46,764 nucleotides of DNA, taken from the IMG/VR virus record IMGVR_UViG_3300018481_000031, positions 1 to 46,764 of that record. One strand, given 5' to 3'. Below the pieces are notes generated by a model. That model searched no databases. It was not told the DNA's origin and saw nothing but the letters and a program-made list of their open reading frames with translations. Positions 1 to 46,764 of this stretch are shown piece after piece. The stretch is from a virus. A program made the position numbers and the translations under genes. Every line of letters begins with the position of its first letter. Position 1 is the first letter of the stretch.

Positions 1-210
1 AACGCACAGGGACGGCCCACGCACAAGCTCCACCAGCGCCTGAGCTTGGACACCGGTCATCCGAAACTGCGCGAGCACCTGACGGGCGTCGTCTACTTGC
101 TCAAGGCCGCCAATACTTGGCGCGGGTTCAAGGACCAGCTCGACCACGTGGTGCCGCGCATCGGTGACACTCTGCTGCTCGACTTTGGCGCGGCCGATCG
201 GATGGACTGA
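1..210 (+). CDS. P63C-domain protein, C-terminal fragment
   Basis: The frame is open from the window edge and ends with TGA at 208-210, leaving 69 residues. The pattern RLSLDTGHPKLREHL, then a block V-x-L-L-K-A-A-x-x-W, then a Pro-rich end resembles the C-terminus of the P63C domain, in which T-x-D-x-G-H-P-x-L-x-x-H-L and a following helix about surviving samples of V-x-x-L-M are typical. P63C proteins are common in prophages and mobile regions, and their function is not established. The start lies outside the window. Recognition is by memory of the family pattern, not by a search. Confidence 0.7.
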   Translation, partial: NAQGRPTHKLHQRLSLDTGHPKLREHLTGVVYLLKAANTWRGFKDQLDHVVPRIGDTLLLDFGAADRMD

Positions 211-211
211 C

Positions 212-502
212 GTGCCGGTCGACGACGTCGATGACTACTTCAAGGAGACGGTCCGGCTGATGCAGCAGTGCACGCTGTTCGAGCAATTGGACGCCATGCT
301 GAAGGAAGCCGAGGAGTTTGAGAATCGAGGCGTCTCCATGCTCGATGCCTGGCGCAACGACGTGGACTGGCAGCGCCTCGGACGCATGACACTGGTGGCG
401 AACTCAATTCTATCGAGGCTCGAAGACTGCATGAGCAACGAGCGCGAGGCGGCTTGGCGTGAGCGGCTGCATAAGCGCCGGAGCATCCGCCGCGTGAAGT
501 AG
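212..502 (+). CDS. hypothetical protein
   Basis: GTG at 212 follows the stop of the P63C gene by one base, which suggests translational coupling, so this start is preferred to an upstream one at 164 that would overlap the P63C gene by 47 bases. It gives 96 residues, acidic in the N-terminal half and strongly basic at the C-terminus (RERLHKRRSIRRVK). It looks mostly helical, with no signal peptide, membrane segment or motif that I recognise. It could belong to the same unit as the P63C gene. Function unknown. Confidence 0.55.
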   Translation: MPVDDVDDYFKETVRLMQQCTLFEQLDAMLKEAEEFENRGVSMLDAWRNDVDWQRLGRMTLVANSILSRLEDCMSNEREAAWRERLHKRRSIRRVK

Positions 503-566
503 CCCGGCGCCGCGGAGATCGAGCTGCGCGAAGCAACCTCCACCGAGCTCACGCCGATACGCGCGC

Positions 567-752
567 ATGCACAGCCAGCACGCCTGGACCGTCCGCCGCC
601 TCGAGCTCGGCCGCCACGCCTTCGAGATGGTCACGCGCCTCGGAACGCGCATCACGCTCGAGTGGTTCGACGGTGGCGGGTTCGTCGCTTCGCACGCCGT
701 GTGGCGCGTCGACGGTCGGGTGGTGCGGGTGGACGAGGCGGGGAGTGCGTAG
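567..752 (+). CDS. small hypothetical protein
   Basis: A 61-residue frame starting with ATG and ending just before the convergent HicA-like gene. The middle reads as alternating hydrophobic and charged residues (TRITLEWFDGGGFVASHAVWRVDGRVVRVDEAG), as expected of a small beta-rich protein. No clear Shine-Dalgarno sequence precedes the start. It has the same orientation as the two genes before it. Real coding is plausible but not certain. Confidence 0.4.
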   Translation: MHSQHAWTVRRLELGRHAFEMVTRLGTRITLEWFDGGGFVASHAVWRVDGRVVRVDEAGSA

Positions 753-757
753 CCGTC

Positions 758-967
758 TCAGTCGCTCAGCTTCGATTCGTCGATGTTGAGGTTGCGACAT
801 AGGCCGCGTACGTAGACCCGAGTGATCTCCGTCTTGAGTCCATTGTGCGCCGGGATTGGGTACATGCGCCCGTCAGGGGCTTTCACCTTCCAGTGCTTGG
901 TGCCGGGCTCGACGACGAAACCATGCCGCTCAAGCAGCCGCTTCAAATCACTCAGCCGTAACGGCAT
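758..967 (-). CDS. hicA: HicA-type toxin (mRNA interferase)
   Basis: The 69-residue protein has the size and pattern of HicA: an N-terminal helix (LSDLKRLLERHGF), then G-T-K-H-W-K around His25, where HicA toxins carry their catalytic histidine, then V-K-A-P-D-G and a C-terminal helix. Its ATG shares one base with the TGA of the upstream gene (TGATG at 965-969), so the two are translationally coupled. HicA toxins cleave mRNA and are held inactive by the HicB partner. The antitoxin-first order fits some hicBA loci. Activity is not shown here. Confidence 0.75.
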   Translation of the reverse strand: MPLRLSDLKRLLERHGFVVEPGTKHWKVKAPDGRMYPIPAHNGLKTEITRVYVRGLCRNLNIDESKLSD

Positions 968-1404
968 CAGCAGGCAATCTGATCAGTCGCAAACGAGGGA
1001 AGACGCGTTGGCTTCGACACGGGCACGACCGGCTCTACGTGACTGAGCGAGATGGCAAACGGGACGGCCAGTATCACTGCCTCGTTCACTTTCAGCGCCG
1101 CGCGGCGCGCCAGGAAAGCATCGAGGTCGTCGATCTTCTGGCCCTCTTCCTGGATACGTCTCAGGTCGTCCCAGAACTCAGCCGGCGCTACTCGTTCCTT
1201 GGGGTTCGCCTTGCGCAAATGATCGTCCATCACGACCATGCTGGTGGCATCGAGAACCATCTCGATGGCCTGCTTGACGGACTCGCCCTGGCTAACGACG
1301 TCGAAGTCCAAGCAATGCGCAGTCCACAGGCCAGGAACGTCCTCTGCGGGGCGGATGATCGCCCAGCACAAGTAAAAGTCCCTGCCTAGGATCTTCTCGG
1401 ACAT
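967..1404 (-). CDS. hicB: HicB-type antitoxin
   Basis: The first half contains P-G-L-W-T-A-H-C-L-D-F-D-V-V-S-Q-G-E-S, followed by a helix with E-M-V-L-D-A. This is the HicB pattern, a degraded RNase H-like fold with substrate-sequence memory in the CLD and GES positions. At 145 residues it has a long C-terminal part with a basic and hydrophobic tail, longer than the simplest HicB. AGAGGAAAG precedes the ATG at good spacing. The role inferred is binding of the downstream HicA-like toxin and probably autoregulation of the pair. Confidence 0.7.
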   Translation of the reverse strand: MSEKILGRDFYLCWAIIRPAEDVPGLWTAHCLDFDVVSQGESVKQAIEMVLDATSMVVMDDHLRKANPKERVAPAEFWDDLRRIQEEGQKIDDLDAFLARRAALKVNEAVILAVPFAISLSHVEPVVPVSKPTRLPSFATDQIAC

Positions 1405-1553
1405 TCTTTCCTCTCTGCGAGACCGGATCCACCGCAGGATCGGGCTTCGCCCAACTCAACATATATATCGGACGTTGCATGTGCAAGATGAAGGCACATC
1501 GTGAACCGCTGTACTTTCAGCCAGTTACGAGCCTATCTGCGCCATAACGTTCA

Positions 1554-1572
1554 GCTTTTGCATTGCAAAAGC
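1554..1572. promoter_or_regulatory. 19-bp palindrome upstream of hicBA
   Basis: GCTTTTGCA and TGCAAAAGC flank a single central base, a perfect inverted repeat with 9-bp arms. It lies about 150 bp upstream of the hicB-like start in a short stretch (1405-1613) without a gene. Such a palindrome suits a dimeric DNA-binding protein and could be an operator for the toxin-antitoxin pair. It is followed by no T-run, so a terminator is less likely. The AT-rich segment around 1461-1472 may hold promoter elements, but I cannot assign them firmly. Confidence 0.4.
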
Positions 1573-1613
1573 ATCATCGTACCCGGCTGACGAAACGCCT
1601 ACCTGCTAGCACG

Positions 1614-1859
1614 TCATGCCACCAACGGCCCCGCCCCGCCCCCGAGCTCCTCAGCGATCGCCGCAATCGACATGAACGGAAACCGGTAGCGCAGCGTCGA
1701 TCGCGGATCCCTCAGCGTGCGCACCCAAGCCTGCCAGAGCTGACTCTCGGGCTCGACGTACCAGTGCCCGCCCAGACCGCCACAGCCAGGCGCGAAGTAG
1801 CGCGCGAACGGGTTGTACGTGCGGGCTTCATTCGGGGCCGGTCCTGCCCATACAATGCG
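1614..1859 (-). pseudogene. start-less reading frame truncated next to HNH gene
   Basis: Read leftward, the frame is open from 1859 to TGA at 1614-1616 and looks like a normal protein: W-A-G-P-A-P-N-E-A-R-T-Y-N-P-F, a Gly/Trp/Tyr-rich middle, then an Ala-rich end. It has no ATG, GTG or TTG near its beginning. An in-frame TAG at 1860-1862 overlaps the ATG of the divergent HNH gene. Either it uses a rare ATT start at 1856 or its 5' end was lost, perhaps when the HNH gene was inserted. Function unknown. Confidence 0.4.
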
Positions 1860-1861
1860 CT

Positions 1862-2560
1862 ATGCGTCCGCCCGCATCGATCGCACCTGGCACCGCATTC
1901 GGCTCCCGCGTTGTGATTCGCGAGTTGCCGCCTGTCCCGCTCGGCCGCAATCGCTTCCGACGCATGTTCCTGTGCGTGTGCAGCGTCTGCGGGTCTGAGA
2001 GCGAGGTCATCATGTACAACCTCAAGTTCCATGGGTGCCTGCCCTGCGCGAACGTCGCGAAGAAGGGCAAGCCCGGTCTTACCAAGACGCATGGCATGTC
2101 GAAGTCGCCCACCTACCGGATCTGGATAGCGTTACGCCGCCGTTGCTACGTCGAGACAGCCAGCGGCTTCGCTCTCTACGGCGGTCGTGGCGTACGCGTA
2201 TGCGCTCGATGGGCGTCGTTCGAGAACTTCCTTTCTGACATGGGTGAACGTCCCAGCGGAGATCACTCGATCGATCGCATCGACAACAACGGCAACTACG
2301 AGCCAGGCAACTGTCGATGGGCAACCGACACAGAACAGGCGCGGAACAAGCGCAACAACGTGCTTCTCACCGCTCACGGTACGACGAAGACGATGGCCGA
2401 GTGGACCGAGCAGTCGTCAGTCACGACTGGCGCGATTACCTACCGCCTCCGCACAGGCTGGTCGCCGGAGGACGCGGTCTCGCTGCCCGCGGGCGCGCGC
2501 GGAGATGGCAAGCTCAAGCGCGGCTCGACGTTATCGCGTTGGCGAAAGCGAGCCGGTTAG
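1862..2560 (+). CDS. HNH endonuclease with zinc ribbon
   Basis: The 232-residue protein has two Cys pairs near residues 40/43 and 59/62 that probably bind zinc. A phage-type HNH core follows at about 105-165: Y-G-G-R-G-V-x-V-C-x-R-W, then H-S-I-D-R-I-D-N-N-G-N-Y-E-P-G-N-C-R-W-A. In this family the His and Asp/Asn residues coordinate the metal that cuts DNA. The C-terminal part (T-M-A-E-W-T-E and later) resembles the small DNA-reading helices of homing-type endonucleases. It is a lone plus-strand gene between leftward genes, as expected of a mobile endonuclease. Confidence 0.85.
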   Translation: MRPPASIAPGTAFGSRVVIRELPPVPLGRNRFRRMFLCVCSVCGSESEVIMYNLKFHGCLPCANVAKKGKPGLTKTHGMSKSPTYRIWIALRRRCYVETASGFALYGGRGVRVCARWASFENFLSDMGERPSGDHSIDRIDNNGNYEPGNCRWATDTEQARNKRNNVLLTAHGTTKTMAEWTEQSSVTTGAITYRLRTGWSPEDAVSLPAGARGDGKLKRGSTLSRWRKRAG

Positions 2561-2561
2561 C

Positions 2562-3035
2562 TCATGCCGCGTGAGGCCGCGTGTTTTTCGGCTCCGCTGG
2601 CCATCGGTACCCAAGAACGCGAGTCGCTGGATACGCTGCGATGCTCACGCTGTTGCCTTGATTTCCACCGAGCAACAGAACGCGACCATGCGATGCGGCT
2701 GTCCAGAATGCCACGTGTCCTTGCGTTCGGTCTGGGCCGCGCTGGAGCACCGCTACGGCACCCGCTCGCGGCGTTAGCAACGGCTCGCCCCAACTAAGCC
2801 AGCTACGGGCGTTCGCTCGAGCAGGAGACGCAATGCCAGCCTGCTCCATGCACCAGCAAGCAAACGCCGAGCACCATGGCGTCTCGTCGCCAGCAGCCGG
2901 CACCAGCCGGGTCGCGGTGAAGTAAAGCAGCACTCGCGCGTTGGCGGCTGGGCCTGGCAACTCGCGCTGGCCCAGTTCGGCGCGCGCGATACGCAGCCAT
3001 GGCGGATCGTCGGCGTGCTTGCCTGTGGGGATCAC
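2562..3035 (-). CDS. endolysin, TIGR02594/CHAP-like
   Basis: The 157-residue protein begins P-P-W-L-R-I-A-R-A-E-L-G, as in the TIGR02594 group of phage hydrolases. T-P-W-C-S-A-F has a likely nucleophile at Cys55, Q-G-H-V-A-F has His107, and G-G-N-Q has Asn125, matching the papain-like triad order of NlpC/P60 and CHAP enzymes that cut peptidoglycan peptides. GTG at 3035 overlaps the upstream stop by four bases, which fixes the start well inside a longer open frame. It is the last gene of the leftward late unit and converges on the HNH gene. Confidence 0.8.
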   Translation of the reverse strand: MIPTGKHADDPPWLRIARAELGQRELPGPAANARVLLYFTATRLVPAAGDETPWCSAFACWCMEQAGIASPARANARSWLSWGEPLLTPRAGAVAVLQRGPDRTQGHVAFWTAASHGRVLLLGGNQGNSVSIAAYPATRVLGYRWPAEPKNTRPHAA

Positions 3036-3250
3036 GGTCGCGGGTCCTTCTCGCGCGCTCGGACCGCATCGAGTCGGCTGTCGATCTCTGCTTCGGCCGC
3101 ACGCAGACGCGCGCCGTGATCGCGGATGGTGGCGAGCTCCGCGCGAGCGGCGTCGGCACTGCCTCGGTGGCGTCGGTACAGATCGCGCGCGAGGTCCGTC
3201 AGCTCGGGCAGCATGATCGCGAAGAACCTTGCCCAGACGAGCGCGCTCAC
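3032..3250 (-). CDS. small lysis-block coiled-coil protein
   Basis: A 72-residue protein with a GTG start overlapping the stop of the lipoprotein gene by four bases (GTGA). A short hydrophobic N-terminus (LVWARFFAIML) is followed by a charged, probably helical region rich in Arg, Ala and Glu. It sits between lipoprotein and endolysin, so a role in lysis is likely by context only. It could be a small spanin-like or accessory protein. No family recognised. Confidence 0.6.
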   Translation of the reverse strand: MSALVWARFFAIMLPELTDLARDLYRRHRGSADAARAELATIRDHGARLRAAEAEIDSRLDAVRAREKDPRP

Positions 3251-3639
3251 GTGGCACCTCGAGGTAGCTCGCGCCAGTCAGCCTGGATCTGCTCGAGCAG
3301 TCGCTCTGCCTGGTCGAGCTCGCCCGCCTCCACGAAGCGACGCGCCTCATCGTGGTGCAGACGAATGGTCTCAAAGCCTGCGCGGACCCAATCACAGCGA
3401 GCACGCACTCGCGCGATCACAGCGCCCGCCTGTTCAGCCGAGCTGATTCCAACTTCGGCCTGCGCGACGGCGACTTCTTGCGACGCAATGCAACCGTCCA
3501 TCGCGACCGAGTAGGCCGGGTCCACCACGCCAGCCAGGACATCCAGTGTCGTGCGGACGTGTGTGCTTGCAGATCCGAGCGAGCACGCGGTGAGGAGTGA
3601 GATGCCTGCCGCTGTCGTCACCACGCGAAGCCACAGCAT
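3247..3639 (-). CDS. lipoprotein, possible outer-membrane lysis protein
   Basis: The N-terminus (LWLRVVTTAAGISLLTAC) is a lipoprotein signal: basic residue, hydrophobic stretch, and L-T-A-C as lipobox, so the mature protein should begin with a lipidated Cys. The rest, about 110 residues, is helical and charged. ATG at 3639 is chosen because AGGAGG lies at proper spacing and the stop of the upstream gene overlaps it as TGATG. Next to the membrane coiled-coil gene and endolysin, it could be the outer-membrane member of a spanin pair, but it is larger than Rz1 and this is inference. Confidence 0.65.
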   Translation of the reverse strand: MLWLRVVTTAAGISLLTACSLGSASTHVRTTLDVLAGVVDPAYSVAMDGCIASQEVAVAQAEVGISSAEQAGAVIARVRARCDWVRAGFETIRLHHDEARRFVEAGELDQAERLLEQIQADWRELPRGAT

Positions 3640-4097
3640 CACGTCCTCCTCGCACTGGGCGTATCGGGTCTCGTCTTGACCTCGAAGTCGGGCACACCAG
3701 ACGGCTTCGGCAGCGGATCAAAGCCACTCAACTCAGGGTCCGTGAGCGAAGCGCGTGGCTTAGTCTCGGTGATGCGCACGGGCTCGTAGTGACCGCTGAT
3801 GCTCGTGCCTGACTCGGGCGTCGCGATTGCTGCCGGGCGCAGCGAGCCCTTGATCTCGGCGAGCTGCAGCTTCGCATCGCGCGCCTCGGCTTTGGCGGTG
3901 GTCGCTGAGGCGTTGGCCTGCGCGATGCCCGCGTCTGCCTTCGCCTCGACCTTGCCCACTGCTGTGTTGATCGCGGTACGCGCGCGCCACCAGCCCAGCC
4001 CGGCAAGTAGCGCCAGGCCGAGAATCTCGCTGAACACGGGGCCGAGCGTGAGCTCAAGTGCTTCAGCGAAACGGGTGAGCGCGCCGAGCAGCGTCAC
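3639..4097 (-). CDS. membrane-anchored coiled-coil protein, Rz-like topology
   Basis: A 152-residue protein with one hydrophobic segment at about residues 18-37 (LGPVFSEILGLALLAGLGWW). A long Ala/Lys/Glu coiled coil follows at about 45-85 (VEAKADAGIAQANASATTAKAEA), then a Pro-rich tail. This topology is like inner-membrane spanins, although a holin role cannot be excluded because no other holin is obvious. It overlaps its upstream and downstream neighbours by a few bases. Confidence 0.6.
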   Translation of the reverse strand: MTLLGALTRFAEALELTLGPVFSEILGLALLAGLGWWRARTAINTAVGKVEAKADAGIAQANASATTAKAEARDAKLQLAEIKGSLRPAAIATPESGTSISGHYEPVRITETKPRASLTDPELSGFDPLPKPSGVPDFEVKTRPDTPSARRT

Positions 4098-4249
4098 GGC
4101 TCGTCCTTGTCGAGCACGCCGAGATCGTGCAGCACCTTGTGCAGACGCTTCGACGTCTCCGCGGGCTGACGCCTGACGAACTCTTGCAGCGCCTTTTTGT
4201 CGACGCGCTTAGCGGCTTCGGTGAGCTTGGCGGCTTTGTCGTTCGGCAT
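4094..4249 (-). CDS. 51-residue hypothetical protein in lysis block
   Basis: This short frame starts at ATG 4249, which shares one base with the TGA of the upstream gene (TGATG), and ends in an ATGA overlap with the next gene. The product is highly charged and helical (MPNDKAAKLTEAAKRVDKK, then FVRRQPAETSKRL), without a membrane segment. The perfect fit between two coupled neighbours is the main evidence that it is translated. Function unknown. Confidence 0.65.
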   Translation of the reverse strand: MPNDKAAKLTEAAKRVDKKALQEFVRRQPAETSKRLHKVLHDLGVLDKDEP

Positions 4250-4584
4250 CACGGCACCTCGTCTTCTACATCAGGCTCTTCCTCGTCGACGATCGGCATC
4301 TGCTCGCCGTTCGGGCCTGCTCGGCCGGTGATATCCGAGACAAGAAAGAGCATAGGCCCCCCATTGTTGTAATCCACAAGTCCCCACGGCTCGTACCCGC
4401 CATTGAAGCAGCCCTCGGCGTCGGGTGACGGCCCGTAGACTACGAGCGGCAAGAACCAGCTGAGCAGCACGTGATCGCCCGCGGCGAGGTTTGTTCCGGG
4501 CGCGGCTGGATCGCCCAACTGCACGCCATTGGCCGCGCGCCACGCCTCGATTGGCTCTTCGTTTATATCGGTTAGACGTTCCAT
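4249..4584 (-). CDS. hypothetical acidic protein downstream of tail fibre
   Basis: ATG at 4584 follows the stop of the large fibre gene by one base (TGAGATG), giving 111 residues. The protein has an aromatic, Gly-rich centre and ends in a very acidic tail (IVDEEEPDVEDEVP). Its place after the distal fibre gene suggests a fibre-associated or chaperone role, but nothing in the sequence proves it. No family recognised. Confidence 0.6.
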   Translation of the reverse strand: MERLTDINEEPIEAWRAANGVQLGDPAAPGTNLAAGDHVLLSWFLPLVVYGPSPDAEGCFNGGYEPWGLVDYNNGGPMLFLVSDITGRAGPNGEQMPIVDEEEPDVEDEVP

Positions 4585-4585
4585 C

Positions 4586-7540
4586 TCAGAACCCCCATTG
4601 CCGCGCGTGAATCGGCGCGACTGTTGGATTGCCAACCGTGGTGAGATCCGCGCCGCTGATACGATCGATCAGCGTGGCCGGCATCGCGCCACCATTTTCA
4701 CGGATGCTGCGCGTGAGTGAGTAGAGTGACGTGCTCATGCCCGGAATAGCTGCGACGTCCTCGGCCGCCATTCCGGCGTCGTAGTTGGCCGCGATCTGCG
4801 CGAACGCCGGTATGCCAAGCCCGTGCTGATAGCCGATGATTTGCACGCCCTCGCTCGCGTCGCTAGCAGTGACGTCGCCGAGATAAAATGGGTGACCGCC
4901 CACGGCCGGCTTGTAGCCGACGAGGTTGCCTCCCGCCTGGTCTAGCCGCTTGTTATAGAGCTTGGCCTTACCGCTCACTACGTCGGCGACACCGTAGATC
5001 GAGAGAACTTTGCCGACATCCCCCGGCGCAATCACGATGCTCGGCGCGTTGGTGGCGGCACCGGCTGCATTCGTAAACATCGCCTGAAGCGTGCTGTTGG
5101 TGGTGTATGAATAGAGCGAGAAGCCAGACCCACCCGGACTGCAGCCAAGCAACACACGCGCGCGCGAGGGCACGTTCTGCGAGACGATGCGTAGGACGAG
5201 GTTCCACCACCATCCCGCGGCGTCTCCGGCAAAACCGGGCGAGCACGTGAAGCGGGCGTTATACGCGAGACCATCTGCTGCGTACATGATCGGCGTCGAC
5301 TCGTAGCCCCACAGTCGCTCGACACGCTGCGCAACCTGCAATGGCGAGCCGATACGCACGAGGTCGTCGCCGCCGCTAATGCGCTCGACGGAGCGGAAGG
5401 GCAGCGCGCCGTTCGCAGCGGCAATGTCGTCTTCGAATCGCCAGCGCTTAGTCGTGAGCGCGCCACCAAGCGACGGCGGCGATACTGTCAAACTTGCATT
5501 GAGCGTCGCCACGTTGCCGGCAGCGAGTGACGCGTGGCCACCTTGCAGCGTTTCAACGTAGCCGCTCGAGAAGCCTTGCGCGCCATAAAACTGTCCGACC
5601 TGACTCACGATGGTGGCCGCTGGTACCGCGTATGCTCCGCTGACGATCGGCACGTCGGGTCCGATCTGCACACCGTTGATGAACAACTGCAGCGCCCCAG
5701 CCGCCGTATAGTTGGCGGTGATACGAAGCCGCTTATTCAGGTCTGCACCCGTGAGCGTATAGGGTGATGACAGCGTAAGCGATGATCCGTTGCCTATGAA
5801 GAATCGCAACACCGCTGAGGCGGCCTGCACGAGCCAACCAGTCTTCGCGAGCGAGTCAGTGCAATGCGCGATGAGCTCTGTCGTCGTCGGCACCTTCGTC
5901 AGCCACACGTCGAGTTCGACGTTGAGCCCGCTGACTGCTCCGCGAATCCCGCTGCCAGGCGCCGTCGCCCAGCCGTCCGCCGCGCTGTACGGCCCCACCG
6001 CGCGGATGCTGTTCGCGTCGGTCTGCACGGCGACACCGACGCGTGTCAGGTGAGCGGTGCCGATGCGATCGAGCTCCTGTGCGGGGACGCCGTTCTGCGG
6101 GCCGCCGTTGGCGTCAATGTCGGTCGTGAAGTCGTACGTCAGCGCGAGTGTCTTGCCCGCAATCGGCTTCATACGGCCAGTCTTGTCAACGATGTCATCA
6201 GCCCACGCTTGCAGCTCTGCAAGCGTAGAGGAGCCATTTCCACTGCCAAGTCCGAAGCTCGAAACGTTGCGCAACGGAAAGCTGCCGCCAGCCCGTGCCA
6301 GCGCCGTCATTCGTACCGTGATCGACGGCGGCTGATACCCAACGATCGATTGATCTGCGCCGATCTGCACCAGCGCTGCACCAGGTCGCTTCAGAAACAG
6401 CCGAATAAACCCACCAGAGACTTGGCCGATGATCATGACAGGCGTGCCGGTATCAGCAGCTACGGGAGCCCAGAATGCAGAGTTTTTCTGCACCCCATCA
6501 CCGCCGTGGACCGAGAGCCCGATGTTCGTTAGGTTGGCGCCGTTGGCGACAAGTAGCCATCCCTTGCCGGTCTCCCAACACTCAGCCAACACTCCCGCCG
6601 TTGCATTGAGCAGCGCGTCGATCCGACCGTACCAACCGACCACGAACTCGACCGCGCCACGAATACCGACACCGGGTTCTGTCTGCAAGTAGTTGCCGGT
6701 CTCTGCGCCCTGCACGCCGTACGACTTGCGCCCGTCCACACTCGGATCGATCACCACCACAGTCGGCGACCCAACACGCGCCATCGCGTCACCCGGCGCG
6801 CCAGTCACCGTGTCAGCGAGCGATGCCGGCGCAATCTGATCGCTTACGACCTGAGTCCCCGCGAGAGTATCTCGCAGGCTCCAGCGATGCGTGACCGTCG
6901 CGCCCGCCATCGTGAGCGGCAAGTCTCCGAGAACGCGTACCGCGTCCGCAAACGCCTTGAACTCAGCGTCTGACGGGACGCCACGGAATGCCGAGCTCGC
7001 GAGAATCCAGCAGCCGTTGGCACCGAAAGCGCCCGCTAGAGATCCGATGCTGTGAGGCAGTGTCCCCGGCGAGTACCCGGCGCATGCACTACCGTTCGCG
7101 ACTTCATCGAGACGGCCGACGCGAAGCCGCAGCGCTCCCGCGCCGTCCAGGTAGCCCACCACTAGCATCACTCTGCCGACGTCACTTGGCGTCAGCCGAT
7201 ACTCAGGAGATCCGACGAACGTCCCTGCGCCGTTCACAAAAGCAGCGTTGACCCCACCGGCCGCGGAGATGGCTAGTTGGTGCCCGTTATACGGGAAGGC
7301 TGTTTTCGAGTTGCCCGCTAGCATTTGCGCAGCCGCAAACGTCGACGCGCGCGGCACAAACAGCGAGCACAAACCAAACCCCGTCGCTACACCCGCCTCG
7401 CCGCCCCCCGCTTGCGTCGCGTAGTAGTTCGCCGCCGAGAAGTTGCGCAGGCCGAGGAGAACAGGAGCTCTCGAGCGCGCTAGGCTACGACCCAATGACT
7501 TGCCTAGCGACTTGGCAAGAGACTTCGCAAGAGAGGGCAT
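4586..7540 (-). CDS. large tail fibre with LamG-like modules
   Basis: From ATG 7540 the product is 984 residues. The N-terminus carries a K-S-L repeat (AKSLAKSLGKSLGRSLARS). The rest is beta-rich, with several regions resembling concanavalin/LamG sandwiches, such as L-T-P-S-D-V-G-R-V-M-L-V-V-G-Y-L-D-G-A-G-A-L and L-R-I-T-A-N-Y-T-A-A-G-A-L-Q-L-F-I-N-G. A linker unit ending D-R-I-S-G-A-D-L-T-T-V-G-N-P-T occurs in four diverged copies near residues 200-290, 460-545, 690-750 and 940-984. It is probably a receptor- or polysaccharide-binding fibre at the tail tip. Exact domain edges are approximate. Confidence 0.65.
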   Translation of the reverse strand: MPSLAKSLAKSLGKSLGRSLARSRAPVLLGLRNFSAANYYATQAGGGEAGVATGFGLCSLFVPRASTFAAAQMLAGNSKTAFPYNGHQLAISAAGGVNAAFVNGAGTFVGSPEYRLTPSDVGRVMLVVGYLDGAGALRLRVGRLDEVANGSACAGYSPGTLPHSIGSLAGAFGANGCWILASSAFRGVPSDAEFKAFADAVRVLGDLPLTMAGATVTHRWSLRDTLAGTQVVSDQIAPASLADTVTGAPGDAMARVGSPTVVVIDPSVDGRKSYGVQGAETGNYLQTEPGVGIRGAVEFVVGWYGRIDALLNATAGVLAECWETGKGWLLVANGANLTNIGLSVHGGDGVQKNSAFWAPVAADTGTPVMIIGQVSGGFIRLFLKRPGAALVQIGADQSIVGYQPPSITVRMTALARAGGSFPLRNVSSFGLGSGNGSSTLAELQAWADDIVDKTGRMKPIAGKTLALTYDFTTDIDANGGPQNGVPAQELDRIGTAHLTRVGVAVQTDANSIRAVGPYSAADGWATAPGSGIRGAVSGLNVELDVWLTKVPTTTELIAHCTDSLAKTGWLVQAASAVLRFFIGNGSSLTLSSPYTLTGADLNKRLRITANYTAAGALQLFINGVQIGPDVPIVSGAYAVPAATIVSQVGQFYGAQGFSSGYVETLQGGHASLAAGNVATLNASLTVSPPSLGGALTTKRWRFEDDIAAANGALPFRSVERISGGDDLVRIGSPLQVAQRVERLWGYESTPIMYAADGLAYNARFTCSPGFAGDAAGWWWNLVLRIVSQNVPSRARVLLGCSPGGSGFSLYSYTTNSTLQAMFTNAAGAATNAPSIVIAPGDVGKVLSIYGVADVVSGKAKLYNKRLDQAGGNLVGYKPAVGGHPFYLGDVTASDASEGVQIIGYQHGLGIPAFAQIAANYDAGMAAEDVAAIPGMSTSLYSLTRSIRENGGAMPATLIDRISGADLTTVGNPTVAPIHARQWGF

Positions 7541-7544
7541 GTCT

Positions 7545-7949
7545 TCATGCCCTCGGCACGTAGAGGGTCGCACGAGATGCGGCACCGCCGCTCGTGCGTA
7601 CGTAGATGAGTCGACCGAAGCCAGCTGGCACGTCGACGAAGGACGCCATCGCGCTGAGCAACGCGTTGTTGCCTGTGGGTGCTAGGCCAGCGAGTGAGAA
7701 GTCACCTGTTTCTGCAAGCGGGAAACGCGCGAAGTTAGCAGTCACGTCCACGGACGAAAGCCACAACTGCCAAGTGCCAGCCGGTGCATCGGACGGCGGA
7801 GTCGCGACAGCACCTCCATCGATCAGCGCTTGCACCCAAAGCTTGCCGTCAGCGGGAATCTCGAACGACGCGGCCGCCGCGACGCTTTGATTCGGTCCAC
7901 CGGCACCGAGCAGAAACGGACCGATGGTCTTACTGTTGCGAACAGACAT
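7545..7949 (-). CDS. tail fibre-associated hypothetical protein
   Basis: A 134-residue protein starting at ATG 7949, preceded by GGGGTG. It begins SVRNSKTIGPFLLGAG, then has alternating beta-type stretches (GKLWVQALIDGG, GTWQLWLSSVDV, GRLIYVRTSGG), and ends with R-A-T-L-Y-V-P-R-A. Its size and all-beta character suit a small structural or adhesion domain. It sits between the gp48-like protein and the large fibre, and its stop is four bases upstream of the fibre start, so it probably works with the fibre. No family recognised. Confidence 0.6.
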   Translation of the reverse strand: MSVRNSKTIGPFLLGAGGPNQSVAAAASFEIPADGKLWVQALIDGGAVATPPSDAPAGTWQLWLSSVDVTANFARFPLAETGDFSLAGLAPTGNNALLSAMASFVDVPAGFGRLIYVRTSGGAASRATLYVPRA

Positions 7950-7963
7950 TGCGTCACACCCCT

Positions 7964-8728
7964 TCAGACGTAATCGACGTAGGTGACGAGCCACTGTTGC
8001 GTGGGACAAAGCTTCAGCAGCAAGCGTTCGAACTCTTCGCGGCGCGCCGCAGGGACTTGCGCCTTCATACCGAACACCTGACCGCACCAATAAAGAAAGT
8101 AAGGCCAGCGCTGATCCGCGACAGCAACACCGGTGTCATCTGGCACCGGTGGCGGCGCCTCGCGCGTGAGGTTCAAGTTCACGAGGTACCCAACCTCGTT
8201 GGTCAACCAACGGTTGCACTGCGGATACAAGTCCGCGACTTCGATGCCGGCAGGCATGGGGTCAGGCAACGGCGCATCAGGGGAAGTGCAACAGAACGCT
8301 AAGTCCATCTCAGCGCACTGCACCGTGCCGATGCGCGGGTCGTCGGTGTAGTCGCGTGGGTTGCGCGCGACACGAGGCGTCGTGCCGGGCTGCCACCACT
8401 CGTGCAGCCACACGTTGAAGCCGGCAGCTTGCACGACGTCCTGAAGGTAACGCGGTGACTGCCCACCCTGCGCACTCCATGCGCCGGCGAGCTGTAGTCG
8501 GCGAGTGGCTTCGGTCGTCGCAGCGGTCAAACCGAAGTGACGTTCCCAGGTCGCGAGCTCGCGCGTGGTGTCGGGCGAGAGGTCTTGATAAATCGCGTCG
8601 ATGAAATCGCGCGCATCGGCGGGTGCTTGTGCGAGCCCTTGCAGAAAGCGGCGAAGCGTCTTGTTGGTGGTGACGCGCCACGCAGTCGCATCGGGAAGCA
8701 GGTGCTGAAGCTGACGAAAAAAAAGCAT
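7964..8728 (-). CDS. Mu gp48-like / YmfQ (DUF2313) tail protein
   Basis: The 254-residue protein has the hallmarks of the YmfQ/DUF2313 family. It has an N-terminal helical region (FFRQLQHLLPDATAW, then a stretch leading to DFIDAIYQDLSPDTT), the pattern L-A-T-W-E-R-H-F-G-L, and the C-terminal helix EEFERLLLKLCPTQQWLVTYVDY. In Mu the equivalent gp48 joins baseplate and fibres. GGAGAGG precedes the ATG at 8728. A middle section with several Cys (CAEMDLAFCCTSPDAP) appears expanded relative to the small family members. It follows the baseplate J gene, with a fibre gene between. Confidence 0.8.
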   Translation of the reverse strand: MLFFRQLQHLLPDATAWRVTTNKTLRRFLQGLAQAPADARDFIDAIYQDLSPDTTRELATWERHFGLTAATTEATRRLQLAGAWSAQGGQSPRYLQDVVQAAGFNVWLHEWWQPGTTPRVARNPRDYTDDPRIGTVQCAEMDLAFCCTSPDAPLPDPMPAGIEVADLYPQCNRWLTNEVGYLVNLNLTREAPPPVPDDTGVAVADQRWPYFLYWCGQVFGMKAQVPAARREEFERLLLKLCPTQQWLVTYVDYV

Positions 8729-8742
8729 CCAGACCTCTCCAG

Positions 8743-9201
8743 TTGGTGGTGATGGTATGTGCGGCTCTCGGTGCATGCGGTGCAGAGGCAACCGAAAGCG
8801 CAGACGACTTTGCGAACGGTAACGGGAAGGGGGCGCAAAGACGCAGAACACCGCGCCCGTCGAAGTGGCCAGCGCCAGTCGAAGGCGACACCGACGCTTC
8901 TGTCGTCGCCGACGCAGGCACAGTGCTCATCACCGACGCTTCCGGACCCGCGAGGGCGGCTATACCTGCTCCTCCCTGTCATCCCCGTCATCCCCTCGTC
9001 GGGTGCGATCGTGAACCTTCAGCCGTACGTCGTCTCGTACACGCATTGAATGGTGTTCACCAGATCGGCAATACCGGGCGCGGCGCCTGCCGAACTCGAG
9101 ACGACAATGACAAAGTAGTCCATATCCGTGCGGACATGAGACGGCACAACGCCAGGCGGATTGCCTATGGCAGACCACTCACCACCGCCCGCACTGGTTG
9201 A
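8743..9201 (+). CDS. possible antisense lipoprotein gene
   Basis: A plus-strand frame fills the unusual 290-base gap between two leftward tail genes. Near its beginning, LVVMVCAALGACG resembles a lipoprotein signal with L-G-A-C as lipobox, followed by an Asp/Ala-rich region (DTDASVVADAG) as in many exported lipoproteins. Possible starts are TTG 8743, GTG 8746 or 8749 and ATG 8752. The basic n-region lies upstream of these with no start codon. Its 3' end overlaps the tail gene at 9019 by about 180 bases, which argues against it. Low confidence. Confidence 0.25.
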   Translation: MVVMVCAALGACGAEATESADDFANGNGKGAQRRRTPRPSKWPAPVEGDTDASVVADAGTVLITDASGPARAAIPAPPCHPRHPLVGCDREPSAVRRLVHALNGVHQIGNTGRGACRTRDDNDKVVHIRADMRRHNARRIAYGRPLTTARTG

Positions 9202-9867
9202 GTTCGAGACGATGGCGATTGAGCCATTCAAGGGACCGATTGCCGGCGTAATCTTGAAGACCACGTAGCGCAAGTTGTTGACCGGTGTACCTGAGAGGGC
9301 ACTGCCTTGTGCGCCGATGACGGCAACGCCCATCAGCATTGCGCCAACTGGGACAGGCAACTTCATCAGAAACGACTGCGACGCTTCGTCACAGTAGAAG
9401 ACACCGAGAATCAAGCCCGATTCCTTCCATGGCGAACCTGCAGAGATCACGGGTGGGAAGTTTTCGACGACAACCTTCGGCGGGTTGAAGCGAACACCCT
9501 TTCCTTCGGCAAACGTCATGTCGTTCGTCATCGAATGCGTGCCAGTCCACGCATGATTCGCAGCGTCGCTGCCAGCTACCGCAGCGGCTACAGGCGCGAG
9601 CAGAATGCCTGCCCGGTTGTCGACAACGTTCTGAATGGCAGTCAGATAGTCCGACGCGCCGACCTTATCCGGCATCCCCGATGCGGCGACGCCACCAGCG
9701 CCAAGTAACGCTTGTTGGAGGCCCCAGATGTCGTTGACGACCGCCTCTTCCCAAGGTGTCCCAGTCCCGTCACCCGGTGCCCCGACGTTACGCGCTTTGC
9801 CAAGCGGATAGCCAGGATCGCTGGTGATGGTCTGTCCGCCGTACTTGTCCTTTGGAATGAGCGCCAT
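9019..9867 (-). CDS. tail fibre N-terminal-type protein
   Basis: The 282-residue protein starts M-A-L-I-P-K-D-K-Y-G-G-Q and continues with G-Y-P-L-G-K-A-R-N-V-G-A-P-G-D-G-T-G-T-P-W-E-E, then V-N-D-I-W-G-L-Q-Q-A-L-L. This is the usual N-terminus of phage tail-fibre proteins that dock on the baseplate. The C-terminal two thirds are beta-rich with no enzymatic motif seen. It lies between the gp47- and gp48-like genes, where a fibre gene is not unusual. I cannot name the receptor or a chaperone. Confidence 0.65.
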   Translation of the reverse strand: MALIPKDKYGGQTITSDPGYPLGKARNVGAPGDGTGTPWEEAVVNDIWGLQQALLGAGGVAASGMPDKVGASDYLTAIQNVVDNRAGILLAPVAAAVAGSDAANHAWTGTHSMTNDMTFAEGKGVRFNPPKVVVENFPPVISAGSPWKESGLILGVFYCDEASQSFLMKLPVPVGAMLMGVAVIGAQGSALSGTPVNNLRYVVFKITPAIGPLNGSIAIVSNSTSAGGGEWSAIGNPPGVVPSHVRTDMDYFVIVVSSSAGAAPGIADLVNTIQCVYETTYG

Positions 9868-9883
9868 GAATCCCTCTTCGCAA

Positions 9884-11083
9884 TCACGCGACGAACGACA
9901 CCGCGCCGAGCTTCGCCTTCTCTCCGTGACCGAGCGTGTAGGCGTTGATCTGGTCGCCGCCGAGCAGCAAATTGACCGCGCTCACCGAGCCACCAGCCGC
10001 GCTCACGACGTCATCCACGACGCCGCTTAGAGCAGCGCGCGTCACACGGTCAACACGTGGTAACTGCGAGAGCCCCACAATGAAAGGCTCGCGCGCGCGC
10101 AGGTACTCATCGCACGCACTTTCGATGGCGGCCTGCACCGAAGCTTGCTCGTCGACCTCGAGCCCGGTGACCTCGACGTCGAACGTGGCACGCAAAATGG
10201 GGTGCACGTTGACGGCGGCATTGGCTGGGCGGCGCGAGGCCAAGCCCGCTTGATCGGCTTCGATGAGCGCGAGCACAGCGGTTCGTTGAGCGACCGTGGG
10301 AATACCGTCTGCGCTGCCCGAGCTCTCGACCGTTGCTTCCACATACACATCGACCTCGCCAGGCGCGCCCGTGTACGGGTAGACGTTCACGATCCCCACG
10401 TCTTCCTCACCCCACTGCTGATAGTCCGCGTACGCGCCTCCCTGCGGCTTGTTCTGAGCGCGCGCGATCACCCGAGCACGATAGGCAGCGGGTGTTTCAG
10501 CGTCGGCGCCTGTAACGGTCTGCGACAGGACGGTCACGTTGCGCGCGACATTCGGCAGGGGGTTGGCAAATTGAAGGACCGCACCGGGTTGCAAGTTGCC
10601 GATCGTGCCCTCGCCACCGCCACCGTTTTGATCGCTCGCAGCACGGATGGTGACCTGCACGGTGGGGGCGTTGAGCGCGACTGCGGCGATAGTCAGATAC
10701 AGGACGCCGGTCGGAGGAAAGAGCACCTGTTGGTTCGCCGGCAGGCTGCCTGTCTGCGCTTGTACGGGCACGCTGATGACGTGCTCGGCGCGGCTAGCGG
10801 CGAGCGGATCACCAACGCCGATCCTGCGTCCCCAGTCGACCAACGGCCGAATCTTGCGCCCGAGAACGACGGTCTCGTTGAACGAAGCGTACTCGGGAAA
10901 CATTTGCAAAAGCGTCCATCCGGCGTACTTGTAGAGCAGTACATCGACGGCCGACTGAGCTTTCGCGAGCACGCGCGTGAAGGTCTTGTCGAGCAGGGGC
11001 GTCGTGTGCTCGAGCGTCGCATCGACCTGCTGCACCACGTTGTCAGTGAGCCCTTGCGTAGTCGGCGTACTCAGAGTCGTCAT
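9884..11083 (-). CDS. baseplate J-like protein (Mu gp47-like)
   Basis: At 399 residues it has the usual length and pattern of baseplate J. The helical N-terminus (RVLAKAQSAVDVLLYKYAGWTLLQMFPE) is followed by beta strands with P-V-Q-A-Q-T-G and T-I-G-N-L-Q-P-G, then T-P-A-A-Y-R-A-R-V-I-A-R-A-Q-N-K-P-Q-G-G-A-Y-A-D-Y, a signature of the family, then G-E-V-D-V-Y-V-E-A. In contractile tails it builds the baseplate wedge. It overlaps the gp46-like gene by four bases, as in Mu-type gene order. Confidence 0.9.
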   Translation of the reverse strand: MTTLSTPTTQGLTDNVVQQVDATLEHTTPLLDKTFTRVLAKAQSAVDVLLYKYAGWTLLQMFPEYASFNETVVLGRKIRPLVDWGRRIGVGDPLAASRAEHVISVPVQAQTGSLPANQQVLFPPTGVLYLTIAAVALNAPTVQVTIRAASDQNGGGGEGTIGNLQPGAVLQFANPLPNVARNVTVLSQTVTGADAETPAAYRARVIARAQNKPQGGAYADYQQWGEEDVGIVNVYPYTGAPGEVDVYVEATVESSGSADGIPTVAQRTAVLALIEADQAGLASRRPANAAVNVHPILRATFDVEVTGLEVDEQASVQAAIESACDEYLRAREPFIVGLSQLPRVDRVTRAALSGVVDDVVSAAGGSVSAVNLLLGGDQINAYTLGHGEKAKLGAVSFVA

Positions 11084-11607
11084 TCACGCTCTCCCCAAGA
11101 TGCCGGAATTTGAAAGCGCTCGAGAGCGCCGGTTACGAGCTCCACACTGATATCAAGCATCACTCGGTGAAGTGCGGGGATCGTAGCGCTCGCCTCGACG
11201 CTGCGAGCGCTACCGGTATCGACGAGCCACGCAAGGTCGTGCTTGGCCGCGTCTTCCACGCGCCGCAGGTTCACAGGAATCGCGGGCAGCGACCGAAGCA
11301 GATACTGAGTCTCGCTGCGATACTTCCGCGCTGGGATGGTCTCGCTAAGGTTACCCCACCACTGCAGCGCGTTGTCACCCTGCAAGCCGCTGTCGCGCTC
11401 GTTGCCGCCGAACATCGACAGGTAGCAAGCGGACTCAAGCCCATCAGACAGCACGGCCTGACCGTCGAGAAAATCGATCTCGCCGCCGTCTTCGGTGTGT
11501 CGAAGGTGAACATCGGAAACTGGTTTTCTCAGTTGTGAGTTGCGGCGAACTGAGGCGCCTTGAACGAGCGGCGGCGGCGGCAGCAAAAACGATGCAGACG
11601 AGCTCAT
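11080..11607 (-). CDS. Mu gp46-like baseplate protein
   Basis: A 175-residue protein in the place of Mu gp46, just before the baseplate J gene. The pattern R-H-T-E-D-G-G-E-I-D, then L-S-D-G-L-E-S-A-C-Y-L-S-M-F-G-G-N, then S-G-L-Q-G-D-N-A-L-Q-W-W-G-N matches the GP46 family, including the aromatic W-W-G-N. Members form part of the baseplate wedge. The start is set by an ATGA overlap with a small upstream frame. Confidence 0.85.
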   Translation of the reverse strand: MSSSASFLLPPPPLVQGASVRRNSQLRKPVSDVHLRHTEDGGEIDFLDGQAVLSDGLESACYLSMFGGNERDSGLQGDNALQWWGNLSETIPARKYRSETQYLLRSLPAIPVNLRRVEDAAKHDLAWLVDTGSARSVEASATIPALHRVMLDISVELVTGALERFQIPASWGERE

Positions 11608-11715
11608 GGCAGTCCACCCACGCAGTAGCCATGCCGACTTGCACGTTTGCGCCGGTTGGCGACGAGCCGAGCGTTAGGGACGACCGCGTCCTGCTCCCCT
11701 GACGACGAGCTCATG
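11597..11715. repeat. 12-bp direct repeat flanking a 36-residue frame
   Basis: GACGAGCTCATG occurs at 11597-11608 and again at 11704-11715, 107 bases apart. Each copy covers the start codon of a gene: the gp46-like gene in the first, the 36-residue frame in the second. This arrangement would arise if the fibre genes and the small frame were inserted by recombination at the gp46 start. Confidence 0.7.
11604..11714 (-). CDS. 36-residue frame between fibre and gp46 genes
   Basis: The ATG at 11714 overlaps the stop of the fibre gene by ATGA, and its own TGA overlaps the ATG of the gp46-like gene by ATGA, so it bridges the two exactly. The product is small and basic (NARLVANRRKRASRHG) and starts MSSSS. 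The first bases of this frame equal the first bases of the gp46-like gene, forming a 12-bp direct repeat. It may be a translated coupling peptide or only a scar of insertion. Confidence 0.4.
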   Translation of the reverse strand: MSSSSGEQDAVVPNARLVANRRKRASRHGYCVGGLP

Positions 11716-13333
11716 CGCCCAAGTAAAGTAGGCTAATGCTCGCGGTCGGCACCGTCTCGCCTCCGAGCGTGCCATTCGTCGCGAACGTCCCGATAGTAAT
11801 GTTGCTACTCTTGCAGAGCTCCAACACATACTGCTGGTACTGCGATGCGTAAAAGTTCCAAGTCCATGTGCATGTACCGGTATCATTTACCGGCACCCAG
11901 AACACGGACTTGCCCGCAATGATGCCCTCCGAGTTTTCAACCAAACGGTAGCCGATGTACCCTGCCGTGGCGCTGCTGCCCCGGTTGAACGTGGCCGAGA
12001 ATGTGTAGTAGCCCGCCTGGTTGAGAGTCCAAATGCCGTTGGCGTACGGCATGTCGACGTGCGGGACATCGTTGCTCCACGTGAGGAGCGTGGAAAACTT
12101 GGTCCAGTTACTGCCGGGACCCGCAATGGCGCTCGATGATGAGCCGCTGGTGAGCTTGTGAGACGTGCCGCCAGCCGAAGGCGCCGACGGTCCCCAGGCG
12201 CCGGCACCGGCGTTCCATGCCAGGACATTGCCGTTCGCGGGCGCGGTGGAAGCAACCGCACGACCTTGGATCTTTGCGACCGTCGTGCTCGCTGCCGCGC
12301 CGGTGACGTCGCCCGAGAGAGTCGTGCCTCCACCCGAGAGGGTCGTCGGCAGCCACATGCTGTAGTCACCGCTGTACTGGAGAACCTGCCCCGGCTCAGG
12401 CTCCCAGTTCGAGACGGGGTGGCCTTGGATCTTCGAGACATTCGCGGCGTCTGTCGTCCCCGTGACGTCCCCGGCCATGGAAAGCGACGTGACGGTCTCT
12501 CCACCGCTGTCTACCGGCCCGACGCCTTCGCCAGTGACAATCCAGCGGCGCTTCGCAGGGTCCGTGTGTGGACTCCAGGTGAGCTCAATCCAACCGTAAG
12601 GTGTGTTGATCTCAACCCAGTCCTGGATGCCAACGCCAGGACGCTGAATGTGACCTGGACTGTTGAGTTTGATAGGCTTCAGGTTCGCCTTACCGCCCGT
12701 GTCGTAGTGCTTATGTACGAGGTTGCCGTAGATGTCTAAACCGTTCTCGCCGGACGCGCTGTAGGTCGGGTCTTGGATCGTGTAGTTGTACGTCTTGCCC
12801 AGGGCGATGCCAGCCTCGGTGTCGTAGTAGTAGTGTGCAACCGACAGATCCCAGATGTCCCGAACGACCTTCACTGTCGTGTCGGAGCTGGACAGGACGC
12901 GAAGCTCTACGCGCGGGTGATATTCCCAGCGATTATCATATCCGCTGTACGACAGAACCCAGCTCTCGCCGGGCTCAGAGTCGTTTTCGCCGACGTTGTG
13001 GATGGGACGACCCCAAATGAAGTGCGCGTCGTGGCTGTCCTCGCCCCCAGGCGCCGAAGCCGAATCATCCACAAATACCTCCATCGGGAACCGCTGCGGC
13101 GGAACATCATCCGTCAACACAGTCGGCCACCCACCAGCCCTCACAAGTGTGAAGGTTAGATCCTCTTTACTGCTTCCAAGATATTGGGGAAGAAACCGTC
13201 CGTCCCTGTACACGCGCTCTTCTGCTCCCTTTCCGAAGAAGATGGAGATCGCCACAGGAGCTTCCGCCGCCTCATACACAACCGGAGTTGTATTTGAAGC
13301 AAGCTGGCTCATGGGTACTGTGATCCATGTCAT
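11711..13333 (-). CDS. tail fibre with C1q/TNF-like head
   Basis: From ATG 13333 the product has 540 residues. The N-terminal part (MTWITVPMSQLASNTT) resembles the small gene upstream. Two copies of a fibre repeat, G-D-V-T-G-x(5-10)-V-x-K-I-Q-G-x-x-V, each followed by a P-x-x-G-x-V-L-x-W/Y segment, lie near residues 290-330 and 345-380. The C-terminal 130 residues (GYYTFSATFNRGSSATAGYIG and later) look like a C1q/TNF jelly roll as found at fibre tips. ATG 13342 is an alternative start. It is probably a receptor-binding fibre. Confidence 0.7.
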   Translation of the reverse strand: MTWITVPMSQLASNTTPVVYEAAEAPVAISIFFGKGAEERVYRDGRFLPQYLGSSKEDLTFTLVRAGGWPTVLTDDVPPQRFPMEVFVDDSASAPGGEDSHDAHFIWGRPIHNVGENDSEPGESWVLSYSGYDNRWEYHPRVELRVLSSSDTTVKVVRDIWDLSVAHYYYDTEAGIALGKTYNYTIQDPTYSASGENGLDIYGNLVHKHYDTGGKANLKPIKLNSPGHIQRPGVGIQDWVEINTPYGWIELTWSPHTDPAKRRWIVTGEGVGPVDSGGETVTSLSMAGDVTGTTDAANVSKIQGHPVSNWEPEPGQVLQYSGDYSMWLPTTLSGGGTTLSGDVTGAAASTTVAKIQGRAVASTAPANGNVLAWNAGAGAWGPSAPSAGGTSHKLTSGSSSSAIAGPGSNWTKFSTLLTWSNDVPHVDMPYANGIWTLNQAGYYTFSATFNRGSSATAGYIGYRLVENSEGIIAGKSVFWVPVNDTGTCTWTWNFYASQYQQYVLELCKSSNITIGTFATNGTLGGETVPTASISLLYLGA

Positions 13334-13488
13334 CGTAGACATCCCGTCGTTGTGATGACGCGATAAGCGCGCTCTTCGACGAAGCCATTCACCACGCTGA
13401 TCGCGACAGGCTCTGTCGTAAGCGTGAAGTCGATCGCGTCGCCACTTGCCAATGTCGAGCCCGGCGTGTCGATCCAGGTAACCGTCAT
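13330..13488 (-). CDS. 52-residue paralog of fibre N-terminus
   Basis: The product, starting at ATG 13488, aligns by eye with the first 45 residues of the next gene. M-T-V-T-W-I-D-T-P-G-S-T-L-A-S and E-P-V-A-I-S-V-V-N-G, then E-E-R-A-Y-R, correspond to M-T-W-I-T-V-P-M-S-Q-L-A-S, A-P-V-A-I-S-I-F-F-G and E-E-R-V-Y-R. It is therefore a freestanding copy of the fibre attachment module. It overlaps the fibre start by four bases. It may cap or dock the fibre, or be a leftover of an earlier fibre. The function is inferred only. Confidence 0.65.
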   Translation of the reverse strand: MTVTWIDTPGSTLASGDAIDFTLTTEPVAISVVNGFVEERAYRVITTTGCLR

Positions 13489-13492
13489 CCGT

Positions 13493-13933
13493 TCAACTCC
13501 ACGTCTGCGGTGTGTACGGCGGAGCAACCAGCGTCGAAACGCCGGTCGTCAACCACGCATGAATCAGGTCGCCGATCTGACTTGCCGCTGCGGCGTGCGT
13601 GGCTGGTTTGGGTCCAGAGAACTGCAGCGCGGTGCCGAGTGGCGTGACTGGGGGAACGGGCGTGTAGCCAAGCATCCCGCCTCCCACCGTCGCCGCAAAA
13701 GCCGCGAACGCGGCGTCGATGCCCGCACCCGCAAGCGGCGTCGCAAAGGCACTCGCGAGCGCCGGCGACAGTGCGGCCGCGGCCGCTGTGACAGTCGTGG
13801 AAGCTGGCAGAATCGCCACCGCGTACGCCTGCACCGCATCCGCCCATGTCTGCGCGCACTGCTCGCGCGTGGGCGGGGGCGCGGCGAAGAGCGCTTCGAG
13901 GCGTGTCTTCAGCTCGAAAAGGTTCAGCGGCAT
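13493..13933 (-). CDS. conserved-type phage baseplate-region protein
   Basis: A 146-residue, Ala-rich protein starting M-P-L-N-L-F-E-L-K-T-R-L-E-A-L-F, with a W-A-D-A-V-Q-A-Y-A-V-A-I-L-P-A-S-T-T-V segment. I have seen this pattern in uncharacterised proteins encoded between spike and fibre genes of Mu- and P2-like myophages. It has no membrane helix of proper type despite its Ala content. Its ATG shares one base with the stop of the gp45-like gene. Probably structural or assembly related. Confidence 0.65.
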   Translation of the reverse strand: MPLNLFELKTRLEALFAAPPPTREQCAQTWADAVQAYAVAILPASTTVTAAAAALSPALASAFATPLAGAGIDAAFAAFAATVGGGMLGYTPVPPVTPLGTALQFSGPKPATHAAAASQIGDLIHAWLTTGVSTLVAPPYTPQTWS

Positions 13934-14451
13934 CAGGTGCCAGGAGTCGGTGCGCCCGACGGCCCGAGTCCGGTCGGATGAATGTGCTGTGTCAGGCTCA
14001 CCGGCGTCGTCGTCGACTTCGCGGTGATCTCGCCAGGCGCCGAGATGGCCCCGCTCGGGGAGATGGTGACGCCGTTGATCGTCACCGCGCCACTCGGCGC
14101 GAGCTCGAACGCGCCCGTCCCGTTGGCAATCACGATCGAGCCATCGTTCTTCAGCCAGACCTCGACGACGGGGGCGCCGGCAACATTGCGTGCGTAGATC
14201 CGCTTCTCGCCCGCGCGCGCCTTGCCCGCGTTGCGCACGTCTGCGTACCCGGTGGCCTGCTCCGCACCGGCGCCGCTCGAGTCTTCGAGCGCCACGAAGT
14301 CGCCGGGCAATGGATGAGAGTCGTCGCCGGCGTCAGCGTAGTGCGGGGCGGTGACGTTCGCGGTCCCGCCCGGATCGACTTTGACGTCGGCGCCGTGCGC
14401 ACCTTCCTCGACGACCCGCTCGAACGAAAGCACCTCGCCGACGCGGCTCAT
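13933..14451 (-). CDS. baseplate spike protein (gpV / Mu gp45-like)
   Basis: A 172-residue protein with H-P-L-P-G-D-F-V-A-L in an OB-like N-terminal region, then repeated short beta strands with glycine (IYARNVAGAPVVEVWLKNDGSIVIANGTGAFELAPSGAV cut here by its rhythm), and a C-terminal H-I-H-P-T motif. Spike proteins of Mu and P2 end in such an iron-binding H-x-H apex after a triple beta helix. It should form the membrane-piercing tip of the contractile tail. It lies directly after the gp44-like hub gene. Confidence 0.8.
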   Translation of the reverse strand: MSRVGEVLSFERVVEEGAHGADVKVDPGGTANVTAPHYADAGDDSHPLPGDFVALEDSSGAGAEQATGYADVRNAGKARAGEKRIYARNVAGAPVVEVWLKNDGSIVIANGTGAFELAPSGAVTINGVTISPSGAISAPGEITAKSTTTPVSLTQHIHPTGLGPSGAPTPGT

Positions 14452-15536
14452 AGTGGTTCCTCCCAGGGCATGCGCGCAGGAATCTCGCCACTGAACGAGC
14501 CGGGCAAGACAAGCCCAAGCGAAGCGGTGGTCTCGTCGTGCGAGCGCTTCAAAAAGACGTCACGCACGAGAAGCTCAGTCTCCGAGTAGATCATCGCGCT
14601 CGGTGCCTTCAGCGTGATGGTGGTGTTCGGCGCCCACAGCGCTTCCTTTGGATCGCGCCACGTCGGCAGGTTCACCACGTACGAAACGCAGTTGCCGAAC
14701 ATCCGGCCCATCTTGGCTTTGACCGCGCTAGGCGCGTCGCCCTTCTCGATGTCGTCGAGCTTGAAGGACATCGAGCGCAACACCCCACCGGCGAGCCGCT
14801 CGTTGCGCTGCGTAAACTTCGAACCACCGCTACCGCGCTTTACGGACGTGTAGCCGGTGATCTCCGAGTAGTAGTCCTGCGGGTTGAACGTCGGAATCGC
14901 CGAGATAAGCGGCGGTTGTCCTTCGATGAGACGCGCGACCGGATGCCCTGGAACAACCGACTTCCAAAACAAGAGCTCGCCACGCACCGTGCTCGTGATG
15001 ACGTAGCCACGCTGCTTTGCGAGCTCGATCAGGAAGTCACCAATCTTCTGGTCGCTCTCAACCTTGGTGTCGATCTTCTTTGAGCGCGTCTTGACCCGCT
15101 TGAAAGCCGGGCCCTCGTTGCCTTCCATCACGACGCGGATGTTCCAAATGCCAGCGAGCGTCTGCGCGATCTGACGCAGGCTGAGTCCGCTCGCTTCGAA
15201 GGGCACCTTACCCGCAGGGAGGTTCACATCTTCGAGCTGCGCTGGCAGCGAGTAGCCAGACACCGCAACGGTCCGCGCATCAGGGTCTACGCGCGGCAGC
15301 ACATCGACCAAGGTCCCCGTGAAAATGGGCTCACCACCGACGGTCAAATCGAGTGGCTTGAACGAGAACGGTCGGAAGGTGTCGCGAAAGTCCTTCCGCT
15401 CGTAGTCGAACGGCGAGGCGAACCCTACGCTCGGATGACTATCGAGACCGAGATGAATCTCAAGGTCGTCCCATCCGCGCCAAGCCTTCTTGTCGATCAG
15501 GATCGCCACAGCATCCCGGTCAGAGGTAGTAGGCAA
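14448..15536 (-). CDS. baseplate hub protein, Mu gp44-like
   Basis: A 362-residue protein with the gp44/gpD hub pattern: W-D-D-L-E-I-H-L-G near the N-terminus, then L-D-L-T-V-G-G-E-P-I-F-T-G, then a Y-S-L-P-A-Q-L-E-D segment and the phrase L-S-L-R-Q-I-A-Q-T-L-A-G. The middle has G-D-F-L-I-E-L-A-K-Q-R-G-Y-V, the conserved helix before the second barrel. Hub proteins form the ring that carries the spike. It overlaps the gene before it by 17 bases and the spike gene by four. Confidence 0.85.
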   Translation of the reverse strand: MPTTSDRDAVAILIDKKAWRGWDDLEIHLGLDSHPSVGFASPFDYERKDFRDTFRPFSFKPLDLTVGGEPIFTGTLVDVLPRVDPDARTVAVSGYSLPAQLEDVNLPAGKVPFEASGLSLRQIAQTLAGIWNIRVVMEGNEGPAFKRVKTRSKKIDTKVESDQKIGDFLIELAKQRGYVITSTVRGELLFWKSVVPGHPVARLIEGQPPLISAIPTFNPQDYYSEITGYTSVKRGSGGSKFTQRNERLAGGVLRSMSFKLDDIEKGDAPSAVKAKMGRMFGNCVSYVVNLPTWRDPKEALWAPNTTITLKAPSAMIYSETELLVRDVFLKRSHDETTASLGLVLPGSFSGEIPARMPWEEPL

Positions 15537-16776
15537 TGGTGGTCCCCGCCTGCAGTTCCAAAATCTGAGCGCCGGTGAGCTCGTTCGAAGCGATCAGGAA
15601 GTCGAGCCGGTCGTCGACGCTTCCGTAGAGCTCGGCGGCAAGGTCGATGATCGTGCGGTTGCGGTCGAGCACTACGCGGCGCTCTACGGCCAGTGAGAAC
15701 GAAACCTGAATCAAGTATCCACCGACGAGCGCAACCGCCTGCTGCAGCGCCTGATAGGCGGCGCCGGGGTCGATTTGCCCGACGGCGGCAAAGCCATCGT
15801 CACGCCAAGCGACGAGCCGATCAAACTGAGCGAAGACAGCATCAGCGGCCGCGAGCGCGTCGGGCTTTGCCGGGAACGTGTGCTCAGCGACTGACCGCAC
15901 GCTACCGGCTACCGCACTCATCGCAAACAGGTCGCTGGTATGGAAGGCATTCGACAAGCGGAGCCGCGTGCCGGCGAGCTCTGCGTTGAACGAGTTCACG
16001 AACGGCGTTCCAAAGATGCGATTGGCCAAACGTCGATAGCCATCGAGCCGCATCTCTATCCCTATTTGGGCGAGCGCAGGTGCCTTGATGAGGTTCGACA
16101 CCTGCAGCGCGAGCGCAAGCGGTTGGCCCACGAGCACGTCGAGGTTGTAGTTCAGCGCCTGTTGGTGATCGCGGAACGCTCGATTGACGACTGTGACGCC
16201 ACCGGCGATGGCGCCCAGGGCGTCGCTTACGACACGCAAGAGGCTCCGCGTGGTCGACTTCATGGCCACGCGTGCGGCCGACGTGCGCAGGTCGGTTAGT
16301 TCGCCGAACTGCACCGACAGGGTGGCGTCGACCACATCGAGCGCTGCGATCAGCTCATTGCGCGGGTCGCTCTGGCTCGATGGGTAGAGCGCACCAATGG
16401 TCGTCCAGAAGGTGACTTCGAGAACGCTTTGGTTCGCTCCGCTCTTCAGATCATCACGGCGAGTTATGGAGCCAAAGGCAATCGCGTCAAACGACCCGTA
16501 AAGCGGATGCTCGAGTCTGCCCGGACCATGCTCGAGCAGCGCAAGCTCGAAGACGGTGGCTTCGAGGTCGTGCGTGGGCCCCGCGAAGTAGCAGCGTAGC
16601 GGGTACTTCCGCGCACCGAAACCATTGTCCTGGACGTACGCGCCTTCCACGTCTGGGAACTCAAAGGCCGTCGTACGTTTGTTGACCTCGCGCCCAACAT
16701 CTTCGTACTGGAAGCGCAGACGCGTGCCACTCGGTGGCGTATAGGCCGCCTCGCGCACCCGATTTTCCCACCCCAT
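15520..16776 (-). CDS. DNA circularisation protein N-terminus family (Mu gp43-like)
   Basis: A 418-residue protein with the pattern R-E-A-A-Y-T-P-P-S-G-T-R-L-R-F-Q-Y-E-D-V, then T-A-F-E-F-P and Y-V-Q-D-N-G-F-G-A-R-K-Y-P-L-R-C-Y-F-A-G. This is the N-terminal region of the family called DNA circulation protein, Mu gp43 (N). Despite the name it acts in tail assembly near the baseplate hub. It shares one base with the stop of the tape measure gene (TGATG). The gene order tape measure, gp43, gp44, gp45 equals that of Mu. Confidence 0.85.
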   Translation of the reverse strand: MGWENRVREAAYTPPSGTRLRFQYEDVGREVNKRTTAFEFPDVEGAYVQDNGFGARKYPLRCYFAGPTHDLEATVFELALLEHGPGRLEHPLYGSFDAIAFGSITRRDDLKSGANQSVLEVTFWTTIGALYPSSQSDPRNELIAALDVVDATLSVQFGELTDLRTSAARVAMKSTTRSLLRVVSDALGAIAGGVTVVNRAFRDHQQALNYNLDVLVGQPLALALQVSNLIKAPALAQIGIEMRLDGYRRLANRIFGTPFVNSFNAELAGTRLRLSNAFHTSDLFAMSAVAGSVRSVAEHTFPAKPDALAAADAVFAQFDRLVAWRDDGFAAVGQIDPGAAYQALQQAVALVGGYLIQVSFSLAVERRVVLDRNRTIIDLAAELYGSVDDRLDFLIASNELTGAQILELQAGTTIAYYL

Positions 16777-18884
16777 TAGAACGCGCCAGACTGCTGCAAA
16801 CGGATGCCAATGCCGGGCGTACTCGGCTTCTTCGACATGACGGCTTTACCTGTTGTGTCGCGGATGGTGAGTTCGGACTTGCTGGTGGTCGTCGTCTCGC
16901 TGATCGAACTCGCAACACGCGCCTGTGGACTCACGACTTGTGGTTCGGCAGGAGCACCAGCGCCGGCGCTTTCGTTCTCTTCGTTCGTGCCGAGCGTGTC
17001 ACGGCCAACAGAGCGCACCTTGTCGATGGCCCAGCTGATCTTGTCGAACACGGGACCGAGCACCGACAGAAACGTGTCTTTGATGCCCTGCCAGAGGTTC
17101 GCAAAGAAGGTGCCGACCGCACTCCATGCCGTGATGAGAGCGCCGATGACGGTGTTGGCAATACTAAGCAGGAAGTCGAACGCAACCTGCGCTGCACCGC
17201 GAATGCCTTCCCAAAGCATCCCAAAGAACGCGCCGACCGGCTGCCACGCTTGCACCACCCAGGCGGCTACGCCGATCCAGAAATCGAACACGGGTTTCAG
17301 GGCTGCAAGAATCGGCGAGACGATGAGCGTCACCAAGCCGACGTACGTCTCGAACGCGGCCGTCAGGAAAGTCTTCACAGGCTCCCAAATTGCGGAGAAG
17401 ACGCCGCCTATCGAGCTCGCAATGCGCGATGCGATGTCGGTGATCCCGCTCCACAGGTCGGAGAAGAACCCAGAGATCTCAGGCCAGAAAGCGAGGATGA
17501 GCGCGATTGCGCCGACAATGGCGATAGCGATCAGCGAGATCGGACTTGCGTCTATCGCTGCGCTCAGGAGCCACACCGCGCCCGTCCACACTTTCACCGC
17601 GAGCGCCGCTGCCGTGATGACGGCGACGACGGTGCCGATGCGTCGACCCCACGTCACAATCGATTCGATGTTGTCTGCGATGGCCTTAAAGAATGCACCG
17701 ACGTTCTGACTGATGAGCTCGCGGTTTTTGTCGATCCATTCGGTCATGCCTTGCGTGATGCCGCGAAGGCCGCTGCTCTGCGCAGAGTACGCATCGATCG
17801 CGATCGTCTTGATGCTCTCACTCATCTTGTCGAGGTCGCCAGTCAGCGTAGCCATGCGCAGGTCGGACATCTTCTTGGCGGTGCCAGTGGCATGGTCGAG
17901 GTCTTCGACCAGTTCACCGTACTTGCCGCTCTCGAACAGCCCCTTCAAGTTGATCGCTGCCTTCTGACCGCGCAGGCCAACGAGGTCCGCAAAGAATGCG
18001 AGTTGCTCCATGTTGCCGCCCGCTCCCTTGCCTGCTTTCACGAGCTCGCCGAGTACGAGCGCCGGAGACTTCATGTTGCCAGCCGCATCCTTGAAGCTGA
18101 TTTTTAGCTTCTTCATCTTGGCGGCAATCGCATCACTGGGCTTGGCCATCATCGTCAACATGGTCGCGGTCGCACTACCGGCTTCCGAGGCATCAAGACC
18201 CGCGTCCTGCAGAGAAGCCACCATGGCCACGGCGTCGTTCAGCGGAATCTTGAGCTGCTTCGCGACAGGCCCGACCTTCGACATGCTCTCGGCGAGCGAG
18301 CCAATCGAGCTCGCGGTTTTGACAGACGCAAGCGCTAGTACATCGGCAACGTTGGTCGCCTGAGAGACGTCGATGCCCATGCCTTTCATCACCGCACTCA
18401 CGGCGGCCGACGTCTCGACCAGATCCTCGCCAGCCGCTGCGGCCGCATACGTCATGCCCTCGATGCCTGCGAGCGCTTCTGCTTCGGTAAAGCCGCCCTT
18501 GGCCATGGCTTCCATGGCACCAGCCACATCCGTAGCGCTGAACTGCGTTGCGGCACCGAGCTCGAGCGCCTTCTTTTCGAGCGCACCGATCTCTCCGCGC
18601 GTCTTCAAATACGCAGCCCCGAGGTTGGCCATCTGTTGCTCAAACTCCATGCCCGGCTTGGCTGCGAGTGCGAGACCCGCACCCGCTGCGGTGAACGCGG
18701 CCGCGGCACCGATGCCGACCTTCTTCATGCCGCCGAGCCAGTGGTCAGCAGCCTTATCTAGATCCTTGATTCCTTTCTCGGCAGACTTGACGAACCGCTG
18801 CATCCCCGACTGCATGCGCGCGACGGGTGCAGTCATCTTGTCGACGGCCTTGAAGATAGCTTCGACGGAAAACCGGCTGGCCAT
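16776..18884 (-). CDS. tail tape measure protein
   Basis: From ATG 18884, preceded by AGGTAGG, the protein has 702 residues, the longest gene of the tail block except the fibre. Residues 50-190 carry the TP901-type tape measure core (GMEFEQQMANLGA, then ATQFSATDVAGAMEAMAKGGF). Two to three hydrophobic segments lie at about 415-470, and amphipathic helices follow. The protein sets tail length and may help DNA enter the cell. With about 700 residues a tail of roughly 100 nm would follow from the usual 0.15 nm per residue. It comes right after the frameshifted chaperone. Confidence 0.9.
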   Translation of the reverse strand: MASRFSVEAIFKAVDKMTAPVARMQSGMQRFVKSAEKGIKDLDKAADHWLGGMKKVGIGAAAAFTAAGAGLALAAKPGMEFEQQMANLGAAYLKTRGEIGALEKKALELGAATQFSATDVAGAMEAMAKGGFTEAEALAGIEGMTYAAAAAGEDLVETSAAVSAVMKGMGIDVSQATNVADVLALASVKTASSIGSLAESMSKVGPVAKQLKIPLNDAVAMVASLQDAGLDASEAGSATATMLTMMAKPSDAIAAKMKKLKISFKDAAGNMKSPALVLGELVKAGKGAGGNMEQLAFFADLVGLRGQKAAINLKGLFESGKYGELVEDLDHATGTAKKMSDLRMATLTGDLDKMSESIKTIAIDAYSAQSSGLRGITQGMTEWIDKNRELISQNVGAFFKAIADNIESIVTWGRRIGTVVAVITAAALAVKVWTGAVWLLSAAIDASPISLIAIAIVGAIALILAFWPEISGFFSDLWSGITDIASRIASSIGGVFSAIWEPVKTFLTAAFETYVGLVTLIVSPILAALKPVFDFWIGVAAWVVQAWQPVGAFFGMLWEGIRGAAQVAFDFLLSIANTVIGALITAWSAVGTFFANLWQGIKDTFLSVLGPVFDKISWAIDKVRSVGRDTLGTNEENESAGAGAPAEPQVVSPQARVASSISETTTTSKSELTIRDTTGKAVMSKKPSTPGIGIRLQQSGAF

Positions 18885-18891
18885 CGAGAAC

Positions 18892-19556
18892 CTACCTTCG
18901 TCGGCGCGGCACACGCGGTATTGGCGCTGCGCCTTTGGGGTTGGTGTGCTGGCGGAGTTCGCCGCGTAGGCCGCTATAGAAGAAACGAATCTCAGCCATG
19001 CTCAGCGTGCGCGCGTCGGGCAGTCCCGGATAGTCGCGGCAGATCTGCAAGAGCATCTCACCGTAGACGGGAAGGAGTTTGTGGCCAGACGATTCGTGGG
19101 TTTTTGGTAGATGCGCGTCGGCGCCGTCTCGCACGAGCGGGGTCGACGCGTTCAACCCAAAAAAAGAGTCACGAGCGTGCGACAGACCTTGAAGTCGCGG
19201 TTCGGCAGTTTCGAAAAAGTCGCGGCTGGCTGACGCGTCATGTCCGCCATGATGGCGACCAGCTTCGCGACGTCCTGCCCCCTCTTCTTATTGTCCATCG
19301 CCATGAACGTCGCGCCCGTGGGCTCGTAGAAGGTGATTCGCTCGCCACCGCTCAGCGTGTAGACAGGCTGTCCATTCTCGTCGACGACGAGCGAACCTCG
19401 TTCCATCGCGCGTACGATGATGTGCTTCGCTTCTTCGAAACTTCTCGTGTCGTCGACGTCCATTCGCGACGTGTCGATGTCGAGATCCATTGCTTCGATG
19501 AAACGCTCGAACTCCTGCTCGGCTACTTCAGTGGCTACCTTCTGCTGCTCGTGCAT
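18892..19556 (-). CDS. tail-assembly chaperone, -1 frameshift product
   Basis: A second frame runs from the slippery site to a stop at 18892 and has no proper start of its own (its first start-like codon is TTG 19155). A -1 shift on T-TTT-TTG at 19158-19164 would join 133 residues of the short form to glycine plus 87 residues of this frame, about 221 in total. The extension has a charged part and the helix LPDARTLSMAEIRFFYSGL. Such gpG/gpGT-like pairs precede the tape measure in most long-tailed phages. Inferred from sequence and position. Confidence 0.75.
19152..19556 (-). CDS. tail-assembly chaperone, short form
   Basis: The unshifted product has 134 residues, is acidic at the N-terminus and predicted mostly helical, with a beta-type centre (GERITFYEPTGATFMAM), and ends ...T-L-F-L-G just after the slippery run. 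Short forms of this kind bind the tape measure during tail assembly and are made in excess over the shifted form. AGGAGG precedes ATG 19556 by three bases. It lies 22 bases downstream of the tRNA gene. Assignment rests mainly on position and frameshift signal. Confidence 0.75.
   Translation of the reverse strand: MHEQQKVATEVAEQEFERFIEAMDLDIDTSRMDVDDTRSFEEAKHIIVRAMERGSLVVDENGQPVYTLSGGERITFYEPTGATFMAMDNKKRGQDVAKLVAIMADMTRQPAATFSKLPNRDFKVCRTLVTLFLG
19158..19164 (-). promoter_or_regulatory. slippery heptamer T-TTT-TTG
   Basis: In the zero frame the codons are CTT TTT TTG GGT TGA. The heptamer fits X-XXY-YYZ with X and Y both T, so both tRNAs can re-pair after a one-base backward slip. The zero-frame stop follows one codon later and the -1 frame is open for 88 codons. 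This is the expected site for the programmed shift of the tail chaperone. Confidence 0.75.
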
Positions 19557-19578
19557 GGGCCTCCTGCGAACATGTGTT

Positions 19579-19653
19579 TGGTAGCGGGCCTTGGAGTCGA
19601 ACCAAGTATCTGCGGGTTATGAGCCCGCCGAGATGCCGTTTCTCTAGCCCGCC
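19579..19653 (-). tRNA. tRNA with CAU anticodon (Met, or Ile if modified)
   Basis: A complete cloverleaf of 75 bases including encoded CCA can be folded by hand. The acceptor stem GGCGGGC/GCCCGCT has a single G-U end pair. The D arm is GAGA/TCTC with GG in the loop, the anticodon stem GCGGG/CCCGC has loop CTCATAA, and the T arm CTTGG/CCAAG has loop TTCGACT. CAU reads Met codons, or AUA Ile if the C is lysidylated. G1-U72 instead of a C-A mismatch argues against an initiator tRNA. The gene lies within the late operon, between tube and chaperone genes, and would be cut out of the mRNA. Confidence 0.9.
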
Positions 19654-19661
19654 AAAAGATC

Positions 19662-19696
19662 GAGGGCGCCCGCAACACGCAGGAACGGGCGCCCTC
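19662..19696 (-). terminator. hairpin terminator between tail tube gene and tRNA
   Basis: GAGGGCGCCCG (19662-19672) and CGGGCGCCCTC (19686-19696) are perfect 11-bp arms around a 13-base loop. In the leftward direction the hairpin is followed by GATCTTTT, a short U-tract. It should stop part of the transcripts leaving the tube gene, which is normally needed in large amount. Readthrough would still supply the tRNA and chaperone. Confidence 0.7.
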
Positions 19697-19737
19697 TCAC
19701 TCCCATCACGAAGCGCCGGGGCGCCTCACGGTGGCTC

Positions 19738-20130
19738 CTATTGTTTGGTCAACTTGCCCGGTCCCATGAGGGAGCATCCGAGCGTGCTGTTCTGCGAAGA
19801 TCCTTCGACCGCATCGGTGACGATGCCGCGTCCGGAATACGTGGCACCTGATGCGAAAGTCACCGACATCGAATAGAACCCGTCGGGGTCAGCGTCCTTA
19901 CCGTCGGCGATGTCCTGCAAAAACTCTTGATCCCCACGTACATCGTCGATCGCGAGCGTCAAGCCGGTGATGGCCCAACCGACGCGCGTCTTGACGACGC
20001 GACCCGTACCATCGCCGTTCATCTGCACTTCGTTTTCGAACCCGCCGAACTTGCGAGTCGCATCCGCGTCGGCTGCGACGGCAAAGCCGCGACCGCGAAT
20101 CTCCACTGCTTCAATGCTTCCACCTGACAT
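19738..20130 (-). CDS. tail tube protein, Mu gp40-like
   Basis: A 130-residue protein directly after the sheath gene, with strong ribosome site AGGGGGGAG before ATG 20130. The pattern V-E-I-R-G-R-G-F-A-V-A-A-D-A-D-A, then G-F-E-N-E-V-Q-M-N-G-D-G-T, then S-V-T-F-A-S-G-A-T-Y-S-G-R-G matches myophage tube proteins of the Mu gp40 type, which stack as rings inside the sheath. Length is normal for the family. A terminator follows it, in keeping with high expression. Confidence 0.85.
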   Translation of the reverse strand: MSGGSIEAVEIRGRGFAVAADADATRKFGGFENEVQMNGDGTGRVVKTRVGWAITGLTLAIDDVRGDQEFLQDIADGKDADPDGFYSMSVTFASGATYSGRGIVTDAVEGSSQNSTLGCSLMGPGKLTKQ

Positions 20131-20171
20131 GGTTCAGACTCCCCCCTAATGATTGGACCGAGCGCGACCGT

Positions 20172-21947
20172 TCACACGCCGGGCGTCTGCGTGCCGAAGT
20201 AGAAGCCGAACGAAAGGGGCGTGCTGACGATGTTGGTGTTGCCCGAAAGCTGCACTTCGACCTCGACGTCAAGGCGCTTCGGATTCTGAGTGCTGATCGC
20301 CGCGGTGGTCTTCTTCTTCGCGACTTCAGGATCGCTGATGATCGCCTCGAGTCCGAGGTTGTCGAGCATCGCGTTCGCTTCCGCCACGGCGGCGCGCGGC
20401 TTGCGCGCGGCTCGGTTGACTGTTGGCTGATCGTTCGGAATGAGCGGCGCGCCATTCCAGTCATCACGCTCGAAGCGAAGCGCCATATTGAAAATCACGT
20501 TCTGCAACTTCACGATGTCGCAGACGTAGCGATAACCGGGAGGATCTTCGCCGGTGGGTCGATAGAACGTCACGATGTCAGACAGGTTGACCACGCCGTC
20601 TTTGACTTCGATCGTCGAGCTACCGGCCTTCAAGGCAAGGTCGCGGTTCAGGTAGTCCCACTGCACGTCGTCCGCGCCCGGGATAAGACCCGTCGCGCGC
20701 TGCGAGCCGTAGTCGACGGGCGGGTTGTTGTTGGCGACCTTCGCGATGCGCGCGACCTGGCGCGCGGCGACGACGAACGGCAGATCTTCGGAGCCCGGTG
20801 AAACGAGCTGCCCATTGACTTTATCAGTGCGGCGCGAACTACTGATGGCCGTTGCCTCGGCGCGGTCGGCAATCGTGTTGCCCGTGAACGCGACGAACGG
20901 CTTGCGCACCGTATCTCCCCAACGACCTTCACCCACCGTCGCAATGGCATCGAGCGCCGTCGTGTCGCTGATGTTCAGAGCGTTGACGACAAACGTCTCC
21001 CAGACGTTACCGAACTGCGCGAGCGCGGGCCCTACGCTCGGATTCACCAGGCCCCCAGTAGGCTGTGTGAACGCGAAGGTGACGCCGTAGCTATCGCCCT
21101 CGACGCCAAGGCGAATCGCGTTGGCGCTTTCACCCTTCCACTTCGACATCAGGCTCAGCTTCGTCGCGGCAACGATGATCGTAAAACTGTCACCGACCGC
21201 AAAGTTGGTCGCGCCATCCGTGATCGTGAACTGCAGGCCACCCGTATTGATGACCGTCGCGCCTGCCGGGCCAGGAGTCATCGTCACATTCGATGAGACG
21301 ACATTCCCGTCGGGATCGGTGAGCTTGAAGACGCCGCCATCAGCCACCGCCGTGACGAGCGTGAGCTTGTACGCGCCGGGGCGCGGCGTGCCCGTCACAG
21401 ACGGCGCTGTGACTGTCCCGTTTCCCGTGTTGGTGCCTGGCTGCGACGTGACGGTGCCGTAAGTGGGCAGCGCCGTGGCCGGCATTTCGAGCACCGACGC
21501 GATGGCATTCATCATCGCGCCAATGATGTGCGAGACGCTCGCGCCCACCGGAATCACGAAGGGCGCCGAGTAGACGTTCCCCACGCGCACGCGATAGGAC
21601 GCTGCCTTGGTCTGTGTGCCGACTGGCGTGATGTCACCCGTCGCGGCAGAGCTGCCAGGCGCCTGCTGCAGCAGAAAAACGTCGACCGGAACGGTTCCCA
21701 CGCCGTCGCCATTGGCGGGAAGGAGCTGCCGCACAATGTGGTGCGCAGGCGAGCCATAGCCAGCCTTGTTACCGACCTCGGTGGCGCTGCCAGCTGTGAA
21801 CTTTTTGGAGCTGTAGACGGCGTCCGTCGAGCCCTGCGCGAGCACCGCAATGCGTTGCGGTAGAAACAGCACGCGACCTCCACGAAGGTCTTTGAATTCG
21901 GTGCCGATCCCCAGTACGCGGGCGACGGCGGATGCGTCAACGGTCAT
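20172..21947 (-). CDS. tail sheath protein with inserted Ig-like module
   Basis: A 591-residue sheath protein of the Mu gp39 (L) type. The N-terminal part (RIAVLAQGSTDA) and the C-terminal core (GYRYVCDIVKLQNVIFNMALRFE, PLSFGFYFGT) are typical. Residues about 170-262 are extra: P-G-A-Y-K-L-T-L-V-T-A-V-A-D-G-G-V-F-K-L-T-D-P-D-G-N, then F-T-I-T-D-G-A-T-N-F-A-V-G-D-S-F. This beta-sandwich pattern is known from decoration proteins and related surface modules. Sheath contraction drives the tube through the envelope. GGAGTG precedes ATG 21947. Confidence 0.88.
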   Translation of the reverse strand: MTVDASAVARVLGIGTEFKDLRGGRVLFLPQRIAVLAQGSTDAVYSSKKFTAGSATEVGNKAGYGSPAHHIVRQLLPANGDGVGTVPVDVFLLQQAPGSSAATGDITPVGTQTKAASYRVRVGNVYSAPFVIPVGASVSHIIGAMMNAIASVLEMPATALPTYGTVTSQPGTNTGNGTVTAPSVTGTPRPGAYKLTLVTAVADGGVFKLTDPDGNVVSSNVTMTPGPAGATVINTGGLQFTITDGATNFAVGDSFTIIVAATKLSLMSKWKGESANAIRLGVEGDSYGVTFAFTQPTGGLVNPSVGPALAQFGNVWETFVVNALNISDTTALDAIATVGEGRWGDTVRKPFVAFTGNTIADRAEATAISSSRRTDKVNGQLVSPGSEDLPFVVAARQVARIAKVANNNPPVDYGSQRATGLIPGADDVQWDYLNRDLALKAGSSTIEVKDGVVNLSDIVTFYRPTGEDPPGYRYVCDIVKLQNVIFNMALRFERDDWNGAPLIPNDQPTVNRAARKPRAAVAEANAMLDNLGLEAIISDPEVAKKKTTAAISTQNPKRLDVEVEVQLSGNTNIVSTPLSFGFYFGTQTPGV

Positions 21948-21959
21948 CTCTGCACTCCT

Positions 21960-22649
21960 TCAGTGAGGATAGTTCGCGGTGAAATAGATCTGCCCGGTGT
22001 GCCCGTTGCGCTTGACAGACGTCGAGATCAGCTCGAGCGGGACGCCGGTCACCTGCGGCGAAAACTCGCTAAACTCGACCTGCAACGAGATGCGCGCAGC
22101 CCCAATGGACTGCGCAAGTCGATCGTTGGCGCTCGGCTGAAAAGCATCAATCGCGTTGATCCAACGCCGTACTACGACACCACGCATGCCGAGATACGTG
22201 TACGTGGCGGCCATCAGAATATTGCGCACGAGGCGCACTGTGCGATGCGCCCGCATGTTCGCAGCTTGGTCGCCGGGAACATGACCGAGCGTCGCATCTG
22301 CGCTCGCGGCATAGGCGTAACAGTCAACATGATAGATTGCCGTGGCCTTCTGAGACTCGACGACGTTGCTCCCCGTCATGTCGAACGTCAGGCCATTGAA
22401 CCAGACGTTCACCACGCGCGGCGCCTCGTCAGGATTCTCGAGTGTCTCGGGCAGGTCGAGATACTCGTTCCACGGGTCCGAACGTTCCGTGTAGATGTTC
22501 AGCGCCCATTCGTTAGCGGGCTTGCCAGCTGCCATCGCAAGCGCTTTCTGATTGGTCGTCTCCGCGAGCAGGATGGCCGCAATCTCGTCGCGTACGCGTT
22601 CGAAGGTGTCGGTCTTGTCGATCAGCTGATCGATGAGAGGTGCCGACAC
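21960..22649 (-). CDS. probable tail terminator/completion protein, Mu gp37-like position
   Basis: The gene lies just upstream of the sheath gene, where tail terminator genes sit in Mu-like phages. GTG 22649 is preferred over TTG 22655 because GGGG stands at proper spacing. It gives 229 residues: a helical N-terminus (DQLIDKTDTFERVRDEIAAIL), then V-N-V-W-F-N-G-L-T-F and C-Y-A-Y-A-A-S-A-D, and a strand-rich end. It should cap the tail and allow joining to the head. The family call is tentative. Confidence 0.6.
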   Translation of the reverse strand: MSAPLIDQLIDKTDTFERVRDEIAAILLAETTNQKALAMAAGKPANEWALNIYTERSDPWNEYLDLPETLENPDEAPRVVNVWFNGLTFDMTGSNVVESQKATAIYHVDCYAYAASADATLGHVPGDQAANMRAHRTVRLVRNILMAATYTYLGMRGVVVRRWINAIDAFQPSANDRLAQSIGAARISLQVEFSEFSPQVTGVPLELISTSVKRNGHTGQIYFTANYPH

Positions 22650-22651
22650 AT

Positions 22652-23035
22652 TCAACCCCGATAGGCTTCGAGAAGACAGTCGACGCGCCCAAGCACGTAG
22701 TCAGGCATCGCCTGAATGACCTTGAATGCGTGCTCGTTTCCGTGCGCGTCAGCGAAGCGCACCACCCACGGCTTCGAGCCCGCGTCGGCGATGCCCCGTG
22801 GTTCGCCGATACCCGACGTGCGCAAAGGTCCGGTGAGGAGTGAGACGGTGACTCGTCGGCCCACGATCATCACGCCGGTGTCAGGATCGACGGTCTGTCC
22901 GACATCGGCAGCGAGGCCAGCCACGACAACGGATAGACCTTGCGGATTGATGAGCGTCAGGAGCTGGCTGAAACCCGAGACGGTGTCGCTAACGATGCTC
23001 GCGTGATCAGCCTTCGCCAGATCGAGCAGGCTCAC
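22652..23035 (-). CDS. head-tail connector-like protein
   Basis: A 127-residue protein between capsid region and tail terminator. It has a central beta region (GVMIVGRRVTVSLLTGPL) and an end with K-P-W-V-V-R-F-A-D-A-H-G-N-E-H-A-F-K-V-I-Q-A-M-P-D. Small head-tail joining proteins of Mu- and lambda-like phages have this size and place. It overlaps the gene before it by four bases. The role is inferred mainly from gene order. Confidence 0.5.
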   Translation of the reverse strand: MSLLDLAKADHASIVSDTVSGFSQLLTLINPQGLSVVVAGLAADVGQTVDPDTGVMIVGRRVTVSLLTGPLRTSGIGEPRGIADAGSKPWVVRFADAHGNEHAFKVIQAMPDYVLGRVDCLLEAYRG

Positions 23036-23577
23036 GTCTTGGTTTCAGGAGTGGGCGCAGACGATGGCTCTGGCTCTTCCGTTGCCGGGTCCTGCTCATC
23101 GCCAGCCTTTGTCACGATGCCGGCCTTATGCAGCTCTTCGAGGCGCTTCTCGCCGTCGGGCAAGTCCTTCGCACTGATAGGCGAACCGGCTTGAATCATC
23201 TCGCCATGGATCGCTGTGATCGCCTTGCCCGCGGCGACCTTGTATTCGGATTGCTGCTCGGCGTCCGCATTGGTTGCTCCGGGCACCGTTGCACCCGTTT
23301 TGGCAAGCTGCGCGGCTTCGCGCTGTTGCTCTTTGGCCTTTTCCGATTCGCTCAGCACCGGCTTTTGCGAGGTACTCTGCTGATCGGCGGTCGCCGGTGG
23401 TGGCGATGGTTCACCACTGCCAGTGCTCGGGCGAGTTTGCTCGGCGTTACGCAGAGTCGTGAGCAACTCGTTGAGCTGCTGTGAGCTCATCCCGTCGGTG
23501 TTGGGAGCGTCGATTTTCAGTTTTTCAGCCAGGGCCCGCACTTCACCCGCGAGCTTCTCGTCATTTCGATTCGCCAT
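23032..23577 (-). CDS. hydrophilic head-region protein
   Basis: A 181-residue, very polar protein, rich in Ser, Pro, Glu and Gln, with low-complexity parts (SGEPSPPPATADQQSTSQ) and a C-terminal winged-helix-like piece (DGEKRLEELHKAGIVTKAG). It follows the major capsid gene. TTAGGAGAT gives a good ribosome site. It could be a gpFI-like packaging or head-completion helper, which are also acidic and disordered, but that is a guess. Confidence 0.5.
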   Translation of the reverse strand: MANRNDEKLAGEVRALAEKLKIDAPNTDGMSSQQLNELLTTLRNAEQTRPSTGSGEPSPPPATADQQSTSQKPVLSESEKAKEQQREAAQLAKTGATVPGATNADAEQQSEYKVAAGKAITAIHGEMIQAGSPISAKDLPDGEKRLEELHKAGIVTKAGDEQDPATEEPEPSSAPTPETKT

Positions 23578-23649
23578 GAAATGTATCTCCTAATCAGGCG
23601 CGCGCGGCACCGTCGTTGAGCAATCAGGGTCGCTGTGGTGTGGCGTGAG

Positions 23650-24729
23650 TTAGACGCTGGTCTTCAGGCAGCCGAAGCTGTCGATCGCCGTCGGGATGGT
23701 GAGCGGCCGCGTGCCGCACTCGATCTTCAGGTGCTTGTTGTTGCCGGTGATCCAGGCATTCACCGTGAGGTCGAGGCGACGGTCACCGTTCGAGATGCGA
23801 TCTGGCAAGAACGCAAGCGCACGGTCCTCGGGTTTGGCAATCAGTGGAATGGCGCCGAACGTCAGGTCGAGGCGCGCGTTCTCGGAGATCATGATCACGT
23901 TGTCCGGATCGACGTAGTTCTTCACGGCGCGCGTCTGCGGGTCGACGTAGGTGCCGTCGTAGACGTACATCTCGTAGTCGTAGTTATCGATCGTCAGCGT
24001 GCCCTTGAAGGAGCCGCCGCCCGTGCGAATCACAGGCTGAATCTGACCGACGTTGATACGGAGGATGTTGAAGAGTGCCTTCACTTTCGTGTTGTCGAAG
24101 AAGCGGCGCCACGCGCGCTTGCCGAAGATGAGCGTCTTCGGAATCTGCCGGCCGTTCGTGCGAACCGCTTCGCCCAGAGCACCCACGTCAGCGATGGGAT
24201 CGTCGGAGCCACCACCCCAGTTTGTGCCCACCGTCGGGAAGTGCGCCACGCGCGGACCGAAGTCGAGCAAGTAGAGGGCACGGCCAGCGTTGTCGACGAG
24301 CGTCAGCTTCCCCGTCTGCAGCACCTGCGCAGCTTGAAGCTCGACCGCACGACGGATTTTGGCTTCGAGCTTGCGCATGACCCGAAACGCCTTGAGCGTG
24401 GCGTTCGTGTTGAAGTTCGGATCCTGGTAGACGAACTCACCCTGATTCCTCCCCATCAATTCAAACGCACTGATGGTCGCTGACTCATCGTAGACCGGAG
24501 GCGTGAATGCCTTGGTCTGGTAGTATGCGAGCTCGTTCTCGCGGGTGCCCGTCGTCAGATCCTCCACGACGATGGCAACCTCTTCTTCATCACGGATGAT
24601 GTCGAGCTCGACCTTTTCACTGGTGTGAAAGTTCTTGTCGGGCGACTGAAAGAAGTTGGTGAGGAACGGGACGGGCGTCGCCTCGTTCGTGTACGCGGTG
24701 ATCAGATGGATCGTGGATTCGGCGCTCAT
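23650..24729 (-). CDS. major capsid protein, lambda gpE-like
   Basis: A 359-residue protein with the gpE family features: F-L-T-N-F-F near residue 20-30, D-I-I-R-D-E-E-E-V-A, a long stretch with F-E-L-M-G-R-N and R-K-L-E-A-K-I-R-R-A-V-E, then T-L-I-F-G-K-R-A-W-R-R-F and Y-D-Y-E-M-Y-V-Y-D-G-T-Y-V-D. Length is as expected for lambda E. AAGGGGAG precedes ATG 24729. It forms the head shell with the decoration protein encoded just upstream. Confidence 0.88.
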   Translation of the reverse strand: MSAESTIHLITAYTNEATPVPFLTNFFQSPDKNFHTSEKVELDIIRDEEEVAIVVEDLTTGTRENELAYYQTKAFTPPVYDESATISAFELMGRNQGEFVYQDPNFNTNATLKAFRVMRKLEAKIRRAVELQAAQVLQTGKLTLVDNAGRALYLLDFGPRVAHFPTVGTNWGGGSDDPIADVGALGEAVRTNGRQIPKTLIFGKRAWRRFFDNTKVKALFNILRINVGQIQPVIRTGGGSFKGTLTIDNYDYEMYVYDGTYVDPQTRAVKNYVDPDNVIMISENARLDLTFGAIPLIAKPEDRALAFLPDRISNGDRRLDLTVNAWITGNNKHLKIECGTRPLTIPTAIDSFGCLKTSV

Positions 24730-24834
24730 GTCTCGAGTTCTCCCCTTCGTTTGGACGCACCTATCCGACGACCCGCGCAGTACGCAGCGAGCACTAAGGA
24801 TCTAGATGGGTCGCCTGAACCTTTTGTTTGCGGA

Positions 24835-25230
24835 CTAGACCTGTGTCGCGAGCTGCTGCACGTCGACCGGCGTCAGGCCATAGTCGCGGAGCATGTCGAG
24901 ATGGGCCGCCGTCAACGCGTTGCCGTTGCCGTCGGCATGGATGATCAAGTGGTTGCGATTGACCTCGCCGCGAACCATCGCGCGAATGGGCTCATCGCCA
25001 GCGCTTGCGCGCGTCACTTCGTAGGTCAGAACCGCGCGCGGAATCTCGGCGCCGAGCGACCCTGCCGGAACCCACGGGGTGAGCTTTCCGGAGGCGGTCA
25101 CACGCGCCAGAATCGTCCCTTTCAGAACGGTGGCGGCACCGGTGAACGTCAGCAGTTCGTCGCGGAACTGGCCGTCCCGAAGTTCGACGTTGTAGCCGTA
25201 GTAATGCGTCGTCGTTTCGATGTTAGGCAC
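24835..25230 (-). CDS. head decoration protein, gpD-like
   Basis: A 131-residue protein with G-T-I-L-A-R-V-T-A-S-G-K-L-T-P-W-V-P, then P-R-A-V-L-T-Y-E-V-T-R-A, and R-A-M-V-R-G-E-V-N-R. These are conserved in gpD-type proteins that bind as trimers on the expanded capsid. It lies between protease and capsid genes, as D does in lambda. A 105-base gap separates it from the capsid gene and contains no further gene that I can support. Confidence 0.85.
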   Translation of the reverse strand: MPNIETTTHYYGYNVELRDGQFRDELLTFTGAATVLKGTILARVTASGKLTPWVPAGSLGAEIPRAVLTYEVTRASAGDEPIRAMVRGEVNRNHLIIHADGNGNALTAAHLDMLRDYGLTPVDVQQLATQV

Positions 25231-26446
25231 CCAAACCCCCTCGCTTCTTCAGCTCGGCAACGACGAGGTCGCCCATGTCCGGCTGAGTCGTTTTGTTCGC
25301 CACCGTTGGCGGAGTGGCCGCGTTGTCGGCGATGGTGCCCGCTTGATCGGACTCCTGCTGACGAGTGCTTCGTGCGCCGACGTTGAGGGCGAGCGCGTTG
25401 TAACGAGCCATCGCCGTCATGGTCATTTTGTCGCCCTTGCGCATTGCGCCAATGGCGATGGCCATTCCCTCCGATACCGGCCCGAGCGATTCCGCAATGG
25501 TGATGTGCGAGTCCACGCGATCGCGCTCTTCAGCAACACCTTCCGCTTTGGCGGCGTCGTAGACATCGGGGTGCGTGGCTTTGAGAGTTCGTAGGTCCAT
25601 CTTCTGCTCTTTCTCCTGCATGCCCCCGACGTCTTCGGCGGCAGTCGTCTGTCCACCGACAGCGCGCAACGCAGGCTTTGCAATGCTGTCGATCATCCCG
25701 CGCTTCTTCGCTTCGCCCGCGAGAAGCGTGGCGCCGCGGCCATAGTTTTCTTTGACTTCCTTTACGGTGACGCCGTTGCCGCGCCCGCGCGCGATAGCGT
25801 CAACGAAGAGCTCGTTCACGGCGTCGAGGTAGCGAACCACGACCGCCTTACCCTCTTCAGTCGTTGGATCTGGACGCTTGTCGGGTGAATCAGAGTTCGT
25901 AATGTCGATGATGCTGTCGTCGACGAAGTAAGACGTCGCGGTGCCGATCGAGCCGAAGTTCGACGCGACCCCGATGGCCTCGATACGTCCAGCGACTGCC
26001 GCAATGGCAAACGCGGCCGACTGAGCGTTCGCCGCTTTGACGCTCAACGGTTTCTGAGCGCGGAAGCTCTCGATCGCAGCTAGCGTCTCGAAGAGGCCGT
26101 CGACATTGCCTCCAGGACTATCGATGTAGAGCATCGCCGACTTGATAGCGGGGTCGCTCTGCGCAAGTGCGAGCGCGTTGTTGATGCCACGATACGTAGT
26201 GTTCCCGCCCCCAAAAAAAAGCGAGAAGAAGTCTGGTGTTTTGGTCAGCACACCCTCAATGCGAATCTGAGCGACCGAACCCGCTACACTCATGCCACGC
26301 GGAAGCTCCCCATCACGAGCAACGACCTTGCCTTCGTCTTCCGCCTGGCGGTCCGAGAGCATGGTGAGTTGTGCCTGCGTCGGTTGCGCTTTGAGCTGCC
26401 GCGCGTGTGCGAGTGCATTCGCGGTTTCCTTGTTCAGAAGCCACAT
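25223..26446 (-). CDS. S49-family head maturation protease
   Basis: The first 250 residues form a SppA/ClpP-like serine protease. D-S-P-G-G-N-V at about 109-115 forms the oxyanion segment and A-N-A-Q-S-A-A-F carries the likely nucleophile Ser143. Residues 260-407 are helical and charged, with an internal run M-Q-E-K-E-Q-K-M, and may act as scaffold, possibly also from an internal start as with lambda C and Nu3. It cleaves the portal and capsid precursors during head maturation. Length, 407 residues, is close to that of lambda C. Confidence 0.85.
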   Translation of the reverse strand: MWLLNKETANALAHARQLKAQPTQAQLTMLSDRQAEDEGKVVARDGELPRGMSVAGSVAQIRIEGVLTKTPDFFSLFFGGGNTTYRGINNALALAQSDPAIKSAMLYIDSPGGNVDGLFETLAAIESFRAQKPLSVKAANAQSAAFAIAAVAGRIEAIGVASNFGSIGTATSYFVDDSIIDITNSDSPDKRPDPTTEEGKAVVVRYLDAVNELFVDAIARGRGNGVTVKEVKENYGRGATLLAGEAKKRGMIDSIAKPALRAVGGQTTAAEDVGGMQEKEQKMDLRTLKATHPDVYDAAKAEGVAEERDRVDSHITIAESLGPVSEGMAIAIGAMRKGDKMTMTAMARYNALALNVGARSTRQQESDQAGTIADNAATPPTVANKTTQPDMGDLVVAELKKRGGLGA

Positions 26447-26461
26447 GGGTCTCTCTCGCTT

Positions 26462-28147
26462 TCAGGACACGACGCGAAGAGGCGCCGCAGCATCTTCGTC
26501 TTTGTCTTCGTTGTCGTCGTCTGATGGGCCGTCTGCTGGTGCGGGCGGTGAGTCTGCGCCGGTCGTTTGAAACTTCGGATCGAGCGCCTTCAAAGGCGCG
26601 TTGGCGCGCACGAGGTCTTCGTTCTCCAGGCGCAGCTTCTTGACGTTCTGCGAATACTTCGTGCCGGTGAGCTCGCGGCTTGCGCGGTCGCGCGTGATCC
26701 ACCCTTCGGCGACCAGCAGCTTGTAACCGGTGACCAGCTTGCTCAGGTCGACGGACGGTTTGATATTTCCGGACCAGTCGCACGAGGTCCACGCAGCGAA
26801 CACGTCGTAAAGGCTTGAGGCACGCCACGCCTCAAGCAGCCCAGGCGCATTGACCTTGCTGGTCAGGGCCATCGCGAGCAGCCACTCGACATAAATGGGC
26901 TGGCAAAAGGCGTCGCCAAAGTGCGTGCGGACCTTGTTCAAGTAGATCTTGAACTCGTTGATCGCGGCCTGGCTCGCGCTGTAGTTCGACGAGAACGACA
27001 ACCGAAGAATCTCGGGCGGAATCTCGTTCGCCCATGCAATCGCCTGCACGATGGCTTCTTCGAACCCACCAAACTTCTCGTCCGTGCCGTGCGAGGGAAA
27101 GCCGACTGGCTCTTCGCCAATGCCAAGCTCGTCGATCACCAGGCCAGGAATGCCCTCCGCTACGGCATACGCGCGCGGCACGCCGGTCCCGTCCGGAGTC
27201 GTTTCCACAACGCCGCGTCGCACCGCACCTGAAGCGATGGGGCGCGTGCCCGGACCTTGCGGCGACGAGCGTTTGATGAACATGGCGAGCATCGAGTTGA
27301 CGACCGCTTTGCGTTGCACGCTGTCGCGGTAGCGGTCGATCTCGCGCAGCGACTGCAGCACCAGTGCAAGCAATGGCTGGCCGCGCACGTCGTCGAGTCG
27401 CTTGTCGGTGCCATAGACCAACCACGCAAGTCGACGCCCCGACTTTTCCCCGTACGCGGGCAGACGCTTCGAGGTGCCGTCGGCCTGGCTGACCCAATAG
27501 GCGACCTGCCGGCCCATAGCGTCGAGCTCGACGCCGTGGGTGACCTTGTGTCCCGCCGCGAGCGGGACCGGCTTCGTGAGGAACGTCGGCGACTGCACTG
27601 CCGAGCCTTTGATCAGTTGCACGCGCGGCAGCTGCGTCGGCTGAAACTGCCGCAATACGACGAGCACGTCGCCGGTGATCAGCGCCTCCATGCGTGCGAG
27701 CGCCTGCAGCGCGCCGAACGTCATTTGCTCGCTGTGGTCACAGAGCCACGGATCGCTCTGCCAGAGTGCGAAGCGCGACTCAACGTCCTCGCACCATTCA
27801 GCGAGCGAATCTTCCGGACGACCGAGCAGCTTTTCTGCGGGAGTTGCCTCGAGATGCAATCCGACCGCGATCTCGTTGGTAACCAGCCGTCGAATCAGAC
27901 CGCGCGCGTAAAGGTTCGTCTCGAAGAGTTGAGAAGAGCGGGCGCGCAGCGTCCAATAGTCCGCCGTCAGAAGGTCGGTGACGCCGAAGCCTCCATCAAA
28001 CTTCGAGCCCGTGTTCCAGCGTTGCGCAATGTCGAAGCTGCCGAGTGCCGTCACCGGAATCACGACCGGCAAACCTCGCGCGGCATCGATCGCAGACGCA
28101 ACGCGCTCTCGCGCTATGGCGAGCTGGGAGCGCAGGCGAGCGAGCAT
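26462..28147 (-). CDS. portal protein, lambda gpB-like
   Basis: A 561-residue protein of the lambda portal family: A-D-Y-W-T-L-R-A-R-S-S-Q-L-F-E-T-N-L-Y-A-R-G and L-E-A-T-P near the N-terminus, A-R-M-E-A-L-I-T-G-D-V-L-V-V-L-R, then P-P-E-I-L-R-L-S-F-S-S-N-Y-S-A-S-Q-A-A. The last is the signature close to the crown. Twelve copies form the ring through which DNA enters the head. The acidic C-terminal tail (DDDNEDKDEDAAA) is typical. It lies between protease and gpW-sized gene. Confidence 0.88.
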   Translation of the reverse strand: MLARLRSQLAIARERVASAIDAARGLPVVIPVTALGSFDIAQRWNTGSKFDGGFGVTDLLTADYWTLRARSSQLFETNLYARGLIRRLVTNEIAVGLHLEATPAEKLLGRPEDSLAEWCEDVESRFALWQSDPWLCDHSEQMTFGALQALARMEALITGDVLVVLRQFQPTQLPRVQLIKGSAVQSPTFLTKPVPLAAGHKVTHGVELDAMGRQVAYWVSQADGTSKRLPAYGEKSGRRLAWLVYGTDKRLDDVRGQPLLALVLQSLREIDRYRDSVQRKAVVNSMLAMFIKRSSPQGPGTRPIASGAVRRGVVETTPDGTGVPRAYAVAEGIPGLVIDELGIGEEPVGFPSHGTDEKFGGFEEAIVQAIAWANEIPPEILRLSFSSNYSASQAAINEFKIYLNKVRTHFGDAFCQPIYVEWLLAMALTSKVNAPGLLEAWRASSLYDVFAAWTSCDWSGNIKPSVDLSKLVTGYKLLVAEGWITRDRASRELTGTKYSQNVKKLRLENEDLVRANAPLKALDPKFQTTGADSPPAPADGPSDDDNEDKDEDAAAPLRVVS

Positions 28148-28150
28148 GGC

Positions 28151-28417
28151 TCAAAATCCCGGTCTAACGATGAGCGTACGGCCGTTGCCGTTCACCTTGC
28201 TGAGAAGGTCGGCGATATCAGACTCGAGCAGCTTGATCTGCAGTCCTAAGGTCGCGATGTTGTGCCGGGTCACCTGCTGCGTCGTCGCGCCGGTTGTCAA
28301 GGTGTAGGATTGCGTTCCGCCGTTGAGAATGCTCTCGTAGACGCTCTCCAACAGAAGAAGCCGCGCTTCTTTCTGGGCGAGCCGGCCTTCGTAGAATTCA
28401 GCGACGGTGATGGCCAT
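28151..28417 (-). CDS. gpW-like head-tail joining protein
   Basis: A small protein of about 88 residues in the position of lambda gpW, between terminase and portal genes. It has two helices (LAQKEARLLLLESVYESIL and LGLQIKLLESDIADLLSKV) and a short beta part with T-T-G-A-T-T-Q-Q-V. ATG 28417 is taken as start, and GTG 28423 right after the terminase stop is an alternative. gpW stabilises the packaged head and makes the tail attachment site. The family is inferred from size, fold pattern and place. Confidence 0.65.
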   Translation of the reverse strand: MAITVAEFYEGRLAQKEARLLLLESVYESILNGGTQSYTLTTGATTQQVTRHNIATLGLQIKLLESDIADLLSKVNGNGRTLIVRPGF

Positions 28418-28423
28418 GGACAC

Positions 28424-30400
28424 TTACTCGGTGTGAAAGGCGCCTGCCGCGTAGTCCCAAAAGACAGACCAGTTCACGGCTTCGAGTTGCAGCTGATTGA
28501 TGCAGTAGTCGACCGCGAAGATTTCGAGCGCGGCGTTGCTGTACACGAGCAAGTCCCAAAGTTCGTTGTTCGCTCCGGACGGCCGTCGCCACTCCCACCC
28601 AATCCGCTTGCCGGTGGCTTTGTCGATGCGTTCGCTCTTCACCTCGACGGTGAGCTCGCGCAGCTGCCTGTCGCTTGCGTCCGAAGGCGCGTTGAAGTGC
28701 CCAGGCGGTTGGATGTCTTCACCATTCCATTCACGTCGCAGCGCCGCCGACCAACGATCCTTGTAGATGTCGACCGTGATGCCGAAGGCGCGCGTGCCAA
28801 GTGGCGTGGTGAACTCGGAAAACTCGCGAACGAGCGCGTGCTTCGGCGGAGACTCGCGACCCTTGACGGGAAAGACGCCCGAGTCGTACTCCGCCGCAAA
28901 GGTGTAGACGTCATCGGCGCGGTAGCCGGAGTCGATCAGCGTGACCGCGATGCCATACCGCCAGCCGTTGTCGGCGACGTATTCCTTCTTCTCGATGAGC
29001 TGCCGCAGCTGACCCCAGGTATTCGGGTCATCGAGTTGCTCCGTGTTGCCCTCGTAGCGCCAGTAGTCGACCAGGATGGCCCGCCGATCACGACACCAAC
29101 CGATCACGCTGACGGCAAGGTTTTCTTTATGAACGTCGACTTGGCAGGTCAGCAGTAGGACCGGCCCGCTGCAGATCGTTTCGAGCGTCTTGTTCGGGAC
29201 CTCGCCGTACCTGTACCAAGCGCGGCGGTGCCCCGAGACGGCTTCGAACTGGACCTTCTGACCGCGCAGCTCAAAGGGCTCGCCGAGCACGTTGTTGTAG
29301 AAGACCTGTAGCGCGGGCATGTCGCGCGGTCGGTTGTGCTCTTCGTCCCAGGCATCGAGCCACTTCGCCACGCACGTTGCCCACGTCTGCATGCCGACGG
29401 GGGAGTAGAGCGCGCTGATGTGGTAGCTGCGGATGTCAGGACTAACGGGCTCTGCTGTCGGCCGCCATTCCGCGCCGTGCTCTGGCGCCAAGAGACGGGT
29501 CTTGTCGTCGTTCGTGTGCGGGTGGCTGCAACGCTCGCAGCGATAACGCACCGAGTCCGGCACGAGGCGTCCGTCGTCGTCGGTCTCCCAAACGATGCCC
29601 GTCACGACGCCGTGCTCGTCTTGTCGGCGCCAGCGCAGGTGTTGCGGGTGTCCGCACGCGAGGCAGCAGACGAAGTAGCGGCGCTGGTCTCCCTGTGCGA
29701 AGCGTTTGGCGATCTTCGACTGGCCTTTGACGAGCGGCGTCGAAATATCGAGGATCTTGCGACTGCCCTCGTAAGCCGCGGTTCGGTCTGCAGAGAGCTT
29801 GATGGGGTCGCCGTTGTTGCCCACGGAGTCCGGCCAGCCGTCAATCTCGTCGCGAAGCATCATCTGAATCGAAATGGACCGGAGCTTGTTCGCGTTCTGC
29901 GCGCCGAAAGGGATGAGAAAGCCTCCGCCTAGCCACTCGATACGCTTTTCGGTTTTCCCAGTTTTCCTCGTGTTCTTTTCGTCACTGCTGCGTATCAGCG
30001 CGTCGAGCCCCGAATACTGCAGCATCGGCGTGATGTACGAGTCGACGCGTAGCTTCGCGAGCTCGGCGTCCGCTGTCACGAGCATGACCGGCGCCGTGCG
30101 CACGTGGTCGATGTAATAGCCAATCGCGTTCTCGAGCACGCCGACCGTCGCGCCAATCTGGACGCCCTTCATGATGACGATCTCGCGCACCGGCGAGTCG
30201 ACAGAAAGGCAGTCGACGATCTCTCGAAGGTATGGCGCGACGCCGTAACTGTACGGGCCCGGCAGCGACGTCACCGAAGGCGGCAGGTAGCGCCGGTCTT
30301 CAGCCCACTTCGAAGGACTGATGACGATGTGCTCGGTCGGCAGCTCGTCGAACCGCTGTGCCAGCCACTCGCGCTCTTCGCCAGTGGTTTGGAGGTCCAT
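28424..30400 (-). CDS. terminase large subunit, lambda gpA-like
   Basis: A 658-residue gpA-type terminase. I-V-I-M-K-G-V-Q-I-G-A-T at about 75-85 is the Walker A-like loop, and M-M-L-R-D-E-I-D-G-W at 180-189 the Walker B. A Cys-rich part around residues 230-285 (CCLACGHPQ, then CERCSH) resembles the zinc site found in this family. The C-terminal half is the nuclease domain. It cuts and packages DNA with the small subunit. AAGGG precedes ATG 30400. It is separated from the small subunit by three or four other genes. Confidence 0.92.
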   Translation of the reverse strand: MDLQTTGEEREWLAQRFDELPTEHIVISPSKWAEDRRYLPPSVTSLPGPYSYGVAPYLREIVDCLSVDSPVREIVIMKGVQIGATVGVLENAIGYYIDHVRTAPVMLVTADAELAKLRVDSYITPMLQYSGLDALIRSSDEKNTRKTGKTEKRIEWLGGGFLIPFGAQNANKLRSISIQMMLRDEIDGWPDSVGNNGDPIKLSADRTAAYEGSRKILDISTPLVKGQSKIAKRFAQGDQRRYFVCCLACGHPQHLRWRRQDEHGVVTGIVWETDDDGRLVPDSVRYRCERCSHPHTNDDKTRLLAPEHGAEWRPTAEPVSPDIRSYHISALYSPVGMQTWATCVAKWLDAWDEEHNRPRDMPALQVFYNNVLGEPFELRGQKVQFEAVSGHRRAWYRYGEVPNKTLETICSGPVLLLTCQVDVHKENLAVSVIGWCRDRRAILVDYWRYEGNTEQLDDPNTWGQLRQLIEKKEYVADNGWRYGIAVTLIDSGYRADDVYTFAAEYDSGVFPVKGRESPPKHALVREFSEFTTPLGTRAFGITVDIYKDRWSAALRREWNGEDIQPPGHFNAPSDASDRQLRELTVEVKSERIDKATGKRIGWEWRRPSGANNELWDLLVYSNAALEIFAVDYCINQLQLEAVNWSVFWDYAAGAFHTE

Positions 30401-30415
30401 GGCGTTTGTCCCTTA

Positions 30416-30461
30416 GTGGAGCCGGGGAGTCCACTGACAGTCACGTCGCCTGACGGCAGGC
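30416..30461. promoter_or_regulatory. inverted repeats in 69-bp divergent gap
   Basis: The short gap between the divergent starts of the terminase and HTH genes holds two hairpin-like repeats: GTGGA/TCCAC at 30416-30434 and GCCTG/CAGGC at 30448-30461, the second just before the HTH start. They could be operator sites for that HTH protein or parts of promoters. No convincing -10/-35 pair was seen here. Confidence 0.35.
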
Positions 30462-30469
30462 TAGACGTC

Positions 30470-30661
30470 ATGACTCAGTATCAAATCACCGCGCACGACC
30501 GAACGCGCATCGCAGCGCTTAGTGGAACATCACTCCGGACGGTCGAACGCATCTACGCAGGTAGTCGATCCACGTCGACGACCCGTTCGAGAGTCGAACT
30601 CACGGCAAAAACACTCGGTCTAGTGCCGCCACCGCCAGCCCCTGACAGTGCCGCTATTTAG
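30470..30661 (+). CDS. small HTH DNA-binding protein
   Basis: A 63-residue plus-strand protein: R-I-A-A-L-S-G-T-S-L-R-T-V-E-R-I-Y-A-G looks like a helix-turn-helix, with the turn at S-G-T and the reading helix S-L-R-T-V-E-R. T-R-S-R-V-E-L-T-A-K-T-L-G-L follows, as in LacI/MerR-type small regulators. It stands alone on the opposite strand inside the leftward terminase block. A role as regulator of the late genes or of itself is inferred. No ribosome site is convincing, so it may be leaderless. Confidence 0.6.
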   Translation: MTQYQITAHDRTRIAALSGTSLRTVERIYAGSRSTSTTRSRVELTAKTLGLVPPPPAPDSAAI

Positions 30662-30694
30662 TCAGACTCACGCGCTTCCAACTCCGTCCAGCGG

Positions 30695-30865
30695 TCAGTA
30701 CAGGTCGCGACGATAAATGTGGCCCACGCCGAGGATGGCGTCGCGAGAGTCGCAACGCATCTCCGGATACTCCGTCTCGACGCCGTGCAGCGCCCACGCG
30801 AAGAACGCACCGAGGTTCGACGTGTAGTTGCCTGACCAGTCGCCGACGTAGACGCTGTAGCTCAT
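30695..30865 (-). CDS. small hypothetical protein
   Basis: A 56-residue frame from ATG 30865 (TTG 30886, overlapping the preceding stop, would add seven residues). It is aromatic-rich (SYSVYVGDWSGNYTSNLGAFFAWAL) and ends with G-H-I-Y-R-R-D-L-Y. It has no clear membrane helix or known motif. It follows the PH-like gene and faces the HTH gene. Expression is likely by coupling to the upstream gene, but the function is unknown. Confidence 0.55.
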   Translation of the reverse strand: MSYSVYVGDWSGNYTSNLGAFFAWALHGVETEYPEMRCDSRDAILGVGHIYRRDLY

Positions 30866-30882
30866 GACCTCTCGCACGCGCT

Positions 30883-31251
30883 TCAAGCGACGCGAGCTGC
30901 TGCCGCGCGCGCCTCGTCTATCGCCGTGCAGAATGCATCTTCCGCTTGCCGCGCACTTCGTTCACACCTGAATTGCAACGTAGTGTGCGTAGCGTGCACC
31001 GCAATTTCACGTCCCCATGCGGACGTCTTGCGGTCGAGCCCTGACAGTTTTCCAAGGTCAATGGATTCGACGTGCTCGTTACCGAAGAAGCCCTTACGGC
31101 AGAACACAACACGCTGGTTGGTCGCGATCAGCACGCCGCGCAGCGATCCTCCGCTCTTCTGCAGAAATCCTTTGACCCACACCACAACACACTCCTCGCG
31201 CCTGGTGTGCTTCGCTTGAAAGTGTTCCGCGTGCCCTGAACGATCGCTCAT
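30883..31251 (-). CDS. PH-domain-like protein (YokE type)
   Basis: A 122-residue protein. C-V-V-V-W-V-K-G-F-L, then G-G-S-L-R-G-V-L-I-A-T-N-Q-R-V-V-F-C-R-K-G-F-F-G, then I-D-L-G-K-L-S-G-L-D and a final helix A-F-C-T-A-I-D-E-A-R is the bacterial PH-like pattern seen in YokE/bPH domains: seven strands and a capping helix. GGGGCAAAG precedes ATG 31251. Such a domain between terminase subunits is unexpected, and a role in virion assembly is not evident. Confidence 0.6.
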   Translation of the reverse strand: MSDRSGHAEHFQAKHTRREECVVVWVKGFLQKSGGSLRGVLIATNQRVVFCRKGFFGNEHVESIDLGKLSGLDRKTSAWGREIAVHATHTTLQFRCERSARQAEDAFCTAIDEARAAAARVA

Positions 31252-31293
31252 CTTTGCCCCGAGCACCTTTGTCGGACGTCGACGCAGCAAACT

Positions 31294-32064
31294 TTAGAGC
31301 AACGGCGTTTCATCATCGATGACCTCCGCGATGCCACCGCGCAGCACGCGCGCGGCCGTCGCCTTCAGCGGCCGTAGATGCGACTCGAGGATGTCTCGCA
31401 CCGTCTGCTCAGCTTCCTCGACCGGCGTGCCGCCCTTGGCTGCCGCGTACAGGCGTCGCGCGATGGTCGTGGCTGCGTCCTGCAGCAAGCGGCGGTTGGC
31501 CGCCTCGATGTGGCTGAAGACGTGCGTCTTGACGAGCTCGCGCGTGATGAGCCGGCCGCTGCGCTCATCGTTCTTCAAGTCCTTCTCGCGAATCGCCGAG
31601 ATGCGCTGCCGCGCTTCGAGCCAATCCTTGAACGCCGTCGATGTACCGAACCGCCGCGTGAGCTGGTCGAGCGTCAGGTTCGCGTACTTCGCGATGTCGT
31701 CCGGCGTCGCCTCGCGGTTGTCATCGTCGCGAGCGGCCGCGCCAGGTGGTGCAGACGGCTTTGCGGGTGGTCGATGTAACGATGCTGCAGTGTTGCTCTG
31801 TGCAGCCCCGACGGAATGCCCACCAGAGAGCTTCGAGGAAGGTCCGGGCGCGGGCGGTGGACACGTCGCTGTGACGCTCCCAAGCGGCATGCTCGTCGAC
31901 CCGCGGTCGCGGTTCAGCAAGTAGCGCTGCACCTGCGGATGGTCGAAGTCGACCCGCGGTCCGATCAGAGCGTCTGGGAACGCCTTTACGGCTGCCTTGG
32001 TGATCGCGGCCTTGGTGACGCCAGCGACCTTCGCGAGCTCGGTTTTTGTGATCGTGCGGGCCAA
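31294..32064 (-). CDS. terminase small subunit, Nu1-like
   Basis: A 256-residue protein. The N-terminus (TELAKVAGVTKAAITKAA, then G-P-R-V-D-F-D-H-P-Q-V-Q-R-Y-L) is a winged helix-turn-helix as in small terminases that bind the packaging site. A Pro/Ser-rich linker (about 55-110) and a helical C-terminal part (FKDWLEARQRISAIREKDLKNDERSG) follow, the latter typical of Nu1-like proteins. The only start-like codon before the HTH is TTG 32064, directly after an in-frame TAA. Given the promoter position the mRNA may be leaderless. Confidence 0.75.
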   Translation of the reverse strand: MARTITKTELAKVAGVTKAAITKAAVKAFPDALIGPRVDFDHPQVQRYLLNRDRGSTSMPLGSVTATCPPPAPGPSSKLSGGHSVGAAQSNTAASLHRPPAKPSAPPGAAARDDDNREATPDDIAKYANLTLDQLTRRFGTSTAFKDWLEARQRISAIREKDLKNDERSGRLITRELVKTHVFSHIEAANRRLLQDAATTIARRLYAAAKGGTPVEEAEQTVRDILESHLRPLKATAARVLRGGIAEVIDDETPLL

Positions 32065-32072
32065 TTAACAAG

Positions 32073-32102
32073 AGTATACAGGTCCCGATACACCTCAGTA
32101 AA
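32073..32102 (-). promoter_or_regulatory. predicted leftward promoter before small terminase gene
   Basis: On the minus strand, TTTACT (32102-32097) and TATACT (32078-32073) are separated by 18 bases, matching sigma-70 boxes at four and five of six positions. Transcription would begin about at the TTG start. This is the clearest promoter in the window and lies at the head of the packaging, head, tail and lysis genes. Confidence 0.55.
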
Positions 32103-32115
32103 CCCGGCTGTAAAC
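32098..32115. repeat. tandem GTAAAC sites overlapping the -35 box
   Basis: GTAAAC occurs at 32098-32103 and 32110-32115, twelve bases apart, about one helical turn. The first overlaps the predicted -35 box. A regulator binding here would block or help polymerase; alternatively, they are binding sites for the small terminase. Confidence 0.5.
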
Positions 32116-32184
32116 CTCAAAATGTCTAAGAATCTCGGCGTCCGCATTCTAAACTGCACCCCCACCCCCACCTCTCCCACAGAA

Positions 32185-32270
32185 CCTACCCGATTTTTCT
32201 CGTACCACTGTACGTGTGCGCGAGGTAGGCAAAGCAATGATGGTAGGAGCATCTGGCATGGCCCTACCTC
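32185..32270. repeat. four CCTACC/GGTAGG motifs between gpZ-like and terminase genes
   Basis: CCTACC at 32185-32190 and 32263-32268 and GGTAGG at 32224-32229 and 32242-32247 lie within 86 bases. The outer pair forms an inverted repeat GAGGTAGG (32222-32229) / CCTACCTC (32263-32270). The stretch 32065-32282 holds no gene. It is in the place where lambda-like phages have cos, so these may be terminase sites or operators. I cannot show a cut site. Confidence 0.45.
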
Positions 32271-32282
32271 TCCTCCTCTCCA

Positions 32283-32984
32283 TCAATACCCTACGATGCC
32301 GAACCGCCTGGCTTGGGTGAGAAGTTCGTTCCCGAGTATGCGCGGGATACGTGGCGTAACGACATCGAGTGCAAGTTGCAGCGTCGGGGTCGGCTTCAGC
32401 GTCACGGACTTCTTGCTCAGGTCATAGACCATGCGGACTGTGAAGCGCCCTTTGCTGGTGTGCTTGACCCTGAACAGCCCCTTACGCCTGCCAAGGTCGA
32501 GGAAGGCAACTCCCCCGGTCTTCCCAGCGAGTCGGATCGCCACGGCATTACGGCGCTGCCTGATACCCCTGACCTTTGCCGCGACTTGAATGGCAGTCAG
32601 GTAGTTCTTCTTTTGCACCTGCTTGGTGCGCGTGGCCCGCTTCGCCATGCCCGCAGCACTCGACGTCGGAATGGCCACGCCGTGCTTCCCGTGCGCTTTC
32701 TCGGTACGGCCTTCTTCCTGTTCAGCCATGTAGGCGGCAACCGAACCGACTTTCGACTGCATCGTCGAAACGTCGAAACCCTGGGCCTTCTCGATGCGTA
32801 GCGAGTTCACGGTGAACTTGTTGCGCAGGACGAACTTGCGCCCAACTTGCTGCACCCATTCTCGGCGCGCATCGAAAGCCGTTGTATTGAGGGCGCCGCG
32901 GGCAGCTGCTGGCAGCGCCTTCTTCGCGAACTTGCCCATGTCGTCGCGCAGCTTTTCTAGCCCACGCAGCTCGACATGAACCAT
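32283..32984 (-). CDS. gpZ/HK97 gp10-like tail completion protein
   Basis: A 233-residue basic protein starting M-V-H-V-E-L-R-G-L-E-K-L-R-D-D-M, then A-L-P-A-A-A-R-G-A-L-N-T-T-A-F-D-A-R, and a strand-rich second half with T-G-G-V-A-F-L-D-L-G. Proteins of the gpZ/gp10 type, which finish the tail before joining to the head, share this layout. Here it lies upstream of the terminase genes, far from the tail block. It is the first gene of the late region and the divergent neighbour of accessory genes. Confidence 0.6.
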   Translation of the reverse strand: MVHVELRGLEKLRDDMGKFAKKALPAAARGALNTTAFDARREWVQQVGRKFVLRNKFTVNSLRIEKAQGFDVSTMQSKVGSVAAYMAEQEEGRTEKAHGKHGVAIPTSSAAGMAKRATRTKQVQKKNYLTAIQVAAKVRGIRQRRNAVAIRLAGKTGGVAFLDLGRRKGLFRVKHTSKGRFTVRMVYDLSKKSVTLKPTPTLQLALDVVTPRIPRILGNELLTQARRFGIVGY

Positions 32985-33097
32985 GGCCGCTGTGCCTCCG
33001 ATGGATGGGTCTCGCGTCCCGCCAAAGTACGTGCGCGAGCCTATCGAAACCCTCCAGGTTTCGAACTAGATAGACCAGACAAAATCAATGCCAGAAG

Positions 33098-33133
33098 TGC
33101 GGTATTTGCGGCTCTTGCGGTATTTGCGGTTCT
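33098..33133. repeat. 18-bp tandem duplication
   Basis: TGCGGTATTTGCGGCTCT at 33098-33115 is followed at once by a copy with one change (GGTTCT) at 33116-33133. It lies just upstream of the plus-strand gene at 33165. Within 33000-33164 I see no other feature. Confidence 0.85.
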
Positions 33134-33164
33134 CGGGCACGTGTGCGACGAAGTGCTGGTGTCC

Positions 33165-33467
33165 ATGTCGACCGACGAAGCAACGACCTTCCGCACCGAA
33201 TACTGGCTCTCACGCGCCGAGAAGGTCGCGCTATGGGGCGAAGGTCCGTGGCTCGATGAACCGGACACCTTCGAGTGGAACTTCGAGAGCATCAGATGCT
33301 TCGCCGTACGAAACGACGAGATGGGCAACTGGTGCGGATACATCGCACTTCAGTCCGGTCACCCTTGGCACGGTCAGAACGACGAGTCGCTTGGCACTCA
33401 TGAACGAGGCTGCACCACCGAAGACGTTCGGCGCGTTGAGCAGGGGCAAAGAGGCCGGGAAGCGTAA
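33165..33467 (+). CDS. phage accessory protein, possibly shortened
   Basis: From ATG 33165 the product has 100 residues. G-E-G-P-W-L-D-E-P-D-T-F-E-W, then C-F-A-V-R-N-D-E-M-G-N-W-C-G-Y-I-A-L-Q-S-G-H-P-W-H-G is a pattern I know from uncharacterised proteins of tailed phages of actinobacteria and proteobacteria, where it normally continues with a further conserved half. Here the end (DVRRVEQGQRGREA) does not match, so a C-terminal truncation is likely. The neighbours are leftward genes. Confidence 0.6.
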   Translation: MSTDEATTFRTEYWLSRAEKVALWGEGPWLDEPDTFEWNFESIRCFAVRNDEMGNWCGYIALQSGHPWHGQNDESLGTHERGCTTEDVRRVEQGQRGREA

Positions 33468-33479
33468 CCGCCCGCCAAC

Positions 33480-33974
33480 TCAGCCTTCCCGAGTCGACCC
33501 TGGTGCTGCAGGCATTGGGGGAACGCTAAACGGGCTCGCGTACGCGTTCAAGATGGCGTTCTGCTGCACAAGCACGGTGATGCACAAGCTACTCAGCTTC
33601 TCCCAACTGCCGTCGCTCACTTGCTTCTCAAGGATCACGCGATAGTCACCAGCCATCGGCAACACCACGCGCCAGACAGAGTGGATGGAGCGATGGCCAT
33701 TTGGAAGTTGGCCGGGAACTCGAGCCTGAGTGCTTACGCTCGACTGCGATTCGTTCAGCGAAGTGCCGTCGGGAGCGATGACCGATACGCGTTCGACGAA
33801 AGCGTCGGGTTCAGACCCGAGCTCGTATTGCGAAACGGTCGATAGCCTCATGAGCTGCGAAGGAATCGCAGCAACGAGGACGTAATCGATCATGTTGAAC
33901 GCGGTCACGCGGCCACTGAGCTGATCGAGTGCAACGCCTTCCGACGCGACAAATGAGACGAGTCGCGCGCTCAT
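33480..33974 (-). CDS. DUF6941-like protein
   Basis: A 164-residue protein from ATG 33974. R-L-V-S-F-V-A-S-E-G-V-A-L-D-Q-L-S-G-R-V-T-A-F-N-M-I-D-Y, then a region with W-R-V-V-L-P-M-A-G-D-Y-R-V-I-L-E is the DUF6941 layout: an N-terminal strand-helix unit and a later beta-sandwich. It is known from bacterial chromosomes rather than from phage virions, so it looks like cargo. It is the last of three overlapping leftward genes. Function unknown. Confidence 0.6.
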   Translation of the reverse strand: MSARLVSFVASEGVALDQLSGRVTAFNMIDYVLVAAIPSQLMRLSTVSQYELGSEPDAFVERVSVIAPDGTSLNESQSSVSTQARVPGQLPNGHRSIHSVWRVVLPMAGDYRVILEKQVSDGSWEKLSSLCITVLVQQNAILNAYASPFSVPPMPAAPGSTREG

Positions 33975-34345
33975 GCTGCCATCGGATAGCGGTTGTCGTT
34001 CGACGCCAAGTCGTCGACCGCGCCAGAAATACTGACGCTCTGTCGCTGCAGCCCATGCCATTGAAGGATGTCGTCGAGATCGAGCCCCATCAGGAGCACG
34101 AGGCTATCACGCAACCTCAGCAGCTTCGCGTTTGCGAAGGCCAGGCGCACGGCGACCTCTATGACTCTCCCTTGGCCAGTCGCCATTGCGGTGGCTTCAT
34201 GGCGCGCACGCAAGAGCCATCCGAGTTGACTCGCGTACAGGTCGTAGAGCTCTGGATCGATTGCGTCCCACTCGGCAAATAGGGCCGGCAGTTCGTCAAC
34301 GCTCCGTTCGAGGCTGCGTAGGAATTCGTCGAGGGTTAGATTCAT
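33971..34345 (-). CDS. small helical protein, possible immunity/antitoxin
   Basis: ATG 34345 overlaps the stop of the upstream gene (ATGA), giving 124 residues. The sequence is helical and acidic: L-D-E-F-L-R-S-L-E-R-S-V-D-E-L-P-A-L-F-A-E-W-D-A-I-D-P-E-L-Y, then L-G-W-L-L-R-A-R-H-E-A. Its end overlaps the DUF6941-like start. Small acidic helical proteins directly after a basic candidate toxin often serve as immunity partners. That is inference from layout. Confidence 0.55.
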   Translation of the reverse strand: MNLTLDEFLRSLERSVDELPALFAEWDAIDPELYDLYASQLGWLLRARHEATAMATGQGRVIEVAVRLAFANAKLLRLRDSLVLLMGLDLDDILQWHGLQRQSVSISGAVDDLASNDNRYPMAA

Positions 34346-34923
34346 CGGAACGCTCGGTGGTTGGTCCATCGGTCGACCGGCTTCGCAGCTTGAGCAGCTT
34401 CGATACGATAGCTGGTGACGATGCGTCGTCGACTTGGGTCGTAGAGAGTCAGCAAATGGTGACCGGGTTCACTCAGAACATTGTGGACGTGCGCTCTAGA
34501 GCTCTGAATATCCGTGCAGATACCGGCGCGCGACGCAGGACGACTCTGTCCGCGCCCATACGCAACTCGATCGCGGCCGACGTGCAAAACCGCGAAGGGT
34601 GACTCGGCAGAACCCCTCATGTCAGCGACATACTCGTCAGTTGTCGTGCCTTCAGGCCACTCACCCTGGGCTGTGTGCTTGACTGCATGCCATTCCACGC
34701 TCGTGAGCATCGTTTCCAAGGTCAGTTTCTCGCCATGATTGGACGGATGACTCCTCCCAACCACATACGGTCCGACTCTTGACCACTCCCTCACGGGACG
34801 GGTCTCGTCGCTGAAAGAGGCAGCCGCGATGTGACGCAGAAGTTCCAAGCGCCTGACTGGGGGGAGAGTGATGTCCTGGTCATCAATGAGCGACACGAGG
34901 ACTTCGTCCGGGCGGTGGGCCAA
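34342..34923 (-). CDS. candidate nuclease-type toxin
   Basis: A 193-residue protein starting with TTG 34923 (GTG further in is possible; an in-frame TAG lies just upstream). The first 70 residues look like a linker. Then E-W-H-A-V-K-H at 77-83, G-E-W-P-E-G-T-T-T-D-E-Y-V, and, near the end, L-L-T-L-Y-D-P-S-R-R-R-I-V-T-S-Y at 157-172. A His motif at the start and a strand pair with V-T-S/A-Y at the end recall small toxin domains of the barnase/colicin/RelE type. This is a resemblance, not proof. Confidence 0.5.
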   Translation of the reverse strand: MAHRPDEVLVSLIDDQDITLPPVRRLELLRHIAAASFSDETRPVREWSRVGPYVVGRSHPSNHGEKLTLETMLTSVEWHAVKHTAQGEWPEGTTTDEYVADMRGSAESPFAVLHVGRDRVAYGRGQSRPASRAGICTDIQSSRAHVHNVLSEPGHHLLTLYDPSRRRIVTSYRIEAAQAAKPVDRWTNHRAFR

Positions 34924-34973
34924 CGTCTACCATCCAAGCATGCGGCTGGCCGACACGCAATCCCTGGTACCCC

Positions 34974-35076
34974 TGAGCTTCACTGCTCGTACTCCTTGAG
35001 CTTCACCGCTCGCGTCCGGTGCGAGCGGGCCTCGCGCCACGTACGGGGGGCTCTCAGCGTGGCCCCCCCGGGGGGG
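34974..35076. repeat. dense repeat region: direct repeats, hairpin, C7G7 palindrome
   Basis: TGAGCTTCACTGCTCG (34974-34989) and TGAGCTTCACCGCTCG (34997-35012) are direct repeats 23 bases apart with one change. CCGCTCGC (35006-35013) and GCGAGCGG (35021-35028) make a perfect 8-bp hairpin. CCCCCCCGGGGGGG at 35063-35076 is a perfect palindrome, and GGGGGG at 35045-35050 could pair with its C-run. There is no gene here. A recombination or attachment site, or a replication-related structure, is possible. Confidence 0.6.
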
Positions 35077-35409
35077 TGGAGCGGGTCACAGGCGGTGTTC
35101 GCTCCGGTCCCAACCGCTACTGAGCGACCTGCACCGAGTCGCTGACGTTGACCTCGACGGCTATTCCCCGGCGCCGCTGCGGTCGCAGGAGCATCGAGCC
35201 GTGTCGACACGCTTCCTAGTTGCATGCAATGCGACCTGTACGTGCCACCCCGTTCGCAGCGCCACCGATACGCCCGCATCACCCGACCTCCACCAACTCA
35301 GCGGCTGCAGCGGCATCGTCGTCTGGAGCCGGTGACGGGCGGAAGAGTGGAGCCTGTGGAGGCTGAGGAGGCTTTTCCCATTCACCCTCTCATGCGCGCG
35401 CAGGAGGAT
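35077..35409. other. stretch without supported gene
   Basis: Both strands carry open frames here, but none has a plausible protein sequence or start. The composition is GC-rich and shows short purine-rich runs around 35340-35375. It forms part of a gene-poor kilobase (34924-35935) between the three-gene unit and the RelE-type toxin gene. I see nothing definite in it. Confidence 0.5.
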
Positions 35410-35790
35410 CTAACCGGGATCAGCCTCCAAGGCTCCACTGCCTCCACTGCCGGCCTCGAGGACGATGGCACGCGCAATCGGCGATGCGTCACTAGGCGGG
35501 GCCTTACAGTGCCAGGGGTTCCAAAGGCCCAGGGTCGTTGTGAGTGCGATCCGGGCACAGAAAACCAATTTTGTCGGTTTACGACTTTTCCGGCCCTTTT
35601 GGCTGCGAACGCGCCGAATCGCTTGAGCAAAGTGCTCCAGCACGCGACCGGCCGCGAGATCGCACACGCGCGACTTGAGCTGTTCGATGGGTGGCACCGA
35701 CTCGCCGTCGACCTTTGGTTCGAGCGCCCGCAGGTCTTCTGACTTCCAGCCCGTCGGGCTAAAATCCGAAATCGTTGAGGTGGCTCCCTG
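35410..35790 (-). pseudogene. possible gene remnant without normal start
   Basis: The leftward frame is open from after a TAG at 35791-35793 to a stop at 35410. Its first part reads like a protein: F-S-P-T-G-W-K-S-E-D-L-R-A-L-E-P-K-V-D-G-E-S-V-P-P-I-E-Q-L, then C-D-L-A-A-G-R-V-L-E-H-F-A-Q-A-I-R-R-V. After about residue 60 it becomes less protein-like. AGGGAG lies before an ATT codon; GTG 35697 is a possible shorter start. I do not recognise the family. Confidence 0.35.
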
Positions 35791-35935
35791 CTAGTCGGGC
35801 GCGGAGCGCGCTCGCCAGCATCCCCCGCGATGATCACCACCGCGCCGCGACCCTCAAGCCCGAGAAGATGACGGAGGGCCGGCGAGTCCTCGAGACGCCC
35901 CACGCCCGTTTTCGGCTGTGCAGCGCCGCCGGGGA

Positions 35936-35964
35936 TTGCGCACTCGAGGAAGATTAGGTAATAT
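35936..35964 (+). promoter_or_regulatory. predicted promoter of toxin-antitoxin pair
   Basis: TTGCGC (35936-35941) and TAATAT (35959-35964) are separated by 17 bases, with the second box in an AT-rich island (TAATATTAT) that stands out in this GC-rich DNA. The start codon follows about 11 bases later, so the mRNA would be leaderless or nearly so. TAATATTA is itself a palindrome and may be bound by the antitoxin. Confidence 0.45.
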
Positions 35965-35975
35965 TATCCTTGTCC

Positions 35976-36227
35976 ATGCGCGTTGTTCTTGCTCCCGAGG
36001 CTCAGAGAGATGTCGCCAGCCTGCCGCTTACAATGCGCGCCCGGCTCGACGCGGTGATCACACGCCTCGAGGCGTGGCCCGACGTCTCAGGCGCCAAGAC
36101 GCTGCGCAAGGAGCTCAAGGGCCACTATCGCATCCGCATGGGCGATTGGCGGGTGATCTTCCAGGTGGTGCGCCCGGACCTGATCATCGTGAAGATTGCG
36201 CACCGCTCCACCGTGTACGAGGACTGA
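35976..36227 (+). CDS. RelE/ParE-family toxin
   Basis: An 83-residue protein with the whole RelE/ParE pattern: L-A-P-E-A-Q-R-D-V-A-S-L-P, a helix with R-L-E-A-W-P, then K-E-L-K-G-H-Y-R-I-R-M-G-D-W-R-V-I-F-Q-V and final strand I-I-V-K-I-A-H-R-S-T-V-Y. G-D-W-R-V and the last H-R are the usual RNA-contact positions of RelE/HigB members. Such toxins cut mRNA on ribosomes or act on gyrase. The antitoxin gene starts one base after its stop, so the order is toxin first, as in higBA. Confidence 0.85.
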   Translation: MRVVLAPEAQRDVASLPLTMRARLDAVITRLEAWPDVSGAKTLRKELKGHYRIRMGDWRVIFQVVRPDLIIVKIAHRSTVYED

Positions 36228-36228
36228 G

Positions 36229-36636
36229 ATGCCCAAGCGACAGACAGCAGCCGTAGCAGGCGCCCTCACCATCGGGGGCGTGGAATACGTGGTGATTCCC
36301 AAGGCCGAGTACCATCGTCTCCGTAGCGAGCCCGCGCCGGTCGAAGCGCATGCGTTCGTGCGCAGCTCGCTGGGAGCGGATCTACGCGCAGCGCGCGAGG
36401 TGGCAAACCTCACGCAGGCAGAGCTCGCCGCACGGCTCAAGAAGAGCCAGACGCTCATCAGCCAGGCCGAGGCCGGCAACACGCGCGTCAGCGAGCGCTA
36501 TGTGCGTGCCGTACTCGAGGCATGCGGTCTTCCGGCCGACTGGAGCGGCCCGAAGAAGGCTACCCCGCCTTCAGTCGCCGCTGTATCCAGGCCCGCAGCG
36601 TCTCGCGCTCGTAGCGCACAGGCCCGCCCACACTGA
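36229..36636 (+). CDS. XRE-family antitoxin
   Basis: A 135-residue protein. The N-terminus has G-G-V-E-Y-V-V-I-P-K-A-E-Y-H-R-L, as found in antitoxins that contact the toxin. Residues 50-105 are an XRE helix-turn-helix: D-L-R-A-A-R-E-V-A-N-L-T-Q-A-E-L-A-A-R-L-K-K-S-Q-T-L-I-S-Q-A-E-A-G. The protein should bind the toxin and repress the pair. The last 25 residues (Ala/Ser/Arg/Pro-rich) run antisense over the excisionase-like remnant, so the original C-terminus may have been replaced at the cassette border. Confidence 0.8.
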   Translation: MPKRQTAAVAGALTIGGVEYVVIPKAEYHRLRSEPAPVEAHAFVRSSLGADLRAAREVANLTQAELAARLKKSQTLISQAEAGNTRVSERYVRAVLEACGLPADWSGPKKATPPSVAAVSRPAASRARSAQARPH

Positions 36637-36734
36637 GACGCATGTACGGCGGCCCCTCGCCCGCCGCGTGCCACTTGTAGAGCGTGTGTTCGTGTCGTCG
36701 ACAGTCGCGCGCTCAGCCTCTCGCAGTCCTGCAT
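36560..36734 (-). pseudogene. frameshifted AlpA/excisionase-like HTH gene
   Basis: Reading M-Q-D-C-E-R-L-S-A-R-L-S-T-T-R-T from ATG 36734 and then moving one base at the ACACAC run gives T-L-Y-K-W-H-A-A-G-E-G-P-P-Y-M-R-L, followed by V-R-Y-E-R-E-T-L-R-A-W and a stop at 36560. The joined text is a normal HTH_17/excisionase domain, whereas each frame alone is broken. It is the last gene of the early operon. Either an indel has inactivated it or the sequence has an error there. Confidence 0.6.
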
Positions 36735-36778
36735 CACGACCAGCGTTCGCGGCGGAGCACTCGACGACTTCGTTCGTC

Positions 36779-37000
36779 TCATCGTTTGATCCCCGACGCC
36801 ATGCCAGACGCCACTTGAATGATCGCCGCGAGCTGCCCTTCGAGCGTCTTGATGCGACGTATCCATCGCTCGCGCTCGACGTTGGACTGGTCGATCTCCG
36901 CAAGCAGCTCGCTCAGGTCGCCCGCGCGCAAAGCGATCTTCTCGTGCGGTTCGACGTGCACGAGCTTCGCAGCAAGCCATTCCGCGCGCCGCCCTCTCAC
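36779..37000 (-). CDS. small coiled-coil protein
   Basis: GTG 37000 overlaps the stop of the HTH gene before it by four bases, which gives 73 residues and sets the start far inside a longer frame. The sequence has a basic beginning (RGRRAEWLAAKL) and a coiled coil (ELLAEIDQSNVERERWIRRIKTLEGQLAAII). It is typical of small early phage proteins and may bind a partner by its helices. No family recognised. Confidence 0.6.
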   Translation of the reverse strand: MRGRRAEWLAAKLVHVEPHEKIALRAGDLSELLAEIDQSNVERERWIRRIKTLEGQLAAIIQVASGMASGIKR

Positions 37001-37230
37001 GCGCGCCGTCTGACCGTGCGCGGCCGCGCCGACGCCAGAAAGAGGTCGACAGCGGCCAACGGGATGCGCCAATGCCCACCCACACAGGCACGATAGGCGC
37101 CGGGCACGCCGGACTTCTCGTTGCCATCGAACCGCCCGAGCTCACACATGCGTCGCACCTGATCATCGCTGTACCCAAGACGTGCAGCGACGTCGACGGT
37201 CGTCAAAATGCTCCGCACGTCATCGCCCAA
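36997..37230 (-). CDS. HTH_17/excisionase-like DNA-binding protein
   Basis: A 77-residue protein with I-L-T-T-V-D-V-A-A-R-L-G-Y-S-D-D-Q-V-R-R-M-C-E-L-G-R-F, the helix-turn-helix of excisionases and MerR-like proteins, then G-H-W-R-I-P-L-A-A-V-D-L-F, the usual wing and final helix. TTG 37230 is preferred because AAGGGGG stands at good spacing; GTG 37218 just after the upstream stop is the alternative. It could control excision or early transcription. Confidence 0.7.
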   Translation of the reverse strand: MGDDVRSILTTVDVAARLGYSDDQVRRMCELGRFDGNEKSGVPGAYRACVGGHWRIPLAAVDLFLASARPRTVRRRA

Positions 37231-37465
37231 GACGACCCCCTTTTCGAAGCATCTCGATCTCGTCGGTCAGCACATTGACGCGCTCGCACAATAGGTCGCG
37301 CTCATCGGCTATCCGCAACATGGTGAGCACAAGTTCCGGTGAAACTTGCCCGACGACCTCTGCATGCGCGTTCTCGAACGCGGTCAGATCGCCGCTACTG
37401 CGAGCTTTGATCTCGCGCTCGCACAGCCGCTGCAGCTTCTCGCGAACAGCCTTGCTCATCGTCAC
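37220..37465 (-). CDS. small helical early protein
   Basis: An 81-residue protein starting at GTG 37465, where a perfect AGGAGG lies seven bases upstream and the stop of the gene before overlaps (GTGA). The product is all-helical and charged (REKLQRLCEREIKARSSGD and ERDLLCERVNVLTDEIEML), with leucines spaced as in a coiled coil. Function unknown; by context an early regulator or partner of the HTH proteins next to it. Confidence 0.65.
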   Translation of the reverse strand: MTMSKAVREKLQRLCEREIKARSSGDLTAFENAHAEVVGQVSPELVLTMLRIADERDLLCERVNVLTDEIEMLRKGGRLGR

Positions 37466-38346
37466 AAGCTCACCTCCTGACTGTGCATCGAGGCAGCGCC
37501 GACAGTGCGATGGTGGAAGCGCGGCCGCGGAATCAGGCCACGCGACGCGAGCTCTTCGGTCACACGCTTACGTCCTGCACTCACGAGCGCGCGCAGTTCA
37601 CCAATCGCAACGCCGAGAACCACGGACAGTGCTTCGTACGTCGGTACTTCGCTTGCGACACCAGGCGTGCGCAGGAGTAAAACCGCTTTGCATTTCCCAG
37701 CGTCGAGCACGTGCGCGCCATCGGGATAGGCCGCCTCCAATGCCTGACGCACGCGCACCAGTTCGGCCGCACGACGCAAGAGCGGATCGTCCGTGCGCGC
37801 GCTACCAGCGTCACCAGCGTCGCCGCGTCGCACCCGGTCGAGGATTCCGCCGAGTGCGGAAGGCGCCGAGCGATCGTGTCGTTCCCATTCGGCAAACGCA
37901 CTCAGCGCTGCCGCAAGCGATGACCACCGCGGCGCACCCTCGGAACGCTGTGAGTTGTGCTCTTTGTTCCACGGCGAAACAGCTGCCCAAAGCTGTGCCG
38001 AGCGCTCCCACTCACAGACCTCGCATTCACCACAGCGTCGATGCTCGGCACCCTTGCAGGACACCGCCCAGAGCTGTGGCGTGATCAACGGACTCGCATC
38101 AGCCCTAGGCGCGAGCGTGGCGGCGAACGCCTTGGCGAGCTCGGCGGCGACGTCGGAAGCCGCAGTGTTGAACTTCGGTGCGCGACGGTCGGGCGCATGG
38201 GTACGCTTCTGGGCGAAGCACGAAAGGCAAGCCTTGCACGTTGTGATCGACACGTCGGACTGCATATCGACATGCGACCACCCGCAGAGCGCCGTGTGCG
38301 GGCCCTTCGTTCCCACCAGGTGGATCCGTGCGCGGCCGCGGGTCAT
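37462..38346 (-). CDS. Zn-finger protein with C-terminal HTH-like region
   Basis: A 294-residue protein. The N-terminus has a probable zinc site (H-T-A-L-C-G-W, then C-K-A-C-L-S-C-F), and a second Cys cluster lies at about residues 97-112 (SCKGAEHRRCGECEVC). The C-terminal 80 residues (VPTYEALSVVLGVAIGELRALVSAGRKRVTEEL) resemble the last helices of a sigma-type or HTH domain. It may be a transcription regulator of the phage. Family not recognised. ATGA overlaps link it to both neighbours. Confidence 0.6.
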   Translation of the reverse strand: MTRGRARIHLVGTKGPHTALCGWSHVDMQSDVSITTCKACLSCFAQKRTHAPDRRAPKFNTAASDVAAELAKAFAATLAPRADASPLITPQLWAVSCKGAEHRRCGECEVCEWERSAQLWAAVSPWNKEHNSQRSEGAPRWSSLAAALSAFAEWERHDRSAPSALGGILDRVRRGDAGDAGSARTDDPLLRRAAELVRVRQALEAAYPDGAHVLDAGKCKAVLLLRTPGVASEVPTYEALSVVLGVAIGELRALVSAGRKRVTEELASRGLIPRPRFHHRTVGAASMHSQEVSL

Positions 38347-38522
38347 GGCATCTCGTTGCGTACGGGGTTGGCTTCTCCTTCGTCGAGCAGCTGCAGTACG
38401 ACCTCGGGCTTGACGTAATGGCGAAACTTGAGCTGCGCGATGTACGCTGTCAGCCGGTCAGACTTCTGTGCGTCGATGGTGCGCAACGCGAGATCGCGCA
38501 GGTGTTTGCGTTGGAGCGTCAT
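38343..38522 (-). CDS. small early protein
   Basis: A 59-residue protein from ATG 38522, which overlaps the stop of a 27-residue frame by ATGA. It has two helices (RKHLRDLALRTIDAQKSDRLTAYI and VKPEVVLQLLDEGE). A longer frame upstream of this start contains another coupled gene and so is unlikely to be its N-terminus. Function unknown. Confidence 0.6.
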   Translation of the reverse strand: MTLQRKHLRDLALRTIDAQKSDRLTAYIAQLKFRHYVKPEVVLQLLDEGEANPVRNEMP

Positions 38523-38602
38523 GACCTCACCCGAGCTTTCTGCGTCTGCCTCAAGCACCGCGGGCGGTGCTTGTTTTCGTCGATCCGTGCAAGGTTGGTC
38601 AC
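38519..38602 (-). CDS. 27-residue peptide gene
   Basis: GTG 38602 is preceded by GGAAGGAG seven bases upstream, one of the best ribosome sites in the region, and its TGA overlaps the next ATG by ATGA. The peptide is very basic (ARIDENKHRPRCLRQTQKARVRS). It may be a leader that couples translation of the next gene, or a functional RNA-binding peptide. The ribosome signals support translation. Confidence 0.5.
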   Translation of the reverse strand: MTNLARIDENKHRPRCLRQTQKARVRS

Positions 38603-38636
38603 GGCGTACTCCTTCCGAGGCCTCGCAGGTCTCCAA

Positions 38637-39086
38637 TTATTCGTAGTCGGTGTCTCCTGACGGTCTTCCGCACGCCCAGAACGAAACCTGACCGCACTTC
38701 GAACAGAAACGCGGACCGTTGCCCTCGTGCTGCCCACGCTCGATCACTTGTCGCGTGTTGAGTGGCGCTTTGCAGCACTGAGAGAGCCCCTGTGCTATCA
38801 GCGCGAGCGCACGATGGTTCTCGGCATCCTCTGCGTCGATGACCGCTTCCGAGCTCGCCTCGTACAAGGCGCAAGCCGGAGAGCCGCCAGCGACCCAGTG
38901 CTCATCGTGGATGCAGGAACGCGAGTACGGCGCCGAGCCACGCACGTCGCTGTAACAGACTCCCACTTTGCAGCGATGGTGCTGGATGCCCGTGAAGTGC
39001 ACGCACGTCGCGAGTCGTCGCTTGCGCTGACGTGCGTTGAGCTCGGCGGGGCTTTCGTCTGCGTCGGCGCGAATAGTCGTGTTCAT
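38637..39086 (-). CDS. Cys-rich zinc-binding early protein
   Basis: A 149-residue protein from ATG 39086. C-V-H-F-T-G-I-Q-H-H-R-C-K-V-G-V-C-Y is a motif that recurs in uncharacterised phage proteins, followed by C-I-H-D-E-H and C-A-L-Y. At the end C-C-K-A-P and C-S-K-C-G form a probable zinc knuckle. Its role is unknown. The start overlaps the preceding stop by ATGA. Confidence 0.65.
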   Translation of the reverse strand: MNTTIRADADESPAELNARQRKRRLATCVHFTGIQHHRCKVGVCYSDVRGSAPYSRSCIHDEHWVAGGSPACALYEASSEAVIDAEDAENHRALALIAQGLSQCCKAPLNTRQVIERGQHEGNGPRFCSKCGQVSFWACGRPSGDTDYE

Positions 39087-39487
39087 TGCGCAGCCTGTCT
39101 CCCAGTGAGCGGAACGCGATCGAGCCACGGCGTCGGCCCGCCGCCCTGAGACATCATCTCCGGTACCAGCTTCGCAATCCGCTTCGCACGCGCATCACCC
39201 ATCAACTTCGGCCAGCGCATGTTGACCACCATCGTCGCTGCCTCCTTCGCGTCCTCCGGTGTGGTGTCGCGAAAGAAGAGATCACCCGGCGCGAGCTTGT
39301 GGTCGGGCACGCAGCGATCGCTTCGCCACATGATGTGCTGGAAGACCTCGCCGTCGATGTCGACCATGAACGGGGTCACGCCGTCGCGCGAGTTCCAGAT
39401 GGTGACCACGCGTTTGGTGTTCCGCCCCTCGTAGAGCATCAACGCGAACGCCTCGCCGTGCCTGTAGTGTCTGAGGGACTGCTCCAT
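39083..39487 (-). CDS. hypothetical early protein
   Basis: ATG 39487 is preceded by GGAGGAG at good spacing, so it is taken over the ATG at 39502 that overlaps the upstream stop. The product has 134 residues with beta-type stretches (FALMLYEGRNTKRVVTIWNSRDG) and H-I-M-W-R-S-D-R-C-V-P-D-H, then a helical end. No family recognised. Confidence 0.6.
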   Translation of the reverse strand: MEQSLRHYRHGEAFALMLYEGRNTKRVVTIWNSRDGVTPFMVDIDGEVFQHIMWRSDRCVPDHKLAPGDLFFRDTTPEDAKEAATMVVNMRWPKLMGDARAKRIAKLVPEMMSQGGGPTPWLDRVPLTGRQAAQ

Positions 39488-39501
39488 GGTCACTCCTCCC
39501 A

Positions 39502-39957
39502 TCAGTTGTCGAAGTTGAACACGATGCGCACGCGGTCAGACGAGTCTGCCAAGCTGCACCAGTACGGGATCAGGTCCAGGATGCCGCCCGGATAATCCCA
39601 GCTGCGCCCCGGTAGAAGATCGGGAAGTCCGCGCTTCACGGCTGCGTCCAGCTCTGACGCCAGGTACCAGTGCGGCGTGTGCGAGTCCCTGTCGTGGTAG
39701 AAGTCGAGCGAGCTGGCGTCGGCATACTCTTCCCAGTCGGGCGCTCGGCATCGCGCGAAGTGATCGAGAAGTTCCTCGCTTATGGGAATGGGATAGCCGC
39801 GCGGTTCGGCAATCGGTTTCGGCGCGTCCTCTCGCACGCCGGCGAGCCACGCAAACACGCCGTAGTCGCGACGCCCGTACACCTTTGCCTCGGGCACGAG
39901 ATGCCATTTGCCGTCGTCCCCAATGCGCTCGACCCACATATGAATGTCACATCCCAT
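39502..39957 (-). CDS. MGCDIH-family phage protein
   Basis: A 151-residue protein beginning M-G-C-D-I-H-M-W-V-E-R, followed by W-H-L-V-P-E-A-K-V-Y-G-R-R-D-Y-G-V-F-A-W-L-A-G-V-R. This opening is found in many tailed phages and plasmids, and the Cys, Asp and His are invariant as far as I recall. H-x-D-R-D-S-H-T-P-H-W-Y-L later in the sequence adds possible metal ligands. Function is not known to me; a metal-dependent enzyme is a guess. It overlaps the 40-residue gene upstream. Confidence 0.75.
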   Translation of the reverse strand: MGCDIHMWVERIGDDGKWHLVPEAKVYGRRDYGVFAWLAGVREDAPKPIAEPRGYPIPISEELLDHFARCRAPDWEEYADASSLDFYHDRDSHTPHWYLASELDAAVKRGLPDLLPGRSWDYPGGILDLIPYWCSLADSSDRVRIVFNFDN

Positions 39958-40069
39958 TGGCGTGCCCCTCCCTCACAGCCCGCTGGTAGCGGGCTTCATC
40001 GAAGCGCCTCCAGCGTCTCCGCAGGCAGAAGTTGAGCTCAGCATGGCTTTCCTCGTGCTGGTGAGTCAT
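39947..40069 (-). CDS. 40-residue early protein
   Basis: ATG 40069 overlaps the stop of the ParB-like gene by ATGA, and the frame ends eleven bases inside the next gene. The product is charged and rich in His and Arg (THQHEESHAELNFCLRRRWRRFDEARY). Overlap at both ends favours translation. Function unknown. Confidence 0.5.
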   Translation of the reverse strand: MTHQHEESHAELNFCLRRRWRRFDEARYQRAVREGHANGM

Positions 40070-40983
40070 GGCCTGTCCTTCGTGCCGGCATCCGCGCTGG
40101 CGAGCTTGTTGAGGGCGCCGCGCAACTGCTCAAGCGCGAGCACTGCGGCGTCGACGCGCGCAATGGCTCGGTCGCACTCGGCGGGCTTTGCGCGGTAGGC
40201 GTCGGCGAGGCGCTTAGCCGGCATGTCGAGCACGGACTCAGCCGCTTCGTGGATACGCGAGACGAGCTCGTTGACCACGCGTACGTCGGTCGACTGTGAC
40301 CGCCCTGTGGTGGTGGGCTGCTTCGCTTCCGGCATGCCCTGACGAATGCGCTCCACACGCACCGAGTCGCGAACAATGTTCTTCGCGGCAGCATTGCGAA
40401 AGCCATGACGAGTGACCCGCTCGGCTATCTCGACCTGTCGTTCAGGGGACGGGACGGGGGCAAGCTCGACCGCAACCTCGACTCCCAGTTTCTTCTCTTC
40501 GATGAGCGTCTGCACCGCGGGTGCAAGTCCGGCGATCGCGAGCATGTTGGAGATCCACACTGTCGAGCGGCCAAAGACAGTTGCCAGCCTCCGATTGCGT
40601 TCCGGCAGCGCGAGCTCCTTGTATTCCGGCATGAGCGCGATGCGATTGACGGCGCGCGCAGCTTCCGCAGGTGACAGGTCCTCGCGCGCGCAGTTGGCCA
40701 CGACGGCTTTGACGAATTGATCGTCGTCACCGCCTACCTCACTCACAAGCGCGAGCACGTGCGAGGCAGAGATCAGCTGAAGAGCGCGCCACCTCCGCTC
40801 GCCATCGATGAGCTCGTAGGCGTCGGAGGAATCGAGCAGCTTGCGTACTACGACCGGCGTCTGCTGTCCGTGCTCGCGCAAGCTCTCGCCAAGCTCTTCG
40901 ATCCTGTCCTGGGCGAAATCCTCGCGCGGCTGGCCATAGTAGGGCTGCACCTTCTCCAGCGGGATCGTCACGACCTGGCTCAT
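40066..40983 (-). CDS. ParB-like nuclease-fold protein
   Basis: A 305-residue protein with the ParB N-terminal domain: I-P-L-E-K-V-Q-P-Y-Y-G-Q-P-R-E, then G-E-S-L-R-E-H-G-Q-Q-T-P-V-V-V, and Y-E-L-I-D-G-E-R-R-W-R-A-L, the CTP/nucleotide-binding motif. The centre (EDLSPAEAARAVNRI, then VFGRSTVWISNMLAIAGL) is the HTH of the KorB/ParB type. No ParA partner is seen in the window. It may serve regulation, partition of a plasmid-like prophage, or anti-host functions. Confidence 0.85.
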   Translation of the reverse strand: MSQVVTIPLEKVQPYYGQPREDFAQDRIEELGESLREHGQQTPVVVRKLLDSSDAYELIDGERRWRALQLISASHVLALVSEVGGDDDQFVKAVVANCAREDLSPAEAARAVNRIALMPEYKELALPERNRRLATVFGRSTVWISNMLAIAGLAPAVQTLIEEKKLGVEVAVELAPVPSPERQVEIAERVTRHGFRNAAAKNIVRDSVRVERIRQGMPEAKQPTTTGRSQSTDVRVVNELVSRIHEAAESVLDMPAKRLADAYRAKPAECDRAIARVDAAVLALEQLRGALNKLASADAGTKDRP

Positions 40984-41609
40984 GGCAACCGCCTACGGCG
41001 GATCTCTGCGGCCATCCGGATCAGCGCAAGCGCAACGTCGTCCGCTTGGTTCGCGCTGAGCTTCAGTCCGCCGAGCTGGATGAGGGCTCCGTCGCGCTCG
41101 AAGATCTCGACGTTCCGCGTCGCATTGGCGCGCGTTGCTGGCACGACAACTCGACGAATAGGCGGCGGATCGTCGTACCGCTTCGGGTCATCGCGCACGC
41201 CCAAGCGAACGTCGGATTTGAGACGCCACTCCACGTTGCCCGGCTCGTAGTTCCCTCGGCGATCGAGCCGGCAGAGCGCATATCGAGGCGTCGGACTCGG
41301 ACCAACGTGCTCTAGGAAGCTTCGAAATCCTGTCTTCGGCTCAGCCCAAGGCGCGTGGAAAGTGATTCCGCGCCCGCCGTAGTAGCGCCAGCTTGGATCC
41401 GCCTCGTTGCTGCAGCGACGTCTCGCCGCTCTCCATGCACAGTGCTCTCGGTAGTGAGTGGTCTTGGTGCGCTTTGTCGGAGCGCGCTGCATCCGAGTCG
41501 GCGCTGGCGCTGGTGGCTCCACTTGACGGCGCGACCGCAAAGCGCGTGGTTCGCGCTCGACCAAGTCGCGGAGGTACAGCGGAGCGGCGGTGCTGCTCGC
41601 GAGAGTCAT
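40980..41609 (-). CDS. HNH-type endonuclease
   Basis: A 209-residue protein sharing with the HNH gene near the left end the phrases Y-G-G-R-G-I, then a W-x-x-F stretch, and L-C-R-L-D-R-R-G-N-Y-E-P-G-N-V-E-W-R. In HNH enzymes of this group the L-x-R-I/L-D-x-x-G-N-Y pattern forms the metal site. The N-terminal 50 residues are basic and probably unstructured. It lies in frame with the operon (ATGA overlap at the start), so it looks domesticated rather than freshly inserted. Confidence 0.75.
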   Translation of the reverse strand: MTLASSTAAPLYLRDLVEREPRALRSRRQVEPPAPAPTRMQRAPTKRTKTTHYREHCAWRAARRRCSNEADPSWRYYGGRGITFHAPWAEPKTGFRSFLEHVGPSPTPRYALCRLDRRGNYEPGNVEWRLKSDVRLGVRDDPKRYDDPPPIRRVVVPATRANATRNVEIFERDGALIQLGGLKLSANQADDVALALIRMAAEIRRRRLP

Positions 41610-42244
41610 GGCAATAGCTCCACAGGCAGAAACTCGCCAAGCCGAAGCTCCAGCTCGTGCACGCGTGCCTCGGCAGCTTCAGCGCGTTCCAAGCAACCGG
41701 CGAGGTCGGTGTTTGCGGACTCGAGTGTCTCTACATATGTGGCCAGGCGAAGCGTCACCGCTTCAAGGTCGCGCACGCGAGTTTCGGCAGCTTCGGCGCG
41801 GTTGAACTCGTCCACCGCCAGCTCTCGGATCTCGTCGTCGCTCGTGCATTCCCCGATCTTGAGCAGTCGTTCGCTCGAAATCTGCAGTCGGCGCACTTCG
41901 AAGCGCCCTTGCTCGACTGACGCCTGGGTCGAGATGACACCGGCTTCTAGCTCGCGCAGAGAGGACTCCATCTCTTGCACACGCGCTTCTGCGGCTTCGG
42001 CTCGCTTATACGCCTCCACCAGCGCGAGCACTGTGCGCGGCGTCAGGAGCGCGAAGTACGACGCAAGCATGTACCTGTGCCCGTCCGGGCTGATGACCTT
42101 GCAGACCTCGTTGTGCTCGTTCATGACGTACTGGCCGTGCGTACTCCACGTCAGCGTGTCCTCGTCGAGCTCGTGCACAAGCATGGAAGCGAGGTTGCGG
42201 ATGTTCTCGATGTCGTCGTGCTCTTGTTCGCTGAGTAGCTTCAC
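41606..42244 (-). CDS. coiled-coil protein with WSTHGQYVM domain
   Basis: A 212-residue protein. Residues 1-75 (MLVHELDEDTLTWSTHGQYVM and SPDGHRYMLASYFALLTPRTV) match a separate short gene at 43849. From about 75 on the protein is a coiled coil with three A-E-A-A-E-x-R-V repeats, a layout seen in Ead/Ea22-like phage proteins. Probably a nonessential early protein; its partner is unknown. Confidence 0.65.
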   Translation of the reverse strand: MKLLSEQEHDDIENIRNLASMLVHELDEDTLTWSTHGQYVMNEHNEVCKVISPDGHRYMLASYFALLTPRTVLALVEAYKRAEAAEARVQEMESSLRELEAGVISTQASVEQGRFEVRRLQISSERLLKIGECTSDDEIRELAVDEFNRAEAAETRVRDLEAVTLRLATYVETLESANTDLAGCLERAEAAEARVHELELRLGEFLPVELLP

Positions 42245-42507
42245 GACTCACCTCGCATCCTGCGCTCAAACCGCCGCATCTCCCACTCGATCACAGCCTT
42301 GCCGATCAGCCATCCCGCGCTCGACAAGCCCTGCATGAGCGCCACCGTGCAGAACGCATCACGCGCAGACGGCAGGCCCAGCACCGCCGCAAACCAGGTC
42401 AACAGCAGCGCGTACCAGAGCAGACGCATCACGCGCAGCAGCGGGCTCCACCAGGTGAAGATCAGGTACATGCGGTCCAGGTGCGCGTGGATGTCGCCGT
42501 TGTTCAT
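42241..42507 (-). CDS. small membrane protein
   Basis: An 88-residue protein with two hydrophobic segments (MRLLWYALLLTWFAAVLGL at about 27-45 and FCTVALMQGLSSAGWLIG at about 52-69), a short hydrophilic beginning and a basic end (ERRMRGES). It overlaps both neighbours by four bases. It may act in superinfection exclusion or membrane anchoring, but nothing specific supports this. Confidence 0.6.
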   Translation of the reverse strand: MNNGDIHAHLDRMYLIFTWWSPLLRVMRLLWYALLLTWFAAVLGLPSARDAFCTVALMQGLSSAGWLIGKAVIEWEMRRFERRMRGES

Positions 42508-42785
42508 CGGAGCACCTTGCCTTCAGGGCTCACCCGCACGAGTCCGAGGTAGATCCTCGGGTCTTGGTTCAGCCAGCGACACAGCTTGGCAAATGTCTGC
42601 AAGTCAGGCTCATTGCCCGACTCGACGCGGCCCAACGTCGCCGGACTCACGTCGATCTCACCCGCTACAGCGCGGAGGCTTGCGAGCCCACGCCGCTCCT
42701 TCAGGTGCCGAGCCAAGAGGTCGAGGCGCACGGTGCTGTAGGCGCCTGCGGCGTCGAGACGCTGCTCGAGGGTCTTGCCGGTCAT
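42504..42785 (-). CDS. XRE-family regulator, first paralog
   Basis: A 93-residue protein: L-D-L-L-A-R-H-L-K-E-R-R, then L-R-A-V-A-G-E-I-D-V-S-P-A-T-L-G-R-V-E-S-G is an XRE helix-turn-helix, followed by D-L-Q-T-F-A-K-L-C-R-W-L-N-Q-D-P-R-I-Y-L-G-L. It is closely similar over this whole stretch to the product of the gene at 44420. Likely a repressor of the early operon or of itself. No operator could be identified with confidence. Confidence 0.8.
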   Translation of the reverse strand: MTGKTLEQRLDAAGAYSTVRLDLLARHLKERRGLASLRAVAGEIDVSPATLGRVESGNEPDLQTFAKLCRWLNQDPRIYLGLVRVSPEGKVLR

Positions 42786-43039
42786 GGCTCACCGCCGTCG
42801 GCCGCGCTGCGCGCAGGGACATCAGCCAGCGCCGTGAACCTCGGCCGCACAACCCCATCCGGCCAGCGCACGAGCTCGCAAAACATCGCCATCGGGCGGA
42901 CCCATACTTGCTCGCGTTCGTGCGAGACGTAGATGGCGACCTCGGTGTCGCGGTCTTCGCTGAGTCGTCCGCGATAGAGCAGCGTGTACGTGCCGCCTCG
43001 ATGGTGACGATAGGAGGTGAGCGAGCTAGGGGCGGTCAT
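42782..43039 (-). CDS. DUF1653-like protein
   Basis: An 85-residue protein with Y-R-H-H-R-G-G-T-Y-T-L-L, then V-A-I-Y-V-S, and V-W-V-R-P-M-A-M-F-C-E-L-V, then P-R-F. This is the DUF1653 pattern (YRHYKGxxYxVL, then WVRPxxMF). These small beta proteins occur in phages and bacteria and have no known function. Its start overlaps the HNH-like gene by 14 bases. Confidence 0.75.
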   Translation of the reverse strand: MTAPSSLTSYRHHRGGTYTLLYRGRLSEDRDTEVAIYVSHEREQVWVRPMAMFCELVRWPDGVVRPRFTALADVPARSAADGGEP

Positions 43040-43487
43040 GGTTGCCTTTCGCTACGCGTGCACGCGCTTCGTCGATCGAGTGTCGGCGGTGCACACGGCC
43101 ATGGCACTGCTGGCACAACCACTCCACTTCGAGCGGCCTGCCGTAGTCGCTGTGGTGCGCTTGAACAGTTTTCGACTGGCGGCACTGCGTACAGCGTTCC
43201 GGACGCCTAAGCTTCCCCGTTGCGATCGCACGGTGAACAGCCATCCGCACTGTCTGCTTCTGGCGATTGGGAGGCTGGTGCTTCCGCGGCGACACCCGCC
43301 GATCTCCACCCTCGTACTGCCGAAGCCTGTCGACTGCTTGGTAGTAGTCGAGTTTGCTGTCTCGGTTCTGTTTCGCCGCTTTCCGAGAGCAAACTTTGCA
43401 CGTGTGCAGGTACCCATCGAGCATCTGCCTGTGTTTGTAGAATGCGGTGAGAGGCTTGACCTCGCCACACTTGCGACACGGCTTCAT
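43026..43487 (-). CDS. HNH-like zinc protein
   Basis: A 153-residue protein with two zinc knuckles: C-R-K-C-G-E-V-K-P at the N-terminus with C-K-V-C-S-R, and C-T-Q-C-R near residue 108 with C-Q-Q-C-H-G-R-V-H. The phrase V-Q-A-H-H-S-D-Y-G-R-P-L-E-V-E-W-L-C is the form of HNH nucleases that carry a Cys4 zinc site around the catalytic His. It probably cuts DNA, perhaps nicking during packaging or as a homing enzyme. Confidence 0.8.
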   Translation of the reverse strand: MKPCRKCGEVKPLTAFYKHRQMLDGYLHTCKVCSRKAAKQNRDSKLDYYQAVDRLRQYEGGDRRVSPRKHQPPNRQKQTVRMAVHRAIATGKLRRPERCTQCRQSKTVQAHHSDYGRPLEVEWLCQQCHGRVHRRHSIDEARARVAKGNHDRP

Positions 43488-43852
43488 GGCTGGCCTCGTG
43501 CGTGCTCGCGCATGAGCTGTTCTATCCGACGCACGATGCGCTTGCGTGCGTTGTGCGTCTCAGCTTCCGAGAGGAGCGACTGCAGGCTCAGCAACGTCAC
43601 CGCGGCGGCGTACTTGTCGAGCCACTTGAGCTCGGATCCGGGCAGCTCTCCGGCAAGCTGCTCACTGAGCTTCGGTACGAGTGCGCCGAAGTGAAAGCCT
43701 CGAGTCGCGACGATCTCCTCAAGCTCGCCCATATCGTCTCCGATGAGTCGCCCAATGTTGCGGATCGCAGTAGCCGCTCTGGCGTGCGTTTTTGGGTCGC
43801 GAAGCTCTTCGCGCGGTGTTGGGCCACTGGCCGCCTTGGTTCTTTTGGTCAT
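43484..43852 (-). CDS. helical early protein
   Basis: A 122-residue protein, basic N-terminus, then helices with L-I-G-D-D-M-G-E-L-E-E-I-V-A-T-R-G-F-H and W-L-D-K-Y-A-A-A-V-T-L-L-S-L-Q-S-L-L. It ends with H-A-R-G-Q-P, the tail shared by several neighbours because its codons carry the next ribosome site. Function unknown. Confidence 0.6.
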   Translation of the reverse strand: MTKRTKAASGPTPREELRDPKTHARAATAIRNIGRLIGDDMGELEEIVATRGFHFGALVPKLSEQLAGELPGSELKWLDKYAAAVTLLSLQSLLSEAETHNARKRIVRRIEQLMREHARGQP

Positions 43853-44097
43853 GGCTGGCCTCGTGCGGCGGCCTTGAGCAGCTTGAGAACCACGGCCGGG
43901 GAGAGTATCGCGATGTACTCAGCGACCGCGTGGTTATACCCTTCGGGCCCGATAACCTCGCAGATCTCGTTTCCATCGCCGTCCATCACATACACACCGT
44001 GCGGCGACCATTCGTGCGTGTCTTCGGCGAGCTCCTGGTGGAGCATCTCTGCGAGCCTCTGCAGCTTGGCCAGTTGCGCTTTGCTTACGACAGTCAT
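43849..44097 (-). CDS. short WSPHGVYVM-domain protein
   Basis: An 82-residue protein aligned by eye over its full length with residues 1-75 of the coiled-coil gene at 41606 (E-M-L-H-Q-E-L-A-E-D-T-H-E-W-S-P-H-G-V-Y-V-M; I-G-P-E-G-Y; L-S-P-A-V-V-L). It lacks the coiled-coil part. It begins with a four-base overlap and ends with A-R-G-Q-P. The function of the shared domain is unknown. Confidence 0.65.
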   Translation of the reverse strand: MTVVSKAQLAKLQRLAEMLHQELAEDTHEWSPHGVYVMDGDGNEICEVIGPEGYNHAVAEYIAILSPAVVLKLLKAAARGQP

Positions 44098-44423
44098 GGC
44101 TGCCCTTTCGCGACGGTCAGCAGCTCGTCAGCGCAGCCCTCGAGCGTGCGCTTGTCTTCGCGATCGGGATAGTCCGCCTGCGCGCGCCACTGCTCGGCGA
44201 GCTCGAGCGCCCACTGCGGCGGCTCACCCGCGAGCACGCAGAGAGCGGTTTCGAGTGCGTCGAGGGCACGAGGATGCTCAGTCCAAAAGCGGACGTATGA
44301 CCGATCGCTAGAGCCAACGATGTCGAGCCAGCAGAACCCCGACCATGCTTCCTCGAGTTGCGCATCCGGCCACACCTTGCGCGCGAGTTCGGTGAGTCTC
44401 GCAATGCGGTCCTCGTCGCTCAT
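44094..44423 (-). CDS. hypothetical early protein
   Basis: A 109-residue protein from ATG 44423 (ATGA overlap). It starts S-D-E-D-R-I-A-R-L-T-E-L-A-R-K-V-W-P-D, has F-C-W-L-D-I-V-G-S-S-D-R-S-Y-V-R-F-W in the middle, and continues with helices, one containing L-E-T-A-L-C-V-L-A-G-E-P-P-Q-W. It ends with V-A-K-G-Q-P. No family recognised. Confidence 0.6.
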   Translation of the reverse strand: MSDEDRIARLTELARKVWPDAQLEEAWSGFCWLDIVGSSDRSYVRFWTEHPRALDALETALCVLAGEPPQWALELAEQWRAQADYPDREDKRTLEGCADELLTVAKGQP

Positions 44424-44746
44424 GGCTCCTCCAGCAGCTTGCGAACACGCTCGCACTTCCCACATCGCGTACTGGGAAACGGCAGCGGGAACAGTGCAAG
44501 CCCGAGATAGATCGTCGGGTTGTAGCGAAGCCAAGCGCAGAGCTTCGCAAAGCTCTCGAGGTCGGGCGCGCGCCCAGCTTCGACCCTGCATAGCGTCGAT
44601 GCACTCAAGCCGAGCTCGCGTGCAACATCACGCTGAGTAAGGCCAGAGTCGAAACGTCGCTTCGCCACGTGTTCAGCCAGCAGGTCGAGGCGAAGACTGC
44701 ACGCAGTCACTCTCTCGATCGCGATTTGTCGGCGCGCGATGCTCAT
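44420..44746 (-). CDS. XRE-family regulator, second paralog
   Basis: A 108-residue protein: L-R-L-D-L-L-A-E-H-V-A-K-R-R, then L-T-Q-R-D-V-A-R-E-L-G-L-S-A-S-T-L-C-R-V-E-A-G, then D-L-E-S-F-A-K-L-C-A-W-L-R-Y-N-P-T-I-Y-L-G-L. Nearly every position of the HTH and following helix matches the regulator at 42504. A C-terminal C-G-K-C pair is extra. The two paralogs may oppose each other or act at different operators. Confidence 0.8.
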   Translation of the reverse strand: MSIARRQIAIERVTACSLRLDLLAEHVAKRRFDSGLTQRDVARELGLSASTLCRVEAGRAPDLESFAKLCAWLRYNPTIYLGLALFPLPFPSTRCGKCERVRKLLEEP

Positions 44747-44940
44747 GGCTTGCCCTTCGCCCACGCACGCATGTGCCACTCGCAGCCGCTACACATCGCA
44801 AGGCCATTACAGAGGCCCACGTGCGTGGCGTAGTTGCGCTTGCCCTGGTCGTTGCAAAGCCAACACTGTCTGCGACGCTGGCGGCCATCTGGTATGAGTT
44901 TGAACGTCTTTGGATGAACGCTTGTGCTGGCCCATTTCAT
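44743..44940 (-). CDS. zinc-ribbon protein
   Basis: A 65-residue protein with C-W-L-C-N-D-Q-G and C-N-G-L-A-M-C-S-G-C-E-W-H, a probable zinc ribbon of four or five cysteines. It begins with a four-base overlap and ends in A-K-G-K-P. Small zinc ribbons often bind nucleic acid or polymerase. No family is recognised. Confidence 0.65.
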   Translation of the reverse strand: MKWASTSVHPKTFKLIPDGRQRRRQCWLCNDQGKRNYATHVGLCNGLAMCSGCEWHMRAWAKGKP

Positions 44941-45230
44941 GACCGCGTCTCCTGATCGAGGCTGCTCAGCGGAACATACAGGTCGAGCACATTGCAAAGC
45001 GTGTTGACGGCGAACCAATGCTCACCCTCGAGCACATCTAGCGCTTGCCCCGCGTACCACTCGACCACCTGCTCACCACTCAACTTCTCGGCGCCGGGTT
45101 CGACCGACACATGCGCGTTACGCACAGCGCCAAGAGTGTGCAGAGCATCAATCGTCGCAGGAACCGCTTCCGTGCCACGGGCGTAAAGACGCTTGATCAC
45201 CGCACGCAGTCGATTGCGATCGATCGTCAT
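44937..45230 (-). CDS. hypothetical early protein
   Basis: A 97-residue protein from ATG 45230. It has helices with R-L-R-A-V-I-K-R-L-Y-A-R-G and V-V-E-W-Y-A-G-Q-A-L-D-V-L-E-G, and ends in L-D-L-Y-V-P-L-S-S-L-D-Q-E. No motif is known to me. It overlaps both neighbours by four bases. Confidence 0.6.
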   Translation of the reverse strand: MTIDRNRLRAVIKRLYARGTEAVPATIDALHTLGAVRNAHVSVEPGAEKLSGEQVVEWYAGQALDVLEGEHWFAVNTLCNVLDLYVPLSSLDQETRS

Positions 45231-45406
45231 GGCCTTGTCTCCTCCCCGCCCATCGCCTTGTCCGCGTGCTGCCACAGGTGCGCGAGATGCTGCCGCATGA
45301 ACGCCTTCTGCTTGGCCGTGGCCGCCGACAGCAAGATGGCGTCCTCAAGCTCGTGCAGCTTCCGCAAAGCCTCGGTGCGCGCGTGCTGGCGTTCGAGTTG
45401 GCTCAT
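45227..45406 (-). CDS. 59-residue helical protein
   Basis: The frame starts at ATG 45406, which overlaps the stop before it by ATGA, and its TGA overlaps the next start, so it fills the gap exactly. The product is all-helical and basic (QLERQHARTEALRKLHELED and AKQKAFMRQHLAHLWQHADK). The double overlap is good evidence for translation. Function unknown. Confidence 0.6.
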   Translation of the reverse strand: MSQLERQHARTEALRKLHELEDAILLSAATAKQKAFMRQHLAHLWQHADKAMGGEETRP

Positions 45407-45633
45407 GCGCGGCTCCGCTTCTTGAGCCCGAGACGCTTGATTCTACGTTCGCCTATCTCGTCGAGAAGACTGATTCCGCGCCATGCGTCGTAGTCCGACG
45501 ACACGCTGGCTGGAACACCGGCAATCACCAGACCGTTAGCGAGCGCTTGCCTCAGGTTCGCGTCGGCAAGATCCATGATTGTCCTGTCGTCGGGAAGACT
45601 GAGGACGGCCTTGAGCTCGACCAGGTACTTCAT
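45403..45633 (-). CDS. small early protein
   Basis: A 76-residue protein from ATG 45633, preceded by GGGAGGGA. It starts M-K-Y-L-V-E-L-K-A-V-L-S-L-P-D-D and ends with a basic patch (RRIKRLGLKKRSRA). The beginning resembles a small ferredoxin-like fold as found in phage proteins, but this is a weak impression. Confidence 0.6.
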   Translation of the reverse strand: MKYLVELKAVLSLPDDRTIMDLADANLRQALANGLVIAGVPASVSSDYDAWRGISLLDEIGERRIKRLGLKKRSRA

Positions 45634-45920
45634 ACGTCCCTCCCGTCGCGCCCAAGTGCGAGCTGCCAGCGCACCCACTCGCGAGCCATGTGCCGCGCCT
45701 TGCTGACGGCTACGGCAGCTGTCTGGCCGCACAGGTCACAGTCAGGTCGCCACGTGTCCATCGTGCAGCAGACGCCGTCTACCCACTGGCCAAAACCCCT
45801 GGCGTAGAAGCCACCGCGCCAGACCGTCGCATACCAGCGCCGCGCCCCGCGATATCGCGTGTCCTCGTATAGCTCGACGCGATAGTGATGAAAGCCTGGC
45901 TTGAGGATGCAGCGTGGCAT
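45630..45920 (-). CDS. aromatic-rich early protein
   Basis: A 96-residue protein from ATG 45920, which shares one base with the stop before it. It is rich in Tyr, Trp and Arg (YRVELYEDTRYRGARRWYATVW), with R-P-D-C-D-L-C-G-Q-T, a possible metal site with C-C upstream. It ends in L-G-R-D-G-R-D-V. No family recognised. Confidence 0.6.
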   Translation of the reverse strand: MPRCILKPGFHHYRVELYEDTRYRGARRWYATVWRGGFYARGFGQWVDGVCCTMDTWRPDCDLCGQTAAVAVSKARHMAREWVRWQLALGRDGRDV

Positions 45921-46237
45921 CAGCGGCACCCATCGCAGGTAAGGCTGTCTCGTCCGACGTTCCGCTCTGACGGTCTGTGCCCGCATGCCCGAGGTGGGAC
46001 AATCCAGTAGCGTCCGTGCTCGTCGATGCCCATGCCGAGCTGCGCGAGCGAAGCGCGATAGTCCGGATGTTCTTCGCGACGCCCGCGGCGACTGAGCCCG
46101 TAGTCCGGGCACCACGGACCAAACGCGGGTAGCTCGAAGGGCCGTGCGTCGATGGCCGCTGAGGCGCGGTTTTCGATCTGCTTACGCAGCGCGCCGCACT
46201 CCATGACCACATCGATGAGCTGATCGAGCTGGTTCAT
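45920..46237 (-). CDS. hypothetical early protein
   Basis: A 105-residue protein: helix with L-D-Q-L-I-D-V-V-M-E-C-G-A-L-R-K-Q-I-E, then F-G-P-W-C-P-D-Y-G-L, and at the end R-A-C-G-H-R and L-T-C-D-G-C-R, probably a small zinc site. It overlaps the membrane protein gene upstream by four bases. Function unknown. Confidence 0.6.
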   Translation of the reverse strand: MNQLDQLIDVVMECGALRKQIENRASAAIDARPFELPAFGPWCPDYGLSRRGRREEHPDYRASLAQLGMGIDEHGRYWIVPPRACGHRPSERNVGRDSLTCDGCR

Positions 46238-46431
46238 AGCTTCCCCATCACCACGAGAATGAGCAGCGCGAGGACGAACAGCGCGACAGGCCCGCCGTAG
46301 TACCAGTCCACGCCGAAGCAGATCGCCATCACCGAGATGATGAGCAACAGGACCAGGACGTCGCCGAGTCTCAGGCGCTTCTCGCGCGCATCTCTACACG
46401 TGTGCGCGGGCGTCGACGGGGAGGGTGTCAT
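46234..46431 (-). CDS. small two-helix membrane protein
   Basis: A 65-residue protein from ATG 46431. After a basic part (HTCRDAREKRLRLGD) come two hydrophobic segments, V-L-V-L-L-L-I-I-S-V-M-A-I-C-F-G-V and P-V-A-L-F-V-L-A-L-L-I-L-V-V-M-G, separated by a short D-W-Y-Y-G-G turn. It should be an inner-membrane hairpin. Nothing points to a holin, given its early-region place. Confidence 0.65.
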   Translation of the reverse strand: MTPSPSTPAHTCRDAREKRLRLGDVLVLLLIISVMAICFGVDWYYGGPVALFVLALLILVVMGKL

Positions 46432-46764
46432 GCCCGCACCTCGGGCTCTCTGCCGCCCGTGTCTTCGCAAGCATCCCCGCGCTTCGACGTCTTGGGCGTG
46501 AGCATGTCGAGCTCACTACGAAGGCTCGCGATCTGGCTTTCGACGCGGTGCTTTCGTTGGACCAGTTGATCGAGCTTGTCCGCGAGGTCACCGCGCCGGC
46601 GCTCGGCGGCTTCAGCGAGCGCTTGCTCCGAGTGCAGGCCGCAGCGAGCTCCCGCGCGACCCACCAGCTGGTTACAAGCGTGTCTAGTCACCGTGTCGAC
46701 CGATCCGCACCGAAGATGCTTCGCGTGTCGTGGGTTGCAGACGGCGGCTTGCGGCTCGAGGCCG
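46428..46764 (-). CDS. coiled-coil protein, N-terminus outside window
   Basis: The leftward frame is open to the window edge, so at least 111 residues are present. Upstream of GTG 46691 the reading continues with protein-like text (C-N-P-R-H-A-K-H-L-R-C-G), so the true start is probably beyond the edge. Cys and His pairs suggest a zinc site, followed by a coiled coil (LADKLDQLVQRKHRVESQI). It overlaps the next gene by ATGA. Confidence 0.55.
   Translation of the reverse strand, partial: GLEPQAAVCNPRHAKHLRCGSVDTVTRHACNQLVGRAGARCGLHSEQALAEAAERRRGDLADKLDQLVQRKHRVESQIASLRSELDMLTPKTSKRGDACEDTGGREPEVRA

Follow-up and report, generated by a model that had tools for sequence, protein, structure and literature searches.

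On balance, we read the interval between the tail tube and tail assembly chaperone genes of virus record IMGVR_UViG_3300018481_000031 as a 5′ leader that controls chaperone translation, with a tRNA gene that entered the linker of its pseudoknot. The whole 46,764-nucleotide stretch is here called the window. Sequence comparison supports the tRNA, the hairpin before it, complementarity in the window between the hairpin loop and the chaperone Shine-Dalgarno (SD) region, and a covarying pseudoknot in related phages. We infer SD blocking, competition by an SD-like 5′ copy, excision of the tRNA and an effect on the chaperone.

Gene order, tRNA and hairpin in the window

Both flanking genes are on the minus strand: the tail tube gene at 19738..20130 (PHROG 4699, E 3.5e-31), with a product 58–62% identical to tube proteins of Aeromonas and Shewanella phages, and a tail assembly chaperone-like gene at 19152..19556 (PHROG 4648, E 4e-32), which also matches the PHROG 166 tail protein (E 3e-4) and Pfam Phage_TAC_7 (TAC_7; E 4.9e-4, under the curated cut-off). 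Sheath, tape measure and baseplate genes share this strand, in a myophage tail operon. Near the end of the chaperone gene, CUUUUUUUGGG (19166-19156) and an overlapping downstream −1 frame (18892-19155) mark a probable programmed frameshift site of the G/GT type (18892..19166, minus strand), judged from sequence and ORF positions. Upstream of the structural genes is a ParB-like protein gene at 40066-40983 (ParB_N, E 1.7e-18; HTH_ParB, E 9e-9).

The tRNA gene (19579..19653, minus strand) is 75 nt long, with a CAU anticodon and encoded CCA, and lies 22 nt upstream of the chaperone start codon. ARAGORN and Rfam agree on it (19579/19582-19653), the RF00005 score is 56.6 bits against a 29-bit cut-off (E 1.1e-9), and its fold is a clean cloverleaf (z = −2.7). 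The first-pass annotation had placed a full CAU tRNA with encoded CCA on the late-gene strand between tube and chaperone genes, making the call depend on a good tRNA score, and all of this holds. It is the sole tRNA found in the 46,764-base record, and its exact core was absent from the other viral contigs searched. By the standard determinants, with E. coli tRNA-fMet as reference, it looks like an initiator (tRNA-fMet type): the anticodon arm GCGGG-CUCAUAA-CCCGC contains the three G-C pairs (G29-31/C39-41), A11-U24 provides the purine 11-pyrimidine 24 pair, and the acceptor side has G2-C71, C3-G70, G4-C69 and A73. Positions 1-72 form a weak G1·U72 wobble, not the C·A mismatch that is usual for initiators. 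Identity is 71% to E. coli tRNA-fMet and 73% to the tRNA of related locus L094, a similar closeness.

Upstream of the tRNA is the G+C-rich stem P1 (19662..19696, minus strand; 19696-19685 paired with 19673-19662), with 11 Watson-Crick pairs plus U·G, a z of −4.5 and a loop of 11–13 nt. Just two inverted repeats of this length occur in the window, the other being a perfect 11-bp repeat at 11183-11213 with a 9-nt loop. The spacer between hairpin and tRNA is 8 nt (GAUCUUUU), one less than first given. Earlier this structure was described as a strong hairpin with a U-tract, of which the strong stem stands; the U-tract shrinks to a UUUU that starts 4 nt off the stem and abuts the tRNA 5′ end. An additional G+C hairpin directly after the tube stop codon (19703..19734, minus strand) is a predicted fold without comparative support.

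Within the P1 loop, the anti-SD UCCUGCG (19678..19684, minus strand) can form seven Watson-Crick pairs with CGCAGGA (19568-19562), which overlaps the chaperone SD AGGAGG (19565-19560); the putative 3′ strand of the pseudoknot and the SD together span 19560..19568 on the minus strand. The helix has a stacking energy of −15.6 kcal/mol, with p 0.006 against random loops and 0.033 against shuffled loops, and the leader of the window ORF starting at 42244 pairs with the loop better than the chaperone SD does, by chance. An alternative partner for the anti-SD is an SD-like 5′ copy, UAGGAG (19735..19740, minus strand), which overlaps the tube stop codon; in the window this pairing is weak (UAGGA/UCCUG, 5 bp ending in a wobble).

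The same gap in related phages

Tube and chaperone profiles identified 176 related loci with 105 distinct leaders. Leader lengths are bimodal: 23 are short (<45 nt), 70 are 45–200 nt (most 70–110 nt), and 12 are longer. Most long leaders have P1, usually together with a second hairpin, P2, and the loop offers an anti-SD complementary to the chaperone SD region; for example, the complement of GCCCUAU is AUAGGGC, the SD region 3–10 nt upstream of the chaperone start codon. The letters vary among phages while the match is kept, as in UACCCUC/GAGGGUA, GGCCCUU/AAGGGCC, GUCCUG/CAGGAC, UCAGCCCUG/CAGGGCUGA and CCGUGUUUG/UAAACACGG. The linker between hairpin and SD has a median of 10 nt and is mostly 4–23 nt. 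Isolates among the element-bearing myophages come from Vibrio, Shewanella, Aeromonas, Acinetobacter, Oceanospirillum and Pseudoalteromonas, and many others are uncultured.

An initial pseudoknot scan often picked alternative helices, and a swapped-partner test was used in its place. The loop helix with a locus's own SD averaged −13.4 kcal/mol, against −10.6 when SDs were swapped between loci (p 1.7e-9); in the subset of 28 loci whose anti-SD departs from the consensus the values were −14.4 and −10.1 kcal/mol (p 1.5e-11), p values that are optimistic in that loci share ancestry. Compensatory changes are seen at one pseudoknot position as A-U (33), U-A (9), G-C (6) and C-G (2), and pairing drops outside the loop-SD helix. 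Among 37 aligned leaders, 88.6% of cells are paired across P1, P2 and the pseudoknot, and sliding the partners (a control that retains relatedness) gives no more than 56%; the covariation score is 0.38, with a maximum of 0.15 when slid, and none of 500 shuffles reached the observed level. The pseudoknot counts here are conservative, the MAFFT alignment (A5) placing the anti-SD of some rows a column or a few out of register. Double changes occur in 11 of 14 RNAalifold pairs. Covariation with the anti-SD extends to the 5′ SD-like copy, at a weaker level (80.5% paired, with a maximum of 60% when slid; swapped-partner p 1.4e-4). That one anti-SD has two pairings which exclude each other suggests a switch, the switching step being what we infer.

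With a covariance model that omits the pseudoknot, the element was detected at E ≤1 in 21 of 24 records, nearly always at the tube-chaperone gap, and held-out phages matched at E 7e-9 to 0.02. Rfam 15 gave no match at E ≤1 for the element in seven representative loci, and we did not find it described in literature on related wording, though other papers could still contain it. By comparative sequence evidence, the element is apparently an undescribed, conserved regulatory RNA. An 18-nt consensus pattern, searched elsewhere in viral genomes, hit 20 stretches; inspection revealed no element in those that lack tube and chaperone genes, which look like chance matches.

The element is not essential, because short-gap relatives live without it. 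Comparison of L068 with L053 reveals a clean deletion of the whole P1 part in L068, with the SD and start codon kept letter for letter.

The gap has also taken up other genes. In L054 an Acb2-like ORF (2552-3000; Pfam Acb2_Tad1_hairpin, E 1.6e-19), of a CBASS-counter-defence family, separates the leader element from the chaperone start, such that the element now precedes Acb2; the near-identical L071 is without the insert. In Vibrio phage 1.225.O (L012:4413-6783) a methylase and other small opposite-strand genes are inserted, and the pseudoknot remains beside the chaperone; there the gap looks like a cargo hot spot. At L088:1930-2004 and L006:1063-1117, a related-looking hairpin with an AUAGGG/AGGGC SD separates the major capsid gene from the one that follows; there the main-class model R1 (P1 and P2) scores E 2e-4 in the phage of L088 and 0.14 in L006.

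Set against this family, the window leader has a stem between the tube stop and chaperone start codons and a loop that pairs with the chaperone SD, which the family background makes the expected arrangement. Its linker is 93 nt, or 18 nt without the tRNA, within the usual 4–23 nt of the relatives. P2 is missing and R1 leaves the window leader unmatched up to E 10. By sequence, the window is an architectural match that keeps the three-strand layout and not a member of the modelled class.

Placement of the tRNA and competing readings

The tube-protein tree groups the window with L013, L014, L015 and L018 (support 99/87). The covariance model found no match in the leaders of L013, L015 and L018: L013 and L015 have short leaders lacking the element, and the L018 hairpin shows no pairing with the SD. 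A tRNA occurs in the tube-chaperone gap at one of the 176 loci, the window alone, ruling out a conserved tRNA at this site. In each of the phages of L013, L015 and L018, a CAU tRNA whose anticodon arm equals the window's is found near terminase, directly before the large-terminase gene for L013 and L015, and some 540 nt before it for L018; in L095 a CAU tRNA is placed between the two terminase genes, small and large, with ~20 nt left to the start codon. The window lineage thus keeps an initiator-type tRNA in late-operon leaders, and the window's site is probably the derived one. A candidate tRNA remnant between the window terminase genes, the place of the L013 and L015 tRNA, had no Rfam support.

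Two further tRNA or terminase arrangements were seen. Upstream of the sheath gene, L079:2021-2178 has adjacent tRNA-Met(CAU) and tRNA-Arg(UCU) genes, the CAU one without the initiator GGG/CCC mark. The large terminase at L095:1581-2999 has a seemingly intein-like insert, with primase and helicase-loader PHROG matches over the same stretch; that of L094 matches terminase profiles unbroken.

We propose that the P1 loop would present its anti-SD to the chaperone SD, forming a pseudoknot that blocks ribosome entry. The SD-like copy at the tube stop codon would compete for the anti-SD, and translation of the tube gene, or binding of a factor, could shift the outcome. An initiator-type tRNA gene would have moved into the linker that joins the hairpin to the SD. 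Before being cut, the tRNA would be a closed domain, with which the pseudoknot can still form. Once RNase P cuts at the tRNA 5′ end and the 3′ end is trimmed, hairpin and SD would lie on different molecules: a tube mRNA closing with the strong hairpin, and a chaperone mRNA whose short leader (AACACAUGUUCGCAGGAGGCCC-AUG) would have its strong SD AGGAGG free. Chaperone synthesis could thereby depend on tRNA maturation. The earlier idea that the tRNA is cut from the same transcript fares well as to its location in the late structural operon, and excision itself is presumed. Against the leader explanation stand the lack of a covariance-model match in the window and its closest relatives, the missing P2, the better chance match of the 42244 leader, the short-gap relatives that do without the element, and a loop-SD match in the window that is by itself only modestly improbable (p 0.006–0.03).

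The tRNA may instead serve only for supply or counter-defence, replacing initiator tRNA cleaved by a host nuclease, with its leader position an insertion accident; we give this less credence than the leader explanation, with which it can be compatible. Cleavage of initiator tRNA by VapC toxins is cited in PMC10264068 and PMC12482277. That the phages of L013, L015 and L018 carry the same type of CAU tRNA near terminase, the gene kept while its place changes, speaks for this reading, but it leaves the hairpin and the SD match unexplained, and the anticodon loop is the usual CUCAUAA, with no nuclease-escape change visible. A little less likely again, the hairpin simply serves the tRNA and tube mRNA as a protective 3′ end or as leader structure, capping the tube transcript against 3′–5′ exonucleases after RNase P cutting, with a chance loop-SD match and a free-riding tRNA. 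The hairpin does end 8 nt before the RNase P site, the statistics of the loop-SD match alone are again only those just given, and the closest relatives lack the pseudoknot yet have a similar tRNA elsewhere in the late operon; against this, the gap of most relatives has a hairpin loop covarying with the SD although it is tRNA-free.

It is improbable that the hairpin is a weak intrinsic terminator, an attenuator lowering transcription of the chaperone and the genes beyond. The strong G+C stem is followed by GAUCUUUU, with 5 U in 8 nt, and some relatives have UUUU–UUUUU a few bases past the stem; yet the U-run in the window is 4 long and begins 4 nt past the stem, the loop is long, only 7 of 59 relatives show 5 or more U within 8 nt past the stem, and no sigma-70-like promoter was found on the tail-gene strand between the hairpin and the essential tail genes. 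A terminator scan of the window does not list the hairpin, in part since the scan allows loops of up to 8 nt. The first-pass annotation had taken the hairpin for a terminator and suggested that the arrangement could set the tube-to-chaperone ratio. Relatives keep the stem with an SD-complementary loop, not the U-tract, essential genes lie downstream, and the promoter search in the gap was negative, all contrary to termination, which is poorly supported also in that the loop is 11–13 nt, the UUUU lies 4 nt off and relatives have no conserved U-tract; a weak attenuator keeps a low probability. The ratio may well be set at this gap, which is a likely control site, through a translational pseudoknot rather than a terminator.

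The leader explanation has a stronger form, which we offer as speculation. The tRNA would make the pseudoknot a processing-driven switch, RNase P excision irreversibly removing the SD-blocking hairpin and tying chaperone synthesis to tRNA maturation; more broadly, the tail operons of this group of phages would contain a so far undescribed RNA switch of three strands (SD-like copy, anti-SD, SD), by which the output of chaperone is set in relation to that of tube.

Comparison with known systems

Building a phage tail takes much more tube protein than chaperone, and discussion of control usually centres on the frameshift within the chaperone gene. The window gene resembles G/GT-type tail chaperones with a programmed frameshift in having a U7-GGG slippery run at its end; whereas the known regulation of those genes is at the frameshift, the window leader precedes the start codon. 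A conserved SD-sequestering pseudoknot before the chaperone gene points to a second control layer, testable in cultured phages, and the window adds an arrangement that would place tRNA processing and mRNA control on one RNA.

Riboswitch-type and ribosomal-protein leaders sequester the SD by a hairpin-loop anti-SD with a competing strand. The tube-chaperone element is similar in that its loop anti-SD can pair with the SD and the competing strand offers an alternative pairing; it differs in having no Rfam family match among seven representative loci, in belonging to phage tail operons and in being without a known ligand. The T4/T2 gene 32 leader pseudoknot autoregulates translation of the gene behind it (PMC3014915), and is alike as a phage mRNA leader pseudoknot controlling translation of the following gene, as we propose for the window. 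In gene 32 the structure is set 67 nt ahead of the start codon and serves to nucleate the binding of gp32, whereas in the window type the pseudoknot strand is the SD region itself, without a known protein ligand. Gordonia phage GodonK and other phage records have annotated tRNA-Met genes, with a CAU tRNA ~72% identical to the window's; unlike these, that of the window sits in the structural operon, inside a putative regulatory leader.
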